NCBI RefSeq assembly: GCF_014467015.1
Contig: NZ_CP058559.1
Location: 558,001-622,000 of the forward strand
Reading direction: 5' to 3'
Source of the DNA: Alkalicella caledoniensis
GTDB taxonomy: Bacteria; Bacillota; Proteinivoracia; Proteinivoracales; Proteinivoracaceae
DNA length: 64,000 nucleotides
Both the position numbers and the translations under genes were made by a program. The notes beneath the pieces are model-generated. The model was given only the letters and a program-made list of their open reading frames with translations. It was not told the origin of the DNA and made no database searches. Positions 1-64,000 of the stretch are shown here, in pieces (position 1 is the stretch's first letter; every line of letters begins with the position of its first letter).

Positions 1-1338
1 ATTATGGGATATATTAGCACCAACCAAGTTTTTCTCTTGGTAGAATTCATATATTTTTTCGTACACCTCAAAGTAATTACCTAGTTTTCCATGTAGATAT
101 TCCATTGTTTTTTCGAACTTATGGCTATTATAGAATGTTTCTAATAAGTGTTCAATTCCCTTTAACTTGATCATTTCATGGAATTTTATATATTTGCTTT
201 CTAGTATTTCATATGGTGCAAATTCATTAAATTTATACTGATGTAACCCGCTTTCTTCCCTTATCTTTGATCCTTTAAGTAGCTTTAAAAAACCTAGCTG
301 TAGCTTGTGAGGTTTAAGGGCCATTACATCATTAAAGGATTTCTTAAATGACTCAAAATTCTCATAAGGCAAGCCAGCTATGAGGTCTAAGTGTTGATGT
401 ATATTGTTAAAGTGATTTACTCTACTTACTATTTCCTTTATTTTTTTAAAATTTGTTGAACGTTGGATGGCTTTTACACTTTCTTCATTTGTTGTCTGAA
501 CCCCTATTTCTAGCTGAATCCTGTTTAAGGGCATTTGTTCTAATAGGTTTAAAAGTTCTTCTGTGATTAAGTGTGCTGAGATTTCTAAGTGAAATGTAGT
601 TTCGGTGTCTAGATTTTTAATAAATGTTAATATGTCTATTGTTTTGTCTATGTCACAGTTAAAGGTTCTATCTACAAATTTAATCATTGATGTAGCCTGA
701 CTAATTAGCTCTAATTCCTTTTTAACCTTCTCTACATCAACATACCTAACACCATGGGTAGTTGATGATAAACAATATGAGCAGCTAAAAGGGCAACCCC
801 TACTTGCTTCATAATATAGTATCTGTTGTGATAGGGCTGTTAAGTCTTCGCCATTGTATGGGAATATCCTATCAGTCAGGTCTGGTACTTCGCCCATGTT
901 GTTGTCGGTATTTTTAGTCATCACTGCAGGGATATTCTCTATGCTTACACCGGTATTTATGGCCTGTATAACTTTCTTAAAGGGTATCTCCCCTTCCCCT
1001 TTTATTATGCAGTGGATATATGGATGTTGCTTTAAATAATCTACTGTTTCGAATGACACTTCTGGTCCACCAAGTACTATCTTAGTGTCTGGGAGAACTT
1101 TACTTAAAGAACTACACAGTTTATTAACCATCTCGATATTCCAGATATAACAAGAAAAGCCTAATATATCAGGCTTTTGTATATAAATATTCATTAAGAC
1201 ATCGTCAAAGTGATTGTTTATTGATGGTTCATATATGGAGACTTCTATGGGAAGCTCTTCTATAGAATTTCTTAAATAACGTATGGCTAAATTAGTGTGT
1301 ATATATTTTGCATTTATTCCCACAAGCAAGACTTTCAA
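1..1338 (-). CDS. B12-binding-domain radical SAM protein (DUF4080-like), 3' part cut off
   Basis: The reading frame stays open to the window edge, so the C-terminus is missing. The first ~140 residues read as a cobalamin-binding Rossmann fold (LVGINAKYIHTNLA near the start, LGGPEVS later). A radical SAM cluster follows near residue 181 as GCPFSCSYC, the CxxxCxxC that binds the SAM-linked 4Fe-4S cluster. I chose TTG at 1338 because AAAGGGG lies nine bases upstream; a TTG at 1347 abuts that site too closely. The architecture fits cytosolic B12-dependent radical SAM proteins with a DUF4080-type C-terminus, whose substrates are mostly unknown. No neighbour indicates a substrate. Family call is good; function is open. 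Confidence 0.85.
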   Translation of the reverse strand, partial: MKVLLVGINAKYIHTNLAIRYLRNSIEELPIEVSIYEPSINNHFDDVLMNIYIQKPDILGFSCYIWNIEMVNKLCSSLSKVLPDTKIVLGGPEVSFETVDYLKQHPYIHCIIKGEGEIPFKKVIQAINTGVSIENIPAVMTKNTDNNMGEVPDLTDRIFPYNGEDLTALSQQILYYEASRGCPFSCSYCLSSTTHGVRYVDVEKVKKELELISQATSMIKFVDRTFNCDIDKTIDILTFIKNLDTETTFHLEISAHLITEELLNLLEQMPLNRIQLEIGVQTTNEESVKAIQRSTNFKKIKEIVSRVNHFNNIHQHLDLIAGLPYENFESFKKSFNDVMALKPHKLQLGFLKLLKGSKIREESGLHQYKFNEFAPYEILESKYIKFHEMIKLKGIEHLLETFYNSHKFEKTMEYLHGKLGNYFEVYEKIYEFYQEKNLVGANISHN

Positions 1339-1408
1339 ATACTTCAACCCCTTTTACAATTGGTACATATTAACTCTAATGATAATTCAGATGCATGAAA
1401 AAATCAAG

Positions 1409-1657
1409 TTATTCCATATACCTGACCGCTGCGTCTATAACTACATTATCCCCGTCTTCTTTATACCTCACTAGGCCTATTAGTCCGTCATCGTGATCTT
1501 CTTCTAGATAGTTTACCACAAATTGTTGTAAAGCTGCTTGGCTAAAGGGATCGTGGAAGTTATTTAATGAATTGAAATAATCCTCCGTTGATACTTCTAG
1601 TTGTTTGTGGGTAACTCTAAAACTTTTATCTCCTCCATGAATATTTCTAATTTCCAT
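1409..1657 (-). CDS. small acidic protein, unknown function
   Basis: An 82-residue soluble protein starting MEIRNIHGGD, behind a strong GGGAGGA site eight bases before ATG. It has no signal peptide, membrane segment or cysteine pair; the middle is acidic (EEDHDDG) and the end (VVIDAAVRYME) looks like a beta strand plus helix. It lies 70 bp upstream of the radical SAM gene on the same strand and could be co-transcribed with it. I do not recognise the family. The ribosome site and compact composition support a real gene. Confidence 0.65.
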   Translation of the reverse strand: MEIRNIHGGDKSFRVTHKQLEVSTEDYFNSLNNFHDPFSQAALQQFVVNYLEEDHDDGLIGLVRYKEDGDNVVIDAAVRYME

Positions 1658-1850
1658 TATCTTATTCCTCCCGTTTATCTAGTATTATTGTTATTAAAAT
1701 TAGTGTTAATCTATTTATTAATACTTATTCAATCTCGTGATTTTACCTTTTAAAAGTTCTTTTTTACTTTGTTTTGCCATAGATTATATATGTGCAAAGA
1801 GCCTGCAAAAAATAAAGTTTCTAAATCGACAAAAATACTTAATTTCCCTC

Positions 1851-1879
1851 TTGCAGTTCTGCCAACTTTTCATTAGAAT
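1851..1879 (+). promoter_or_regulatory. sigma-A-type promoter for the ATP-grasp gene
   Basis: TTGCAG at 1851-1856 and TAGAAT at 1874-1879 are separated by 17 bases, about 40 bases before the GTG start at 1920. The rest of the 1658-1919 gap is AT-rich, with nothing else recognised. Confidence 0.55.
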
Positions 1880-1919
1880 AGTTAGAGATTGATTATTTTC
1901 TTATGAAGGAGATAGAAGG

Positions 1920-3020
1920 GTGAAAAAGAATATTTTATTTTTATTTAATGCCGTGGAGGATAGTAAAAGAGTAGGTATTTTCGGTGAATGTGCTTCTTTT
2001 AAAGCGGTTGATGCAATTTATAATGGATTAATAAAAAGCGGGAACAATGTGGAGCCTTTAAATGTTTTGAATCCACAACAATTGTCAGATAAAATCAATC
2101 AAGGAAACTATCATTTGGCCTTTGTTATAGCTGAAGGTTATTTAGAAATTCCAGAAACTTTGTATGATGGTTCAGGCTCACAACTTATACGTCAAGTTCT
2201 AAAAGCCCATAATCTCCCATATACCCATTCCGATATTGAATGTATGGAGTTTTGTAGAAACAAGGATTTCACCTATCAGATTTTAAAAGAAAACGGCATT
2301 TTAGTCCCTAGCTTCTGTGTGTTGAATCCAGATTTAGACTTATTAGATCAGCTTCAAGAAATAGATGCTACCATGGATTACCCTTTATTTGTCAAGCCAA
2401 CTGGTGGCGGAAATAGTATCGGTATAGATGAAAGCTCAATTGTTTATAATTTTGAGCAGTTAGATAATAAAGTTACAGCCCTGATTACTCAATTGGGCAA
2501 TGTTATGATTTTAGTTGAGACATACCTAAGTGGAAGGGAATACACCATAGGTGTAATTGGTGATGATAATCCTTTTGTTCTTCCAGTTGTGGGCTTCCCT
2601 TTGACATATAAGGTTCGTAGTTTCAATTCTAAAAAAGCAGAGCATAGCCAAAGGGAGAGCTTTCAAATAGTAGATTGTGATGATCCCCGTTATCTCCAAA
2701 TTCAAGACTTAGCTATCAAGACCTTTAAAAGTGTAGGTGCAGAAGATGTTATAAGGCTTGAAGTACGTGAAGATAGCAATAAAAATCTATATGTTATAGA
2801 TGTTAATGGAACCCCGGCTGTAACTCAAGGTGCTTCCTTAGCTTTCATGATGGAGCAGCTAGGTTTAGAGCATTATCAGCTAATTTGTTCAGTTCTGTAC
2901 TTTGCTATGTTGAAAAACGACATTGAAGTTAATAGCGAGTTAAAAAACATCATGGGTCATATACTTGGTGTCCTAGCTCCATATCAACAAACTATCAATA
3001 CTGCTCAACAAGCAATGTAA
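1920..3020 (+). CDS. ATP-grasp ligase related to D-Ala-D-Ala ligase
   Basis: A 366-residue protein starting with GTG behind AAGGAG. The ATP-grasp core is clear: PLFVKPTGGGNSIGI near residues 155-170 (nucleotide loop), VETYLSGREYTIGV near 200, and IRLEVRED...VIDVNGTPAVT near 278-302, where the last Asp and Asn would bind Mg. Ddl enzymes join two D-alanines for peptidoglycan. Here the N-terminus (VGIFGECASFKAVDAI) lacks the usual Ddl GGxSxE(H/R) motif and no mur genes adjoin, so another amino-acid or peptide ligase is possible. It is a single-gene unit with its own promoter and terminator. Confidence 0.8.
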   Translation: MKKNILFLFNAVEDSKRVGIFGECASFKAVDAIYNGLIKSGNNVEPLNVLNPQQLSDKINQGNYHLAFVIAEGYLEIPETLYDGSGSQLIRQVLKAHNLPYTHSDIECMEFCRNKDFTYQILKENGILVPSFCVLNPDLDLLDQLQEIDATMDYPLFVKPTGGGNSIGIDESSIVYNFEQLDNKVTALITQLGNVMILVETYLSGREYTIGVIGDDNPFVLPVVGFPLTYKVRSFNSKKAEHSQRESFQIVDCDDPRYLQIQDLAIKTFKSVGAEDVIRLEVREDSNKNLYVIDVNGTPAVTQGASLAFMMEQLGLEHYQLICSVLYFAMLKNDIEVNSELKNIMGHILGVLAPYQQTINTAQQAM

Positions 3021-3048
3021 AAAGCGCCTACGGGGCGCTTTTATTTTT
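3021..3048 (+). terminator. rho-independent terminator
   Basis: AAAGCGCC pairs with GGCGCTTT around a short loop directly after the stop codon, followed by a T-rich run. It also faces the end of the convergent GNAT gene and may serve both. Confidence 0.85.
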
Positions 3049-3051
3049 TGT

Positions 3052-3903
3052 TTATTTCGTTAGTGGGTAGTTGAACATGTATACATTTGGAGAAATACTC
3101 TCTTCCCAAAGTTTGTAGCCACTTTGTTCAAGTACTTCATTTAATGGGGTAGGATATGTCATCACTTCTAGTTCGTCGTCACCAGCTGGCTTTAGCTTAT
3201 GAAATGAATTTAAGCAAGTCTTCAGTGATTCCTTCTCCCCACAGTAGAAATTAATGTTTGGTAAGTTATTTTGTTGTACCTTATAAATCAAAAGAGCTTT
3301 TTTGTCTGGGCTTATTATTATACGATTTTCATTAGAGTGCTCTTTTATCTTTTCTTTACTTAGCTTATAGAACTTCCAGCTTTCAGCAAGATAACCATTG
3401 GATAATTGGTATTCATTGGAGCTTTTGATTATTTCCCACGCAATTTCTGGTTCATTACAGTTAATGGCTGTTTCCTTTACATCAGTAAACATCTCTGGGT
3501 TTACTAATGTCATATGAGTAAACCCACACTCACGTATGAAACCGTGTTTTTCACCGCTTTTTATGCTTCCGTAGTTTTCGTAGTATGTGGAAAATTTAAG
3601 GGTTTTTGCCTTTAGTTGTATAGCTTTTTCTATGTAGTATTGAGTAATTATATTTGCATATCCTAACTTCCTATGATTTCTATCCACCCGTATTCCTTCA
3701 AGCCATACATCTTCATCAGTGATATAAGTGAATTTAGCGTATGCCCTTACTTTCCCATCCACTTCTAGTACCGTAAACTCCCCTTTTTCATCACTTAGCC
3801 ACTGATCTACAACCATTGGAATGTAGTCTGTTCCTTCCCATACATCTTTGCTTATTTCCAACATCTGCTCTTTATCTTCTAATCTTGCCCTTCTTATACT
3901 CAC
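3052..3903 (-). CDS. GNAT-family N-acetyltransferase with C-terminal extension
   Basis: Residues 1-150 form a GNAT fold: IRVDRNHRKLGYANIITQYY is the acetyl-CoA pyrophosphate loop region, and the strand LKFSTYYENYGSIKSGEKHGF follows. Residues 150-284 make a second, less conserved domain ending VYMFNYPLTK. GNATs move an acetyl group from acetyl-CoA to an amine; the acceptor is unknown. An in-frame GTG at 3912 overlaps the GAGGTG ribosome site, so the GTG at 3903 is the better start. The gene is monocistronic. Confidence 0.85.
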   Translation of the reverse strand: MSIRRARLEDKEQMLEISKDVWEGTDYIPMVVDQWLSDEKGEFTVLEVDGKVRAYAKFTYITDEDVWLEGIRVDRNHRKLGYANIITQYYIEKAIQLKAKTLKFSTYYENYGSIKSGEKHGFIRECGFTHMTLVNPEMFTDVKETAINCNEPEIAWEIIKSSNEYQLSNGYLAESWKFYKLSKEKIKEHSNENRIIISPDKKALLIYKVQQNNLPNINFYCGEKESLKTCLNSFHKLKPAGDDELEVMTYPTPLNEVLEQSGYKLWEESISPNVYMFNYPLTK

Positions 3904-3964
3904 TGTTATCACCTCGTAATCTCATTTTAGCTTATGAGATGGTAATAGTAAATAGTTGTTGAGG

Positions 3965-4552
3965 CTATGAATTTTTTACTGTTTTTTTCTGAGGAGCAAC
4001 GAAGTATTTTTTTATGTTGAAGTCTCCTATGTAGCGATAATCTTCGAACACGAACTTTATATCTAGGTTCCTTGCGTAGTCCTTTGCGGTTCTATCTATG
4101 TGCCCTGTACAGAAAAATAGTACATTTTTATTTTGTTTTTTATCTGATATTTCCTTTACCCTTTGTATATCAGTTGTTTCGATTCTTTCCTTTCGATAAA
4201 AGGCAAATATAAAAAATGTATGTAAACCTGTCACCTCTGATATAAAAAACTCTTTATTTTTTTTTATTACCTTAATCCCTTGTTCTTTACTTTTCTTAGT
4301 GGGTTCTACCTTTTCTTTAATAACTGATAATAATTTATCTATTTCTGTGAATTTCCATAGCCGGTAGTTTCTTATAAAGGTAATTAGATAAATACAAGGG
4401 AATAGCACCATCAATATAAATATTGCTATGACCTCCACTAAACTTGTCCAGTGGAAGTTTTGTACAGTTAAGGTAAGTCCTTGGAAGGTAAATGATGTCC
4501 CCGCAATCACAAGTAAAAAGAGCATAATAACTTTAATAAACAAATCTCTCAC
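3965..4552 (-). CDS. membrane protein with a possible degenerate Mrr-type nuclease fold
   Basis: A 195-residue protein with two membrane helices (about residues 5-25 and 38-60), then a basic linker and a soluble domain. The segment from residue 110 (FFIFAFYRKERIETTDIQRV) through VLFFCTGHIDRTAKDYARNL to IKFVFEDYRYI has the strand-helix-strand rhythm of restriction-endonuclease-like (Mrr_cat) proteins, where a TTS/TNG strand is followed by a helix and LID. I do not see a clear catalytic D-ExK set, so it may be inactive or a different fold. Membrane topology is well supported; the nuclease link is tentative. Confidence 0.55.
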   Translation of the reverse strand: MRDLFIKVIMLFLLVIAGTSFTFQGLTLTVQNFHWTSLVEVIAIFILMVLFPCIYLITFIRNYRLWKFTEIDKLLSVIKEKVEPTKKSKEQGIKVIKKNKEFFISEVTGLHTFFIFAFYRKERIETTDIQRVKEISDKKQNKNVLFFCTGHIDRTAKDYARNLDIKFVFEDYRYIGDFNIKKYFVAPQKKTVKNS

Positions 4553-4659
4553 CCCCTAAATTTATAACAAATATATGTAATAGGATGCATATATATACCT
4601 TAGGAGATATGACTTTTAGTTTTAATAGTTATATAAGATTGTAGAGATGGGGGATTTTT

Positions 4660-5694
4660 GTGAAAAAAATTAGTTTTTTGGTGTTATCAGTATGTTTTGT
4701 TTTTCTAACAGGTTGTGGGACAAAAGTGAGTACCTATAGTTTCGGCTATACGGAAAGCACTAGGTTTAACCCATACGAAAAGGTTACTTTGGAGAACATT
4801 GCTTTTAGTGAAGTAAGTGAGTCTACCAATCTAGACTTAGCTGTTTTTGAGTTAAAAGGAGAATCAGAAAGTTATTTAATAGATTACGCTATATCTTTGG
4901 CACAGGATACAAGTACGGGAGTAATATACAACATAGATCATAAAACCCGTGAGGTACTTAGTATCAACAAATTTTTACTCGATGAAATTATTTTTGGTGA
5001 AATTATCCCATGGAGTGAAGCTGACCAATTATTCCCTAGACTAGGCAAAGGGGTAGTTAGGGATTTAGAAACAGGTATATATTTTAGAGTGCAGCGCAGG
5101 GGCGGTACAAACCATGTAGATTTTCAACCCCTAACTAAACAGGATACAGAAAGTATGTTCAACGCATATTCAGGTTCTTGGAGCTGGGACAGAAGAGCTG
5201 TGATTGTTCAATCTGGTGGAAGATACATAGCAGGGTCTATGAATGGCATGCCCCATGGTGCAGGGGCAATACAAGATAATAATTTTAATGGACATTCTTG
5301 CATACATTTTAGTGGTAGCATAACCCATGGCAATGATAAGTTAGATTTTGCCCATCAGTTAATGGTAAAAAAAGCTGGAGGTTTATTCTTTGATACCCTT
5401 ATGGAAATGCCACCTGAGGATATCTTAAGGGCCTTTATAATTCTCTCTACACAAGAACAAGTACATTATCTACAATACATATTGAGAAATTCCGCAGAAG
5501 ACACTTCCTTTTTTAGCAACATGCAGTCCATTCATTTGGGTCCAATTGTCAGGGCAGAAGATGAAGCAGACTATGTAAAACTGGAAGTGGAAGCTATGTA
5601 CTACCTTGATAATATAAGACACGAAGAAGTACTTACATTTGACTTATACAAAGAACCATGGGATTTGACTTGGAAGATTAAATTTGTCAAGTAG
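4660..5694 (+). CDS. lipoprotein with an L,D-transpeptidase-like signature
   Basis: A 344-residue exported lipoprotein: LTGC lipobox with Cys19 after a short hydrophobic signal; GTG start behind GGGGG. The C-terminal half has a conserved-looking stretch: SWSWDRRAVIV (173-183), MNGMPHGAGAI (194-204), NGHSCIHF (210-217) and THGNDKLDFAHQLMV (222-236). His199, Cys214 and His216 echo the HG...SHGCIR pattern of YkuD L,D-transpeptidases, which crosslink peptidoglycan through an active-site Cys. The spacing differs, so this is an inference. It is alone between its own promoter region and a shared terminator. Confidence 0.7.
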   Translation: MKKISFLVLSVCFVFLTGCGTKVSTYSFGYTESTRFNPYEKVTLENIAFSEVSESTNLDLAVFELKGESESYLIDYAISLAQDTSTGVIYNIDHKTREVLSINKFLLDEIIFGEIIPWSEADQLFPRLGKGVVRDLETGIYFRVQRRGGTNHVDFQPLTKQDTESMFNAYSGSWSWDRRAVIVQSGGRYIAGSMNGMPHGAGAIQDNNFNGHSCIHFSGSITHGNDKLDFAHQLMVKKAGGLFFDTLMEMPPEDILRAFIILSTQEQVHYLQYILRNSAEDTSFFSNMQSIHLGPIVRAEDEADYVKLEVEAMYYLDNIRHEEVLTFDLYKEPWDLTWKIKFVK

Positions 5695-5716
5695 GAACTC
5701 CAAAAACTAATCAACA

Positions 5717-5744
5717 AAAGCGCCCATTTGAATTTAGGCGCTTT
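5717..5744. terminator. bidirectional terminator
   Basis: AAAGCGCC at 5717-5724 pairs with GGCGCTTT at 5737-5744. It lies between the convergent lipoprotein and phosphatase genes and overlaps the stop of the latter. Confidence 0.8.
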
Positions 5745-6843
5745 ATTGTATTTTTTTACCGTGCCTATCCACGTGCCCTATTGGCCAAGTCCCTGTTTCT
5801 ACTTTTGTTTCTCCATTTTCCTTGTATATAAAATTACCAGCGTACCATAAAAAGTCAAAATCTTTAATTATCTCAAGAATTTCAAAATCCACTTCGAATT
5901 CCGACCCATTTACTGAAAAAAGCTTTATATTATCCCCTTCCTTATACTTAGGGACTTTATATGGATAGCTTTTAGGCCTTTCTACCATGGGGATAAAAAT
6001 ATCAGTTAAAGGCTCATCTAAAATCATAGCTTGCTTTTCTGTATAAACCTTTATCTTGTCTCCTTTAAATTCAATGGCGCAGGCTAGATTGTTTTGGTTA
6101 ATTCCTACATCCACATAAACTAGCTTACCTTCGCATTCTACAGATAGGCCATTTTTTGGTGTATGGCCTACCACTTGGTATTTGATACCCATATTTTTAC
6201 AGGTTTTTGTTAGCAGGTATTTATCATAATTTCTTAGCCAAAAAAGCCCTTCCCTGCTAAAAATCCCTGTTTGATATTCATCTATAGACCCTTGGGTGAA
6301 GGTTAGTTTAACTTTTTCTTCAATCTCTTCTAAAGGGATATTCCCCTGTAATCCTCCATGGGTAAACAAAATTCTATCTACAACTAATGTACATCTATTA
6401 TTTTGAAGCAGTCTTTTCCCATAAAACCCCTGGGGAGAGAAATCCTGATAAAAATCTGGCAGGCATGGCCAAGAATTGTCATAATCATCCCTTCCTGTTG
6501 CCTTAAGCCATTCCTTGTATACACTGTATCCCCCATTATAATACCAGTGCATTTTTGCATAGTTATTGCCAAGACCTGCAAATAATGCCATTACCTCATG
6601 GTTACCATACAACAATTCAAACCTTGAGTTATGCTTAACTGCTTGCTTTTTTAGATTATTTACTAATTTTATTACCTTTAACGAGTGGGGACCACGGTCA
6701 ATGAGGTCACCCATTTGTATAACTACGGTGTTAAAAGCTTTCCATTTGTTATCACTGCCAATAACACCACACAATTTCAGTGATTTGAGGAGCAAATCCA
6801 ATCTTCCGTGAATATCTCCAATGGCTATTATTCTTTTTGCCAC
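5743..6843 (-). CDS. calcineurin-like (PPP-family) metallophosphoesterase
   Basis: The PPP signature is complete over the first ~240 residues: GDIHGR (8-13), GDLIDRG (45-51), GNHEVMA, THGGLQGN and VVGHTPKNG. These supply the dinuclear metal ligands and the phosphate-binding His and Arg. Candidate activities are Ser/Thr phosphoprotein phosphatase or diadenosine tetraphosphatase (ApaH-like); the last ~110 residues form an extra domain of unknown role. GTG start behind GAGGGGG. It overlaps the upstream MATE gene by 16 bp, indicating co-transcription. Confidence 0.85.
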   Translation of the reverse strand: MAKRIIAIGDIHGRLDLLLKSLKLCGVIGSDNKWKAFNTVVIQMGDLIDRGPHSLKVIKLVNNLKKQAVKHNSRFELLYGNHEVMALFAGLGNNYAKMHWYYNGGYSVYKEWLKATGRDDYDNSWPCLPDFYQDFSPQGFYGKRLLQNNRCTLVVDRILFTHGGLQGNIPLEEIEEKVKLTFTQGSIDEYQTGIFSREGLFWLRNYDKYLLTKTCKNMGIKYQVVGHTPKNGLSVECEGKLVYVDVGINQNNLACAIEFKGDKIKVYTEKQAMILDEPLTDIFIPMVERPKSYPYKVPKYKEGDNIKLFSVNGSEFEVDFEILEIIKDFDFLWYAGNFIYKENGETKVETGTWPIGHVDRHGKKIQ

Positions 6844-8201
6844 AATGTCCCCCTCTCTTTCTTTAGGTGTTTAACCTTTAATGTAAACCAGATAAAACCC
6901 ACTGTAGCAAAGGTTATATCAGATAGGGCTATTGCCCACCATAACCCCCTTGCTCCTAAATCAGTATAACTTGTTAAAATGTAAGCCATGGGGACACCTA
7001 CTACACCAAGCCTTACAAAATTAACTATTAAACTAGGATAACCTTCTCCTATACCTTGAAAAGCAGAGGAAGATATGAAGCCTATACCCAAAAATCCATA
7101 AAACATGGGTATTGTTCGTAGATATTGGATACCGTAAACTGCAACAGAGGGATCTGCCCCGAAAACCCTCATGACAGTATCTGGAAAAGAGTAAAACACT
7201 ATACCTATTGAAGCCATAAGGAGAAATGCATTGCCCATGGCAGCAAAATAAGTTTTGTGTACTCTGTCAAGTCTACCTGCCCCATAGTTCTGACCAATCA
7301 TAGTTACAGTGGCCACGGAAATTCCAAGGCCAGGTAAAAATGCAAGTGAGTCAACCCTAAACCCTAAACCCAGTGCTGCCACTGCACTTTCACTAAACCT
7401 CATTGCAATGCTATTGTAGACAAATAAAGATATGGATAGCATTCCTTGAGCCACTGATGCAGGGATCCCCACGGCAAGTATCTTTCTTATTATCCCCATA
7501 TCCCACATCCATGTGTTGAATACCATTGTTATGGAGGATTTATTTTTTCCAAAGTGTCTTACTACAAAAAATAATCCTATGGCCCTTGATATTACTGTGG
7601 CCATGGCAGCCCCTTGTACACCGAAAGCAGGTATTGGCCCAAATCCAAAAATGAGTATTGGGTCTAATATGATATTACATACAGTGGCTATCATCAAGTT
7701 AACCATAGATGTCCGCATATCACCTTCTCCCCTTAAAATCCCATCAAAGGCTGAATATGTAAAAAAGAATATGTTGCCAATAAATATAATAGTGTTATAG
7801 CCGATGGCGTAGCTCAAAAGTGTTCCTTGGGCGCCAGTAGCCCTAAAAATAAAGGGTGACGCTGCAATCCCAACAACTGTGGATACGATGGCTATAAGTA
7901 CTGATAAAACTATACTTTGGTTTGCCGTTAGATTAGCTGTTTCTTGATCCTTCGCACCTAAGGATCTTGCAATAAGGGAGCTGGTTCCTATGGCTACGCA
8001 GTTTCCTAATGCCAGAATTAAAAAGAAAATCGGCAGGTGTAGACTCACAGCTGCCAAAGCTGTTTCACCAATCCTACTTACAAAGATAGTATCAACTATA
8101 TTGAATAGGGTTTGAAGGAGCATCCCTGCAGTAATTGGCAATGCTAGTTTATAAAGGGTTTTTAATATACTTCCTTGAGTTAAGTCGGTCCTGTTTTTCA
8201 T
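6828..8201 (-). CDS. MATE-family multidrug efflux transporter
   Basis: A 457-residue, 12-helix membrane protein. It begins LTQGSILKTLYKLALPITAGMLLQ and continues NIVDTIFVSRIGETALAAVS, the typical MATE N-lobe; the same pattern recurs in the second half. MATE pumps use Na+ or H+ gradients to export cationic drugs or metabolites. ATG follows AGAGGAT. It is the first gene of a two-gene unit with the phosphatase. A second, distinct MATE gene lies at 44251. Confidence 0.93.
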   Translation of the reverse strand: MKNRTDLTQGSILKTLYKLALPITAGMLLQTLFNIVDTIFVSRIGETALAAVSLHLPIFFLILALGNCVAIGTSSLIARSLGAKDQETANLTANQSIVLSVLIAIVSTVVGIAASPFIFRATGAQGTLLSYAIGYNTIIFIGNIFFFTYSAFDGILRGEGDMRTSMVNLMIATVCNIILDPILIFGFGPIPAFGVQGAAMATVISRAIGLFFVVRHFGKNKSSITMVFNTWMWDMGIIRKILAVGIPASVAQGMLSISLFVYNSIAMRFSESAVAALGLGFRVDSLAFLPGLGISVATVTMIGQNYGAGRLDRVHKTYFAAMGNAFLLMASIGIVFYSFPDTVMRVFGADPSVAVYGIQYLRTIPMFYGFLGIGFISSSAFQGIGEGYPSLIVNFVRLGVVGVPMAYILTSYTDLGARGLWWAIALSDITFATVGFIWFTLKVKHLKKERGTLWQKE

Positions 8202-8285
8202 ATTAAATTGTATCCTCTCTAAATATTATTGTGATTTAGGCTATAATAGTATTATTGTACAATTACAAAACATTTTATGGTCCTG

Positions 8286-8315
8286 TCTTGGTCTTGGTCT
8301 TGATCTTGATCTTGA
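8286..8315. repeat. five hexanucleotide repeats (TCTTGG/TCTTGA)
   Basis: Two TCTTGG units followed by three TCTTGA units, in the leader between the divergent MATE and YlbF-type genes. It is short and of unknown role. Confidence 0.8.
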
Positions 8316-8448
8316 TTTAAGAATAACATGATTAAACTAATCTAATTATAGGAGATTTTTTTTCCTAATACAACCAATTTCAATAAAAATAAAGGTTTTG
8401 TATGTTCAATGTCGAAGTAAGTTAAGACAAATTTTGGAGGTGTTAATT

Positions 8449-8772
8449 TTGATTAAAGAAAAAGCTCTAGAGCTAGCTAACTTAATTAAAGATTCAGAAG
8501 AATTCAAAGCAGTTAAATCCGCAGAAGCTAGATTGAAGCTAGATCCTAATGCCCAAGACCTTATTAATGAGTTCCAAGGTATTCAACAAAGGGTTATGGA
8601 AAAGCAGTATCAAGGTCAGCAACCTGAAGCAGAAGATATCCAACAGCTTCAAGGCCTACAAGGTCAGCTACAATTAAACCTAACTGTTAAAGCTTTGGTT
8701 GAAGCACAAGAAACATTTGAAAAAATGATGACTGAAGTTAATGAAACAATCGGTCAAGAACTAAGCAAATAA
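8449..8772 (+). CDS. YlbF/YmcA (Com_YlbF) family protein
   Basis: A 107-residue all-helical protein (IKEKALELANLIKDSEEFKA, then RLKLDPNAQDLINEFQGIQQ). This is the YlbF/YmcA pattern; in Bacillus those proteins form a complex with YaaT that influences RNase Y, sporulation and competence. Start is TTG at 8449, nine bases after TTTGGAGG; a frame extension upstream lacks a ribosome site. It is monocistronic with its own terminator. The family is well supported, but which paralogue it is cannot be said. Confidence 0.88.
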   Translation: MIKEKALELANLIKDSEEFKAVKSAEARLKLDPNAQDLINEFQGIQQRVMEKQYQGQQPEAEDIQQLQGLQGQLQLNLTVKALVEAQETFEKMMTEVNETIGQELSK

Positions 8773-8775
8773 ATT

Positions 8776-8800
8776 GGAATCCTTCGGGATTTCTTTTTTT
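8776..8800 (+). terminator. terminator with TTCG tetraloop
   Basis: GGAATCC, TTCG loop, GGATTTC (one G-T pair), then seven T residues. Confidence 0.88.
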
Positions 8801-8830
8801 GTCTAGAAATACTTGTTTTCCCTTCATCTC

Positions 8831-8874
8831 TTTACATTCTTTCATTATATTTCTATAATAGAAATATAATGAAA
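8831..8874 (+). promoter_or_regulatory. promoter overlapped by a perfect 16-bp inverted repeat (operator)
   Basis: TTTACA at 8831-8836, a 17-base spacer and a perfect TATAAT at 8854-8859 make a strong promoter for the aldo/keto reductase. A perfect inverted repeat covers the -10 box: the arm TTTCATTATATTTCTA (8840-8855) and its exact reverse complement (8859-8874) around a TAA centre. A dimeric repressor bound here would block RNA polymerase. The regulator is unknown. Confidence 0.75.
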
Positions 8875-8889
8875 GGGTAGGTGATTTTT

Positions 8890-9894
8890 ATGTATAAGCA
8901 TTTAGGTTCTACAGATATTAGTATTTACCCCTTAGGTATAGGTGGTATTCCTATCCAAAGAGTTAGTTTTGAAGATGCCAGGGAAGTTATTGCCCATGCT
9001 AAAGGTTTAGGCATTAACTTTATTGATAGTGCTCAAGGGTATAGTGATAGTGAGGCTAAAATAGGCTTTGCCATAGATAGTCACAAAAACTATTGGAAGC
9101 TTGCAAGTAAGTCACCAGCTAGGGATAAGAAAGGTATGGAAGAAGCTGTAACCAATAGTTTAAAGAAATTTAACCGCGATTATATGGACCTTTATCAGTT
9201 ACATCTTATCTCCTCAATGGAAGAATTAGATACAGTTCTAGGCCCTAATGGCGCCATGGAAACCCTACATAGGTACAAAGAACAGGGTTTTATAAAGCAT
9301 ATAGGCATAACCGGGCACAAGCCTGAAGTACTGATCAAAGCTCTAGATATCTATCCCTTTGCCACTGTACAGGTTCCTTTCAATCCCCTTGAAACACAAA
9401 GCATTGAACTTTTAGAGTACGCTAAATCCAAAGGTGTTGGGACAATTATAATGAAACCCTTAGCAGGTGGTGCGTTAACTAGCCCCACTGCCTGTATTAA
9501 ATACATATTGAATCAACCTTTTGTTGATACAGTTATTCCTGGGATGGAATCTATAGAACAAGTTCAACAGAACTTTGAAGCTAGTCAAAACTCCTCTCTC
9601 TGTGTAGATGAGCAGGAAGCCATTGATAAAGATATTAGGGAACTGAAAAATAATTTTTGTAGACGCTGTGAGTATTGTCAGCCGTGTCCTCAAGGAATAA
9701 AAATCCACAGTGTATTTACACTGCACGGTTATTATTCCCGCTATGGTCTAAAGGATTGGTCCATTCCCAGATATCAAGGTCTACCAGTTTTAGCTGATAT
9801 ATGTACTGAGTGTGGTATTTGCGAGACTAAGTGTCCCTATGAACTTCCTATTAGAGATATGCTGAAAGTAGCTCACAAGGACTTTAGTGGTTAA
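8890..9894 (+). CDS. aldo/keto reductase with C-terminal 4Fe-4S ferredoxin domain
   Basis: Residues 1-250 are an AKR TIM barrel: NFIDSAQGYSDSEAKIG holds the catalytic Asp and Tyr, WKLASKSP the Lys, and HIGITGHK follows. The tail carries FCRRCEYCQPCPQGI and CTECGICETKCPYEL, two cysteine sets for Fe-S clusters. This fusion is common in anaerobes and suggests electron transfer between ferredoxin or NAD(P)H and a carbonyl substrate, which is not known here. ATG at 8890 follows AGGTGAT; the GTG nine bases earlier overlaps that site. The gene lies 15 bp behind the palindromic operator. Confidence 0.9.
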   Translation: MYKHLGSTDISIYPLGIGGIPIQRVSFEDAREVIAHAKGLGINFIDSAQGYSDSEAKIGFAIDSHKNYWKLASKSPARDKKGMEEAVTNSLKKFNRDYMDLYQLHLISSMEELDTVLGPNGAMETLHRYKEQGFIKHIGITGHKPEVLIKALDIYPFATVQVPFNPLETQSIELLEYAKSKGVGTIIMKPLAGGALTSPTACIKYILNQPFVDTVIPGMESIEQVQQNFEASQNSSLCVDEQEAIDKDIRELKNNFCRRCEYCQPCPQGIKIHSVFTLHGYYSRYGLKDWSIPRYQGLPVLADICTECGICETKCPYELPIRDMLKVAHKDFSG

Positions 9895-9907
9895 TACTAT
9901 TTTTTTA

Positions 9908-9936
9908 TTGACAACTTCAACTATGTGATGTAAACT
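9908..9936 (+). promoter_or_regulatory. promoter of the lysine-riboswitch transcript
   Basis: TTGACA at 9908-9913, a 17-base spacer and TAAACT at 9931-9936, about 35 bases before the aptamer. Confidence 0.7.
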
Positions 9937-9969
9937 AAACAAGTATTTTAACTTAATAAATTACCTCAC

Positions 9970-10157
9970 TTCTTGTGGGGTAGAGGCGCGATACTTATTA
10001 GTACCGTGGGTGAGCTTGAGAAGCTAAGACCCCCCGGGAAAGGAAATATCGCCGAAGTAAATGTAAGCTCAAAGTACATTTGCTGGGTCTGCAGTGAACA
10101 ATTGCAGGACTGTCACAATAGGTATCCAAAATCTATTGTGGTGCGCTATCTCATTTA
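9970..10157 (+). promoter_or_regulatory. lysine riboswitch (L-box) aptamer
   Basis: The order of conserved L-box blocks is present: GTAGAGGCGCGA at the 5' strand of P1, TAGTACCGTGGGTGAG, AAAGGAAATATCGCCGAAGT, GCTGGGTCTGCAGTGAA, GACTGTCACAATAGG, and GTGGTGCGCTATCTC closing P1. An intrinsic terminator follows at 10196, so lysine should switch the gene off by transcription termination. The whole element lies before the true start of the transporter. Confidence 0.93.
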
Positions 10158-10195
10158 TGGGAAGAAGGAGGAATTTAGGGCAAATTATATTATTT

Positions 10196-10229
10196 GCGAC
10201 CTGAGTTTACTCAGGTCGTTTTTATTTTG
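10196..10229 (+). terminator. riboswitch-controlled terminator
   Basis: CGACCTGAG (10197-10205), loop TTTA, CTCAGGTCG (10210-10218), then a T-rich run. It is the expression platform between the aptamer and the start codon. Confidence 0.9.
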
Positions 10230-10257
10230 TAAAAAATTATTAAAGGAGTTGTTTATT

Positions 10258-11772
10258 ATGGAAAATACTATTTGGGCTTTACTTCCCCCTGTTTTAGCAA
10301 TCATTTTAGCTATTATAACAAAACAAGTTATATTTTCATTATTTGTAGGAATTTTTGCAGGTGCAATGTTGCTTACAGGATTCAATCTCTTTACTGCTTT
10401 TGACCTAATTACGACAACACTTGTGGAGAGCATAGCGGACCCTGAGTGGAATACCCCTATTATTCTTTTTTGTTTACTATTAGGGGCGATAATCGGTATG
10501 GTAACACATAGTGGTGCTACACTTTCCTTTAGTGAGTGGGCAGCAAACAGAATTAAAACTAAAAGAGGCGCCTTGCTAACAACCTGGGCCTTAGGTATCG
10601 TCATGTTCATTGACGATTATTTTAACAGTTTGAGCGTTGGTGCTATAATGCGACCCATAACTGACAAACACAAAATTTCAAGGGAAAAGCTGGCTTATAT
10701 ACTGGATTCTACGGCTGCACCTGTTTGTATAATCGCTCCCGTATCCACTTGGATTGCTTTCGTTATGTCCTTACTTGCCAGTGAATTTCCTAATTACGGA
10801 ATAGATATGAATCCTTTTATGGCATTTATATATCTAATTCCATATAATTTTTATGCTATATTAGCCCTACTACTTGTTGTGCTAGTAGCGGTTGTTGGTA
10901 GAGATTTTGGTCCAATGGTGGAGGCAGAGCAAAATCCTGTATATGACCAAGAAGAAACCACGCAGTTTGAAGGTGGAAAAGGTTCAGTAATTGACCTTGT
11001 GCTACCCATCGCAACTTTAGTTTTCGGTACATTGATATCCATGGTATATTCTGGCGGCTTCTTCGACGGCGGAGTAACACTGTGGGATGCATTTGCAGAT
11101 AGCGACCCAGCTGTTGCCCTAATTTACGGAGGTTTTATAGCTGTAATCGTTACAGTTCTTCTCTATACAGTTAGAAGAGTGGTTCCCTTTACTGAAATCT
11201 TCACAGGCTTTACAAAGGGTATGAAAACAATGCTAGATGCCGTTGTTATACTTGCTCTAGCTTGGACCATTGGATCTATCACTAAAGAACTTGAAGTTGG
11301 GCAATATATTGCTAATTTAGTAAGTGGTGGAAGCCTTCCTTTATTCTTATATCCTATAACTTTATTTGCAATTTCAGGAATTGTAGCTTTTTCAACTGGT
11401 AGTTCTTGGGGAACATTTAGTATAATGATTCCTATAGCAGTACCTATTGCTGCTGCAGGCACAGGTACTGAGCTTTTGCTTCCTGTAATAGGTGCAGTAC
11501 TTGGTGGTGCTGTGTTCGGTGATCACTGTTCACCTCTTTCAGATAGTACAATTCTTTCATCTGCAGGGGCAAATTGTTCTCACATTAAGCATGTTAACAC
11601 TCAATTACCTTACGCACTTTACACTGGTGTTTTTGCTAGTATCGGTTTTATCCTGTCAGGTCTTGGTGTGAACCCATTTATAGCCCTTATAATAACGGGG
11701 CTTATGTTAGCAGGAAGTTATATATACCTTCCACAGCTAACAAGCGGTTTAAGTAAAAAATCAAGCATGTAA
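10258..11772 (+). CDS. lysW: NhaC-family transporter, predicted lysine transporter
   Basis: A 504-residue membrane protein with about 12 helices in the NhaC Na+/H+ antiporter superfamily; typical stretches are GAIIGMVTHSGATLSFSEW, MFIDDYFNSLSVGAIMRP and FGDHCSPLSDSTILSSAGA. NhaC-type genes behind a lysine riboswitch were proposed as the lysine transporter LysW in comparative studies of the L-box; that context decides the call, because sequence alone would say sodium/proton antiporter. ATG at 10258 follows AAAGGAG. The frame runs open upstream through the aptamer, but that stretch is RNA, not protein. Confidence 0.85.
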   Translation: MENTIWALLPPVLAIILAIITKQVIFSLFVGIFAGAMLLTGFNLFTAFDLITTTLVESIADPEWNTPIILFCLLLGAIIGMVTHSGATLSFSEWAANRIKTKRGALLTTWALGIVMFIDDYFNSLSVGAIMRPITDKHKISREKLAYILDSTAAPVCIIAPVSTWIAFVMSLLASEFPNYGIDMNPFMAFIYLIPYNFYAILALLLVVLVAVVGRDFGPMVEAEQNPVYDQEETTQFEGGKGSVIDLVLPIATLVFGTLISMVYSGGFFDGGVTLWDAFADSDPAVALIYGGFIAVIVTVLLYTVRRVVPFTEIFTGFTKGMKTMLDAVVILALAWTIGSITKELEVGQYIANLVSGGSLPLFLYPITLFAISGIVAFSTGSSWGTFSIMIPIAVPIAAAGTGTELLLPVIGAVLGGAVFGDHCSPLSDSTILSSAGANCSHIKHVNTQLPYALYTGVFASIGFILSGLGVNPFIALIITGLMLAGSYIYLPQLTSGLSKKSSM

Positions 11773-11773
11773 C

Positions 11774-11799
11774 AAAAAAACGCCCTCGGGCGTTTTTCT
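11774..11799 (+). terminator. rho-independent terminator
   Basis: AACGCC, loop CTCG, GGCGTT and a T run directly after the transporter stop. Confidence 0.85.
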
Positions 11800-11966
11800 T
11801 GTTACATGCATATATGGTGTACATTACCCATACCCTAATTCCCTTTGCTTTTTTCGTACATATAGACGTGGAAGAATTAAAAAAGTTTCATTATTCGTCT
11901 AAATAAATTAAAGTTTTTTAACAAAAAGTATTAATTTACTGGTATTATATGATTGAGGTGATAAAT

Positions 11967-12944
11967 ATGTTGAAAAGAATATTTCTAGTATCTATTGTTT
12001 TAGTATTATTAGTTGCAGGGTGTAGTAAAAATGTAGATCCTGAGCCAGACCCCGTAGATGCTTCCCCTTCAGATCAAAGGGAAGCCTTTGCACCAAATAT
12101 TGAACATAGTGACCTTTTCACTATTACCATTGACAACAACCCTGGTGCTAGACCCCAAACAGGTCTTAATTTAGCACAGAGAATATATGAAGTCCCTGTG
12201 GAGGGTGGCATAACAAGGTTCATAGCTTTTTACTTACACGAGGAAGTTGATAAAATAGGTCCTGTTCGTAGTGCAAGGGAAGATTTTTTAGATTTAATAT
12301 TGCCATATGACTCAGCCTTCGCCCATTGCGGTGGCGCAAAAGAAGCCATTACTCGTATAGCAAGGGATATAAACAAAGACTTAGATGAAATCAACAATAC
12401 ACCCTTTGCCTTCTACCGCGATAACAGTAGAAAAGCTCCCCATAATCTCTACACTTCCACAGAGCTCTTAAATAAAGCCTATGAACGAAGAGGTTTCACT
12501 GAAATGACAGAGTTTAGATTTGAGCAAAGTATCAAAGGAGACTTTTCCAGTGAAAACGCAACAAGCTTTAGCATACCCTATTTCAGATCTAATTCTTACA
12601 ACTATAAAATTTCCTATGAGTATAGTAGCTCCCTAAGAAAATACATAAGATACACCAATGATAGTTACCACGAGCTTACAGATGACCAATCCCTCATGGC
12701 TAATGGGGTAATTGTAATAAAGGTTGATTTCCAAACCCTTTCAAATGGTGGAATGGACTTGAAAACAATTGGCGAGAATACTGCATACGTTTTTTATGGT
12801 GGCAATTACATAGAAACAAAATGGAGAAAAAACTCTGCATCAGAACATTTTACCTTTTTAATTGATGGAAGCTTTGTGGAAATTAATAACCCTGGGTTTA
12901 TATTTCATATCCTCCCTAAGGATAGAAGTATAAACATAGATTAG
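11967..12944 (+). CDS. DUF3048 (YerB-like) lipoprotein
   Basis: A 325-residue lipoprotein: MLKRIFLVSIVLVLLVAGC gives a lipobox with Cys19. The DUF3048 marks are GARPQTGLNLAQRIYEVPVEGGITRFIAFY, KIGPVRSAREDFLDLI and RKAPHNLYTS, with the second subdomain from residue ~200. YerB-like proteins are extracytoplasmic and of uncertain function. ATG at 11967 follows GAGGTGAT; an in-frame ATG at 11949 precedes that site and is unlikely. It is monocistronic. Confidence 0.88.
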   Translation: MLKRIFLVSIVLVLLVAGCSKNVDPEPDPVDASPSDQREAFAPNIEHSDLFTITIDNNPGARPQTGLNLAQRIYEVPVEGGITRFIAFYLHEEVDKIGPVRSAREDFLDLILPYDSAFAHCGGAKEAITRIARDINKDLDEINNTPFAFYRDNSRKAPHNLYTSTELLNKAYERRGFTEMTEFRFEQSIKGDFSSENATSFSIPYFRSNSYNYKISYEYSSSLRKYIRYTNDSYHELTDDQSLMANGVIVIKVDFQTLSNGGMDLKTIGENTAYVFYGGNYIETKWRKNSASEHFTFLIDGSFVEINNPGFIFHILPKDRSINID

Positions 12945-12970
12945 AAAAAGCGCCTAAAGGCGCTTTTTTA
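12945..12970. terminator. bidirectional terminator
   Basis: AAAAAGCGCC, loop TAAA, GGCGCTTTTT: a perfect 10-bp stem between convergent genes. Confidence 0.9.
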
Positions 12971-12976
12971 ATTTAC

Positions 12977-13552
12977 TCAGTTATCCCTGAAATAGATTCT
13001 TTCATCTTCAATTTTCTCAATTATAGCTAAGGAGTGTAAATTGTAACCTTTCTCCCTAAGGATTTTACCTCCTTGCTGGAACCCTTTTTCTACTGCTATA
13101 CCTATACCAACAACCTCACCTTGGGATTGCTTTACAATATCTATAAGCCCAAAGCTTGCTGCTCCCATGGCTAAAAAGTCGTCTACTATCAGAACTTTAT
13201 CATCGTTGTTCAAAAACTCCTTGGATACCACTATCCCATTTTTCTCTTTCTTTGTATAAGAAAAAACTTCGCTGTAGTAAAAGCTTTCAGTCATTGTGGA
13301 AGGTTTTTTCTTTTTGGCAAATATCACTGGTATACCCATCTTTACACCCATTAACATAGCGATGGCGATACCTGAAGCTTCTATGGTTAATATCTTTGTT
13401 GGCTCTAAATGGGAAAATTTCTTCACAAATGAGTCTGAAATAGTATCTAGGATGTATGGATCTAATTGATGATTCAAAAATGAGTCTACCTTTACTATAT
13501 CCTTAGAAATTATCTTACCGTGTTTTATTATTTGTTCTTCTAAAAATTTCAA
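12977..13552 (-). CDS. xpt: xanthine phosphoribosyltransferase
   Basis: A 191-residue PRTase, the usual Xpt length. KVLIVDDFLAMGAAS (119-133) is the PRPP-binding loop, EASGIAIA (58-65) the upstream pyrophosphate loop, and MKFLEEQIIKHGK the typical N-terminus. It makes XMP from xanthine and PRPP for purine salvage. Xpt genes often sit behind a purine riboswitch; here it is instead the third gene of the yjjI-yjjW unit, 14 bp behind the activase, with no aptamer in between. Confidence 0.92.
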   Translation of the reverse strand: MKFLEEQIIKHGKIISKDIVKVDSFLNHQLDPYILDTISDSFVKKFSHLEPTKILTIEASGIAIAMLMGVKMGIPVIFAKKKKPSTMTESFYYSEVFSYTKKEKNGIVVSKEFLNNDDKVLIVDDFLAMGAASFGLIDIVKQSQGEVVGIGIAVEKGFQQGGKILREKGYNLHSLAIIEKIEDERIYFRDN

Positions 13553-13566
13553 GTTCTACCTCCATA

Positions 13567-14409
13567 TCAGTTGTTAATTATAACTTTTGTTAATCCTTGC
13601 TTTATAAGGATGTCTTTAATTTTTTCCATTTTTTCTTTTGTGGGAGAATCTAGCTCTCTATACCTTCCTTTAACTCCAAAGTTTCTAAATGGTATCAGTA
13701 TAGTTCTAATACTTCTATCTAGACTATTTACCAGAACGCCTAATTTTATAATCTCATTTTCTTCATCATTAACTCCTGGCACCACTACATATCTTAATTC
13801 ATGCATCCTGCCAGCTTTAAAAATCTTTTCTATGCTATTTATCACCTTATGGTTAGGCTGCTCTGTAATTGAATTGTGGACCTCTGAGCTAACTCCCTTA
13901 AGATCAAGCATGAATCCATCAGTTATAGGTATAAGGTTGTCTAAAGCAATATCTTCAATATATCCATTGCTGTCAATGAAGGTAGTTAACTCCAAGCTTC
14001 CTTTTATTTTCTCGAAGAGTTCTTTTATGAATTGCCACTGGAGTGTACATTCCCCTCCCGAGATGGTTATACCTTGAATAAAGTCTTTTACATTCAAAAT
14101 ACGCTTATATAGTTGTTCTACAGTATAATATTTGGCTTTCGGAGTAGAAGAGTGTGGGCATAAAGATATACATTGATCACAGTTAATACATTTCTCCTCG
14201 TTATGGATTACCTTGTTATTTATTGTCTTTAGAGCACCACTTTGGCATGCTGAAACACATATTCCACAGTCTATACATTTATTGATAGTTTCAGGGTTGT
14301 GGCAATAACCACAGTTGAAATTACACCCCTGCAGAAATATAGCCATCCTGTTGCCAGGTCCATCAACAAAGGAAAAATCAATTATTTTGGTTACTAAACC
14401 TTTATTCAT
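13567..14409 (-). CDS. yjjW: glycyl-radical enzyme activase, YjjW-like
   Basis: A 280-residue radical SAM protein. GCNFNCGYC near residue 30 is the SAM cluster. Two inserted ferredoxin motifs follow, CIDCGICVSACQSG and CINCDQCISLCPHS, as in the YjjW/benzylsuccinate-synthase type of activases. Its job is to abstract hydrogen from the glycine of the adjacent YjjI-like enzyme, leaving the stable glycyl radical. It overlaps the end of yjjI by 8 bp, so the two are co-translated. Confidence 0.88.
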   Translation of the reverse strand: MNKGLVTKIIDFSFVDGPGNRMAIFLQGCNFNCGYCHNPETINKCIDCGICVSACQSGALKTINNKVIHNEEKCINCDQCISLCPHSSTPKAKYYTVEQLYKRILNVKDFIQGITISGGECTLQWQFIKELFEKIKGSLELTTFIDSNGYIEDIALDNLIPITDGFMLDLKGVSSEVHNSITEQPNHKVINSIEKIFKAGRMHELRYVVVPGVNDEENEIIKLGVLVNSLDRSIRTILIPFRNFGVKGRYRELDSPTKEKMEKIKDILIKQGLTKVIINN

Positions 14410-15901
14410 CTGCTATTCTTATTTTTCTTTCTAGGATCCTTTGATTATCCACTGCTTCAGCACCTAAGTTAGCAGAAGAATCCTTATTTTTGATCCCTTT
14501 TCTATAGTTATCTAGGTCTGTACGTTTAATCATATACCCTGTTATCCTGATAAGATCACTATCCCCTACATTTACAGTAAAGGTTCTAAGTCCCCTTTTC
14601 ATGGATCCTTTTATAATATCAGCCATTGATTGTGGGTTATCTCTCACTGTTTTATCAAAAATAAATATATCACTTACACCAGAGGTGAAGTATTTATGAA
14701 AGGGTATCACTGCCCTTAAGTGGTTAAATAATGGGGGCTCATCTCCTATTGGTATACGGGTTCCAGCTGTTTCTTCCACATCTTCGGAAATACCAGATTG
14801 GGAGTGAAATACTACCTTTCCTCCACTTCCTTCACAGTATAGTCCATCTTCATTTAATAAATAATTATTCAGTGTATCCACTATTTTTAAACCTAAGTCT
14901 GTGGTGTTAGAATCAACTCCGTATTTACCATTAGAGAACATGTTAGCTGTTTCTGCAAGCCCAAATATCCCTACCATGGAAGTGAATTTTTCCAAATCTA
15001 TAAAACCTTCTTCAGCTAAAAAATCATTCTCATAAAACTTAACATCTTCCACTAAAAATTTAGCCCTAGCATTTGCCATATCAACACTTGCTTTAGCTAT
15101 TTCCTTAAGTTTATTATTTAAGAAATCATCAAGATTTATTGCCTCTTTGGCTAACCTCAACAGATTTATACGAATAAGGGTGTGGCTACCTCCCCCTATT
15201 TTCAAGCTATTGTAACAGCTTACAACCCCGTAATTTCCCACCTGCTCACATATCATCTTATTGTTGTGGAAGTGTGGTTTACCTGTGGTAAGGGCCGTTC
15301 TAACACCTTCAATAAGATAATTATCCTCTGTTAGGTTTTCATCAAATTTGAAGGATATATTTGGAACACCTTGCTTTAATTCACGCTCTGCTTTAAGAAT
15401 CAACCTACCCACTAGGGTATCTTCTGGTCCTATATTCATGTGTGCAAAACCATCTGCAATCATTCTATCTATACTAATTAAAAACCACTTTATCATTTTG
15501 TAAACTGAGTCAATATCCATCTCTTTAACATATGGTGTTAGCAATTTATCAATTTCTCCTAAAAAAACCGGTTGGCCTGTTATTGACGGCACATTGGTAT
15601 ACATAATTAAAAGTGTTTGGATAGCCTCAAATAAGTCCTCAGGAGGACTAAGATTTAAAAACTTACTGCCTTTTTCAAATAGCAGTTCATAATCTGGTAA
15701 AATATACCTTGATCTATATGGAGCATGTCCCTCATAAAGGTCACATAATATTTTTTTACTGTAGTATTCCTTTGTCTTTTCTTGTATTTGGGGGTAATCT
15801 AAAATGTTTTCAGCCTGTGATGCTAAAAGGTGTTTCTTTTGTCTATAGGTAAGGGTGTTATCTGTAACGATTTCATATATTATCTTTTGTTTATCATTCA
15901 C
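14402..15901 (-). CDS. yjjI: YjjI-family glycyl-radical enzyme
   Basis: A 499-residue protein; the E. coli YjjI family (DUF3029) is of similar size and much shorter than pyruvate formate-lyase. RITGY near residue 455 is the glycyl-radical loop, and VVSCYNSLKIGGGSHT in the middle supplies a likely thiyl-radical cysteine. The reaction of YjjI is not established. GTG at 15901 lies eight bases after AAGGAGG; a TTG 18 bases earlier precedes that site. The pairing with yjjW matches the arrangement in enterobacteria. Confidence 0.86.
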   Translation of the reverse strand: MNDKQKIIYEIVTDNTLTYRQKKHLLASQAENILDYPQIQEKTKEYYSKKILCDLYEGHAPYRSRYILPDYELLFEKGSKFLNLSPPEDLFEAIQTLLIMYTNVPSITGQPVFLGEIDKLLTPYVKEMDIDSVYKMIKWFLISIDRMIADGFAHMNIGPEDTLVGRLILKAERELKQGVPNISFKFDENLTEDNYLIEGVRTALTTGKPHFHNNKMICEQVGNYGVVSCYNSLKIGGGSHTLIRINLLRLAKEAINLDDFLNNKLKEIAKASVDMANARAKFLVEDVKFYENDFLAEEGFIDLEKFTSMVGIFGLAETANMFSNGKYGVDSNTTDLGLKIVDTLNNYLLNEDGLYCEGSGGKVVFHSQSGISEDVEETAGTRIPIGDEPPLFNHLRAVIPFHKYFTSGVSDIFIFDKTVRDNPQSMADIIKGSMKRGLRTFTVNVGDSDLIRITGYMIKRTDLDNYRKGIKNKDSSANLGAEAVDNQRILERKIRIADE

Positions 15902-16009
15902 TGGTGTTCCCTCCTTCAATCTGTTTAGAAATATTGTTATTATTATAACACTTTCTTGTGATTTTTTGTTAATAAATGTCGAAAAAAGTCATTTCTCCTT
16001 TTGTAATAT

Positions 16010-16921
16010 TTAGTTCTTTAGATATATATTAAAGGAGTTTATTTTTTTAAAACCAATTTGTTTGTATAGATTTAGGGCCTTTTTGTTATCCATTGTTACT
16101 GCAAGGCTCATTTTCGTATAACCCTTCTGTATGAGTAATTGAAACATTTTATTTAAAAGCTTTTTACTCAGTCCTTTCCCCTGCTCATGGGGAGCAATTG
16201 CAAAGTCCATTAAAAAACATGTTTCCCTGTTCTTTGCAGTAACAAGACCATATCCTATGATTTCATTGTTTTTCATTAAAAACAATGATTCCTGTGCTAG
16301 AAATTCACCATAATTTCCTTCAACAATCTGATTAAGAACCTTCCTTTGCCCCTTGGGTGTAAAAAACTCTGAGTAAATTATACTATCTATACTGCCTGCA
16401 AAGGATCTTAGCATCAGCTTAGTTAGTTCGTCTGCTTTACTTAAGCAGAACCCTTCAGTTGTTATTTCCTCAAAGTTATTTAAACTCAGCTTGTCTAATA
16501 CAAGTTCCATCTCTAATCTCTTATACCTATTAAAACCCACTTTGTTTAAAACCCTTGTCAGAGGAATGGAACTAATTGGAGGGATGTTGCAAACAAATTC
16601 AGTTATTTTTTCTTCCCTAAGAAGCTGTGTACTTTCATTTAATAGCTGGCATAAAATCTTATTCCTCTTTAATCCGTATATTGCATATAACATAGTAAAG
16701 GAAGCTTTATAATGGCTAACTATTTCGTATTCTAAATATCCAGCTATCTTATTACCATCTACATAACCAAATGCAGTAATAACTCCCTTTTTAAGTAAAA
16801 CCCTTTTTTCCATAAAGTATGATTTCAAGTCACGACTATACTCATTGCTATATTTTATGGCCATTTCATTTAGTATTTCATCAATTAAATGATTTTTATC
16901 ACCGTTAAGCCTTACTAGCAT
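16010..16921 (-). CDS. tandem-domain GNAT acetyltransferase
   Basis: A 303-residue protein with two GNAT-like halves. The second is intact: FLMDFAIAPHEQGKGLSKKLLNKMF carries the acetyl-CoA loop (QGKGLS), followed by MSLAVTMDNKKALNLYKQIGFKK. The first half (residues 1-150) keeps the fold but lacks a clear loop motif and may bind the acceptor. The substrate is unknown. ATG follows GGGAGGGG. It is monocistronic. Confidence 0.85.
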   Translation of the reverse strand: MLVRLNGDKNHLIDEILNEMAIKYSNEYSRDLKSYFMEKRVLLKKGVITAFGYVDGNKIAGYLEYEIVSHYKASFTMLYAIYGLKRNKILCQLLNESTQLLREEKITEFVCNIPPISSIPLTRVLNKVGFNRYKRLEMELVLDKLSLNNFEEITTEGFCLSKADELTKLMLRSFAGSIDSIIYSEFFTPKGQRKVLNQIVEGNYGEFLAQESLFLMKNNEIIGYGLVTAKNRETCFLMDFAIAPHEQGKGLSKKLLNKMFQLLIQKGYTKMSLAVTMDNKKALNLYKQIGFKKINSFNIYLKN

Positions 16922-17080
16922 ATGTATCCCAACCCCTCCCGCACATCCTTTAGTATACTAAAATTCTATGCTAATTGGTTATTATCCTGCACATTTTTTA
17001 ATTTCTGTTAATTGGCATCACATTTCTAGCTTTTTAATAGTATAATATTAAATAGAAGAAAATAGGAAGGATTTGATAAA

Positions 17081-17530
17081 GTGTCTAAAAAACAAGGAAT
17101 TATACTTATATTAGTTGGTCTTTTTTTCTTATTATTAAACTTAAATATAATTTCAAGGGATTATATAGTTTTGTTCGTGGGCTTAGGTCTCTTGTTAGGT
17201 AACATAGTAAACCACAGGGAGTATACCTTTGTCCCAGGTTTAGTGGTTACTGCGGTGGGGCTTTATAATGTTCTAAATAGCTATTATTATATTCATAGGT
17301 CTGTCTTCTTAGTACTTCTGGGGGTTGCTTTCCTACTATCATACCTTTTAGATGGCACAAAAGAAACTTGGCCTCTTTACCCGGGTTTTGCACTAACTTT
17401 TGCAGGTGCCTATAGATACATTAAGGATGTGTACGATCTCAGGGAATATACAAAGTTAGTAGCTCCTATTGTTCTAATCGTAGTTGGAATAATTGTGGTC
17501 ATAAGAAGCTTGAAAAACAAAGAGATTTAA
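17081..17530 (+). CDS. small multi-pass membrane protein (DUF5668-like)
   Basis: A 149-residue protein with about six short hydrophobic helices. The glycine-rich pattern (IILILVGLFFLLLNLNIIS, FVGLGLLLGNIV, LVAPIVLIVVGIIVVIRSL) is typical of DUF5668/LiaF-TM-like membrane modules. No catalytic residues are visible. GTG start at 17081; a TATAAT at 17040-17045 may be its -10 box. Function unknown. Confidence 0.7.
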   Translation: MSKKQGIILILVGLFFLLLNLNIISRDYIVLFVGLGLLLGNIVNHREYTFVPGLVVTAVGLYNVLNSYYYIHRSVFLVLLGVAFLLSYLLDGTKETWPLYPGFALTFAGAYRYIKDVYDLREYTKLVAPIVLIVVGIIVVIRSLKNKEI

Positions 17531-17544
17531 TTGAGCTACACTTA

Positions 17545-17588
17545 AAAACCCAGCCCTTTCGTATAAAAAATACGTAAGGCTGGGTTTT
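17545..17588. terminator. bidirectional terminator
   Basis: AAAACCCAGCC (17545-17555) pairs perfectly with GGCTGGGTTTT (17578-17588), with CGTAT/ATACG inside the loop; it separates convergent genes. Confidence 0.88.
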
Positions 17589-17590
17589 AA

Positions 17591-19660
17591 TTATATTGTC
17601 TTTTCAACAAGTTCTTCTTTGTATTGAAGTTGGTATAGGTCGTGGTAGATGCCACCATTATCTAAAAGTTCTTGGTGGGTACCCATTTCTCTTATTTTCC
17701 CTTTATGCATAACTATTATTTTATCAGCGTTTTGGATTGTAGATAATCTATGGGCTACTACAATTGTTGTTCTTCCTTCTATTAGTTTCTCTAATGCTTC
17801 TTGTATCAATACTTCTGTTTCCGTATCGATATTTGCAGTTGCTTCATCTAATACCAAAATTGATGGGTCAAAGGCTAAAGCCCTTGCAAAGGCTAGCAAC
17901 TGTCGCTGGCCTGATGAGAATGTCGACCCTCTTTCTTGAACTTCTTCATCATACTTATCTGGTAGTTTTTCGATGAATTTATCAGCATTGATTGTCCTAG
18001 CTATTTCAACAATCTGCTCATCGGAAATATGTTCATTGTTTAGTCTTATGTTTGTTTTAACATCGCCACTAAACAAAAATACATCCTGTAGCACAACACC
18101 TATGAATTTTCTTAATTCTTGTTGTGTTACATCCTTTATGTTTACTCCATCTATGAGTATTTCACCCTTTTGTATATCGTAGAATCTACTAATCAGGCTT
18201 ATTATTGATGTTTTACCTGCTCCTGTAGCTCCTACAAAGGCAACTGTCTCACCTGGGTTTATTGTAAAGCTTACATCTCTAAGAACCCATTCTCCCTCGT
18301 TGTAGGCGAACCAAACGTTTTTGAATTCTATCTTACCTTCAACTTCTGTAATATCCTTTGGTTCTTCTGGGTTATTAATATCAGCTTTTGTATCTAAAAG
18401 TTGAAATATCCTTTCGGAGGATGCCATGGAAGCTTGAAGAATGTTATACTTTTCTGTTAAATCATTTATAGGTTGAAAGAACATTTGAATGTAACTGATA
18501 AATGCATACAATACACCGAACTCTATGGTTCCTCTTAGTACAGATCCTCCACCAAACCATATAAGTAACGCCAAGGATAAAAAGTAAAGTAAGTCAATGA
18601 ATGGTCTAAATACGGCAAAAACTTTAACTTCTGATAGTGATGCTTCGAGATAGCTTGAATTAATCCCATCAAATTCTTTGTATTTCTTTTGTTCTTTTTT
18701 AAATATCTGCACTATCCGCATTCCAGATATATTTTCAGCTATGTTTGCATTAATCCTAGCAAGTCTTGTTCTTACTTCCCTGTATGCAGTTCTTGCTTTA
18801 ATTCTGAAGATTACTGAGGACAGTAGTACTACTGGTAACATTAGCAGTGTTATGGTAGCTAATCTCAAATTAAGACGAGCCATTATTATCAAAATACCAA
18901 CTAGCATAAATACATCTTTAAATAAGTTAACCATAACGTTTACAAACATTTCGTTAAGGGTTTCCGTATCATTAGTAACCCTTGTCACTAATCTACCAAC
19001 AGGGTTTTTATCAAAGAAGCTTAGGGACATCTTTTGTAAATGTACAAAAATCTCTTCCCTCAGATTAAACAGAATTTGCTGGCCAGTCCTATTTAGCAAA
19101 ATCACCTGTGCATAGTTTAACCCAAACCCTAATAATACAATTCCTAGGAATATTAAACCTATTCTCAGCAGGCCATTTATATCTCGATCCCTAAATGTTA
19201 TGTAGGATTCACGGTCCATGAGTTCACCTGAAAACTCACCTTCATCATTTAGAAAGTAAACTACTCCATTTTCCTCTCTTACTTGAAAGTCTTCGCTTTT
19301 GAAGGTTGATGGAACCAAGTAATTTTGTCCTTCATAAGACATTATTTGGTATCTGGGATTATCAGGATAATCCTCAGGTAAAAGTCTTTCCTTAACGAAG
19401 TATCTCCCCCTAAATTCCACAGCATTCGAATGATCAACGGGATTATCAAATGCAACCATGGGAGATGTAAATATATAGTCATCTATGGCTATTTTAACAA
19501 GATATGGTCTCGTTAAATCAATTGCCGTAATAACTAGTAGAAAACATATGGATAATGCAAATGCCTTCCAATATGGTTTAGCATACTTTAATAATCTTTT
19601 CATTAATTTGGAGTCATAGGCTTTTCCTAGTATTTCTTCATCGTGAATATTATTAGCCAT
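17591..19660 (-). CDS. ABC exporter half-transporter with extracellular insertion (YheH-like)
   Basis: A 689-residue half-transporter: membrane domain to ~430, then the nucleotide-binding domain with Walker A GATGAGKTS, a divergent signature FSSGQRQ and Walker B ILVLDEA with the catalytic Glu. About 100 extra residues between the first two helices (roughly 60-160) would lie outside the cell. Together with the adjacent 19674-21416 gene it matches heterodimeric multidrug exporters such as YheI/YheH and TM287/288. The partner carries the degenerate Walker B, so this subunit supplies the hydrolysing Glu. It lies 13 bp behind the partner. Confidence 0.9.
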   Translation of the reverse strand: MANNIHDEEILGKAYDSKLMKRLLKYAKPYWKAFALSICFLLVITAIDLTRPYLVKIAIDDYIFTSPMVAFDNPVDHSNAVEFRGRYFVKERLLPEDYPDNPRYQIMSYEGQNYLVPSTFKSEDFQVREENGVVYFLNDEGEFSGELMDRESYITFRDRDINGLLRIGLIFLGIVLLGFGLNYAQVILLNRTGQQILFNLREEIFVHLQKMSLSFFDKNPVGRLVTRVTNDTETLNEMFVNVMVNLFKDVFMLVGILIIMARLNLRLATITLLMLPVVLLSSVIFRIKARTAYREVRTRLARINANIAENISGMRIVQIFKKEQKKYKEFDGINSSYLEASLSEVKVFAVFRPFIDLLYFLSLALLIWFGGGSVLRGTIEFGVLYAFISYIQMFFQPINDLTEKYNILQASMASSERIFQLLDTKADINNPEEPKDITEVEGKIEFKNVWFAYNEGEWVLRDVSFTINPGETVAFVGATGAGKTSIISLISRFYDIQKGEILIDGVNIKDVTQQELRKFIGVVLQDVFLFSGDVKTNIRLNNEHISDEQIVEIARTINADKFIEKLPDKYDEEVQERGSTFSSGQRQLLAFARALAFDPSILVLDEATANIDTETEVLIQEALEKLIEGRTTIVVAHRLSTIQNADKIIVMHKGKIREMGTHQELLDNGGIYHDLYQLQYKEELVEKTI

Positions 19661-19673
19661 ATCTATTCCCCCC

Positions 19674-21416
19674 TTATGCCTTATTTAGTTTTTCTTCTAA
19701 TAGTTGTTTCAGATGTAATTGATAGTACAGTCCTTTATGTTCTACCAATTGTTCATGGGTACCTCGCTCTATTATCTCCCCATCATCCATAACTAATATC
19801 TCGTCAGCTTCCTTAACAGTAGATACCCTGTGTGAAATAATAATACTAGTTCTTGAAGCCATTATTGTCTTAAGGCCTTTAAGTATCTCTTCCTCAGTGT
19901 GTGTATCTACTGCAGATAAACTGTCGTCTAAAATAAGTATTGAAGGGTCTTTAATTATTGCCCTTGCTATAGAAACACGTTGTTTTTGGCCGCCAGATAG
20001 GGTAACCCCTCTCTCTCCCATCATTGTCTCAAATTTCTCCGGAAAATCCATAATATTATCATAAACTTGAGCAAATTTTGCTGCATCAGTAACTTGAGTA
20101 TTTGTATAATCATCTAGTGCAAAGGCTATATTTTCAGAAATAGATGTTGAGAATAGGAAGTTATCTTGGGGTACATACCCTATGTTTTCCCTAAGGGATT
20201 TCAGTTTTATTTTATTAATATCTACTCCATCAATAAAAAGAGTTCCTTCAGGTGAGTTAACTAAGCGTAGAAGTAAATTCACAAGGGTTGTTTTACCACT
20301 CCCTGTACGACCTATTATAGCTACTGTCTTACCTTGGGATATTTTAAGATTTATATTTTTTAATGCAGGCTCTCCCTTTTCATAGCTAAAGGTTAAGTCC
20401 TTAAACTCTATTTCACCTTTCACTTGTAAGTCCTGGGCATCCTTAGCATCCCTTATTTCAGGTCTTTCTAGAAGAATCTCGTTTATCCTATCCATGGATG
20501 CTGCTCCCCTTTGAATAACATTCATTACCCAGCCGATGGCCATCATTGGCCATATCATCATCCCCAGATAACTATTAAATGCAACAAAGTCACCTATGGA
20601 TATATCTCCATAAATAACGGCTCTACCTCCAAATCCTAATACTAAAAGTAGACTTATTGTTGATATGACTTGTATTAGTGGGTGTAATGCTCCCCAAATC
20701 TTAACAAGACGCATATTTGAATTAACATGTTTCTGGCTTGCTTCATTGAACTTATGGATTTCTGCTCCTTCTTGAACAAAAGCTTTTACAACCCTAATAC
20801 CAGACAGATTTTCTTGGGTCTTGTCTGTCAGGTTCGAAAATGCTTCTTGTACTGCTCTAAATCTTTTATGTATAAGTTTACCCATCATTCTCGCACCGAT
20901 TGCTATGAAGGGTAGGGGTACCATGGCAATAAGAGTTAGTGCCACACCCACTTGATTAATCATAAGAAATACTGTAATTACTGAGATTACCACAGCATCT
21001 GTTATCATAATAACACCTTGACCAAAAGCCATTCTTATGGCATTTATGTCATTTGTAGCGTGGGCCATAAGGTCCCCTGTTTTGTGATGATTAAAATAGG
21101 CTGGGGATAGTTTTTGTAAATGACCAACAAGTCTGTTACGTAGAAAATATTCCAATTTTCTAGATGTACCAATTATAAAAATTCTCCACATGAATCTACT
21201 AAATGCTATTGTAAACGCGATTACACAAATAATACCTGCATATCTAATTAGGCCATCTGAATTTAGTGTTCCAATTGCCAACTGATCTGTTAAGTTTCCT
21301 AAAACCCTCGGAATGATCAACTGCATAATGTTTACTAGTAATAGCCAAAAAAGTCCAAAAAGATAATGCCATTTATACTGTTTAAAAAAAGGTTTTAAAA
21401 ATTTAAATCTACCCAT
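19674..21416 (-). CDS. ABC exporter half-transporter (YheI-like)
   Basis: A 580-residue protein: six-helix membrane domain, then Walker A GRTGSGKTT, signature LSGGQKQR and Walker B ILILDDS. The Asp in place of the usual catalytic Glu marks the non-canonical ATP site of heterodimeric exporters, and its intact LSGGQ completes the active site with the partner's Glu. ATG at 21416 lies six bases after GGAGGGG; an ATG 15 bases earlier overlaps that site. It is the first gene of the two-gene exporter operon. Substrate unknown; drugs or lipids are usual. Confidence 0.9.
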   Translation of the reverse strand: MGRFKFLKPFFKQYKWHYLFGLFWLLLVNIMQLIIPRVLGNLTDQLAIGTLNSDGLIRYAGIICVIAFTIAFSRFMWRIFIIGTSRKLEYFLRNRLVGHLQKLSPAYFNHHKTGDLMAHATNDINAIRMAFGQGVIMITDAVVISVITVFLMINQVGVALTLIAMVPLPFIAIGARMMGKLIHKRFRAVQEAFSNLTDKTQENLSGIRVVKAFVQEGAEIHKFNEASQKHVNSNMRLVKIWGALHPLIQVISTISLLLVLGFGGRAVIYGDISIGDFVAFNSYLGMMIWPMMAIGWVMNVIQRGAASMDRINEILLERPEIRDAKDAQDLQVKGEIEFKDLTFSYEKGEPALKNINLKISQGKTVAIIGRTGSGKTTLVNLLLRLVNSPEGTLFIDGVDINKIKLKSLRENIGYVPQDNFLFSTSISENIAFALDDYTNTQVTDAAKFAQVYDNIMDFPEKFETMMGERGVTLSGGQKQRVSIARAIIKDPSILILDDSLSAVDTHTEEEILKGLKTIMASRTSIIISHRVSTVKEADEILVMDDGEIIERGTHEQLVEHKGLYYQLHLKQLLEEKLNKA

Positions 21417-21559
21417 AGGCTGCCCCTCCATTTAAAAATTAGTTCGTATATCTAATAATATCATAATGAAACCAGATGTAAAGTCTTCGTAATGATTCAG
21501 TTTATTTAGATTATTTAGGTACCAGTGAAGGCAGTTATAAAGGTGAAGTACTAACCAAA

Positions 21560-21588
21560 AGCCCCCCTGTATTTTTTACAGGGGGGCT
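21560..21588 (-). terminator. rho-independent terminator of the rubrerythrin gene
   Basis: AGCCCCCCTGT pairs perfectly with ACAGGGGGGCT around a 7-base loop; on the minus strand TTTT follows. Confidence 0.88.
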
Positions 21589-21598
21589 GTGTAATATA

Positions 21599-22096
21599 CT
21601 ACTCTACTATTTTAAATGCTTTTTCTCCTGCTCCGCAGATGAAGCATTTGTCTACTGGTTTAAGTTCAACGTTACCACAGATAGTACATAGGTGGAAAGT
21701 TAATTCGTCTTTTGAATCTAGGTTATCTAGGATTTGTTGGTAAAGCTTAGCATGAACTTCTTCGGCTTTCATAGCAAAAGTAAAGGATCTTAATGCTTCT
21801 TTTTCACCTGTTGCTTCAGCTTCTTTAACCATTTCTGGGTACATACTTTCAAACTCAAAAGTTTCACCTTCAACGCCTTCTTTTAAGTTTTCCGCTGTTG
21901 TTCCGATACCTTTCATTGCTTTTAGATGTGAGTGAGCATGGATAGTCTCTGCTTCAGCGGCAGCCTTAAACATTTTAGCTGCATTAGTAAATCCTTCTTG
22001 TTCAGCTTTTTTTGAAAAAGCTAGATATTTTCTGTTTGCTTGGGACTCCCCAGCAAAGGCTTCCTTAAGGTGTTTTAAAGTTTTTTCATTCATCAT
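21599..22096 (-). CDS. rubrerythrin
   Basis: A 165-residue protein. The four-helix ferritin-like part binds a diiron centre through Glu and His in GESQANRKY, EAETIHAHSH and KAEEVHAKLY. The C-terminal rubredoxin-like domain has CTICG and CFICG for one Fe. Rubrerythrins reduce peroxide to water in anaerobes, taking electrons from rubredoxin; a rubredoxin gene lies 3 kb away at 25078. GGAGGT precedes a double ATG. It is monocistronic, with its own terminator. Confidence 0.95.
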   Translation of the reverse strand: MMNEKTLKHLKEAFAGESQANRKYLAFSKKAEQEGFTNAAKMFKAAAEAETIHAHSHLKAMKGIGTTAENLKEGVEGETFEFESMYPEMVKEAEATGEKEALRSFTFAMKAEEVHAKLYQQILDNLDSKDELTFHLCTICGNVELKPVDKCFICGAGEKAFKIVE

Positions 22097-22159
22097 TATG
22101 TACCTCCAAAATTTTAATTTATTTTTATTAGTAATAATTCCTAATAATATTATAGCAAA

Positions 22160-23491
22160 TTATTTTATTTTGTCAAAGGTTTTTTGTATATTTTTTCTTT
22201 TTCTCCGTGCTTCTCCAATTAAAGACTGTGTTCCAAAAACACCAACTAGTTCTAGTTCCCCTTCCTTTGCAATTTCAATGGCTTCATCTAAGCTATTAGT
22301 AAAACTAAATTCATTGTTATAGTTACTTACTATTTGTGGTAAATCTGTTGGAAAAGGGTATTGAGCACCTATGGATCTAGTAAAAATAATATGGTCAAAG
22401 CCAGTTATTAAAACTTTTATAACTCCCATATAATCTTTATCACTGGGGATTGCTAAAATGGCAACCTTTCTCCCACCGTTATCAGTCTTAGGCAGAGAAT
22501 CTAGTACTAATTTAGCACTTTCTCCACAAATCATACCATCTAGAACCACTAAGGGACTGGTAGACAAAATTTCACATCTTCCACTAAAGGTAGTTTTAGA
22601 TAAACTTTCAAGCTTGCTTTGCTGTATTTCCCCTAAAATGATTTTCGCCATGGATAAGGCTGAACTTAAATTTAATCCTATATACTCCACCAGATTTGGA
22701 ACCCTAGCTTTATATTTTTCCCCATGTATATTTATGTTGAAGATACTTTGGCCTTCATTTATCCGATGTTCATACAGGAAATGATCTTGATTATAATAAA
22801 AGTATTTTACATGGTCATACTCAAGCTCGGATAAAGTTTTCTCTACAGATTCAGACTGTTTTGAAACAACAACATGCTTTGTATCTAAGTCTATGATAGA
22901 GTGTTTTGTTTGAACTACCTCGGGAAGAGTTGTCCCCAGTCTATATTTATGTTCTAACACAATTGGAGTTAGTATAACATTATTTCCAAGCTTATACACA
23001 TCATCATACCTACCGCCTCTTCCACTTTCAAGAACATTGAAATCTGTTTTATTATCTTGAAAATATTTTAGGGCTGCAGCCAAAAATATCCCATTTGGCC
23101 CCAAATAGTAGGGAGGGACTATTTCCTTGGTTACATTTTCCCCATGGGGTATGAGCCCCTGTATATATTGAGCCATGGTGGATTCTGGTATTTCCAATCC
23201 GTCAATCTTTATTCGCTCGGTAAATCTCTCAAGATGTGGGCTAGTAAATAACCCCACTTTGTATCCGTGGGTTGTCAATATCTCAGCTAATAATGTTGCA
23301 GTAGTACCTTTTCCCTTACTACCCACTACTAATATGTTTTTATCCCTATCTATTTTCACACCATAGTCTTCTATTAGCCTTCTAGTTAAGTCTGGATCTC
23401 TAAATTCTTTATCATGCATATCAAAGGGTACATTTTTTCCAAATGTATTCCAGTAGCTGTATACATAATCAATTGCTTCCTTTATGTTCAT
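22160..23491 (-). CDS. FolC-like Mur ligase
   Basis: A 443-residue Mur-ligase-superfamily protein. VVGSKGKGTTATLL is the P-loop, FTSPHLERFTERI matches the FolC TSPHL motif, and LESGRGGRYDDVY replaces the FolC LExGLGGRxDaTN motif. FolC adds glutamate to folates by an acyl-phosphate mechanism; the altered third motif and the overlap with a MurF-like gene suggest another substrate. ATG at 23491 follows AAAGGTGA and lies inside the last codons of the upstream gene (23-bp overlap), so the two are translationally coupled. Confidence 0.75.
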   Translation of the reverse strand: MNIKEAIDYVYSYWNTFGKNVPFDMHDKEFRDPDLTRRLIEDYGVKIDRDKNILVVGSKGKGTTATLLAEILTTHGYKVGLFTSPHLERFTERIKIDGLEIPESTMAQYIQGLIPHGENVTKEIVPPYYLGPNGIFLAAALKYFQDNKTDFNVLESGRGGRYDDVYKLGNNVILTPIVLEHKYRLGTTLPEVVQTKHSIIDLDTKHVVVSKQSESVEKTLSELEYDHVKYFYYNQDHFLYEHRINEGQSIFNINIHGEKYKARVPNLVEYIGLNLSSALSMAKIILGEIQQSKLESLSKTTFSGRCEILSTSPLVVLDGMICGESAKLVLDSLPKTDNGGRKVAILAIPSDKDYMGVIKVLITGFDHIIFTRSIGAQYPFPTDLPQIVSNYNNEFSFTNSLDEAIEIAKEGELELVGVFGTQSLIGEARRKRKNIQKTFDKIK

Positions 23492-24890
23492 TGGTCTCAC
23501 CTTTCAAAATGGAAATTATGCCTCTTAGGTGGTGGTTAAAGTCACCTTTGAGATAAATATACTCACCCTTTGCAACGGTTTTCATTATGTGCTCAGCACA
23601 CTCCCCTTTTGATAAGACATAGTCTGCTTGGATACTCAAGGTTTCAATCCTATCTTTAAATTTCTCCCATCCATGATCAATGAGTATTAGCTTTTTTATG
23701 CTTTCTTTTCTTTCAGCTAATATTAGTAATAACTCCTCGGTATTAAAATTGACAGAGTCAAATTTGTAATCATAGCTTAAGATTACCACTCCACCTTGTT
23801 TATCTGTTATATCTATAAAGGTATCTAAACCTGCCTTAAGGGCAGGAAGATTAAAGTGTTGACTATCATCTAAAAACAAATAACCTTCTACATTTTCTAA
23901 TGATATTGTAGAATAAAAATCATCTTTTATCCCTGAGAAGTTTCTTATTCCTTCAATTATAGCCCCTATCTCTACTCCAAACTCTTTACATAGGGCAAAT
24001 ACACCAAGGCAATTGATTATATTGTGTTTTCCTAGTAAGGGTGTTTGAATAGTATAGTCTGATTTATGATCACTAACAACGAAAGTACTTCCCTGGGCGT
24101 GGGAATTGGTTATTTCTTTTATGAAGTAGTCATTCACATTGTTTTGCCCAAAGGTTATTGTGTCTGAATCAATATACTCCTTGAGGTGCTTACAATCACC
24201 ATATAAAACTTTAGTAGAGGGTGGTTTCATGTGTTTTGCCAAAGACAATTTATTTTTAGCTACCTCAAATAGGTCTGGAAACTTATCAAAATGAGTATGA
24301 TATATATTAGTTACTAGTAAGTAATTCGGGGCAATTGCTTTTGCTAGGGAAGGCAGCCTTTTTAGTCCGTTAACTCCCACCTCTAGAACGCAGACACTAT
24401 TTGTGTCACTTCCAAATACAGTATGAGCAGCTCCACCATATCCATTAATGTTTCTCAATGTTTTTTTATATGTTATATTTTGCTTTTTTAATATACTTGC
24501 AATAAGCTCTTTAGACGTTGTTTTACCTGAACTTCCAGTTACAGCTATTACATTTAGCTTCTTAATATTTCTCATGTATTTTGTAAGGGCAATGACAGCT
24601 TCTTCTAAATTTTTCACTTCTATGGAAAATCTGTAACGACCAGTGTCAATATCCTTATGTAAGCTGCCATCCACTAATATTCCCTTTGCTCCCTGAGCCT
24701 TCATTATAGCTATGTTTTCACTGGTATCTATTTTTCTATAATTGTTTATATAGGGTATATATAGAAAATCCCCCTGGGGCTTATGATCTTTTATAACATC
24801 GTAGAATATATAATCAACAGTATCTTGCAAGTTTCCATTTTTCAATTTTCCTTGGGTTATTTCAATAAGTTGGGCAACACTTAATTTCAC
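23469..24890 (-). CDS. MurF-like Mur ligase
   Basis: A 473-residue protein with the three Mur domains. An N-terminal MurF-type domain contains GAKGILVD near residue 70; the ATPase domain has AVTGSSGKTTSKELI, LEVGVNGLKRL and TNIYHTHFDKF; a C-terminal domain follows (LFLDDSQHFNLPALKAGLD, near residue 335). MurF adds a D-Ala-D-Ala dipeptide to the peptidoglycan precursor, but this copy is far from other mur genes and is fused by overlap to a FolC-like ligase. The C-terminal loop reads DDSQHFNLPA where MurF normally has DdSYNANP(d/a)S. A dedicated amide ligase pair is a fair alternative. Confidence 0.75.
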   Translation of the reverse strand: MKLSVAQLIEITQGKLKNGNLQDTVDYIFYDVIKDHKPQGDFLYIPYINNYRKIDTSENIAIMKAQGAKGILVDGSLHKDIDTGRYRFSIEVKNLEEAVIALTKYMRNIKKLNVIAVTGSSGKTTSKELIASILKKQNITYKKTLRNINGYGGAAHTVFGSDTNSVCVLEVGVNGLKRLPSLAKAIAPNYLLVTNIYHTHFDKFPDLFEVAKNKLSLAKHMKPPSTKVLYGDCKHLKEYIDSDTITFGQNNVNDYFIKEITNSHAQGSTFVVSDHKSDYTIQTPLLGKHNIINCLGVFALCKEFGVEIGAIIEGIRNFSGIKDDFYSTISLENVEGYLFLDDSQHFNLPALKAGLDTFIDITDKQGGVVILSYDYKFDSVNFNTEELLLILAERKESIKKLILIDHGWEKFKDRIETLSIQADYVLSKGECAEHIMKTVAKGEYIYLKGDFNHHLRGIISILKGETNEHKGSN

Positions 24891-25077
24891 AAGATCAGCC
24901 TACTTTCATGTTTGTTAGGAAAAGTAATTAGGCGTGGTGAATGCCTTATTAATTGTTAATTATTATTATAATCCAAAGATTCTTTGGTGTATAGTTACTT
25001 ATTCTCCTTTAAATTTAATAAAACACCTTTCAATTTTCCCTTATTTTTGGTAATTTATATATAAGGAGGTGATTTAT

Positions 25078-25236
25078 ATGGCTAAATGGGAATGCACAGT
25101 GTGTGGCTACATTTATGATCCAGCTGTTGGTGAAGAAGGTGTTGCAAAGCCAGGAACATCCTTTGAAGAGTTACCAGAAGATTACATCTGCCCTGAGTGT
25201 GGAGTAGGAAAAGATCTTTTTGAAGAGGTAGAGTAA
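25078..25236 (+). CDS. rubredoxin
   Basis: A 52-residue protein with both metal-binding knuckles, [10 protein letters not shown] and CPECGVGKD; the four cysteines hold one Fe. Length, the DP after the first knuckle and [14 protein letters not shown] are diagnostic. It carries single electrons and is the usual donor to rubrerythrin. A strong AAGGAGGTGAT precedes ATG. The gene is monocistronic, with nothing else recognised in the AT-rich 24891-25077 upstream gap. Confidence 0.97.
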
Positions 25237-25241
25237 AAAAT

Positions 25242-25271
25242 TAAGGAGCCCCTTAGGGCTCCTTAGTTTTA
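25242..25271. terminator. bidirectional terminator
   Basis: AAGGAGCCC, loop CTTA, GGGCTCCTT, with T residues on both strands, between the convergent rubredoxin and hemolysin III genes. Confidence 0.88.
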
Positions 25272-25916
25272 TTATCTAGGCAATATATACATTGCAATAA
25301 ATACAAAATGTACTATGCTTCCTATCATTGTCCAGATGTGAAAGTTTTCGTGGAAGCCAAACTTACCAGGGACAAAATCAAACCATTTGGTTGCATAGAT
25401 AACTGCTCCAAATGTGTAGGCTACCCCTCCTAGAATCATCAAAACTATAGCTGGCATTGGAAATGCTTTAATTAGATGATATAAAGGAACTAAGGCAATC
25501 CATCCCAAGGACACATAGACAACTGAGGATACCCATCTAGGTACATTTACGTAAAAGACTTTTAATACCATACCCACTATGGCAAGTACCCAAATTAGAG
25601 TGAGCATGACCGTTCTCCATACTGGTGGAAGACCAAATGAGAATACTGGGGTATAACTACCAGCAATCAGGAAAAATATGGCCACATGGTCTATTTTTTT
25701 TAGTATAATTTCCTTTTCCTTTGTAGTTTTTGTACCATGATATAATGCACTGGCACCGTAAAGAGATATTAAACTAATTCCGTAGATTGATAATGTCACA
25801 ACCTTAGACAGCTCTCCAATAGAATTTAAAATCAAGTAAATGGTACCAAAAACAGCTAAAATGCATGTGGCAAAGTGGGTTAAAGTATTTACAGGCTCTT
25901 TAATTTTTATCTTCAT
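25272..25916 (-). CDS. hemolysin III / PAQR-like membrane protein
   Basis: A 214-residue, seven-helix protein. EPVNTLTHFATCILA, SALYHG near residue 60 and the C-terminal HENFHIWTMIGSIVHF carry the Ser and His residues typical of the Hly-III/PAQR family, which are thought to bind zinc as membrane hydrolases. Its role in bacteria is unclear despite the hemolysin name. The promoter is covered by two TATCACTAGTGATA palindromes that match one upstream of the nearby PadR gene, so PadR control is likely. Confidence 0.9.
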   Translation of the reverse strand: MKIKIKEPVNTLTHFATCILAVFGTIYLILNSIGELSKVVTLSIYGISLISLYGASALYHGTKTTKEKEIILKKIDHVAIFFLIAGSYTPVFSFGLPPVWRTVMLTLIWVLAIVGMVLKVFYVNVPRWVSSVVYVSLGWIALVPLYHLIKAFPMPAIVLMILGGVAYTFGAVIYATKWFDFVPGKFGFHENFHIWTMIGSIVHFVFIAMYILPR

Positions 25917-25937
25917 CTACAATCATCCTCCCAACGT

Positions 25938-25992
25938 TATCACTAGTGATAGTTTTAAATATATATTATCACTAGTGATAACCATTTGTCAA
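25938..25992 (-). promoter_or_regulatory. promoter with two PadR-type operators
   Basis: On the minus strand TTGACA (25987-25992) and ATAATA (25964-25969) are 17 bases apart. The 16-bp palindrome TTATCACTAGTGATAA (25966-25981) fills the spacer, five bases from the -35 box. A second TATCACTAGTGATA (25938-25951) lies 29 bp further downstream, centre to centre. Confidence 0.75.
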
Positions 25993-26117
25993 CTGACTAA
26001 ATTATTATTAATTATATTGTCCATTTGTAATAATATTAATAAAAATATTATTACAAATTACCTACTGGAAATTGGAATGAGTCTCATGAGTGGATACCAA
26101 AAAAAAACGCACTAAGC

Positions 26118-26165
26118 TAAGCCCAGAATCCCCAGGTATTAATATACGCTGGATTTCTGGGCTTA
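26118..26165 (-). terminator. hairpin downstream of the PadR gene
   Basis: TAAGCCCAGAATCC pairs with GGATTTCTGGGCTTA apart from one bulge. On the minus strand a T9 run follows about 14 bases later. It is the likely end of the PadR transcript. Confidence 0.55.
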
Positions 26166-26241
26166 TTTCCCCTCAACCTGAAGACTTTTGACCTGCTTTA
26201 GGTGGAGAAACTATTTCAGTTTCCTCCATTTAGGAGTTTTC

Positions 26242-26688
26242 TTATTTTTTTATGTCCTTTAAAATACCCTCAAGTATATCTACAGTCTGCTGCACACTAT
26301 CTGCCAGTAGCTTGCGTTGGGTTTGTAGTTCTTCAATCCCCTTTTGTGTTATACTATAGGTTTTTTTAATTCTTTTTTCTGGATCATCCCAGCTTGAAGC
26401 CATATACCCGCTTTTCTCCATTTTTTTAAGTATTGGATAGATTCCACCAGTACTTGGTATCCACTTTCCATTTGTTATCTCACCTATTATATTGGATATT
26501 TCATTGCCATTTGAAGGGCTGTTTCCAACCACATGCATTACTAACACAGGAAGGACACCTTTAGCCAATATATTACCAACCAGTTGGCTTTCTTTCTTCT
26601 TTTGTTTTAATTCTTCTAATTTTTGTTTATACTCAGCTTCAATGCGCTGTTCTTCCAAATCCCAGTCCACAATTATTTTATCGCTCAT
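26242..26688 (-). CDS. PadR-family transcriptional regulator
   Basis: A 148-residue repressor. A charged coiled-coil N-terminus (about 10-35) precedes the PadR winged helix: LPVLVMHVVGNSPSNGNEISN, then GKWIPSTGGIYPILKKMEKSGYM (recognition helix) and the wing KKTYSITQKGIEEL; a C-terminal helix would dimerise. PadR proteins repress membrane-protein or detoxification genes until a ligand binds. The palindrome in its own promoter and the matching pair upstream of the hemolysin III gene suggest it controls both. Confidence 0.9.
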   Translation of the reverse strand: MSDKIIVDWDLEEQRIEAEYKQKLEELKQKKKESQLVGNILAKGVLPVLVMHVVGNSPSNGNEISNIIGEITNGKWIPSTGGIYPILKKMEKSGYMASSWDDPEKRIKKTYSITQKGIEELQTQRKLLADSVQQTVDILEGILKDIKK

Positions 26689-26708
26689 AGAATATCACCT
26701 CATCGCTA

Positions 26709-26737
26709 CATTATCACAAGTGATAATAATAAGTCAA
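26709..26737 (-). promoter_or_regulatory. padR promoter with matching operator
   Basis: On the minus strand TTGACT (26732-26737) and ATAATG (26709-26714) are 17 bases apart. TTATCACAAGTGATAA (26711-26726) fills the spacer, again exactly five bases from the -35 box, the same layout as at the hemolysin III promoter. Confidence 0.75.
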
Positions 26738-26774
26738 CTTTTTTGTATTAGTGGGACATGTATTTTGCCTAAGT

Positions 26775-26806
26775 CTGAAAGAAGCAGCCTTTGGTTGCTT
26801 CTTTCA
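26775..26806. terminator. orphan terminator-like hairpin
   Basis: CTGAAAGAAGCAGCC and GGTTGCTTCTTTCAG form a stem (one G-T pair). It closely resembles the tpx terminator at 27074-27112 yet follows no gene, so it may be a remnant of an earlier duplication. Confidence 0.5.
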
Positions 26807-26824
26807 GCTTGTAGACAAGCCTAA

Positions 26825-27068
26825 GACAAAGTCATTGACCCTAAATGTGTATATTAAAAAGCAGTACAATTAATTCGAGGAGATAGACTTAAGAGCTGAA
26901 TAGCTAAACGGAAGAAGGGGCGAGAAACAGGACGTTTCGAGAGCTCCACTGAACCATGGACGGTGAATTGGAGCGGTACCCTTCTGGAGTTTAGCTAGAA
27001 GCCTTAAGTCTCGACGAAGAATTTTGTACAGCGTTTAATATGCGACATTCCTAAAAAATGACTTTGTC
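26825..27068. repeat. 244-bp nested-hairpin element, copy 1 (structured RNA or MITE)
   Basis: Perfect 11-bp terminal inverted repeats, GACAAAGTCAT and ATGACTTTGTC, bound a chain of nested complementary pairs: ATATTAAA/TTTAATAT, GTACAA/TTGTAC, AGACTTAAG/CTTAAGTCT, AGCTAAAC/GTTTAGCT, AGAAGGG/CCCTTCT, GAAAC/GTTTC and GCTCCA/TGGAGC. Almost the whole length can fold back into one branched rod. It has no open reading frame of note. A near-identical second copy lies at 28276. I do not recognise the family: it could be an untranslated RNA or a non-autonomous transposable element. Confidence 0.75.
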
Positions 27069-27073
27069 ATCAG

Positions 27074-27112
27074 TCTAAAAGAAGCAGCCCTTGGCTGCTT
27101 CTTTTAGACTGA
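27074..27112 (-). terminator. tpx terminator
   Basis: AGTCTAAAAGAAGCAGCC pairs perfectly with GGCTGCTTCTTTTAGACT around a 3-base loop and overlaps the last codons of tpx. Confidence 0.8.
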
Positions 27113-27598
27113 TTTTAGAGCTTCTAATGCTTTTTCATAATCGGGATGATCCGTTACTTCTGGTACGTATTCAACATAGGTAACTTTGTCATTGGCATCT
27201 ATTACGAAGATTGCTCTTGTTAATAAACGTAAACCTTCTATAAGCACTCCGTAGGCGTTTCCGAAGCTTGCATCTCTATGGTCTGATAAAACTTGAATTT
27301 TATCTATACCTGCTGCTCCACACCAGCGTGCTTGTGCAAATGGAAGATCCATACTAATTGTTAAAATAACAGCATCAGCTATTTTACTTGCTTCTTCGTT
27401 AAATCTTCTTGTTTGTTGTTCACATACACCTGTATCTATACTAGGAACAACACTTATTAGCCTTTTTTTACCCATGAATTGATGACATTTAACTTCACTT
27501 ATATCTTGACCTACAACAGTGAAGTGTGGTGCTGGGTCACCAACTTCTACTTTTTTTCCTAAAAGTACGATTGGATTGCCTTTCATTGTTATTTGCAT
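27104..27598 (-). CDS. tpx: thiol peroxidase
   Basis: A 164-residue atypical 2-Cys peroxiredoxin. Cys59 in [15 protein letters not shown] is the peroxidatic cysteine and Cys93 in FAQARWCGAAG the resolving one, both at the standard Tpx places; the family start MQITMKGNPIVLLG is present. It reduces hydroperoxides in the cytoplasm using thioredoxin, complementing rubrerythrin. It lies inside a tandem duplication; the second copy survives only as a 110-bp remnant at 28543. Confidence 0.95.
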   Translation of the reverse strand: MQITMKGNPIVLLGKKVEVGDPAPHFTVVGQDISEVKCHQFMGKKRLISVVPSIDTGVCEQQTRRFNEEASKIADAVILTISMDLPFAQARWCGAAGIDKIQVLSDHRDASFGNAYGVLIEGLRLLTRAIFVIDANDKVTYVEYVPEVTDHPDYEKALEALKSV

Positions 27599-27855
27599 AA
27601 ATAAAGCCTCCTTTATTAACTATATTTTAGAGTATTACACCTATTTTGTTAGTATACCAACGATAATAAATCATATACAAAGAGCTAATAGTAATAGTTC
27701 CTATACTTATTATTTCTTCATACAATGTAAATTTCCTCCTTTTGTATGAAAAATCAATTTATTCAAGAGGGTTTGTGTAAATAATGTAGAATATAAGTAA
27801 TACTGGAGTTAGAGCATATTACTTATGGAACATAAATTTTTGAGGAGGGTTGCTT

Positions 27856-28272
27856 TTGAAAATGAAAATATTTTTGGGGATAGTTATAGGAGCTTTATTA
27901 CTTCTGACTTATAGAGTAGTATTTCCAACCTATGGAAATGTTGTTACTAGTCAGTGGAAAACAATGAATCAAATCTATGTAGTTGATCAAGCTAATCAAA
28001 AAAGAGTCACCATTAGAGATGAAGATATCATCAGAAGTATAATATTTGATCATGCCGATATGAGACTAATGAAACGGGACAGTGAAATATTCATATTGGA
28101 CTACAAGTACAATATAGTAGTGTATAATGATGTTTACACATCCCCATACACATTTAGCTTTTATTTGGATGAAAACGATATATCTGTGAGGAGTTACTAT
28201 AAAATACTTGGCGAAAATACCCTGTTTGACTATATTGAGAGTTTGGATTTAGAATGGGAAGATGACAATTGA
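27856..28272 (+). CDS. membrane-anchored small protein, paralogue A
   Basis: A 138-residue protein: one N-terminal membrane helix (IFLGIVIGALLLLTYRVVF), then a ~110-residue domain probably outside the cell (WKTMNQIYVVDQANQKRVTI, IRSIIFDHADMRLM, YNDVYTSPYTFSF). It may be an alpha+beta fold; no cysteines or catalytic motif are evident. TTG at 27856 lies six bases after GGAGGG; an in-frame TTG at 27850 touches that site. I count 21 differences in 138 residues against the copy at 28757. It is divergent from tpx and unknown to me. Confidence 0.75.
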   Translation: MKMKIFLGIVIGALLLLTYRVVFPTYGNVVTSQWKTMNQIYVVDQANQKRVTIRDEDIIRSIIFDHADMRLMKRDSEIFILDYKYNIVVYNDVYTSPYTFSFYLDENDISVRSYYKILGENTLFDYIESLDLEWEDDN

Positions 28273-28275
28273 TAA

Positions 28276-28520
28276 GACAAAGTCATTGACCCTAGATGTG
28301 TATTTTAAAAAGCAGTACAATTAGTTCGAGGAGATAGACTTAAGAGCTAAATAGCTAAACGGAAGAAGGGGCTAGAAACAGGACGTTTCGAGAGCTCCAC
28401 TGAACCATGGACGGTGAATTGGAGCGGTCCCCTTCTGGAGTTTAGATAGAAGCCTTAAGTCTCGACGGAGAATTTTGTACAGCGTTTAATATACGACATT
28501 CCTAAAAAATGATCTTTGTC
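28276..28520. repeat. 245-bp nested-hairpin element, copy 2
   Basis: A second copy of the 26825 element, starting three bases after the stop of paralogue A. It differs at about a dozen positions, including one inserted T in the right terminal repeat (ATGATCTTTGTC). The change ACCCTTCT to CCCCTTCT gives an extra pair with AGAAGGGG, whereas GTTTAGCT to GTTTAGAT loses one. The long-range fold is retained. Confidence 0.75.
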
Positions 28521-28542
28521 ATCTTCTAAAGTAGCCTTTTCT

Positions 28543-28652
28543 GCATCAGCTATTTTACTAGCTTCTTCATTAAACCTTCTTGTTTGTTGTTCACATACAC
28601 CTGTGTCTATACTAGGAACAACACTTATTAGCCTTTTCTTATCCATGAATTG
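28543..28652 (-). pseudogene. tpx remnant
   Basis: These bases match tpx positions 27371-27480, covering the peroxidatic-cysteine region ([16 protein letters not shown]). The sequence on either side of the match in tpx, including the start codon and most of the gene, is missing. Downstream it jumps directly to sequence equivalent to 27750. It is a deletion relic of the duplicated copy and cannot make a peroxidase. Confidence 0.85.
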
Positions 28653-28756
28653 AATCAATTTATTCAAGAGGGTTTGTGTAAATAATGTAGAATATAAATA
28701 ATACTGGAGTTAGAGCATATTAATTATGGAACATAAACTTTGGGGAGGGGTTACTT

Positions 28757-29173
28757 TTGAAAAAGAAAATATTTTTGGGGATAGTTGTAGGAGCTTTATT
28801 ACTTCTGACTTACAGAGTAGTATTTCCAACCTATGGAAATACGATTACTAGTCAGTGGAAAACAATGAATAAAATCTATGTAGTTGATAGAGTTAATGAA
28901 AAAAGAGTCACCATTAGAGATGAAGATATAATCAGAAGTATTATGTTTGATCATGCTGATATGAGGCTTATGAGATGGGACAGTGGAATTTTTCTATTGG
29001 ATTACAAATACCGAATACAAGTGTATAATGATGTTTACACATCCCCATACACATTTAGCTTTAGTTTAGATGAAAACGATATGTACGCGAGAGGTCACTA
29101 TAAAATACTTGGCGAAAACACTTTATTTGACTATATTGAGAGTTTGGATTTAGAATGGGAAGATGACAATTGA
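28757..29173 (+). CDS. membrane-anchored small protein, paralogue B
   Basis: A 138-residue copy of the 27856 protein, with the same TTG start behind GGGGAGGGG, membrane helix and end (YIESLDLEWEDDN). Substitutions cluster around residues 73-89 and 103-114, while the N-terminus, DVYTSPYTFSF and the last 25 residues are nearly unchanged, so both copies look under selection. The 5' flank from ATCAATTTATTCAAGAGGG is also duplicated, giving both genes the same promoter region. Function unknown. Confidence 0.75.
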   Translation: MKKKIFLGIVVGALLLLTYRVVFPTYGNTITSQWKTMNKIYVVDRVNEKRVTIRDEDIIRSIMFDHADMRLMRWDSGIFLLDYKYRIQVYNDVYTSPYTFSFSLDENDMYARGHYKILGENTLFDYIESLDLEWEDDN

Positions 29174-29180
29174 TAAGACA

Positions 29181-29214
29181 AAGGAAGAACCACCACTTGG
29201 TTCTTCCTTTTGTT
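29181..29214 (+). terminator. rho-independent terminator
   Basis: AAGGAAGAACCA, loop CCACT, TGGTTCTTCCTT, then TTG. It begins within the GACAAAG junction sequence that follows paralogue B. Confidence 0.85.
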
Positions 29215-29226
29215 ATATATCCTATA

Positions 29227-29610
29227 TTATCTTATTTCGCCATGAGTCTCGGGACCTTCAACAGATGTGATTTTATTGTTTTCATCTACGAATACTACTT
29301 GAGGTTGGTGTGCTTTTGCCTCATTTTTGTCTAACATGCAGTATGCGATTATAATAACCACGTCCCCTGGCTGCACTAAGCGGGCTGCTGCTCCGTTTAG
29401 GCATATGGTTCCTGAGCCTCTTTCACCTTCTATTACATATGTTTCTAAGCGAGCTCCATTATTATTATTTACTATTTGTACCTTTTCATGGGGCATAATT
29501 CCTGAGGCTTCTAAGAGATCCTTATCTATGGTAACACTACCAACATAATTCAGGTTAGCTTCAGTTACAACTGCTTTGTGTATTTTAGATTTAAACATTG
29601 TTATATACAT
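29227..29610 (-). CDS. panD: aspartate 1-decarboxylase
   Basis: A 127-residue proenzyme. NYVGSVTID places the self-cleavage site between Gly24 and Ser25; Ser25 becomes the pyruvoyl group that decarboxylates aspartate to beta-alanine. [18 protein letters not shown] and the later [20 protein letters not shown] are diagnostic. It supplies beta-alanine to PanC, encoded 3 bp upstream, and is the last gene of the pantothenate operon. Confidence 0.97.
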
Positions 29611-29613
29611 GGG

Positions 29614-30459
29614 TTAAACCTCCAACATAATATTGTCTATTAGTCTTACTTTACCTATCTTCACTGCTAATGCTATCAAAACATTGCCAGAAAGTCTATC
29701 TAAATCTTCCAAAGTATCACCACTTACTACCTTCACATAATCTATTTTAGCTAAAGGTTCAGAAGTTATTTTCTCTGTAATAGTAGTTCGAATCTTACTT
29801 GCTTCCCTTTCACCACGTCCAATACTCCCTTGAGCATCAAATAAAGAACGAGATAATACTAAGGCGGCTTTTCGTTCGTTATCTTTTAGGTTCACATTTC
29901 GAGAGCTCATGGCTAGGCCATCTTCTTCCCTAACAATTGGGCAGGGAATTATTTCTACAGGGAAGTTAAGGTCCTTGACCATCTGTTTGATCACAGCAAC
30001 TTGTTGGGCATCCTTTAGGCCAAAATATGCTTTATCTGGAAGCACCATATTGAACAACTTAGAAACTATGGTAGTAACACCCCTAAAATGCCCTGGGCGG
30101 GATGCCCCACATAACTTATCTGTTATTTCGTTAACGTCCACATAGGTTTTATAATTATCAGGATACATATCCTTTACCTGAGGGTAAAAAATAACATCTG
30201 CACCTACACCTTCAACTAGATTCCTATCCCTTTGAAAATCCCTAGGATAGATGTCAAAATCCTCCCCCTCCCCAAACTGGGTTGGGTTAACAAATATACT
30301 TACAACTACTACATCATTTTCTTTTTTTGCTTGCTCCATAAGGGAAAGATGCCCCTGGTGTAAAAAGCCCATTGTTGGTACAAATCCAACTGACTTTCCT
30401 TGTAATTTCATCCCTAAGGAATATTGCTGCATTTGTTTAGGGTTTTCAATTATATTCAT
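29614..30459 (-). CDS. panC: pantoate--beta-alanine ligase
   Basis: A 281-residue enzyme joining pantoate and beta-alanine with ATP. PTMGFLHQGHLSLM is the HIGH-type nucleotide motif, and VSIFVNPTQFGEGEDFDIYPR and AYFGLKDAQQ are family hallmarks. ATG at 30459 is chosen because GAGGT lies just upstream; a GTG 15 bases earlier overlaps that site. It is the third gene of the operon, 18 bp behind panB. Confidence 0.96.
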   Translation of the reverse strand: MNIIENPKQMQQYSLGMKLQGKSVGFVPTMGFLHQGHLSLMEQAKKENDVVVVSIFVNPTQFGEGEDFDIYPRDFQRDRNLVEGVGADVIFYPQVKDMYPDNYKTYVDVNEITDKLCGASRPGHFRGVTTIVSKLFNMVLPDKAYFGLKDAQQVAVIKQMVKDLNFPVEIIPCPIVREEDGLAMSSRNVNLKDNERKAALVLSRSLFDAQGSIGRGEREASKIRTTITEKITSEPLAKIDYVKVVSGDTLEDLDRLSGNVLIALAVKIGKVRLIDNIMLEV

Positions 30460-30477
30460 AAGTAGATACCTCACTAA

Positions 30478-31311
30478 TTAATATAGTTTTTCAAGCACAT
30501 CATCTTTTAACATAAATGAATGTTTATCTTCTGGAAAAGCACCAGATTTTACTTCTTGGATATATTCTCTAACGCCTTCTTTCATTGTTTCTCCTGTGTT
30601 CTTATAACGTTTTACGAATTTAGGAGCAAGATCTGAATACATACCTAGCATATCTTGTATAACTAAAACCTGCCCATCACATCCATTGCCTGCACCGATT
30701 CCAATTGTAGGTATGCTGATGGACTTTGATATATGGTCTGCAAGCTGTTTAGGTACACATTCAAGTACTATACCAAAGACACCTGCTTTTTCTAATAATT
30801 TTGCATCAGCAATAAGCTGTTTAGCCTGTTCTTCACTTTTACCCTGGACCTTGTAACCACCCATCATGTTTACTGATTGGGGTGTTAATCCTAGGTGTCC
30901 TAAAACTGGTATTTGAGCCTTTATCAGTGCTTCTATTTTATCTAGTATTTCCTCTCCACCCTCTAGTTTAACCCCTTGAGCATCTCCCTCTTGTATCAAT
31001 CTACCAGCATTTTTTATTGTCTCCTCGACACTTATGTGGTAAGAAAGATATGGCATATCAGCAATAACTAACGCCCTTTTAGCCCCCCTGGCCACAGCCT
31101 TTGTGTGGTGCACCATATCGTCCACAGTAACTTTTAAAGTACTGTCATACCCTAGCATCACCATGCCTAAAGAATCTCCAACTAATAGACATTCAACCCC
31201 TGCTTCATCTAAGAGCTTTGCAGTGGAATAGTCATATGCTGTCAACATACTAATTTTATCACCCTTTACCTTGCTTTGCATAAAGGAACTGACAGTATAC
31301 TTTTTATCCAT
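30478..31311 (-). CDS. panB: 3-methyl-2-oxobutanoate hydroxymethyltransferase
   Basis: A 277-residue TIM-barrel enzyme that makes ketopantoate from ketoisovalerate and methylene-tetrahydrofolate. [45 protein letters not shown] and [15 protein letters not shown] carry the Mg- and substrate-binding residues. ATG at 31311 overlaps the end of the DUF2520 gene by 8 bp. Confidence 0.97.
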
Positions 31312-32164
31312 TTAATCCACTTCCCTCTAATATTTTTTTTAATGCTTCTATATCCTCTTTCCTAAGGCCTCTCTTTTCAGCCACATCTAAGGTTTCCAAA
31401 CCTAAAGCTGAGTAAAAAGATTTCTGGTCATCATTTAAATTTTCCAGGTGATTTTGTATAGTTACCATATCACCACGTACTATTGGCCCTGTCAGGGCAT
31501 CTACAACTCCCAATTTATCTATGTTATCCATTGTACCCTGCATAAGTGGCATTAGAACATCATGCCCCTCTTGCTCGTTAAAACCAATGGTCTTTAGCAT
31601 ATTAGTTGATACTTTAGCTAATGTAACTAGGTAGTTTGAAGCTACACATGCTGCAGCATGGTACAATGGTTTATGTTCAGGCTCAATCTCTTTAAATTTA
31701 TTCCCTATCTTCTTCAGTATCTCAAGTATTGCAGATTTATCTCCAGTGCCCTCCATAGTAAAAAAAGTATTGTGTATTGCATCTATACTCTTTTTTGTAT
31801 CAGCAAAAGATTGCATAGGATGAAGGGAAAAAGTATTGGCACCTTGTGCTTTAGCTTTTGATAATATATCGGATTTTAGTGCACCTGACATATGTACTAT
31901 GGTTTGATTGTTGCTAAATCCAATGTTTTCTCCTATATCATCACAGACTTTTTTAATTACACTATCGGGGGTTGTTAAAAAAACTATATCCGACTGTTCC
32001 ACCACTTCTTCAAGGGACAAAACTTTAGCGGAAGAGAATTCTGCAGCTTTTTGGGCAGACTCTGGATTTCTGCTGTAATAACCCACAACATTCAATCCGT
32101 TTTCCTTTAAGTAGTGCCCAAAAACAGTACCAACCTTACCAGCTCCTATGAAACCTATATTCAT
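31304..32164 (-). CDS. DUF2520 Rossmann-fold dehydrogenase, possible ketopantoate reductase
   Basis: A 286-residue protein. [19 protein letters not shown] is an NAD(P)-binding GxGxxG motif followed by the second strand [27 protein letters not shown] and [10 protein letters not shown] are typical of the DUF2520 (Rossmann-like plus helical) family. PanE, which reduces ketopantoate to pantoate, is missing from this operon while the other three steps are present, so this protein may fill the gap; IlvC elsewhere in the genome could also do it. ATG at 32164 follows GGAGGTGAAGGG. It is the first gene of the operon. Confidence 0.82.
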
Positions 32165-32223
32165 CCCTTCACCTCCATTTTTCAAAGTATCAGTTAGGTT
32201 ATTTTAACCAAGCCAGGGAAGAA

Positions 32224-32378
32224 ATAAAAAAATCTATCCAATTTGGATAGACAGGGAAAATACACCTCTTGTGAGATGTTTCAATCTTATACCTGTCTCG
32301 GTCCAAGCTTGGCTCAGAGCAGTGCTTTGTAGTTATTAATACACCAAAATTCGTTTCACTCCCATTTGGGTAGCTTAC
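32224..32378 (-). promoter_or_regulatory. structured 5' leader of the pan operon, candidate riboswitch
   Basis: On the minus strand, transcription from the promoter at 32385-32413 would produce ~215 bases before the start codon. The leader holds a GCTACCC/GGGAG hairpin, a CATCTC/GAGGTG hairpin, and an intrinsic terminator (TCTATCC, AATTT loop, GGATAGA, seven T residues at 32224-32251). AGACAGG (plus 32292-32298) can pair with CCTGTCT at the terminator base (plus 32249-32255), an alternative antiterminator. The RNA class is not recognised; a known pan motif precedes pan genes in some Firmicutes and should be compared. Confidence 0.6.
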
Positions 32379-32384
32379 AATTTT

Positions 32385-32413
32385 ATTATATGTTAAATAC
32401 CAAAATAGTGCAA
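32385..32413 (-). promoter_or_regulatory. pan operon promoter
   Basis: On the minus strand TTGCAC (32408-32413), a 17-base spacer and a perfect TATAAT (32385-32390). Confidence 0.75.
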
Positions 32414-32482
32414 TAGATTGGGCCCAAAAAGTGTAATGATGATGATAACTGAAAAATAGTAGTAAATTAATCATATATACAA

Positions 32483-32520
32483 AGGGATTGTAGCGATAAA
32501 TTTCATCATCTACAATCCCT
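32483..32520 (-). terminator. hairpin terminator of the GH13 gene
   Basis: AGGGATTGTAG pairs perfectly with CTACAATCCCT; on the minus strand TTTG follows, so termination strength is moderate. Confidence 0.65.
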
Positions 32521-32531
32521 GTTTATAAGCT

Positions 32532-34121
32532 TTAATTAACAATTATTGAAGAAAGTCCTGGAATTTTTATAGTCAGTATGTTGCCGTTTCTCTCCACATC
32601 TGCACCATCTTTAGTTCTCTCAAACTCACTGAATTTCCCTTCGAGTTCCAATGTTAATATTTGGGTCTCGGCACTAAAGTTATGGACAACCAACACCTTC
32701 TGGCTTTGAGAAGTCCTTAGAAATGTTAGTATAGAATTATTTTCGTTTTGCACTAACTCAAATTTACCACGGATTAGTGCATCATTTTTTTGTCTTATAC
32801 TTATCATATTTTTAAAGTGGTTTAACAAAGAGTCTGGATCTTGTTGTTGTTCTTCCACAGATGGTGACCATTGTTCAGTACTGTTAAAGGAATTTGGTCT
32901 CCAGGTTGTCTGCCCTGGCCCATTATTTTCATACCATTTAAAGGGTTCTCTGATATCCATGTGATCATCATTGCTAATCATTCCTATTTCTTCCCCTGCA
33001 AAAATATAAGGATCACCAGGTAGGGTTAACAGTACATTTGCAGCTAGTTTCATTTTATCAAAGTCGTGATTAAAGTAAGACATTACCCTTTTAGTGTCGT
33101 GATTTGATAAAAAAGGTGCGTCAGTAAAATCGGGGTTATGCTCAGAGTAGGTCTTGTAGATTGTGTCTAACTGTCTTCCTAGTCTATCTGTGCCACTGTT
33201 AATAGAAGTAACTGTTCTTTCTCCAATTCTAAAATTGAAGTTTGCTTTCAAACCGTTAGCAAAATAAGGTGCAATAACCTCAGGAGTATCCCAAACCTCA
33301 CCAATTAGGTATACATCCTCTTTTAATTCAGTTAGTGAGTTATAGAATTCATTCCAAAATTGATGATTCTTTGCTGCTTCATGGTAAAGATGTTTAGCTG
33401 CATCTAGTCTAAAACCATCCACACCTTTATCTAGCCAGAATTTCGCAATCTCTTTTACCTCTCCCCTTACTTCAGGTGTGTCGAAGTTTAAGTCAGGCAT
33501 TCTGCCCCAGAAGTTGCCTAAATAATACCACTGGGAATTTTCGTAGTTATGCCATCCATTACCTCGACGCCTTAAATCCTCTTGATCTACCCAATGATAG
33601 TATTCTCTGTATCTACTTTCAGAATCAGCTGCCGAGGCTTTGAACCATGGGTGATCATTAGAAGTATGATTTATAACTAAATCCATAATAACTTTAATAC
33701 CACGCCTGTGGGCTTCTTTTATAAGTGTCTCAAAGTCTTCCATGGTACCAAACTCGGGATCCACAGCATAGTAATCCACCACATCGTACTTGTGGTAGCT
33801 CGCACCATGGGTGATTGGTGTTAGCCAAATTCCGTTGACCCCTAGGTAACTAAGATAATCTAGACTCTCAATCATTCCACCTAGGTCACCTACTCCATCT
33901 CCAGAAGAATCTCTATAGTTATAGACAAAAATCTGATAAAATACCCCATTATCAAACTTTATCTCTGTTATACCTGAGCGATCATATGTACCATCATAGT
34001 TATCACCATGAATGATGGTATCATCAATGTTATCTGGGCTTATACTTTCCCCACTACAACCCACCACCAAAGCTAATACCACTAAAAATATTAATGATAA
34101 TCTTAAAATTTTGTTAGCCAA
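32532..34121 (-). CDS. GH13 alpha-amylase-family lipoprotein
   Basis: A 529-residue secreted lipoprotein: signal MANKILRLSLIFLVVLALVV with lipid-accepting Cys22. The GH13 regions are complete: DLVINHTS (147-154), GFRLDAAKH with nucleophile Asp240, GEVWD with acid Glu275 and FLSNHD with Asp342; an all-beta domain closes the protein. It should cleave alpha-1,4-glucans or maltodextrins outside the cell. TTG start, nine bases after AAAGGGG. The long upstream gap holds a TATG microsatellite. Confidence 0.93.
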   Translation of the reverse strand: MANKILRLSLIFLVVLALVVGCSGESISPDNIDDTIIHGDNYDGTYDRSGITEIKFDNGVFYQIFVYNYRDSSGDGVGDLGGMIESLDYLSYLGVNGIWLTPITHGASYHKYDVVDYYAVDPEFGTMEDFETLIKEAHRRGIKVIMDLVINHTSNDHPWFKASAADSESRYREYYHWVDQEDLRRRGNGWHNYENSQWYYLGNFWGRMPDLNFDTPEVRGEVKEIAKFWLDKGVDGFRLDAAKHLYHEAAKNHQFWNEFYNSLTELKEDVYLIGEVWDTPEVIAPYFANGLKANFNFRIGERTVTSINSGTDRLGRQLDTIYKTYSEHNPDFTDAPFLSNHDTKRVMSYFNHDFDKMKLAANVLLTLPGDPYIFAGEEIGMISNDDHMDIREPFKWYENNGPGQTTWRPNSFNSTEQWSPSVEEQQQDPDSLLNHFKNMISIRQKNDALIRGKFELVQNENNSILTFLRTSQSQKVLVVHNFSAETQILTLELEGKFSEFERTKDGADVERNGNILTIKIPGLSSIIVN

Positions 34122-34376
34122 AATTAATTTCCCCTTTCTCTGATACCTATACCCTTATATTATCATCCATTATTTAACATAACAAGCTGGATTTGAGCAT
34201 TTTATCCTTAAGACATTATGTTGTACCAATGGGGTTTATTCTACGTGTATAGGGTACGGTAACCTAAGAAGGCTTCAGATACAACACAGAGGAAAATCTG
34301 TTTTTTAAAAACCTTATACTAGAAGCTGATGATTTTTAATAGATTTTTTTCTTAGTTAAAACATTGCGATGCTGTG

Positions 34377-34428
34377 TATGTATGTATGTATGTATGTATG
34401 TATGTATGTATGTATGTATGTATGTATG
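34377..34428. repeat. tetranucleotide microsatellite, 13 x TATG
   Basis: Thirteen uninterrupted TATG units, in the 396-bp gap (34122-34517) between ptsI and the GH13 gene, about 255 bp upstream of the GH13 start. The unit length is prone to slippage. Apart from this and the ptsI terminator I see nothing else in the gap. Confidence 0.95.
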
Positions 34429-34462
34429 ATAATCTCACGGTTAATCACTCTTCACTAAAACA

Positions 34463-34510
34463 AACAGGGCTGCTGCACAGATGAATTATTCATTGTGCAG
34501 CAGCCCTGTT
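34463..34510 (-). terminator. ptsHI terminator
   Basis: A perfect 17-bp stem, AACAGGGCTGCTGCACA with its complement, around a 14-base loop. Confidence 0.9.
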
Positions 34511-34517
34511 ATTTAGT

Positions 34518-36227
34518 TTATGCTATTACGGATCTTAAGTACTCTTCTACTTCCTCAGCTGTGGCTAAAGACATAGCCTTTTCAACTATCTCCTGAGCTT
34601 TCTCTTTTGTAAGGGTTGAAATTAGCTCCCTTGCTGGAAGTATAGATGTTGCACTCATGGAAAACTCATCTAAGCCTAGTCCTAGTAATAGTGGAATAAG
34701 GGGAAGTTCTCCTGCTGCTTCTCCACACATACCTGTCCAGATACCTTCTTTATGTCCATTTTCTATAACCATTTTTATCATCCTTAAAACTCCTGGGTGA
34801 TATGGTGTATATAGATGGGCTATGTTTTGGTTCATTCTATCAACTGCTGTTGAATACTGAATCAAGTCGTTTGTCCCTATGCTGAAGAAGTCCACTTCTT
34901 TAGCAAGGATGTCACTTGTAAGGGCCGCTGTAGGAATCTCTATCATTATACCAACTTCGAAGTCTTTGCTATATACTATGCCCTCTGCCTCAAGATCTTT
35001 TCTAACTTCGTCCATGATGGCATTTGCTTGTCTAACTTCTGTTATGCCAGATACCATTGGATACATGATTTTAAGGTTTCCATACACAGATGCTCTAAGG
35101 AGTGCTCTCAGTTGTGTTTTAAATATATCTGTTTTATCTAGGCAAATCCTTAGTGCCCTATAACCTAAGAATGGATTCATTTCCTTTGGAAGGTTTAGAT
35201 AGGGAATTTCTTTATCTCCACCGATGTCTAGGGTCCTTATAACAACTGGCTTTCCTTCCATACCCTCTAGAACTGTTTTGTATGCTTCAAACTGTTCTTC
35301 TTCTGTTGGTAAGGATGTTCTGTCCATGTATAAAAACTCTGTTCTGTAAAGTCCAATACCTTCAGCACCATTGTTTAATACACCCTTTAGATCGTTTGGT
35401 GTTCCAATGTTTGCTCCAAGCTCCACATGTTTACCATCTTTGGTAGCTGTGTTTTTATCTTTTAGCTCCATCAGTTTTGCACGGTATTCAAGGTATTTTC
35501 TTTGTTCTTCTTTATATTGATTTTTCACATCTTCTGTGGGGTTTACTAGTACTTCACCAGTTTCCCCATTTATTATCACATAGTCTGAATTTGATATTGT
35601 TTCAGTGACTGTACCAAGACCTACCACAGCAGGTATTTCTAAACTCCTTGCCATTATAGCTGTATGGGAAGTTCTACCACCGATATCTGTTACAAAGCCT
35701 AGTACTTTCTCTTTATCCATTTGAGCTGTGTCAGAAGGAGCAAGGTCATGGGCAACTATGATTACTTCTTCATCTAGTTGGCTTATGTTTACCATCTCAA
35801 TACCTAATAGGTTTTTAAGAAGCCTTCCCCCAACATCTTTGATATCTGCCGCTCTTTCTTTCATGTATTCGTTATCCATGGATTCAAATATCTGTACAAA
35901 GGACTTTATGGTTCTATCTAGTATTACCTCTGCATTTTTCTTTTCTGATTTAATTCCATTTTCCACAGAGTTTACAAGTTTAGGATCAGAAAGTACTAGT
36001 AGGTGAGCTTGAAAAATTTCAGCTTTATCTTTACCCATCTTCTGCTGGGCTAACACTTTAATTTTTTCTAGCTGTTCTTTTGATTTCTCCAATGCAGAAT
36101 GGAATCTATTTAATTCAGAAGCAATATCTTCAACAATGTTTTCAGATATATCTATTTCCTCTTCCCTAAGTAACAGTACAGGTGCCATGGAAATACCTTT
36201 GGATGCACCTATTCCTTTTAAAACCAT
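34518..36227 (-). CDS. ptsI: PTS enzyme I (PEP-protein phosphotransferase)
   Basis: A 569-residue cytosolic enzyme of full family length. GGRTSHTAIMARSLEIPAVVG puts the phosphorylated histidine at His188; the HPr-binding helical domain spans ~25-145, and the PEP barrel carries RTEFLYMDR, IGTNDLIQYSTAVDR and GMCGEAAG with the catalytic Cys. It passes phosphate from PEP to HPr for sugar uptake. It lies 11 bp behind ptsH. Confidence 0.97.
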   Translation of the reverse strand: MVLKGIGASKGISMAPVLLLREEEIDISENIVEDIASELNRFHSALEKSKEQLEKIKVLAQQKMGKDKAEIFQAHLLVLSDPKLVNSVENGIKSEKKNAEVILDRTIKSFVQIFESMDNEYMKERAADIKDVGGRLLKNLLGIEMVNISQLDEEVIIVAHDLAPSDTAQMDKEKVLGFVTDIGGRTSHTAIMARSLEIPAVVGLGTVTETISNSDYVIINGETGEVLVNPTEDVKNQYKEEQRKYLEYRAKLMELKDKNTATKDGKHVELGANIGTPNDLKGVLNNGAEGIGLYRTEFLYMDRTSLPTEEEQFEAYKTVLEGMEGKPVVIRTLDIGGDKEIPYLNLPKEMNPFLGYRALRICLDKTDIFKTQLRALLRASVYGNLKIMYPMVSGITEVRQANAIMDEVRKDLEAEGIVYSKDFEVGIMIEIPTAALTSDILAKEVDFFSIGTNDLIQYSTAVDRMNQNIAHLYTPYHPGVLRMIKMVIENGHKEGIWTGMCGEAAGELPLIPLLLGLGLDEFSMSATSILPARELISTLTKEKAQEIVEKAMSLATAEEVEEYLRSVIA

Positions 36228-36238
36228 TTAATCACTCC

Positions 36239-36502
36239 CTATTCGCCAAAATTGTTATCAAATAGTTCCTTAATGGCTGCTAATGCTTCTTGCTCGTCAG
36301 CACCACTTGCTTTTAAAGTTACTTCAGTTCCTTCGTTAGCTCCAAGGGCCATTATACCCATAATACTTTTAGCATTTACATCACCTTCACCCTTTGAAAT
36401 AGTGATTTCTGAAGTAAATTTTGATGCTGTTTGCACAAGTAGGGCAGCAGGTCTTGCATGTAAACCTGTTTTATTTGTCACTGTTAATTTCATCTCTGTC
36501 AT
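36239..36502 (-). CDS. ptsH: phosphocarrier protein HPr
   Basis: An 87-residue protein with His15 in GLHARPAA (phosphorylated by enzyme I) and Ser46 in NAKSIMGIM (target of HPr kinase in Firmicutes). Those positions are standard only if translation starts at the ATG at 36502, which lies behind AAGGAGG. Ser46 implies that carbon catabolite control through HPr is intact. First gene of ptsHI. Confidence 0.97.
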   Translation of the reverse strand: MTEMKLTVTNKTGLHARPAALLVQTASKFTSEITISKGEGDVNAKSIMGIMALGANEGTEVTLKASGADEQEALAAIKELFDNNFGE

Positions 36503-36668
36503 TTGAAAATTCCTCCTTAAAATAATTTAAAAAATCGTACATTTCTTATTCTAAACTATTTTTTGTTATAAGTCGAGTTTTAACACATTAAACCAACAAA
36601 AAAATATATGTATAGGATAAAATTAAGACTTTTACAGTAATTAAATTCACATTTTCTCAAACCATGCA

Positions 36669-36697
36669 AAAAACCCATGGAAAATTCCATGGGTTTT
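36669..36697 (-). terminator. terminator of the iron-transport operon
   Basis: AAAACCCATGGAA, two-base centre, TTCCATGGGTTTT, then T residues on the minus strand. Confidence 0.75.
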
Positions 36698-36776
36698 GCA
36701 GAGAAAATATATTTAAGGGGGATCAATGAGTACATTAATTATAACATATTATCCGTATATCTATGTTAAGTTTAGG

Positions 36777-37826
36777 TTACTTTTCATTAAGAACAGAAAC
36801 AAATCCTGGTAAAATACCCAGTTTTATCATAGTACCTATTTCGTAATCCATACTTGGGTGAAGTTGCATGGAAATCTTTTGTTTAAAATCACCCTTTTGT
36901 ATACCAACAACTGCATCTATTGTGTTACCCCCATAGACCTTAGAAAGTAACACAGATTCTATTGGCCCATTTTCTTCAACTTGAAAGCTATCGGGTCTAA
37001 CAGATAACTTTACATTAGTTCCTGTTTTAAGGCCTGTGGAATTATTACAGGTTATTTCTGCAAAGGGAGTAATAACTCGACCATCTTCTCCCACCACACC
37101 TTTTATAATATTAGTATGTCCAACAAAGTTTGCCACAAAGGAGTTTACAGGAAATTGGTAAATTTCTTTGGGGCTCCCAATTTGTTGAACTTTTCCATCT
37201 TTCATAACAACTATTTTATCAGATATGGCTAAGGCATCCTTTTGGTCATGACTTACAAACACAGCCGTAGCTCCAGCTTCTTTAATAATTCTTTTAACTT
37301 CAACCCGCATGCAGATCCTTAAATCTGCATCAAGATTACTAAAGGGCTCATCTAACAAAACAACCACTGGCCTTCTAGCTAAAGCTCTGGCTATGGCCAC
37401 ACGTTGTTGTTGTCCCCCAGAGAGTTCGTGGGGAAAACGACTTTCATATCCCTTTAAGCTAACTAGTTCTAATACTTCATGGGTTCTTGACTTCTTGTCC
37501 TTTCCTCTATAACCAAATCCTATGTTATCAATTACATTCAAGTGCGGAAATAGGGCATAGTCTTGGAACACCATCCCAATATTTCTTCTTTCTGGAGGAA
37601 TCCATCTATTTTCATCAAAAATCCGATTACCTCCTAGCTCAATAACTCCGCTGTCTGCCCTCTCAAATCCTGCTAATAATCTTAAGGTAGTAGTTTTTCC
37701 ACAACCACTAGGTCCTAGAAGTGTCACAATTTCTCCCTTTTGTAGTATTAAGGATAGATCAGATACTGCTGGTAAGTCAGAACCTCTATATGTTTTGGAT
37801 ATCTTTTTTAGCTCGATTGCATTCAT
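36777..37826 (-). CDS. fbpC: Fe(III) ABC transporter ATP-binding protein
   Basis: A 349-residue importer ATPase with Walker A LLGPSGCGKTTTLRLL, signature LSGGQQQRVAIARAL and Walker B VVLLDEPFSNLDADL, then a TOBE-like regulatory domain from ~240. It powers the permease encoded 15 bp upstream. The iron assignment rests on the operon's binding protein. Confidence 0.92.
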   Translation of the reverse strand: MNAIELKKISKTYRGSDLPAVSDLSLILQKGEIVTLLGPSGCGKTTTLRLLAGFERADSGVIELGGNRIFDENRWIPPERRNIGMVFQDYALFPHLNVIDNIGFGYRGKDKKSRTHEVLELVSLKGYESRFPHELSGGQQQRVAIARALARRPVVVLLDEPFSNLDADLRICMRVEVKRIIKEAGATAVFVSHDQKDALAISDKIVVMKDGKVQQIGSPKEIYQFPVNSFVANFVGHTNIIKGVVGEDGRVITPFAEITCNNSTGLKTGTNVKLSVRPDSFQVEENGPIESVLLSKVYGGNTIDAVVGIQKGDFKQKISMQLHPSMDYEIGTMIKLGILPGFVSVLNEK

Positions 37827-37841
37827 CTTATCACCTCTGGC

Positions 37842-39488
37842 CTAGTATTTGTTTAGCATCCACTTAAGTGGGATCACAGATATCAATATAATTAGTAGTG
37901 CTGCTGGAGCTGCCAAGTGATAAACTGATTCACTTGTTTCAACCCAAATTCTTACTGCCAAGGTATCAAAGCCAGGTGGACGTAGCAAAAGGGTTGCTGG
38001 CAGTTCTTTAATGGAGCTTACAAATACCAAGGCCCCTCCTGCAAGGACCCCTGGCGAAATAAGTGGTAAAATAACTCTGACCAGAACTTTCCATGGGGAA
38101 TAACCTAAACTCCTAGCTCCTTCATCAATTCTAGGTGAAAGAAGGCTAAGGGATGATTCTCCTGCTTGCATACATTGGGGTAGAAATCTTATTACATAAG
38201 CTACACTAATAATAATAAATGTGTTGTATAGCATAGGTATATAGCGGTTAAACACAAAAACTAATCCCAGTGCCACAATAACTCCAGGCAATGAATACCC
38301 TGAATAGCTCAGTTTATCTATAACCTTTGTAAACGTAGAAGGATACCTAGATTTAAGGTATACAATTGGTAAAGATACAACCACTGAAACCATAGCTGCT
38401 AATCCAGCAACTTTTACACTGTTAAAGGCAAACTGCCAAAATCTCTGATCTAAAGCCCCAGCTACTATACCTTGTCTAGACCAATAAAGGAGCACTATAA
38501 TTGGTAAAACAAAAGATAGGGTGAAAACTAAAAGTATAAAAATAAGTCCAGGGACTTTAAGTCCTTTTATATCTAAAGCTTCGGCTTTTTTAAATGTGCT
38601 ACCGACTTGGTGGAATTTCTGTTTCCTTTTAGTTCTCCCTTCTAAATATAAAACCCCCAGGGTTAATACTATGAGAACCAAGCTTAAAACCGTTGCAGAA
38701 ATGTTATCATAGCTTCCCATCTGATAGTAAATTGCAGATGTAAATGTTGTATACCTGAGCATGGCTATCGCTCCAAAATCTGAAAGTACATATAGGGCTA
38801 TCAGTATTGCACCTGCACCTATGGCAGGTCTTAGTAAAGGTAGGTTAACTTTAGTTAATATACCCCATGTATTCATTCCCAGAGATTTGGCAGCTTCTTC
38901 ATAGTTAGCATTCATTTTCTTCATAGCAGATGAAGCAATTAAAAAAACGTAAGGGTAAGTGAACATTGTTAGTACAAATACAACACCCCAAAAGGAGTAA
39001 ATATCCAAGGGTGAATTACCAAACAAGTCATATGCCCAGCCACGAGGGCCAAGTATAATGATATATGTCACTGCTCCAACATAAGGGGGGATTACAAGGG
39101 GTAAAGCTAACATCCATTGCCAGTACTTTTTACCAGGGATGTTGCAACGCTCCACTAAGAAAGCTAAGGAAACTCCTATGGTTGTAGCTAATAATGTTAC
39201 CATAAAAGTTAAGCTCAGGGTGTTTTGTAATATCATAGGTATCCTTGAATCTAATAGTCTCATCCAACGATCAGTTCCAGCAAAAACTGATCTCCATACC
39301 ACGTAAACAAGGGGAAAAGCCATTACCACCGAAGTGATAAGGGCTAAAAAAAATAAAATGGCATCAGGTGGCTCCCCAACCCAAAAATTTTGCCAAATTT
39401 TCCTACTAAAAGCCCAAAAGGTTCGATTTAATCGAACCTTAGGCTGGGAGCTATTAGATTTATTTGGTATGTCATTTGCTTTATTCAT
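37842..39488 (-). CDS. fbpB: Fe(III) ABC transporter permease, fused two-domain
   Basis: A 548-residue membrane protein with about 12 helices. Each half has an EAA loop that docks on the ATPase: EAAKSLGMNTWGILTKVNLPL and EGARSLGYSPWKVLVRVILPL. This fused layout is normal for the FbpB/SfuB family. It is the middle gene of the operon. Confidence 0.92.
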   Translation of the reverse strand: MNKANDIPNKSNSSQPKVRLNRTFWAFSRKIWQNFWVGEPPDAILFFLALITSVVMAFPLVYVVWRSVFAGTDRWMRLLDSRIPMILQNTLSLTFMVTLLATTIGVSLAFLVERCNIPGKKYWQWMLALPLVIPPYVGAVTYIIILGPRGWAYDLFGNSPLDIYSFWGVVFVLTMFTYPYVFLIASSAMKKMNANYEEAAKSLGMNTWGILTKVNLPLLRPAIGAGAILIALYVLSDFGAIAMLRYTTFTSAIYYQMGSYDNISATVLSLVLIVLTLGVLYLEGRTKRKQKFHQVGSTFKKAEALDIKGLKVPGLIFILLVFTLSFVLPIIVLLYWSRQGIVAGALDQRFWQFAFNSVKVAGLAAMVSVVVSLPIVYLKSRYPSTFTKVIDKLSYSGYSLPGVIVALGLVFVFNRYIPMLYNTFIIISVAYVIRFLPQCMQAGESSLSLLSPRIDEGARSLGYSPWKVLVRVILPLISPGVLAGGALVFVSSIKELPATLLLRPPGFDTLAVRIWVETSESVYHLAAPAALLIILISVIPLKWMLNKY

Positions 39489-39519
39489 AGCATTTCTCCC
39501 ATTTGATTTTTTTTTTAAA

Positions 39520-40557
39520 CTATCTAATTTCTAGGTCTAGTCCTGATCTCTCAATTAATTCTTTAGTATCTAGCCAGTGTTTTCCAAGATCTTTAAGTGG
39601 CATACCGTGAACTTTATACTCATTTATTGTAGCAGCTTCTTCTATAGCTTCTATCTCTGGGTTAATAGGAACCTCAAGGGAAGCATATGAAAATTCCCTT
39701 TGATTTTCTGCTTTTAAAATCCAATCTAAAAAGATTTTAGCGTTATCAGAGTTTGGAGATCCTTGAACAAAACCAACACCTGCAGCATTTAGTACAGCAC
39801 CCATCTCACCTTCACCTTGGTCTGGATAGATTACTCCTACATTGTTATTTTCAGGTTCTCTTAATTGCTGGTGGTAGTAGTAGTTGTTTACTAGACCAAA
39901 CTTGAATTCTCCTGCTCCTACAGCTCTACGAATATCTCCATGCCCCTGGGTTATGGCCCCAGCGGTATTCTTGATTAAGGATAACCATTCTAAGGTCTTT
40001 TCGTCGCCCCACTGGGTTCTTAGTGCAGAAACATGTCCTATCATACCACCATTACCACCACGGGTAATTGCGTATTCCCCTGCCCACTTAGGGTCTATTA
40101 ATTCCCAAACATTTTTTGGCATATCTTCTTCTGAAATAAGGTCTTTATTGTAGATAAATACTCTAGTTCTAGCGGAAAGGGCAAACCAAGAGTTATCATC
40201 GGCACGGTACTTTTCATCAATTGTTTCTATACCTTCAGGAGTATAACCTTGTAAAAATCCTTCCATTCGAAGGTTTTCCAATGCTCCAATATCATTGGAG
40301 ATCACTACATCGGCTTGTACATTATTTTTTTCCTCTTTCAATCTATTAAAAACACCTTCTCCTGCATGTAAAGCTTTAACAGTTATACCTGTTTCAGTTT
40401 GAAATTTATCCAGTAAAGGTTGTACAAAATTTTCATTTCTAGATGAGTAGATAACAAGTTCATTTGAGTCACTTGAGCTCGTAGACCCACAACCTGCTGC
40501 TAAACCCACTACTAAAATAATTGATAAAACTAATGCAGTAACTTTAAATCTCTTCAT
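39520..40557 (-). CDS. fbpA: Fe(III)-binding lipoprotein
   Basis: A 345-residue substrate-binding protein with signal LVVGLAAGC (Cys23 lipidated). NELVIYSSRNENFVQPLLDKF opens the ferric-binding fold, and FGLVNNYYYHQQL supplies the adjacent tyrosines that bind Fe(III) in FbpA-type proteins. ATG follows AGGAGG. Two Fur-like sequences lie within 140 bp upstream, consistent with iron control. First gene of fbpABC. Confidence 0.92.
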   Translation of the reverse strand: MKRFKVTALVLSIILVVGLAAGCGSTSSSDSNELVIYSSRNENFVQPLLDKFQTETGITVKALHAGEGVFNRLKEEKNNVQADVVISNDIGALENLRMEGFLQGYTPEGIETIDEKYRADDNSWFALSARTRVFIYNKDLISEEDMPKNVWELIDPKWAGEYAITRGGNGGMIGHVSALRTQWGDEKTLEWLSLIKNTAGAITQGHGDIRRAVGAGEFKFGLVNNYYYHQQLREPENNNVGVIYPDQGEGEMGAVLNAAGVGFVQGSPNSDNAKIFLDWILKAENQREFSYASLEVPINPEIEAIEEAATINEYKVHGMPLKDLGKHWLDTKELIERSGLDLEIR

Positions 40558-40604
40558 TATTAGATTCCTCCTGTGAATTGTTTCTCAATTTGTTCCGGGG
40601 CCAA

Positions 40605-40619
40605 TGATAATCTTTCTCA
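40605..40619 (-). promoter_or_regulatory. Fur-box-like site 1
   Basis: TGATAATCTTTCTCA matches the 7-1-7 Fur consensus TGATAATNATTATCA at all but two positions; 48 bp upstream of the fbpA start. Confidence 0.5.
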
Positions 40620-40677
40620 CTATAACTTAAAAAAATATAATTATAGTAAATTTTATGATTGTGTATCCGTAGTTAAT

Positions 40678-40692
40678 TGAGAATATTTTTCA
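40678..40692 (-). promoter_or_regulatory. Fur-box-like site 2
   Basis: TGAGAATATTTTTCA differs from the same consensus at three positions; about 120 bp upstream of fbpA. Confidence 0.4.
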
Positions 40693-40712
40693 TTTGTCTA
40701 AAGCTATTATAA

Positions 40713-40753
40713 AATAATCCCGACTAAAAAGCAATGCTTTTGTCGGGATTATT
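40713..40753. terminator. terminator downstream of mscS
   Basis: AATAATCCCGAC pairs with GTCGGGATTATT around an inner AGC/GCT hairpin; T-rich on both sides. Confidence 0.85.
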
Positions 40754-40775
40754 TTTATATATTTTTTTATAATGA

Positions 40776-41609
40776 CTATTGAGTAATGTTTACTCTTCTT
40801 GGATAAGGGATTTCGATATTATTTTCGTTGAATGCTTCTTTTGTATACAGTCTTATTACCCTTTCAATCTTCCATTGATTCATGGGTGTTGTTTGGGCTA
40901 CTATTCTTAAAACAACTTCACTGTCACCAAAATTAGATACACCCAAAACCGTAGGGCCTTCTACTATTTCTGGGAAGTCTTGTTTAACTTTTTCCATGGC
41001 ACCTTCAAGGACACTGAAAACGTTGTTTAAGTTTTCTTCATATGCTACTGGGATATCAACCATAGCCCGCATTTCACCTATTGAAAGATTTGTAACCTTA
41101 TCCACCGACCCATTTGGTATAATATGAATTTCTCCTGAAAAGTCCCTTAATTTTGTTACCCTTAGTCCAATATCTGTAACAACACCTGAAAGCCCAGAAA
41201 TCTTGACATAATCGCCAACTGAGAACTGATCTTCAAATAAGATAAAGAACCCTGTCAAAACATCCCGAACTAATCCTTGTGCACCAAAACCCAAGGCCAC
41301 CCCTACAACACCGGCTCCTGCTAAAAGTGATGTGGTAGAAAATCCTAACTCTGCTAATATCATCATTCCAGCAAATAGATAGATCCCATATTTTAAAAAA
41401 CTTTTACTTATTGCTGAGAGGGTCTTTATCTTCCTCTCATCAATGTATTTCTGACTTGCGAAAAACTTATCCACTAATTTGGATATTATTTTCAATACAT
41501 ATATGGCTAAAAAAATTATAACGATGATTCGGAATGAATTTTTCAAAAAACTGAGTACTAGCTCCACTGATACTACTTCGTCAATAAAGTTGGTTAAGTT
41601 TTGAAACAT
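40776..41609 (-). CDS. mscS: small-conductance mechanosensitive channel
   Basis: A 277-residue protein: membrane helices at ~20-45 and ~65-110, then the pore-lining helix GAGVVGVALGFGAQGLVRDVLTG and the cytoplasmic beta domain (DQFSVGDYVKISGLSGVVTDIGLRVTKLRDFSGEI, near 133-165). It opens on membrane tension to release solutes on osmotic downshock. Length and motifs match the MscS/YnaI class without extra helices. Confidence 0.93.
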   Translation of the reverse strand: MFQNLTNFIDEVVSVELVLSFLKNSFRIIVIIFLAIYVLKIISKLVDKFFASQKYIDERKIKTLSAISKSFLKYGIYLFAGMMILAELGFSTTSLLAGAGVVGVALGFGAQGLVRDVLTGFFILFEDQFSVGDYVKISGLSGVVTDIGLRVTKLRDFSGEIHIIPNGSVDKVTNLSIGEMRAMVDIPVAYEENLNNVFSVLEGAMEKVKQDFPEIVEGPTVLGVSNFGDSEVVLRIVAQTTPMNQWKIERVIRLYTKEAFNENNIEIPYPRRVNITQ

Positions 41610-41633
41610 CTAACTCCTCCTTCCTTTAGATAT

Positions 41634-42788
41634 TTACTTTTTTAAAAATTTCGTATCATTTAATTTCTCTGGGTTAGTAAATAGGTCATATGCCGTCAAA
41701 GCCATGGCCTTAATACCTATTAACATCTGCTCAAAGCCTTCTTTAGTACCTGCTGCAGCTGAAAATTCTTTGGTATGACCAGCTATATCTGAAGAACATA
41801 TTTTTACAAAGGGATGGATTGCTGGCACAACATGACTAACATTTCCCATATCTAAAGACCCATGATCAGAGCCTTTGTGAATATCTTTAGGATTTACGCC
41901 TAGTTTTATAAGATTGTTGTCGTATAGGTCAGAAATATACTCATTTGTTACCATATCATCATATGATTCCTCGTAGTTTTTGATTTCAACAGTGCAGCCT
42001 GTCACCATTGCGGCACCGTGGGCACATTTTTTAACCTTTTCAATGACTACTTTTAACTGCTCTTTTTTCATTGCCCTGACATAAAACTGTCCTTGGGTAT
42101 GATCTGGTATTATATTTGCTGCGTCTCCACCTTTACTTATTATACCATGAATCCTTACATCAGAAGGCAACTGTTGTCTTAATGTACTTATAGCAACATA
42201 CATGTTGACTAGGGCATCAAGGGCATTTATTCCCTTATGTGGCGAAGCTGCCCCGTGGGCAGGCTTTCCATAAAAATCAAATTGTAATGCTTCCATTGCC
42301 ATGGATGATCCACTACTTTCATAGGCTTGAGCTGGGTGTACCATAAGGGCAGCATCTATGGTATTAAAAACTCCCTGTTCCACCATTGCAACTTTTCCCC
42401 CATCAGTCTCTTCCGCAGGAGTGCCTATGACCAAGATGGCCCCCCCTAGGCTATCCACAACTTCCTTGAGAGCTACCCCTGCCATAACAGCTGACACTCC
42501 TATAAGGTTATGACCACATCCATGTCCTAACTCAGGCAGTGCATCATACTCTGCTAAAAGGGCTATGGTGGGGCCATGACTTTTCCCCTTATATGTAGCT
42601 CTAAAGGCAGTTTTCATACTGGCTATACCCTCTTCTATGGCAAAGTCTTCCTCTTTAAGCTTCTTGATAAGTGCTTGAGATCCTTTAATTTCCTTATGTC
42701 CTAATTCTGGATTATCCCAAATGTATTTTGATATACTGTAATACTCTTCTTTGCTATCATCGAGAAATTTGAGAATATGGTCACGCAT
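41634..42788 (-). CDS. M20-family amidohydrolase, copy 1
   Basis: A 384-residue metallopeptidase of the M20D/ACY1L2 type (aminoacylase, p-aminobenzoyl-glutamate hydrolase relatives). LAEYDALPELGHGCGHN binds the metals; GTPAEETDGGK and a dimerisation lid domain (GKPAHGAASPHKGINALDA) follow. It hydrolyses an amide bond of an N-acyl or N-aryl amino acid; the substrate is unknown. It is a close paralogue of the gene upstream at 42951, evidently an old tandem duplication. Confidence 0.9.
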   Translation of the reverse strand: MRDHILKFLDDSKEEYYSISKYIWDNPELGHKEIKGSQALIKKLKEEDFAIEEGIASMKTAFRATYKGKSHGPTIALLAEYDALPELGHGCGHNLIGVSAVMAGVALKEVVDSLGGAILVIGTPAEETDGGKVAMVEQGVFNTIDAALMVHPAQAYESSGSSMAMEALQFDFYGKPAHGAASPHKGINALDALVNMYVAISTLRQQLPSDVRIHGIISKGGDAANIIPDHTQGQFYVRAMKKEQLKVVIEKVKKCAHGAAMVTGCTVEIKNYEESYDDMVTNEYISDLYDNNLIKLGVNPKDIHKGSDHGSLDMGNVSHVVPAIHPFVKICSSDIAGHTKEFSAAAGTKEGFEQMLIGIKAMALTAYDLFTNPEKLNDTKFLKK

Positions 42789-42911
42789 TTAAACTACCCC
42801 CTAAAATATTCTAATCATAGTATTATATTAACCCACTATTTATATGAAAACAAGAATCTTATGCTTTCTTATGTCTATATTAAAGTAAACTATTGATCAT
42901 TTATTAACACT

Positions 42912-42938
42912 AAAAAAACGCCTCATGGAGAGGCGCTT
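42912..42938 (-). terminator. terminator between the two M20 genes
   Basis: CGCCTC, loop ATGGA, GAGGCG, with seven T residues on the minus strand; the two amidohydrolases are thus separate transcripts. Confidence 0.85.
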
Positions 42939-42950
42939 GATTACTTCCTT

Positions 42951-44099
42951 TTAAGTTCCTTTAACTTTCTTTAAATTCTCTTCATCTGATAGCAGGTCAA
43001 ATCCTGTAAGAGCCATGGCTTTTATTCCATATAACATTTGATCAAAGCCTTCTTCACTACCTGCTGCATCTCTAAATTCTTTTGTGTGCCCTGCTATATC
43101 TGATGCACAAATCTTTGTATATGGATGAATTGCTGGCACCACTTGACTCACGTTTCCGATGTCCGATGAACCATGACTGGTCTTTTCTTGGATTTGATCA
43201 ATTGTTATCCCCACAGCCATTAAGTTTTCTGTGTATAGTTGGGACAATAGTTGATTTGTTATAAGGTTATCATATGTTTCCTCATAATTTGAGATCTCCA
43301 AGGTACAACCTGTCATAAGTGCAGCACCCTCTGCGCATTTTTTTACTTTCTCAATAACTTCTTGTAAGTATTCTTTTTTCATAGCCCTAATATAAAATTG
43401 ACCTTGGGTATGATCAGGTATAATGTTTGCTGCATCTCCCCCCTTTGATATGATCCCATGGATTCTTACATCGGAAGTTAGCTGTTGCCTAAGGGTACTA
43501 ACAGCAACATAAAAATTTACCAAAGCATCTAATGCGTTTACACCTTTATGGGGTGATGCAGCCCCATGGGCTGGTTTTCCGTAAAAGTCAAATTGTAGTG
43601 CTTCCATGGCTAAGGAAGTTCCACTGCTTATATAGTCCCTTGAGGGATGTATCATTAGTGCAGCATCCACATAATTAAATATTCCTGCTTCAACCATTTT
43701 AACCTTACCACCATAAGTTTCTTCCGCTGGTGTACCTATGACTAAAATCCGGCCACCAAAAGTATCTACCACTTCTTTTAAGCTAACTGCCGATAGGGCA
43801 GCAGCTACACCAATCATATTGTGACCACATCCATGACCTAACTGGGGTAGTGCATCGTATTCCCCTAGAAATGCGATTGTTGGACCATCTTTGTCACTTT
43901 TATAACTGGCTATAAAACCAGTTTCTAGATTTGCTACGTTTTTTTCTATTTCAAAGCCTTCAGAAGCTATTTTTTTTGTAAGTGCTTCTACTGCTTTGTA
44001 TTCTTTGTTGCCTAGCTCGGGGTTCTCCCATATATACCTAGACAAACTATAGTATTCGTCCCTTTTACAATCAATTATCTCAATTATTTTATCCTTCAA
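42951..44099 (-). CDS. M20-family amidohydrolase, copy 2
   Basis: A 382-residue enzyme with the same layout as the 41634 gene: LGEYDALPQLGHGCGHN and GTPAEETYGGK at the metal site, and the lid GKPAHGAASPHKGVNALDA. The whole central domain is almost identical to copy 1, while the C-terminal third (SQLYTENLMAVGITIDQIQE) differs more, suggesting specialised substrates. Function otherwise as for copy 1. Confidence 0.9.
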   Translation of the reverse strand: MKDKIIEIIDCKRDEYYSLSRYIWENPELGNKEYKAVEALTKKIASEGFEIEKNVANLETGFIASYKSDKDGPTIAFLGEYDALPQLGHGCGHNMIGVAAALSAVSLKEVVDTFGGRILVIGTPAEETYGGKVKMVEAGIFNYVDAALMIHPSRDYISSGTSLAMEALQFDFYGKPAHGAASPHKGVNALDALVNFYVAVSTLRQQLTSDVRIHGIISKGGDAANIIPDHTQGQFYIRAMKKEYLQEVIEKVKKCAEGAALMTGCTLEISNYEETYDNLITNQLLSQLYTENLMAVGITIDQIQEKTSHGSSDIGNVSQVVPAIHPYTKICASDIAGHTKEFRDAAGSEEGFDQMLYGIKAMALTGFDLLSDEENLKKVKGT

Positions 44100-44250
44100 A
44101 ATATAGCCTCCTCATTTAATATTACATCTATTTTACATCTTTAACGCATTAAAGACAATATCAGCGTAATATTTTTTTAGATAGCAGGAATAAACCATTC
44201 GCTTCTAGAAATATATAGAGACTATATTTTTCTTGAGAAAGGGAGTCTAT

Positions 44251-45627
44251 ATGGAAAACACACTGGTGGTGGAAGAAAAATTAACAAACAAAAAGAGCTT
44301 ACAAATGATCTGGCTTTTGGCTTGGCCAGTTATGCTTGGACAAGTATTACAGACAGCATTAGAGTTAGTTGATCTATATTTTATATCTATGCTTAGGGAT
44401 ACTGTCTTCTTTGCAGCCATTGGATACAGTACTTCACTTTTCGGAGTTGTGGTAGTGGCTTCACAGCTCGTGGTTGCAGGTACCATAGCATTAATTGCTA
44501 GAGAAAGTGGTGCAGAAAACCAGAACACTGTTACTAATTTAACAAGACAGGCGTTAACCCTAGCCTTATTGGTGGGAGTTTTTTTATGGATTTGTGTGTC
44601 AGTTTTTGCAACGCCACTTTTACAGCTTTTTGGAGCACGGGGCAATTTATTATTATATGGCACTAATTATTTAAGGATAGTTCTGGTTGGCATACCTTTT
44701 GTTTATTATAATATGACTGGTAGAGCTATACTTCAAGCAAAGGGTGATACCTTCACTCCCATGATTATTTTTGTCCTAATGAATGCTGTAAATATTCTTT
44801 TCAATTGGTTATTGATTTTTGGTGTTTGGATCTTTCCTGAGCTTGGTTACAAGGGTGCAGCTTATGGTACATTGCTATCAAATATTTTTGCCTTTGTACT
44901 ATTTGTTTTTGTGCTTCAAAGGAAAGCTTTTAAGGGTAAGATTTTAGATGTGATAACACCTGTTTTTGACTTTGAACTGATGATTAGATTTATTAAGATA
45001 GGTGGCTATGCTGTTGTTCAAGCAGTGGCTAGACCCATAACAGGGCTTTTCATGTATGGTATAGCAAGCCTTTCTGGGGAAAATGCCTTAGCTGCCTTTA
45101 CAATAGGTGGAAGAATGTTTAATCTGGTTTTTATCATCTTAGCAGGCCTTACCACTGCCATTTCAGTTCTAACAGGGCAAAATCTAGGAAAAAAAGATTA
45201 CAATTCCATCAATGTTCATGTTAAAAATGGCTTGTTAATCGGTGCTATTAATATGCTGATTTTTGCAATCCCCTACTTTATTTTCTCTGAGTCCATAATG
45301 GGTGTGTTTGTAAAAAACCCTGAAGATTTCAGGGTTATAGAAATAGGAGTAAGTTACTTTAGAATTACTTATGTAGGTTTAATTTTTGTAATTTTTTCTG
45401 TAATATATGGAGGGGTATTTATTGGAGCTGGGGACACTGCTCCACCAATGGTAGCATCCTTAGTTGCAAACTGGGCTGTTAAAGTTCCTTTAGCATATAT
45501 CTTTGCCGGAAGGTTAAACCTTGGGTCCAATTGGGTATGGATAGCCATAAGCTTATCAGTCATTGTTGAAGTACTGATAGTTAGCATTTGGTATGGTAAA
45601 GGTCGTTGGAAATTTAAAAAAATCTAG
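44251..45627 (+). CDS. MATE-family efflux transporter
   Basis: A 458-residue, 12-helix protein: WLLAWPVMLGQVLQTALELVDLYFIS opens the N-lobe, and GGYAVVQAVARPITGLFMYGI the C-lobe. It exports cationic compounds against Na+ or H+. ATG at 44251 follows AAAGGGAG; an in-frame TTG 18 bases earlier precedes that site. It is clearly a different subfamily from the 6828 pump. Followed closely by a GNAT gene, probably one transcript. Confidence 0.92.
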   Translation: MENTLVVEEKLTNKKSLQMIWLLAWPVMLGQVLQTALELVDLYFISMLRDTVFFAAIGYSTSLFGVVVVASQLVVAGTIALIARESGAENQNTVTNLTRQALTLALLVGVFLWICVSVFATPLLQLFGARGNLLLYGTNYLRIVLVGIPFVYYNMTGRAILQAKGDTFTPMIIFVLMNAVNILFNWLLIFGVWIFPELGYKGAAYGTLLSNIFAFVLFVFVLQRKAFKGKILDVITPVFDFELMIRFIKIGGYAVVQAVARPITGLFMYGIASLSGENALAAFTIGGRMFNLVFIILAGLTTAISVLTGQNLGKKDYNSINVHVKNGLLIGAINMLIFAIPYFIFSESIMGVFVKNPEDFRVIEIGVSYFRITYVGLIFVIFSVIYGGVFIGAGDTAPPMVASLVANWAVKVPLAYIFAGRLNLGSNWVWIAISLSVIVEVLIVSIWYGKGRWKFKKI

Positions 45628-45649
45628 AAATATATTAGGGGGTTATTTA

Positions 45650-46372
45650 ATGAAACTAAATGATATTAAAGAAATAGATAATCTGCTCAATGAAGACAGA
45701 ATTTTGAACCTTAATGCGCTAGGCAGAATTAAGTTTAATCAAAACTACAATATAAAAGTAGATGAGCTAAAAAAAGGCTTTTTGCTTCAATTAGACTATT
45801 GGCATGTTGTTTACTCGGGAACTGATCATGTTGCTGAAGAACTGATTAGATGTATTGATACTAAAACCGAGAAAGGCTTTAGCGGGGTAGGTGTAAAGTA
45901 TTATCAACTTGCAAAGAAGCATCATGAAATCAAGTGGGAAGAACCTTGCTACTTGTATTATCTAGAGGAACACAACTTAAACACAAGCCTACTTAAACAT
46001 TGTGTGGATAGCTTGACTGAAAAAGATGCAGAGCTAGTAAACGAATTTTATACCTATAAAGATGAGAATTCAATAGGCTATATAAGAGATTGCATTATAT
46101 CAAGGCCAAGTTCCGTAGTCCGTGACGAGCAAGGCACCCCTGTTTCTTGGGCACTGATCCGTGAAGATGGGTCTATGGGTGTAATGTATACCTTGAAAGA
46201 ACATCGAGGGCAAGGGTATGCAAACTCAGTAAGTGTTGACCTAGCAAAAAAAGCATTTGAACTTGGCCTTACACCCTATGTGCATATTGTAAAAGGAAAC
46301 ACTCCCTCAGTAAAACTAGCAGAAAACCTCGGCTTTAAGTTTCACTGTGATGTTATGTGGTTCGGAATTTAG
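45650..46372 (+). CDS. GNAT-family acetyltransferase
   Basis: A 240-residue protein. The last 100 residues are a GNAT domain: VMYTLKEHRGQGYANSVSVDL holds the acetyl-CoA loop (RGQGYA) and TPSVKLAENLGFKF the final helix. The N-terminal half is unlike known partners. ATG at 45650 follows AGGGGG; an upstream extension in frame overlaps the MATE gene and has no ribosome site. It lies 22 bp behind the MATE gene, which could suggest acetylation of an exported compound (inference). Confidence 0.85.
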   Translation: MKLNDIKEIDNLLNEDRILNLNALGRIKFNQNYNIKVDELKKGFLLQLDYWHVVYSGTDHVAEELIRCIDTKTEKGFSGVGVKYYQLAKKHHEIKWEEPCYLYYLEEHNLNTSLLKHCVDSLTEKDAELVNEFYTYKDENSIGYIRDCIISRPSSVVRDEQGTPVSWALIREDGSMGVMYTLKEHRGQGYANSVSVDLAKKAFELGLTPYVHIVKGNTPSVKLAENLGFKFHCDVMWFGI

Positions 46373-46430
46373 CTTATATAGAATGTTTTACCCTAAAAAG
46401 GAAACTTAAATAGAAGTCTTTAGTAAAAAT

Positions 46431-46463
46431 AAAAACCATTCCTGTTGGAATGGTTTGTTTTTT
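46431..46463. terminator. terminator shared by the GNAT gene and 6S RNA
   Basis: AAACCATTCC, loop TGTT, GGAATGGTTT, T run on the plus strand and on the minus strand. Confidence 0.85.
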
Positions 46464-46469
46464 ATGTAT

Positions 46470-46667
46470 TGCACCCAGGATGCCGGTGCCCCAAAATTTT
46501 CAAGACCCTGCTCTACTCACAGGTGGGTGCTCTGCTTTAAAGGTTCGCTTTCCATTCTAAAGATGGCTTAGCGTTGCTTTAAAAACTCGAACTCCCGATG
46601 TCAAAATGTAGGTTGAAAATAATAGAGCTTTCGAACACCTCAGGAATATTTATTTTTTTTTAACTTG
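46470..46667 (-). ncRNA. ssrS: 6S RNA
   Basis: Read on the minus strand, the RNA starts with TTCCTGAGGTGTTCGAAAGC, close to the CTGAGATGTTCGCAAGC start of E. coli 6S RNA, and ends with GCACCCACCTG, TCTTGAAAATTTTGGGGCACC and GGCATCCTGGGTGC, in the order of 6S 3' segments. The two ends pair and leave an open central bulge, the mimic of an open promoter that binds housekeeping RNA polymerase. A strong promoter lies upstream and a terminator downstream. 5' and 3' ends are approximate. Confidence 0.8.
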
Positions 46668-46674
46668 TGTCCTT

Positions 46675-46704
46675 ATTATATTACATTTTCATGACATATG
46701 TCAA
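46675..46704 (-). promoter_or_regulatory. 6S RNA promoter
   Basis: On the minus strand TTGACA (46699-46704), an 18-base spacer and TATAAT (46675-46680), both perfect. Confidence 0.8.
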
Positions 46705-46716
46705 TGTTTTTTAAGT

Positions 46717-47934
46717 TTAATTATTTTCCAAAACTTCCAATGCTTCCTGGGCTAGTTGAATGGCTTCATCTAGATAAGCGTGGGCTCTAGCGAAGTGATG
46801 ACTTCCTGTACTGTTTTCAGCAAAAATGTAATCCCATCTAATTTGAGATCTTCTATGAAGCTCCCTAACTATTTCAAGGGTTTCATCTTCAATATCCCCT
46901 TCTTCTACCCTTACAGCTAAACTTTCCACAAGTTCCACTAGCAAGTCCATGGCCTGCTTTTGCTTATCTTCTACCTCTTGTTGTAGACCATTAACCCACT
47001 GAGCAATACTTTCTTCATCATGGTTTCCATGACATCCGAGACAAGATTCTTTGGCTGTTTTTAACGGACTAGTCCACCAGTGTGAAACGTATTCCTCACC
47101 ATCTTCACTTTGCATCTGTGGCATATGGCAAGCATTACAGTCCATGCCAAGATTGTGATGGGGACTACCTCTATACATCTCATACTCTGGGTGCTGAATT
47201 TTGATAAGAGGCGTCCCTGTCCTTGGATGAATCCAGTCTGCATAATCTAATTCGTTAAATGTTTGTTCGTAGTCTTCTACTGTCAAACCATTTTCCCACG
47301 GAAGAACTATTGCAGTTGTTTCAGGGTCAATATAGTACTCAACATGACACTGAGCACAGTTTTGACTTCCTCTTTCCACTTCAAAATCTAATTTTTGAAA
47401 TCCCTCTTCAGCATGGGGAACAGTTATATGAAGTTCACCGGGTTCATTTCTGTGGCAGCTATAACAAGTAATAGGATAGCGAGCTTCCTGGGCTACCTCT
47501 ACAAAGTCCATTCCGAATAATTCCGAACCGTACTGTTCATATAGACTATCATAATCAGCTGTTTTACATGCTAAGCAAGAGGCACCTGGTCTTGGACGAC
47601 CGATATTTATAACATCTTCAAGGGCATACACATGTCCTCTAGCAGAAAAATATTCTTTGCTAAAGCCATATCCCTCGTAGAGTACTCGAATTTGTGGGTA
47701 TTTTTCTATGTAGTCAATCTGTTGTTCTCCACCAAATTCCACATCACCTTCATTTGAGTTTCTCAAGTATGATTGGTAGATAAGTGGATGTTCATCTGCC
47801 CAATATTCGGGATCAAGTATTCTACTTGGCTGTGCTTCCCTTTGAAACTGTTCTCCTCCCAGCATACTAAAAACAGCAAATCCTAACATGGCAACAACAA
47901 ACACAGATAGAATTATTTTTTGTGTTTTAGTCAT
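46717..47934 (-). CDS. nrfA: cytochrome c nitrite reductase (ammonia-forming)
   Basis: A 405-residue pentaheme cytochrome anchored by helix 7-25. Heme 1 is CLACK (120-124), whose Lys124 is the unusual active-site ligand; hemes 2-5 are CYSCH (157), CAQCH (193), CNACH (266) and CLGCH (298). KIQHPE (245-250) is the NrfA calcium/active-site motif. It reduces nitrite to ammonium with six electrons outside the cell membrane. It is shorter than many NrfA proteins (often ~450-500). The usual donor NrfH is not adjacent; instead the two cytochrome c maturation genes precede it. Confidence 0.95.
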   Translation of the reverse strand: MTKTQKIILSVFVVAMLGFAVFSMLGGEQFQREAQPSRILDPEYWADEHPLIYQSYLRNSNEGDVEFGGEQQIDYIEKYPQIRVLYEGYGFSKEYFSARGHVYALEDVINIGRPRPGASCLACKTADYDSLYEQYGSELFGMDFVEVAQEARYPITCYSCHRNEPGELHITVPHAEEGFQKLDFEVERGSQNCAQCHVEYYIDPETTAIVLPWENGLTVEDYEQTFNELDYADWIHPRTGTPLIKIQHPEYEMYRGSPHHNLGMDCNACHMPQMQSEDGEEYVSHWWTSPLKTAKESCLGCHGNHDEESIAQWVNGLQQEVEDKQKQAMDLLVELVESLAVRVEEGDIEDETLEIVRELHRRSQIRWDYIFAENSTGSHHFARAHAYLDEAIQLAQEALEVLENN

Positions 47935-47996
47935 CTATATCACCTCATAGGTATTATTTCCGCAAACTATACCCCTTAGTCATTAAATTATTTCCT

Positions 47997-48806
47997 CTAC
48001 AGGTAACTATGTAAACTAGGTAGCAAGACATTTACTCCCATATATGTAAACAATACACTTATAAAGCCAATTATTGAAAACCATGCTAATGTTCTTCCCT
48101 TTACACCTTTATTTACCCTTGCATGGAGGAATACTGCATATATTATCCATGTTATTAGGGACCATGTTTCCTTAGGATCCCAAGCCCAATACCTTGTCCA
48201 CGCCTGTTGCGCCCAAATAGCTCCAGTTACTATAACGGCAGTGAGAAATAGAAACCCAAATGCAACAGTTTTATATATTAGCATTTCAATCTTTTGCCCT
48301 TTGGGTAAATGGGATTTTAAGTAGCTATCATCCTTCATTTTATTAAGTATTATATACAAAACCCCTAGCCCAAATGCTACACCGAAGGCTCCATAGCTAA
48401 ATACTGCTGTAAATACATGGAACAGCAACCAGTTACTTTGAAGTGCCGGCATCAATGGATTAATGTCACGGGATAATGAGGCTCCATATGATGTTATCAA
48501 AAGCACTACAGGTACGATGAATAGCCCAAGCCCCTGATATTTGTACTTTAATGAAAAAAATAAAAAGCATAGGGCTATACCCCAGGCAAAACTTGAAGCG
48601 AATTCGAATTGGTTAGTAAGGGGTGGCCTTTGTGCTACATACCAGCGACTAATTAAGGAAACCGTGTGAAATAACCATCCAATTGCCAGTAGCCTATTAC
48701 CCCATTGGGCAATTTTTACATTTTTTTGAAACAAAAATGCTACATATAGTGCCATGGATAACGTATAAAAAACAAAAGTTATATTAAACGACATTCTTTC
48801 TATCAT
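47997..48806 (-). CDS. resC: cytochrome c assembly protein CcsA/ResC
   Basis: A 269-residue, eight-helix protein. WTRYWAWDPKETWSLITW is the heme-presenting WWD loop of system II cytochrome c maturation. With ResB it carries heme across the membrane and attaches it to CxxCH motifs; the obvious client is NrfA, encoded 62 bp downstream. It overlaps resB by 23 bp. Confidence 0.93.
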   Translation of the reverse strand: MIERMSFNITFVFYTLSMALYVAFLFQKNVKIAQWGNRLLAIGWLFHTVSLISRWYVAQRPPLTNQFEFASSFAWGIALCFLFFSLKYKYQGLGLFIVPVVLLITSYGASLSRDINPLMPALQSNWLLFHVFTAVFSYGAFGVAFGLGVLYIILNKMKDDSYLKSHLPKGQKIEMLIYKTVAFGFLFLTAVIVTGAIWAQQAWTRYWAWDPKETWSLITWIIYAVFLHARVNKGVKGRTLAWFSIIGFISVLFTYMGVNVLLPSLHSYL

Positions 48807-50016
48807 CTGTTATTTCTCCTTCTTTAAAAGTTTTTATAATGCGCTCTTCCCATTCGTCGCTATTTTTAAAACAATGAATATATATGGTATATCCTCCATC
48901 CCTTAAGGGTCTAGCTGCTAAAGTCATTGGATTTATATAAAAGCTTGCTATTAAACCAAATGTCAACAGCAATGAACCAAACAAAGCCCAAACAAGTGCA
49001 GGGTCTTTGGATACTTCTAAAACAGTATATCTCTGAGGATTAGAGAAAGTAATTGTATGCCCTCTCCATCTCAAGCTTCTACCTGGTTCTATAAAATTCA
49101 TGGACTCTACCCTGTTATTATGTATTAGTTGATAAACTATTCTTGGGTTTTGTGGAAAGGGGCTATTGTTTATGACATCTGGCTGTATATCCATTGTTCT
49201 CACTATGGAATTCTCGTCCAAGAAGTAATGGTCCCGCTCATACATTGGTCTTTTAATAGTGTCTTCGTTGGCATGGATTATATCCATATTCACTGCCCAA
49301 CCTGTGGCAATCTGATAGAAACTATAGTCATTAAATTTAACTGGATTATTCACAGAAACTATTCCTTCTTTAGTTTCGTCATCCTTGGATAAGCTAATAT
49401 ATGAATAGTATTGATTTATGGAAAAATCTTCCCTATAATCCACTAAAAAGTCATCTATCCGTACATTGATGTTCGTACCTGCAACCTCTAAAGTTTCACT
49501 GGGTAGACCACTTATTTGCATGTTAAATCCGTAGATTCTACCTATAAAGTAACATATAACTACAACTGCCAATCCAACATGTGTTAGCCATGATCCAAAA
49601 TAGCCGATTTTACCCTTTGAGCAATAAATAAGATTACCATCTGTTTTTATATTCTTAAATCCTAATTTATTAAATCTTTCAATAACCCCATCTAGATCAA
49701 AATTGACGGGAAATTTTTTACCTAGTGTGTAAGGTTTGCTTGCCCTGTTATATATTTTAGGCAGTCTTATAATACTACACATAAATAAGTTTATTGTTAG
49801 TAAGCCAAATAATGCAGAGAACCAAAGACTATGGTACATGTCGTGTAAATTAAACATACTTATCATGTTATATACCCTAGGACTGTAGCGATGTTCGTAC
49901 CAATGCAGGGGCATCTCTTGGGGGATTAGTGTTCCAATTATTGATAAAACAGCGAGAATAATCAACAGAGTTATTCCTGTTTTCATTGAATATAGGAATT
50001 TCATTTTTTTCATCAT
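48784..50016 (-). CDS. resB: cytochrome c biogenesis protein ResB
   Basis: A 410-residue membrane protein: helix at ~10-30 (SMKTGITLLIILAVLSIIGTLIPQ), two more by ~165, a large external domain (~170-345) and a final helix at ~335-355 (ALFGSLLLTFGLIASFYINPM). This is the ResB/Ccs1 layout of system II. GAGGTGAT precedes the double ATG. First gene of resB-resC-nrfA; the 50017-50060 start region has no clear regulator site. Confidence 0.93.
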   Translation of the reverse strand: MMKKMKFLYSMKTGITLLIILAVLSIIGTLIPQEMPLHWYEHRYSPRVYNMISMFNLHDMYHSLWFSALFGLLTINLFMCSIIRLPKIYNRASKPYTLGKKFPVNFDLDGVIERFNKLGFKNIKTDGNLIYCSKGKIGYFGSWLTHVGLAVVVICYFIGRIYGFNMQISGLPSETLEVAGTNINVRIDDFLVDYREDFSINQYYSYISLSKDDETKEGIVSVNNPVKFNDYSFYQIATGWAVNMDIIHANEDTIKRPMYERDHYFLDENSIVRTMDIQPDVINNSPFPQNPRIVYQLIHNNRVESMNFIEPGRSLRWRGHTITFSNPQRYTVLEVSKDPALVWALFGSLLLTFGLIASFYINPMTLAARPLRDGGYTIYIHCFKNSDEWEERIIKTFKEGEITDDRKNVV

Positions 50017-50059
50017 ATCACCTCTGTGTTAAATATTCCCAATTTGCTATAAAAAAATT

Positions 50060-50530
50060 CTTATATAATGGATTAGCTAAACAGATTATTAAAGGCAAAG
50101 GTTTGCCACAGATCTGCATGTTCTTTATGATCTTAAGGGAAAAAGCATAAGTTCAAATTCTTAGCCACAGATTTTCACTGATCTTCACGGATTTTTAAGG
50201 ATAAAGAGAACTTTATAAAGGCTATAGGCTGATGGTTTAAATTCCCTTAAGTTTGCTTTTTATAGTGTGGGCTTTTTAGTGTAAGGTAGTGGTAAAAGTA
50301 CTTTAATTCCTTAGCCACAGATCTGCATGATCTTTATGATCTTAAGGGCAAAAGCATAAGGTCAAGGGCTTTAGCCACGGATTTTCACTGATTTGCACGG
50401 ATTAAGGACAAAACAAAAAACTCTAATGGCTATAGGCTGATAGCTAATGGCTTTTCTTAAGTTTGCTTTTAATAGTGTAAGCATTTTAGTGTAAGGTAGT
50501 GGTTAGCTGTTTGGTATTTTGAAGAGCTAC
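50060..50530 (+). repeat. intergenic repeat array A (forward)
   Basis: Two imperfect units, about 209 bp apart, each with GCCACAGATCTGCATG, then CACGGATTTTCACTGAT-type sequence, then AAGTTTGCTTTT(T/A)ATAGTGT and GTGTAAGGTAGTGGT. It fills the gap between resB and the prs terminator. No open frame. The same family returns inverted at 51640 and forward at 57300. Confidence 0.85.
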
Positions 50531-50540
50531 TTGCTCAAAA

Positions 50541-50571
50541 AAAAATGACCTCATATCATATGAGGTCATTT
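50541..50571 (-). terminator. prs terminator
   Basis: AAATGACCTCATA and TATGAGGTCATTT, perfect stem, with a T run on the minus strand. Confidence 0.9.
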
Positions 50572-50580
50572 AGGTTTATC

Positions 50581-51549
50581 TTATATTACTGAATCTGGAA
50601 TTTTATCAAAAAGTTCTGTTACACTTTCTCTGTGGTGAATCCTTTTTATGGCTTCTGCAAATAGTGGTGCTACTGAGCAAACTTCAATTCTATCCTTATC
50701 TATATTTTGAGGTTGTGTCACTGAGTCCGTTACTAGCATTTTCTTTATGGGACTGTTGTAAAATTTTTCTAAAGTTTCTCCCTTTAGAAGTGAGTGACTA
50801 ACACATGCATATATATCCTTTGCCCCTTTTTCCTTTAATCCTTTTGCCACATTTATAATGGACCCAGCGGAAAGGGTAAAGTCATCTACAATCAGTGCAT
50901 TTTTACCTTTGACATCTCCTATAATTTCAAGTATTTCTGCTTGTTCACTATGATCTTTGCGGTTTTTATCTCCTATAGCAACAGGTACTTGGAGAAAATT
51001 ACTATAGTGTCGTGCTGTTTTTGCATATCCTGCATCAGGGGATACAACAACCAAATCTTGCACACCTAGTTGTTTAAAGTGACTACAAAGGACTGGCATA
51101 GCAAAAAGATGGTCAACTGGAATCTTAAAAAATCCTTGAATTTGCGGAGCATGTAAGTCCATTGTCACAATTCTGTCTGCTCCCACACTTTCTAATGCAT
51201 CAGCACAAACTCTAGCTCTTATGGAAACCCTAGGTTCATCTTTTTTATCTCCCTTTGCATAACTAAAATAAGGCATAATTACGGTTATAGAGTTAGCACT
51301 AGCCCTTTTAAATGCATCAATCCAAAATAAAAGCTCAACTAGGTTATCATTGGGATTAGATCCTATTGACTGAACTATGTAGCAATCTTTGTCCCTCACA
51401 GTCTCTTCTACTTTAACAAAAGTGTTACCCTCGGAGAATTTTATAACTTGCGATTTCCCCATGGGGATATTTAGATACTCACAAATTCCTTGGGCAAATT
51501 TAACACTTTCACTTCCAGTAAAAATCTTAATCTCAGTATGTCGTTCCAA
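50581..51549 (-). CDS. prs: ribose-phosphate pyrophosphokinase, divergent
   Basis: A 322-residue PRPP synthetase. DLHAPQIQGFF (131-141) is the diphosphoryl-binding motif, GDKNRKDH (193-200) holds the flexible-loop Lys and Arg, and VDDFTLSAGS (221-230) the PRPP loop. The last departs from the usual VDDMIDTAGT, and AKGDKKDEPRVSIRARV (98-114) from ARQDRKxRPREPISAKL. It makes PRPP for nucleotides and amino acids; a second canonical copy elsewhere is possible. TTG start six bases after GGCGGTG. Flanked by arrays A and B in opposite orientation. Confidence 0.88.
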   Translation of the reverse strand: MERHTEIKIFTGSESVKFAQGICEYLNIPMGKSQVIKFSEGNTFVKVEETVRDKDCYIVQSIGSNPNDNLVELLFWIDAFKRASANSITVIMPYFSYAKGDKKDEPRVSIRARVCADALESVGADRIVTMDLHAPQIQGFFKIPVDHLFAMPVLCSHFKQLGVQDLVVVSPDAGYAKTARHYSNFLQVPVAIGDKNRKDHSEQAEILEIIGDVKGKNALIVDDFTLSAGSIINVAKGLKEKGAKDIYACVSHSLLKGETLEKFYNSPIKKMLVTDSVTQPQNIDKDRIEVCSVAPLFAEAIKRIHHRESVTELFDKIPDSVI

Positions 51550-51639
51550 ACATTACACCGCCTTTTTTTATTTCTTTATATTCTCATTGTACATTATATT
51601 CCAAATATTGTTAAGCATCTGTTATATGGAAACAAACTC

Positions 51640-52650
51640 ACTTGCTAATAGTGTAGATCTGTGGCTAAGAAATTAAAGGATTTTTACACTACCCTTCACT
51701 AAAAAGCTTACACTATTAAAAGCAAACTTTAAAATGTTAAGCCACCATACTATTGACATTATAACCTTCTCTGATCTTTTAAACCCTTGAAAGTCAGTGA
51801 AAATCCCTGGCTAAAGCCTTTGCCTTTTGGCCCTTTTCCTTAAGATCAAGTAGATCATATAGATCTGTGGCTAAGCCTTCAATTTATTTCCTTCCTTAAG
51901 ATTATGCAAAATCTGTGGCTAAAAAAATAAGTCTTATTATAAATTAGTCACGGGCCATATACTGGCAAGATTTATTACACAGCCTAAAAAAGCTACATCA
52001 TTTCTGTCCCTCACGGAAAGGCTTAAAGATTAATCTTGTAAGATATTTTATCCGGTCAAGGGTGGCACAAGGCACACCCCCTACTAAAGATGACGAGATA
52101 AAAAACAAAAAATCCAAAGAAGGTTGCCCTTAAAATCCGTGCAAATCAGTGAAAATCCGTGGCTAAGCCTTTGACTTAATGCACTTGCCTTAAGATCAAG
52201 TAGACCATGTAGATCTGTGGCTAAGCCTTTCATTTATTTCCTTCCTTAAGATTATGCAAAATCTGTGGCTAAAAAATAAGTCTTATTATAAATTAGTCAC
52301 GGGCCATATACTGGCAAGATTTATTACACAGCCTAAATAAGCTACATCATTTCTGTCCCTCACGGAAAGGCTTAAAGATTAATCTTGTGAGATATTTTAT
52401 CCGGTCAAGGGTGGCACAAGGCACACCCCCTACTAAAGATGACGAGATAAAAAACAAAAATCCAAAGAAGGGTTTGCCCTTAAAATCCGTGTAAATCAGT
52501 GAAAATCCGTGGCTAAGCCTTTGACTTAATGCACTTGCCTTAAGATCAAGTAGATCATGTAGATCTGTGGCTAAGGATTTAATTTATTTCCTTGCCTTAG
52601 ATTATACACATCTGTGGCTAAAGAAAGCTTTCTGTTAAATATCATAATCC
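51640..52650 (-). repeat. intergenic repeat array B (inverted)
   Basis: The repeat family of array A in reverse orientation. AGATCTGTGGCTAAG recurs at 51861, 52211 and 52561, giving two full 350-bp tandem units plus part-units. Each unit contains ATCCGTGGCTAAGCC, a 'TCCCTCACGGAAAGGCTTAA' segment and CACAAGGCACACCCCCTACT. The two full units differ by few bases. It fills the gap between prs and the ferredoxin gene, with no open frame. Confidence 0.88.
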
Positions 52651-52729
52651 CTTTAGGATATTAATCACAGTATTTGCTTTTATATGTTGTTATAATACAT
52701 TTAGAAAGTAAAACGAGGAGGAAAAAAGT

Positions 52730-53458
52730 ATGTTAAAAAGAAAAATTGTTTTTATAGATCAAGATAAATGTGATGGTTGTGGATTATGTGTTCCTGCTTG
52801 CCACGAAGGTGCCATAGAGATTATTGACGGAAAAGCTAGACTTTCAGAGGATAAGCTTTGTGACGGAATAGGAGATTGCTTAGGTGAGTGTCCAGTTGAT
52901 GCAATAACCATTATCGAAAGGGAAGCAGATGCTTTTGATGAAGAAGCTGTAAAAGAGAGGTTAATACAACTTGCTCAAGAAAAAGAGCGTGAGTTACCTA
53001 AAACTCCTCCAATGATGGGTGGTTGTCCTGGTTCTAGGGCCATGGCTTTAAATACACGTCCATCTACTAATGAAGAGCACACAGGTGAAATAAACTCTGA
53101 GCTTAGACAGTGGCCAGTACAATTGACCCTAGTGCCTGTAGCTGCGCCATACTTCAAAGAAGCTGATTTACTAATTGCTGCAGATTGTGTACCTCTTGCT
53201 TTTCCTGATTTTCATAGAAAGCTACTAAAAGGAAAAGCTGTGGCAATAGGTTGCCCTAAGCTTGACAATGGTTCTAGCTATGTTGATAAGTTATCAGAAA
53301 TCATCAGGCTTAATAAACTAAAATCTTTAACTATAGCACACATGGAAGTCCCCTGTTGTTTTGGTTTAATACAAATAGTTAAAAACGCAGTGGAGAAATC
53401 TGGGGTTGATATAGATATTGAAATCATCAATATCAGTTTGGATGGAACCATCAAATAA
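52730..53458 (+). CDS. ferredoxin-domain iron-sulfur protein
   Basis: A 242-residue protein. The first 70 residues are a 2[4Fe-4S] ferredoxin: CDGCGLCVPACHEGA and the less regular CDGIGDCLGECPVDA. Then a linker with GGCPGS and a second domain (LIAADCVPLAF, AIGCPKLDN, EVPCCFGL) with further Cys that could hold a cluster or metal. This architecture occurs in strict anaerobes as an uncharacterised electron carrier. AGGAGG precedes ATG. It is monocistronic. Confidence 0.85.
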   Translation: MLKRKIVFIDQDKCDGCGLCVPACHEGAIEIIDGKARLSEDKLCDGIGDCLGECPVDAITIIEREADAFDEEAVKERLIQLAQEKERELPKTPPMMGGCPGSRAMALNTRPSTNEEHTGEINSELRQWPVQLTLVPVAAPYFKEADLLIAADCVPLAFPDFHRKLLKGKAVAIGCPKLDNGSSYVDKLSEIIRLNKLKSLTIAHMEVPCCFGLIQIVKNAVEKSGVDIDIEIINISLDGTIK

Positions 53459-53482
53459 GTGACCACAAGGTCACTTATTTTT
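53457..53482 (+). terminator. rho-independent terminator
   Basis: AAGTGACC, loop ACAA, GGTCACTT and a T run. Confidence 0.88.
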
Positions 53483-53551
53483 TATATTAATCTTCTATTG
53501 GCATATTATTTGCAAGGTAAATAGCAAATTGTAAACAAAGGAGTTTTTTTC

Positions 53552-54367
53552 ATGTCCTATTTCAAGTATGGAAAAATCAATTTATATTATGAAGAAAGGG
53601 GTAATTTATCGTCAGAAAAGGTGGTAGTTTTTTTTAATGGTGTAATGGCATCAACTAATAGTTGGGTAAATCAGATTAGCCTTTTTGAAAAACTTGATTT
53701 TAGGATTGTACTTCATGATTTTAAAGGACAATTGCTATCTGATAAGCCTAGTGGCCCTTATACTTTTAGTGAACACGCTGAAGAAACTAAAGCCCTTTTA
53801 GAACATCTTAAGATAGATAGAGCCCATTTTATAGGAACATCCTATGGAGGGGAAGTAGCATTAAAGTTTGCCATGATATATCCGGAGATGGTGGAAACCA
53901 TAGCAGTTATAAATTCTGTTACAGAACTAGATGAAGTCCTTAAGTTCTTTATAAAGGGGTGGAAAGCATTAGCTGAGGCTAAAGACCCTGAAAATTTCTT
54001 TTATGGTATGCTCCCTACTATTTATCATAATACCTATATTGAAAACAATTTAGACTTAATAAAAAATAGGGCTAATACCTTCAATCATTTACCTCATGAT
54101 TATTTTACTGGACAAATTGAGCTTTATAAAACCTTTGAGCAAGATGTTACCATGACTGATTCCCTACATCTTATAACATGTCCCACAATGGTTATTTGTG
54201 GAGAAGAAGATATTTTAAAACCTAAAAAATTTTCTAAGATCATAGCAAATAACATTAAAAACTCTGAGTATATCACTATACCTGATTGTGGCCATGTAAC
54301 TATTTTTGAAAAGCCAAAGGAGCTTAATAGTATACTAGCAGGATTTATTTTGAAAAATTTACTATAA
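53552..54367 (+). CDS. alpha/beta hydrolase
   Basis: A 271-residue single-domain hydrolase. GTSYGGEVAL is the nucleophile elbow (Ser near 98), CGEEDILKPKK the acid strand with Asp and PDCGHVTIFEKP the His. MYQ-type signal is absent, so it is cytosolic. It resembles the broad esterase/enol-lactonase group; substrate unknown. ATG follows AAAGGAG. It stands alone, convergent with the antiporter gene. Confidence 0.9.
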   Translation: MSYFKYGKINLYYEERGNLSSEKVVVFFNGVMASTNSWVNQISLFEKLDFRIVLHDFKGQLLSDKPSGPYTFSEHAEETKALLEHLKIDRAHFIGTSYGGEVALKFAMIYPEMVETIAVINSVTELDEVLKFFIKGWKALAEAKDPENFFYGMLPTIYHNTYIENNLDLIKNRANTFNHLPHDYFTGQIELYKTFEQDVTMTDSLHLITCPTMVICGEEDILKPKKFSKIIANNIKNSEYITIPDCGHVTIFEKPKELNSILAGFILKNLL

Positions 54368-54378
54368 TTCTCCCCTTT

Positions 54379-54420
54379 CATACAGCAAAACCACCTGTCC
54401 CCAGGTGGTTTTGTTGTATG
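54379..54420. terminator. bidirectional terminator
   Basis: CAAAACCACCTG pairs with CAGGTGGTTTTG, extended by CATACA/TGTATG, between convergent genes. Confidence 0.85.
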
Positions 54421-54449
54421 AAATTCAGACACTGTACATTAAAACAACA

Positions 54450-55613
54450 CTAAAACCTTGTTTCACCAACATTGTCCAAAGCTTTTTTAAGCAATAATGG
54501 TCCTACAACTTCGAAGAAAATCACACCACTAAGAACAATACCCGTTAACATACCATTAGATTCAGGGAACTTTTGCTCAGCTATTACACTTAAACCTATT
54601 GCTACACCCGCTTGGGGTGTCAATGCTAGTCCTAGGTTTTTACGCATTTTCACTGTTAGGTCTGTAAACATAGCACCTGAATAACTACCGACAATTTTTC
54701 CTACCAACCTACCTGATATATAACCAACACCTACTAAACCAGATGTAACTAGAACGCTGGTGTCAAGTTTTGCCCCTGCCAATGTTAAGAAAGACACAAA
54801 AACAGGTAGTTCAATTCTTTCTAAGCTAGTGGCAACAATATTTCTTCTAAGGGTTAGGTTCGTTATAGTTGCTCCCATAGTCATATTTAATAGCAATGCA
54901 GATAGTTGAAAATGGTCAGCTAATCCAGTACCTAAAAATACGAAGCCCAACAAAATCACTGTAAATTTTGCTGTAGCGGGCCTTTTTTTAATAAGATAAG
55001 TTAATATTATACCAAGTAGCATACCTATCCCTAATGTCAAAAGAACTTCTTGTACTACTCCTAGGAACAAAGTGGCTCCAGCTGTATCGCTATTCCCTAC
55101 CCCCTGTAGTAATGCACTTACAACACCAAAGGATAGTATGGCAAATAAATTATCAACGGCAACTAATGCCAGTAGGTTCTGAGTAAACAGTCCCTTTGAT
55201 CCAGTTTCCTTGACAATTGATAATACCCCCGAGGGCGAAACGGTCAGTGCTAATATCCCAAGTAATATAGCAAATTGTAATCTCATACCGAATAAGTAAG
55301 TAAAACTTGCGACTAAACTGAACGTCAATAGCCCTTCACCTAAAAAAAGTTTAAATAGGTTTTTACCGTACTTTCTAAACACAGCATAGTGCAGTTCACT
55401 ACCAATTGATAGAGATAGTATGCCTAGTGCTAACTGATTAACTGGCTGAAATGCATAAATTGCTTCTCTGGTTATAATATTTAAAAATGATGGTCCTACT
55501 AATAATCCAAAAATAATATATCCTGTCACGGAAGGTAGCTTTGCCTTTGAGGCAATCTTGCCACCTATGACTCCAATTAGCAGTACAAAACCTAGTAGTA
55601 AAGATGAATTCAT
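54450..55613 (-). CDS. CPA-family cation:proton antiporter
   Basis: A 387-residue membrane protein with about 12 helices (KLPSVTGYIIFGLLVGPSFLN at the start; PSGVLSIVKETGSKG; LGFVFLGTGLADHF). It belongs to the Kef/NapA-like CPA2 superfamily that exchanges Na+ or K+ for H+. No TrkA-N domain is attached; instead a small PII-like protein gene overlaps its start by 4 bp and is likely its regulator. Confidence 0.88.
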   Translation of the reverse strand: MNSSLLLGFVLLIGVIGGKIASKAKLPSVTGYIIFGLLVGPSFLNIITREAIYAFQPVNQLALGILSLSIGSELHYAVFRKYGKNLFKLFLGEGLLTFSLVASFTYLFGMRLQFAILLGILALTVSPSGVLSIVKETGSKGLFTQNLLALVAVDNLFAILSFGVVSALLQGVGNSDTAGATLFLGVVQEVLLTLGIGMLLGIILTYLIKKRPATAKFTVILLGFVFLGTGLADHFQLSALLLNMTMGATITNLTLRRNIVATSLERIELPVFVSFLTLAGAKLDTSVLVTSGLVGVGYISGRLVGKIVGSYSGAMFTDLTVKMRKNLGLALTPQAGVAIGLSVIAEQKFPESNGMLTGIVLSGVIFFEVVGPLLLKKALDNVGETRF

Positions 55614-55966
55614 CGAATACTTTCACTCCCATCATGACATGAGGAGGAACCTTTTATGAAATTTACAGGTACACTGAAAATAAAGGCAGAATCAGGTTTA
55701 TCTAAGCTCCCTAAAATCTCCTCAACTATAGAAACAGCCTTGTTTCTCTGAACTTCACCATCAACTACTGTAAATATAGTTTTGCTATGATTCTTTTCTC
55801 CTTCTATCTCTGCAAAATGGGAGAAGAAAGGAATATGATCTGCAACTAGGTGGCACATACCGGAGCTGTCCACCACTGTGGCTCCTTTTATACCCTTTTC
55901 AACAAATCCATCGAGGATATCTAATAAAAATTCCTTTTGATTTAATACAATAAATAGTAATTCCAT
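55610..55966 (-). CDS. PII-like regulatory protein of the antiporter
   Basis: A 118-residue protein beginning MELLFIVLNQKEFLLDILDGFVEKGIKGATVVDSSGM, which is the beta-alpha-beta opening of the PII/CutA ferredoxin-like trimer fold; the second repeat is around TIFTVVDGEVQRNKAVSIVEEI. PII-like proteins sense nucleotides or ions and block or open a partner. ATG follows AAGGAGG and its stop overlaps the antiporter start (ATGA), so both are made together. The T-loop is short, so the ligand is open. Confidence 0.7.
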   Translation of the reverse strand: MELLFIVLNQKEFLLDILDGFVEKGIKGATVVDSSGMCHLVADHIPFFSHFAEIEGEKNHSKTIFTVVDGEVQRNKAVSIVEEILGSLDKPDSAFIFSVPVNFIKGSSSCHDGSESIR

Positions 55967-56001
55967 TTCTCAACCTCCTTGATTTAATCAATATAATATT
56001 A

Positions 56002-56024
56002 CTAGGGTGACTTTGTCACCCTAG
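56002..56024 (-). terminator. rho-independent terminator
   Basis: CTAGGGTGAC, loop TTT, GTCACCCTAG, overlapping the GNAT stop. Confidence 0.75.
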
Positions 56025-56464
56025 CGTAATTGCATTACTATTCTATCTTCACCTTCACCATAATAGTCTTTGATAAACGTAAACTCTTTAAACCCTCGTT
56101 TTTCATAGGTAGATTTAGCCACTTGATTATCCGGCGATACTGTCAGGAGTATTCTTTTTGCTCCATTTTTCTTTAATGCATCAATTGTCATGTTTAAAAG
56201 TTTTTTTCCTAAACCTTTTCCTTGGTGTTTAGGTTCAATACCTGCACTCATTATCCAACCTTCTTCTAATTGTCCGTTGGGTATTACACCTAGGGAATAA
56301 CCTACAATCTTAGTTTGGTACTCCACTACAAAAGAATTGATTCCGAAAAAAATGGGAGCCATTTTTACAAAGTATTTAGAAAATCCGCCTCCAAAGGCTG
56401 ATAATTCCACATCATAAATACCTTGCCAGTCAGATTCCTTCATTTTCCTAAATATAAAGTCCAT
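56021..56464 (-). CDS. GNAT-family acetyltransferase
   Basis: A 147-residue single-domain GNAT, the usual size. AGIEPKHQGKGLGKKLLNMTI has the acetyl-CoA loop QGKGLG, followed by RILLTVSPDNQVAKSTYEKRGFKE. RimI-like in shape, but the acceptor is unknown. It follows the DUF2797 gene by 10 bp and is probably co-transcribed. Confidence 0.92.
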   Translation of the reverse strand: MDFIFRKMKESDWQGIYDVELSAFGGGFSKYFVKMAPIFFGINSFVVEYQTKIVGYSLGVIPNGQLEEGWIMSAGIEPKHQGKGLGKKLLNMTIDALKKNGAKRILLTVSPDNQVAKSTYEKRGFKEFTFIKDYYGEGEDRIVMQLR

Positions 56465-56474
56465 TTGACCACCT

Positions 56475-57263
56475 CTATTCAGCAGCTTCTATTGTGCAGT
56501 TAAACCCTCTGTGTTTTCTTATGTTGAGGACTCCTTCTTCTAAAATCAAGTACTGTCCTTTAACACCAAGTAGCTTCGATTCTAAAATGGGGCTTTTCTC
56601 AAGGTTTAGTGACTTAAGCTTTGGTGGGGTTGCATGGGGATAATTTATCTTAAGGATAGTTTCTTCTATAAGATAGTCTTTGAATTCATCTGCTATTACT
56701 TCTCGGACCACTGATAAACTTATTGATAAATCTCCTGTGCTTTCACCTTTCAGCATTTTTCTCCAGTTAGTTTTATCATTTAGATATTCTTTTAAACTAT
56801 GTTCCATCAGGCCTGCGGTCCTTCGGTCAGGAACCAGGGCTATTGGCATTGCTTCAATGGCACCTTGATCCATCCATCTTTTCTTCAAGGTGACCTTTCG
56901 AGTTATACCTACCTTAACATCACTGGATATGGCCAGGTAAACATAGTGGTCAGAAAAACAGTGTTTTTTTGCAAAATCTTCATCCCTACATGTTCCTTCA
57001 TGGAAGTGACATAGATGGGGACTCACTATACAGAGATCATTTTCTGCTAAGTCTCTAAAACAAGGGTAGCAATACCCTTGATTAAATGTGTTTTTCTTTA
57101 TTTCCCTTCCACAGGCAATGCAATTTTTTGTGTTATTAAAGTGGATTTTAATAGTTTTGCCTATAAGTGGATTGAGATGAAGCTTATCTTCCCCTAGCTC
57201 TATGCTGTAGTTAATTGTTTCATCATATTCAGGTAACATTCCCCGTAGCAATTTAAATTCCAT
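56475..57263 (-). CDS. DUF2797 protein
   Basis: A 262-residue protein. Two zinc-knuckle pairs, CIACGREI and CYPCF, and further Cys/His (CHFHEGTC, HCFSDH) come first; then HYVYLAISSDVKVGITRKV resembles a GIY-YIG nuclease-like strand-turn-strand, as described for DUF2797. Function is not established; a nucleic-acid-binding role is likely. It is the first gene of a two-gene unit with the GNAT. Confidence 0.85.
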   Translation of the reverse strand: MEFKLLRGMLPEYDETINYSIELGEDKLHLNPLIGKTIKIHFNNTKNCIACGREIKKNTFNQGYCYPCFRDLAENDLCIVSPHLCHFHEGTCRDEDFAKKHCFSDHYVYLAISSDVKVGITRKVTLKKRWMDQGAIEAMPIALVPDRRTAGLMEHSLKEYLNDKTNWRKMLKGESTGDLSISLSVVREVIADEFKDYLIEETILKINYPHATPPKLKSLNLEKSPILESKLLGVKGQYLILEEGVLNIRKHRGFNCTIEAAE

Positions 57264-57299
57264 GCATTACAACTCCTCTCTACATATAATTATGCATCA

Positions 57300-58137
57300 A
57301 ATATGGAGTCTCCGCAAGGACTTTAATCCCCTTTGCCACAGATCACAGGTTTATATGATCTTAAGGGCAAGAGCATAAGTTCAAGGGCTTTGCCACGGAT
57401 TTTCACTGATCTTCACGGATTTAAAAGATAAAAAAAATTCTAGAGGCTATAGGCTAATGGCTAAAATTTTTCAAGTTTGCTTTTAATAGTGTAGAGCTTT
57501 TTAGTGTAAAGTAGTGGTAAAAGTACTTTAATTCCTTAGCCACAGATCTACATGATTTCTATGATCTTAAGGAAAAGGGCATAAGTTCAAGGGCTTTGCC
57601 ACGGATTTTCACTGATTTGCACGGATTTTAAGGGCAGAACTTCTTTGGATTTTTTGTTTTTTATCTCTTCATCTTCAGTAGGGGGTGTGCCTTGTGCCGC
57701 CCTTTATCGGATATAATAGCTTACAAGATTAATCCTTTAAGCCTTTCCGTGAGGGACAGAATGATGTAGCTTATTTAGGCCGTGCAATAAATTTTGGCAG
57801 TATATGGTCCGAGACTAACTTATTAAAAGACCTACTTTTTTATCCACAGTCTTACATAAATTCTAAGGGATGGGTATAAAATTTCAAGGCTTAGCCACAG
57901 CATAAATTCCCCTAAGTTTGCTTTTTATAGTGTAGAGCTTTTTAGTGTAAGGTAGTGGTAAAAGTACTTTAATTCCTTAGCCACAGATCTACATGATTTC
58001 TATGATCTTAAGGAAAAGGGCATAAGTTCAATGGCTTTGCCACGGATTTTCACTGATTTGCACGGATTTTAAGGGCAGAACTTCTTTGGATTTTTTGTTT
58101 TTTATCTCTTCATCTTCAGTAGGGGGTGTGCCTTGTG
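57300..58137 (+). repeat. intergenic repeat array C, left part
   Basis: The array A family in forward orientation. ATTCCTTAGCCACAGATCTACATG recurs (57531, 57972) with a 441-bp period; the unit has CACGGATTTTCACTGATTTG, GTAGGGGGTGTGCCTTGTG and CCTTTCCGTGAGGGACAG segments. The second unit is broken at 58137 by the IS and continues at 59869. Confidence 0.9.
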
Positions 58138-59868
58138 AGACTGTGTCAAAAGCATTTTGAATACTTGGGTTTAATTTATAAATACCCCCTCATGAACTAA
58201 TAAAATATGGTATAATATACATATGAAAAGTCTTTTATACCAGGGCTTTACAGCGCTTTTAATTCATGAAAAGGTGGGGATAAAATGAATTTTGTCCAAG
58301 GTGCAGATAGAAGTCAAATCACAATGTTTCCTGAAGCAATAGATGATTATATCGATGATAACAATTCAGTGATAGTTATTGATGTTTATGTGGATAGCCT
58401 AGATATGAAAAGCTTAGGATTTAAAAAAACTACACCAAATGATATGGGCCGACCAATGTATTCACCTCAACTCATGCTTAAAATATATCTTTATGGCTAC
58501 TTAAATAAAATAAGGTCCACTAGAAGACTAGAAACAGAAACCAAAAGAAACTTAGAGATGATGTGGCTTACAAAGAAATTATCGCCAGATCACAAAACTA
58601 TCTCTAGATTTAGAAAAGATAACCCTAAAGCACTAAAGAAGGTGTTTCGAGATTTTGTAAAGTTATGTTCTCGATTGGGGCTATACGGCAAAGAACTTAT
58701 CTCAGTTGATGGTAGTAGATTTAGTGGTGTAAACTCTAAAGATAATAACTTCAATGATTCTAAATTAAAAGATAGAATTAAACGCTTAGATATTAAAATT
58801 GATCAATACCTAAAAGAATTAGATAATAACGACAAAAAAGAAGACACAACCGACAACCCAAAATCAGCTGAAGAGATAAGTGAAATTATTAAAGAATTGA
58901 AAAGTAGAAAAGAAAAATATGAGCAAATGAAGAAACATCTAGAAGAAACTGAAGAAACTCAGGTATCTCTAGTGGACCCCGATACTAGGCGGCTAACTAA
59001 GAATGGAGAAACAAAAATAGGTTATAATGTCCAAACAGCTGTGGACAGCAAAAATAAAATGATTGCAGAGTTTGATGTAACGAACTCCATAAATGACTTT
59101 GGCCATTTATCTGTTACCAGCCAAAAAGCTAAAGAGATATTAGAAGTTGATACAATAAAAACAACGGCAGATAAAGGTTATAATTCTGCAACTGATATAG
59201 CAGAATGTTTAATGAATGGAATAGAACCTCATGTGTGTATGGAAGAAGACGAAATCACAATATGTCTAGAGATATTAGGCGAAGCAAAAGATGTGGATCA
59301 AATCATAGAACCACATGTTAATGGTAGATTTGTGTATCTAAAGAAGCGCAATATAGCACTGTGTCCCATGGGGAAAATTTTTTACCCTAGTTCATACTCA
59401 AAGAATAAAAAAGAGGCGAGATTCTGTAACCGAAAGGAATGTAGAAAGTGCCAGAACAAGTGTACAGCCAGTGAGTACAAAGACTTTGGCAAAAAGATGA
59501 AGAAGCAAGAATTCACTAAAGAATACAACGATAACAACTTGAGAATTAAACAAGTAAGAGTAAAAAATGATCCTGCAATAACTAGGCAAAGAAAAGAAAT
59601 TGTAGAGCATCCATATGGCACAATAAAAAGAGCCATGGACTCAGAATATTGTTTAATGCGAGGCATGAACAATGTTGTGGGTGAGTTTTCATTGTCTTTT
59701 TTAGCCTACAACCTAAAAAGAGCAGTAAACATTTTAGGTTGTAGAGGGCTAATTCAAGCAATAACTAATACATAGGAAGGTCGACTCCCGATAATTTCAT
59801 AACAATAGCTGTGACGTGGGGATAGCCCCTTTTTTTTATTACTTTTTTCTTCATATATGACACAGTCT
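58138..59868 (+). mobile_element. IS1182-family insertion sequence, intact
   Basis: A 1731-bp element with perfect 11-bp terminal inverted repeats, AGACTGTGTCA (58138-58148) and TGACACAGTCT (59858-59868), and one transposase gene. CTTGTG directly flanks both ends (58132-58137 and 59869-59874), a 6-bp target duplication; the uninterrupted unit 441 bp upstream has CTTGTG once, which confirms the junctions. The insertion is therefore recent relative to the array. Confidence 0.95.
58285..59775 (+). CDS. IS1182-family DDE transposase
   Basis: A 496-residue transposase. The N-terminal helical domain contains GRPMYSPQLMLKIYLYGYLN and LTKKLSPDHKTISRFRKDN; LISVDGSRF supplies the first Asp, TADKGYNSA the second, and EHPYGTIKRAMDSEYC the Glu region. 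A Cys set (CPMG...CNRKECRKC...C) near 360-395 may bind zinc. The frame is intact and should be active. ATG follows AAGGTGGGG, and a GGGG-ATAG-CCCC stem with a T run closes the gene inside the element. Confidence 0.95.
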   Translation: MNFVQGADRSQITMFPEAIDDYIDDNNSVIVIDVYVDSLDMKSLGFKKTTPNDMGRPMYSPQLMLKIYLYGYLNKIRSTRRLETETKRNLEMMWLTKKLSPDHKTISRFRKDNPKALKKVFRDFVKLCSRLGLYGKELISVDGSRFSGVNSKDNNFNDSKLKDRIKRLDIKIDQYLKELDNNDKKEDTTDNPKSAEEISEIIKELKSRKEKYEQMKKHLEETEETQVSLVDPDTRRLTKNGETKIGYNVQTAVDSKNKMIAEFDVTNSINDFGHLSVTSQKAKEILEVDTIKTTADKGYNSATDIAECLMNGIEPHVCMEEDEITICLEILGEAKDVDQIIEPHVNGRFVYLKKRNIALCPMGKIFYPSSYSKNKKEARFCNRKECRKCQNKCTASEYKDFGKKMKKQEFTKEYNDNNLRIKQVRVKNDPAITRQRKEIVEHPYGTIKRAMDSEYCLMRGMNNVVGEFSLSFLAYNLKRAVNILGCRGLIQAITNT

Positions 59869-60170
59869 CTTGTGCCGCCCTTTATCGGATATAATAGCTT
59901 ACAAGATTAATCCTTTAAGCCTTTCCGTGAGGGACAGAATGATGTAGCTTATTTAGGCCGTGCAATAAATTTTGGCAATATATGGTCCGAGACTAACTTA
60001 TTAAAAGACCTACTTTTTTATCCACAGTCTTACATAAATTCTAAGGGATGGGTATAAAATTTTAAGGCTTAGCCACAGCATAAATTCCCCTAAGTTTGCT
60101 TTTTATAGTGTAGAGCTTTTTAGTGTAAGGTAGTGGTAAAAGTACTTTAATTCCTTAGCCATTGATTTTA
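59869..60170 (+). repeat. intergenic repeat array C, right part
   Basis: It resumes the interrupted 441-bp unit at CTTGTGCCGCCCTTTATCGG and runs to ATTCCTTAGCC at 60150, exactly 441 bp after 57972 once the IS and its 6-bp duplication are removed. It is followed by the leader of the fmdB gene. Confidence 0.9.
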
Positions 60171-60245
60171 ATCTCAACTAATTGCATAACAATACCTGCT
60201 TGGTATAAAATGGTTATATATTGTAAGATTAAAGGAGTTGTTTTT

Positions 60246-60458
60246 ATGCCTATTTACGAGTTTTTATGTATTAGATGTAATAATGTTGATGAAAAAATAT
60301 GCAAATTTGGGGAAGACGGTTCTGAACTTATTTGCCCAAGTTGTAATTATAAAGGGTTAGTAAGAAAGCTCTCCACCTTTTCTGCCCCAACTGTCCCTGG
60401 GGGTAGTGGGTCTAATTGTGGCCCTTGTTCAAAAGGTAGCTGTTCAACATGCAAATGA
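60246..60458 (+). CDS. FmdB-type zinc-ribbon protein
   Basis: A 70-residue protein: MPIYEFLCIRCN and CPSCNYKG give a CxxC...CxxC zinc ribbon of the FmdB family; a Gly/Ser/Cys-rich tail ends CGPCSKGSCSTCK. FmdB proteins are proposed regulators but the role is not settled. ATG at 60246 follows AAAGGAG; an open extension upstream lacks a ribosome site. First of three genes with VanZ and NUDIX. Confidence 0.9.
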   Translation: MPIYEFLCIRCNNVDEKICKFGEDGSELICPSCNYKGLVRKLSTFSAPTVPGGSGSNCGPCSKGSCSTCK

Positions 60459-60892
60459 GTACATTTGTAAAAGGGAGTATAGCGTGGGGCTTATTATTCC
60501 TTTGGATGGTGGTTATTTTTACAGGGTCTTCACAGACACAGTTAGATTCGCCGGGGCTATTTCAAAGATTATTGGGAGATGAACTCCCTCAAATTACAGA
60601 TTTTCTAGCTCAGAACGATTTCTGGATTAGAAAGGTTGGTCACGGCTTTGTATATTTTATCTTAACACTTCTGGCCTATTGGGCCTTTTCTAAATATTCT
60701 CCTTATTACGTATCAGGAAGACCATTACTTTGGGCCGTAGCTTTTAGTGTCATCTATGCCATTAGTGATGAATATCATCAAACATTGGTACCTGGTAGGC
60801 ATGGTGTTTATACAGATGTGATAATTGACTCTATTGGTGTTGCCATGGCAGCCTTGCTAATCTATTGGTTTAGGAGGCGGGTAAGTGAATAG
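60449..60892 (+). CDS. VanZ-like membrane protein
   Basis: A 147-residue protein with four helices. FTGSSQTQLDSPGLF after helix 1, RKVGHGFVYFILTLLAYWAF and SDEYHQTLVPGRHGVYTDVIIDSIG are the VanZ/PAP2-like hallmarks. VanZ gives low teicoplanin resistance in enterococci, but most homologues are of unknown role. Its start lies in the 3' end of the fmdB gene; ATG at 60455 is a second option. It overlaps the NUDIX gene by 8 bp. Confidence 0.9.
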   Translation: MQMSTFVKGSIAWGLLFLWMVVIFTGSSQTQLDSPGLFQRLLGDELPQITDFLAQNDFWIRKVGHGFVYFILTLLAYWAFSKYSPYYVSGRPLLWAVAFSVIYAISDEYHQTLVPGRHGVYTDVIIDSIGVAMAALLIYWFRRRVSE

Positions 60893-61310
60893 GCATTTCA
60901 CTGTTGCAGTATTTATTGTATATCATGGTAAGGTACTGCTCTTGAGGCATAGAAAGCTAAACATGTGGCTTCCCCCAGGTGGACATATTGACCCCAACGA
61001 GCTGCCAGATTCTGCAGCAGTCCGTGAAGTAAAAGAAGAAACAGGCCTTGATGTGGTGCTTATTGGTGACAAAGGTCTGAATGTAGATTATCCCCATCAA
61101 CTTGTCATTCCCCGGGGAATACAGGTTGAAGACATAGAAGAAAACCACCAGCACATTGACCTGGTGTACTTCGCGACTGTTAAAGGGAATAATTCATTTG
61201 TTAGTAATGACGAAAGCGATGCCATGGGTTGGTATGGATTATATGAGTTACCTGAAGATGTCAATGATGAAATTCGAATGTGGTGTGAAAAAGCAATAAA
61301 ATACTTGTAA
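60885..61310 (+). CDS. NUDIX hydrolase
   Basis: A 141-residue hydrolase. GGHIDPNELPDSAAVREVKEETGLDV matches the Nudix box GX5EX7REUXEEXGU, whose Glu residues bind Mg. It cleaves nucleoside diphosphate-linked substrates or related pyrophosphates; the substrate is unknown. GTG start, eight bases after AGGAGG within the VanZ gene. Last gene of the three-gene unit. Confidence 0.93.
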   Translation: MNRHFTVAVFIVYHGKVLLLRHRKLNMWLPPGGHIDPNELPDSAAVREVKEETGLDVVLIGDKGLNVDYPHQLVIPRGIQVEDIEENHQHIDLVYFATVKGNNSFVSNDESDAMGWYGLYELPEDVNDEIRMWCEKAIKYL

Positions 61311-61340
61311 GAATTACATTTTTTTCTTTGGTATCAAAAA

Positions 61341-61360
61341 AGGCCCAATTGTTTGGGCCT
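61341..61360. terminator. bidirectional terminator
   Basis: AGGCCCAA, loop TTGT, TTGGGCCT, with flanking A and T runs, between the NUDIX and dehydrogenase genes. Confidence 0.9.
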
Positions 61361-61383
61361 CTTTCTTTGTATTATATTATATA

Positions 61384-62793
61384 TTAGAATCTGTTTACTA
61401 CTTTCCCTGGGTTAAGGATGTTCTTAGGGTCAAAGGCTTTTTTAACCCCTTCTAGTATATTCATCACAGGAGCTCCTACTGACTCACCTAGGAAGCCAAC
61501 TTTCGCATGTCCGATACCGTGCTCACCTGATACTTGACCTTCAAGCTCAATAGCTTTATCGTACATTCTTTGCATGATAGCTTCAACCTTTGGTTTCCAC
61601 TCATCATCTGAAAGTTGATCTTTACAGCAGTAAACATGAAGGTTCCCGTCTCCAGCATGACCAAATTGTCTTATTCTTACACCGTATTCTTTGTTAAGTT
61701 CAGCACAGAATTTAACGAAATCTGCAACTCTATTTTTTGGAACAACAACATCACACTCATCTAGACCTTCAGGAGTAGATCCTTTGATTGCCTCAAGGAA
61801 AGCACCCCTTGTTGACCAGATAGACTCATGTCTTTCTTGAGTGTTAGAAATAAACACATCAAGTGCACCCTTTGATAAGCAAAGTTGGGCAACTTCGTCA
61901 TAGATACCTTCGATTTCTTCAGTACTGTTACCATCAAAGCTTAATAGTAGGTAAGCATCTGAAGACTTGTCTGGGAACTGCTTACCTAAATGCTCTTCAG
62001 CATTTTCAATTGTTTCCCTTTGCATGAATTCAACTGCAGTTGGAGTAGACCTTGATCTAAGGATATGTGGTACAGTTTCGATACATTGGTCCAATGTTCC
62101 AAATGGTACCAGTAAAGAAACAGCTTTTTTAGGAAGTGGTAATAACCTTACAGTAATTTCTGTGGCAATACCAAGGGTACCTTCAGAACCTACCATCATG
62201 TCTTTGATACTGTAGCCAGAACTGTTTTTTATAACTTTACCACCGGTTTCAAGGATTTCACCGTTAGCAAGTACGATCTTCATACCTCTAACGTAATCAC
62301 GGGTAACTCCGTACTTAACAGCCCTCATACCACCAGCGTTTGTCATTACGTTGCCACCGATTGTAGCACTTTTCTCACCTGGATCTGGAGGATAGAAAAG
62401 ACCTTTTTCTGTAACAGCCTTGATGAACTCCATTAGTAAAACACCAGCTTGAACTGTTCCCATTAGGTTTTCTTCATCGATTTCAATTATTTTATTCATT
62501 TTTGTCAGTGATAGCATAATTCCACCGTGGATTGCAACTGCACCACCACAAAGACCAGTACCTGACCCCCTCGGGGTTACAGGGATATTATTAGCATGAG
62601 CATGTTTCATTATTTGTGAAACTTCTTCAGTGCTTATAGCTTCAATTACAACTTCTGGCATAAACTTACCATACTCTTGCATTTCATCATGGGTGAAATC
62701 GTCGTTGATTTGATCACCTGAGTATACTCTATCTGCAGCAGTAATGCTGATTAAAAAATCAATATCCTTTTGTGTAACTTTTTGATAAGCCAT
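61384..62793 (-). CDS. FAD-linked 2-hydroxyacid (lactate/glycolate-type) dehydrogenase
   Basis: A 469-residue flavoprotein of the GlcD/LctD family. TPRGSGTGLCGGAVAIHGGI is the FAD pyrophosphate loop, NAGGMRAVKYGVTRDYVRGM and SGYSIKDMMVGSEGTLGI complete the PCMH domain; the C-terminal FAD-linked oxidase cap has RQFGHAGDGNLHVY and SGEHGIGHAK. Together with the adjacent EtfA it resembles the lactate dehydrogenase-Etf complexes of Acetobacterium, which couple lactate oxidation to electron confurcation. Confidence 0.92.
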   Translation of the reverse strand: MAYQKVTQKDIDFLISITAADRVYSGDQINDDFTHDEMQEYGKFMPEVVIEAISTEEVSQIMKHAHANNIPVTPRGSGTGLCGGAVAIHGGIMLSLTKMNKIIEIDEENLMGTVQAGVLLMEFIKAVTEKGLFYPPDPGEKSATIGGNVMTNAGGMRAVKYGVTRDYVRGMKIVLANGEILETGGKVIKNSSGYSIKDMMVGSEGTLGIATEITVRLLPLPKKAVSLLVPFGTLDQCIETVPHILRSRSTPTAVEFMQRETIENAEEHLGKQFPDKSSDAYLLLSFDGNSTEEIEGIYDEVAQLCLSKGALDVFISNTQERHESIWSTRGAFLEAIKGSTPEGLDECDVVVPKNRVADFVKFCAELNKEYGVRIRQFGHAGDGNLHVYCCKDQLSDDEWKPKVEAIMQRMYDKAIELEGQVSGEHGIGHAKVGFLGESVGAPVMNILEGVKKAFDPKNILNPGKVVNRF

Positions 62794-62816
62794 TTTATTT
62801 TCCCTCCTTTGAATTT

Positions 62817-64000
62817 TTAGCCTACTAACTCAGAGATATCTGCGCCATTTTTAATGCTAGCTATAAGCTTAGGAATGACTTCGTAGATATCACCAACAAT
62901 TCCGTAATGAGAAACATTGAAAATCGCAGCATTTGGATCATTGTTAATTGCAAATACGTTTTCAGCTCCACCCATACCAGCAGTAAACTGTACAGCACCA
63001 GAGACCCCTAAAGTAATAAGTAATTTCGGTCTTACTGTTCTACCAGATAAACCTATCTGTTGGTTGTGTGAACCCCAGCCCGCTTCTATCAAAGGACGGG
63101 TAACAGCTATTTGACCACCTAAAAGGTCAGCTAGTTCTTTAACCATCGCCATATCTTTTTCTTCTTTAATACCTCTACCAGCAACAACTAGTACTTCTGC
63201 ATCATTGATTCCAGGTACTACTTCTTTTTTGTGAACACCTAGTACTTCTATTTGAGAAGCTAATTTTTCCACTGCAATATCACAAACTTCTACTTTACCA
63301 GTTATGTTTTCAACTTTTTCAGCTGTGTCCATGATTTTATATCTAACTGTAGCCATTTGTGGACGGTGATTTGGTGTAATAATTTGAGCCATGATGTTAC
63401 CACCAAAAGCAGGTCTAATTTGTACTAAGTCAGTGTTTTCTTTAACATCAAGAACTGTACAGTCAGCGGTCAGACCAGTTCTAAATCTAGTTGCAATTCT
63501 TGGAGCCAGTGAACGTCCAACTGAAGTTGCACCTACAAGGATTGTACTTGGTTTAACATTTTTTACACAGTCTTCAAAAGCAGCTGTATAAGAATCTACT
63601 CTAAAGTGTTCAAGTTCTGCGTTGTCATATACAAACACTTTATCAACACCATATTTTAATAACTCATCGGCTTGTTTAGTTATTTCATGTCCTAAGAATA
63701 GGGCATAAACTGGGTGGTTAATTTTAGCTGCTAGTTCTCTAGCTTTACCTATAAGTTCAAAAGTTACTGGGTGGATGTTACCTTCTACATGCTCCACGTA
63801 GATCATGATACCTTTCCACTCATCTTTATTTATCTCAGCTCTTACTTCATCAATGATACCAATTGCTCCTAGTGGACAGCCTTTGATACAAATTTTACAC
63901 ATCTTACAAGCTGCAGTAAAAGCGATTTGTCCATTTTCAGTTACAATAGCGTTGAAAGGACAAGTTCCAACACAAACTTCACATAGTGTACACTTATTAT
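62817..64000 (-). CDS. etfA: electron transfer flavoprotein alpha subunit with N-terminal ferredoxin domain (5' cut off)
   Basis: The frame is open to the window edge, so the N-terminus is missing. The visible start carries a ferredoxin domain: CTLCEVCVGTCP and CKMCKICIKGCP, two 4Fe-4S sets. The rest is EtfA: YVEHVEGNIHPVTFELIG, then the FAD site GLSGRTVRPKLLITLGVSGAVQF and FAINNDPNAAIFNVSHYGIVGD. This domain order is that of LctC in lactate-confurcating complexes. It is 23 bp upstream of the dehydrogenase, on the same strand; etfB is expected just beyond the window. Confidence 0.93.
   Translation of the reverse strand, partial: NKCTLCEVCVGTCPFNAIVTENGQIAFTAACKMCKICIKGCPLGAIGIIDEVRAEINKDEWKGIMIYVEHVEGNIHPVTFELIGKARELAAKINHPVYALFLGHEITKQADELLKYGVDKVFVYDNAELEHFRVDSYTAAFEDCVKNVKPSTILVGATSVGRSLAPRIATRFRTGLTADCTVLDVKENTDLVQIRPAFGGNIMAQIITPNHRPQMATVRYKIMDTAEKVENITGKVEVCDIAVEKLASQIEVLGVHKKEVVPGINDAEVLVVAGRGIKEEKDMAMVKELADLLGGQIAVTRPLIEAGWGSHNQQIGLSGRTVRPKLLITLGVSGAVQFTAGMGGAENVFAINNDPNAAIFNVSHYGIVGDIYEVIPKLIASIKNGADISELVG

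Follow-up and report, generated by a model that had tools for sequence, protein, structure and literature searches.

The leader of the DUF2520-panBCD operon in Alkalicella caledoniensis is a divergent pan RNA, a member of an RNA class which has remained an orphan since 2010, and with a probability of roughly 0.78 it controls this operon by transcription termination, with the pan fold as the OFF state. It is located in a stretch of 64,000 nt (the window; all coordinates refer to it). In the proposed switch two hairpins with bulged A residues, P1 and P2, would together act as the sensor. As long as nothing holds P2, AGACAGG, the 3' strand of this hairpin, would pair with CCTGTCT, occupy the base of the terminator and permit read-through (ON). 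We infer that an effector, either a metabolite of the pathway or a protein, which reports sufficient pantothenate or CoA would hold the pan fold and keep AGACAGG in P2; the terminator would then form and transcription would stop (OFF).

The leader is on the minus strand and extends from about 32378, the probable start of transcription, to 32165, i.e., about 214 nt to the ATG at 32164. A promoter had been described as perfect in the initial annotation. This holds for the -10 hexamer TATAAT (32385..32390, minus strand); the -35-like hexamer TTGCAC (32408..32413, minus strand; spacer 17 nt) matches at 3 of 6 positions only, and the promoter of the pan operon is absent from the output of a promoter scan. 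The other elements of that annotation, a structured leader of about 215 bases, an intrinsic terminator and a pairing of AGACAGG with CCTGTCT, were all borne out. The 166 nt of leader that precede the T-run fold better than shuffled sequences (z -3.1; 1 of 200 shuffles was equally good), and the predicted minimum-energy fold contains the AGACAGG:CCTGTCT helix. In order of transcription, all on the minus strand, the leader comprises P1 (32353..32378), P2 (32293..32322), the 5' strand of the antiterminator, AGACAGG (32292..32298), which is mostly paired in P2 as well, a small hairpin within the antiterminator, ACATCTC-ACAA-GAGGTGT (32262..32279), and the exactly complementary 3' strand CCTGTCT (32249..32255). 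At the site of the small hairpin the other four relatives in the family also have hairpins, of different sequence. The last 4 nt of CCTGTCT, GTCT, belong to the 5' arm and form the base of the intrinsic terminator, GTCTATCCAAATTGGATAGA with its T tract (32222..32252), in which the hairpin 32252-32233 is followed by TTTTTTTATTT. The terminator was found by a terminator scan which reported 6 terminator-like sites in 1.2 kb versus 0.7 expected in shuffles. P2 and the antiterminator exclude each other, as the alternative pairings in the expression platform of a riboswitch do. Farther upstream, between an alpha-amylase-like gene and the pan promoter, an inverted repeat, AGGGATTGTAG..CTACAATCCCT (32481-32520), probably is the terminator of the alpha-amylase-like gene.

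The assignment to the pan class, which the initial annotation had rightly suspected and left open, is based on sequence models and on layout. The pan motif RF01749 is the top Rfam match of the leader (32289..32379, minus strand; 32.3 bits, E 7.7e-4 on 441 bases), obtained when only the leader was searched, under relaxed filters. The match spans the full model, 1-92, yet it scores below the gathering cut-off of 36.2 bits, which is a threshold of the database and not a biological trait. Across the 3.7 Mb genome the leader is the best match to RF01749 (E 0.0016, next 2.6); at the gathering score the Rfam matches in the window are a lysine riboswitch and a 6S RNA only. In the available text of PMC2864571 most pan RNAs are described as tandem hairpins. 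This layout is evident from P1 (32378-32353) and P2 (32322-32293), as is the expected genomic context, upstream of DUF2520-panB-panC-panD. P2 keeps both bulged A residues; P1 keeps the one of its 5' strand, and its 3' A sits in a small internal loop. Beside this 3' A the family has an AA/GAA internal loop in place of canonical pairs, which probably accounts for the low score.

The TGGACCG stretch of the leader looks like the T-box sequence. The chance that the leader is a T-box is nevertheless close to nil: the T-box model remained unmatched up to E 10 on the leader and at the gathering score in the window, no tRNA specifier domain was seen in the leader, and TTGGACC is part of the 3' strand of P2, a stretch common to pan leaders. 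The T-box reading was rejected on these grounds, and the doubt about it which had been expressed earlier was justified.

Two other RNAs were located by the same searches. The lysine riboswitch (RF00168) is at 9973-10156 on the plus strand (123.8 bits). The 6S RNA of the window (46468-46649, minus strand) is 14 kb away from the pan leader; further copies were found at 2662-2840 (minus strand) of locus L165 and at 647-824 (plus strand) of locus L166. In genomes G002 and G004 of the family a 6S RNA is the immediate upstream neighbor of the pan leader, in the same orientation and about 225 to 250 nt away.

The operon is as initially annotated, and Pfam confirms all four genes in the claimed order, each on the minus strand: DUF2520 (31304..32164; ATG at 32164, ribosome-binding site GGAGGTG), panB, ketopantoate hydroxymethyltransferase (30478..31311), panC, pantoate-beta-alanine ligase (29614..30474), and panD, aspartate decarboxylase (29227..29610). 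A search of the 3.7 Mb genome yielded no match for ApbA_C (PanE) and none for KARI_C (IlvC, ketol-acid reductoisomerase). Because both are missing from the genome, the DUF2520 protein is likely the ketopantoate reductase; since KARI_C is missing, 2-ketoisovalerate for pantothenate is probably supplied by imported valine. The PanG of a 2013 report is probably a DUF2520 protein as well. As far as cited in PMC4207893, PanG is a further type of ketopantoate reductase.

Within the taxonomic class, panB is present in 5 of 13 genomes, all five in the family of the window, and each of them has the same leader ahead of DUF2520-panB. A scan of genome contigs with a PanB alignment gave 80 named loci, which are outside the set analyzed here; a DUF2520 scan of the contigs returned nothing. 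The RF01749 scores of the other four leaders, G001 43.2, G004 42.2, G003 39.9 and G002 36.6 bits, all exceed the gathering cut-off; the G002 leader was missed by the whole-genome searches and was found by cmscan once its sequence was read. Aligned leaders of relatives show covariation in P1: among four distinct family sequences 35 of 35 cells are paired, and 3 of 9 pairs have changed on both sides, one of these passing through four pair types. A slid partner, as a control, pairs in at most 52%. In P2 89% of the cells are paired and both bulged A residues are kept, and the hairpin varies too little for covariation. The AGACAGG:CCTGTCT helix is complete (7 of 7 pairs) in three family leaders and has 6 of 7 pairs in the other two; as AGACAGG is invariant in the family its helix cannot display covariation there. 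MAFFT alignments of four whole leaders and of the terminators were poor and were excluded from the pair counts.

The competing states were compared by forced folding. In the window the ON fold is at -39.1 and the OFF fold at -35.6 kcal/mol; two other family leaders give -41.1/-36.4 and -42.9/-37.2 kcal/mol (ON/OFF). In the two leaders with a mismatch in the antiterminator, at -42.9/-44.6 and -42.0/-43.7 kcal/mol, OFF is more stable than ON by 1.7 kcal/mol without an effector; therefore, the order of folding during transcription must matter. These two of five leaders also furnish an argument for the opposite sign, in which the pan fold would favor read-through: where the pan fold plus terminator already is the more stable state, an effector which favors OFF adds little at equilibrium. 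We rejected such an ON switch as very improbable because one strand serves both P2 and the antiterminator, and because P2 and the terminator can coexist in every one of the five family leaders. As the 3' strand of P2 pairs with the terminator, the pan fold should mean OFF.

This pairing is not a peculiarity of one family. Of the 398 phylum genomes searched, 180 contain an RF01749 match at E 0.05, and in 138 the match exceeds the cut-off. Our set of 156 leaders consists of 149 among the phylum matches listed (down to about 36 bits) plus L002, L020, L028 and L030-L033; weaker matches for which no locus was available, one at 31.7 bits and the others at 25.9 bits or less, were left out. L033 (27.9 bits, ahead of a peptidase-like gene) probably is a false match; it is retained in all counts of 156, as is L071, the neighbors of which were not recognized. 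A terminator-like hairpin (-7 kcal/mol or better) is found within 170 nt in 135 of 156 leaders versus 30 in shuffled sequence; an earlier, cruder finder had given 139 of 156 and was superseded. For the pairing tests duplicates with identical P2 and terminator were removed (n=129), or the top-scoring leader of each taxonomic family was taken (n=56, from 61 families, in 5 of which no terminator was found). RNAduplex energies, with bulges allowed, were compared with those obtained after swapping partners between genomes and after dinucleotide shuffling.

The results single out one strand. The 3' strand of P2 with its tail pairs with its own terminator at -15.2, compared with -13.0 for swapped (p 6e-12) and -11.8 for shuffled partners (p 4e-19; n=129). 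P1 gives -12.9 with its own terminator, -12.5 swapped and -13.4 shuffled (p 0.09 and 0.97), and the 5' strand of P2 -10.0, -9.6 and -9.8, respectively (p 0.13 and 0.61; both n=129). When every family is represented by one leader the 3' strand of P2 retains its signal (p 2e-6; 42 of 56 better than swapped), the predicted duplex includes 2 or more bases of P2 together with 4 or more from the 5' half of the terminator in 48 of 56, and the 5' strand of P2 also is weakly positive (p 0.025, n=56). The RNAduplex test replaced an earlier test which used the best ungapped helix and mononucleotide shuffles and which gave a weak signal, 23 of 135 leaders being individually significant at p 0.05; in it, the reversed strand and the real strand had nearly equal energies (p 0.22). 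A covariation count at one position, scorable in 99 of 156 leaders, is modest: A is opposite C in 8 of 22 (Fisher p 0.023). Taken with the family folds, these tests support the terminator/antiterminator reading of the initial annotation, and they make a good case for regulated termination in which the 3' strand of P2 acts as the antiterminator, across a large part of the class though perhaps not throughout it.

According to a parser run on the 156 leaders the 3' bulged A of P2 is present in 156 of 156 and the 5' bulged A in 137 of 156; as the leaders were selected by the Rfam model, such conservation counts are biased toward it. The first pair above the 5' bulged A of P2 is U-A in 87 and G.A in 47 of the 156 leaders, i.e., the 3' A is nearly constant; this pair perhaps contributes to a special contact made by the effector.

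Downstream of the leaders, panB, panC, panD or DUF2520 follow at 135 of 156 loci (tblastn at 1e-4). Another 19 have an ECF S component (with or without CoaX, BioY or BirA), an OPT transporter plus type II pantothenate kinase, a PanF-like symporter or an amidohydrolase; at 2 loci the downstream genes were not recognized. The first recognized gene is DUF2520 in 92, panB in 20, panC in 15, PanS and the ECF S component in 7 each, BioY in 4, OPT in 3, BirA and amidohydrolase in 2 each, panD and PanF in 1 each, and none in 2 of the 156 loci. The ECF component, BioY, type III pantothenate kinase, SSF symporter, OPT, SBF, amidohydrolase and biotin ligase were identified by Pfam on representatives, and the remaining loci of each group were assigned by similarity to the representative proteins; PanF, PanS and type II pantothenate kinase are best NCBIfam matches, all of them below the cut-offs and two of the three fragments. 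Thus, nearly all genes downstream of pan RNAs serve the synthesis, uptake or phosphorylation of pantothenate/CoA. At three loci (L086, L107, L111) the pan leader lies ahead of an OPT-family transporter, with a type II pantothenate kinase-like gene next in line; pantothenate or a pantetheine compound might be taken up by this transporter. At two more (L029, L095) the leader precedes an amidohydrolase (Amidohydro_3), with a BirA-like gene next in L095; the amidohydrolase is an unexplained target of the class.

What holds the pan fold may be a protein or a metabolite; both are compatible with the termination mechanism and differ in the effector only. The two pan hairpins are simple and have few conserved unpaired bases, in which they are unlike the cofactor aptamers known to date. 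This speaks against direct binding of pantothenate, 4'-phosphopantothenate, CoA or pantoate, as does the fact that our literature search produced no ligand since 2010. Conversely, the regulon unites synthesis, import of a precursor (PanS), a PanF-like symporter and kinases (CoaX, type II), a composition which fits the sensing of a late product, and in the available text of a 2022 review (PMC9971707) CoA is a notable missing riboswitch ligand. That pan RNAs are true riboswitches has slightly less than even odds. We hold it to be just as conceivable, again a little short of an even chance, that the RNA binds no metabolite and that the OFF fold is held by a dimeric RNA-binding protein bound to both of the similar A-bulged hairpins. 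P1 and P2 share one layout, the bulged A residues of P2 are kept as counted above, and the discoverers, in the portion of PMC2864571 available, took the simple structure and dimeric arrangement to suggest a motif that binds a dimeric protein. What argues against a protein is that many of the downstream operons contain enzymes and transporters only.

Through the pairing of P2 with the terminator the pan class acquires an expression platform, and its sign can be predicted as OFF; the effector thus becomes open to search by simple in vitro termination assays. From the broader range of genes that follow pan leaders, a late product of the pantothenate/CoA pathway emerges as the likely signal. We tentatively go one step further, at odds distinctly below even: pan RNAs may be a widespread termination OFF switch for a vitamin B5/CoA regulon and, at the same time, the missing pantothenate/CoA riboswitch class. 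The regulon would then comprise synthesis, PanS, PanF, the ECF uptake component, the OPT transporter and two kinds of pantothenate kinase, and the ligand would bind directly to the paired A-bulged hairpins. What is new, as far as the literature was searched, is the evidence across the class that pan RNAs have an expression platform, together with the prediction that its sign is OFF. Concerning the pan motif, the accessible part of PMC2864571 names only panB, panC and aspartate decarboxylase and does not mention terminators. PMC5670726, PMC4342826 and PMC4634765, as far as available, report pan leaders in other species and add no mechanism; the 2022 review, in the part at hand, states that no CoA riboswitch is known (PMC9971707), and the terms 'riboswitch' and 'pan RNA' do not occur in the accessible text of a 2024 paper on CoA synthesis in B. 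subtilis (PMC11487621). The search, which returned no ligand or mechanism for pan RNA, covered neither supplements nor most subscription journals, so a mechanism may already be in print there.

Compared with known systems, the leader has in common with the lysine riboswitch of the same window that both are metabolic leader RNAs; the latter has an unrelated fold and a known ligand. With T-box leaders it shares an intrinsic terminator opposed by a competing antiterminator and the TGGACC-like stretch, and it differs from them in that it has no match to the T-box model and no specifier domain and in that this stretch is part of pan P2. With the pan motif RF01749 it shares the location upstream of pan genes and the two hairpins, which in the published form have two bulged A residues each and of which P2 is complete here. 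It departs from that motif in that the antiterminator extends further into P2 (AGACAGG), overlaps the terminator base by only 4 nt and contains an extra hairpin.
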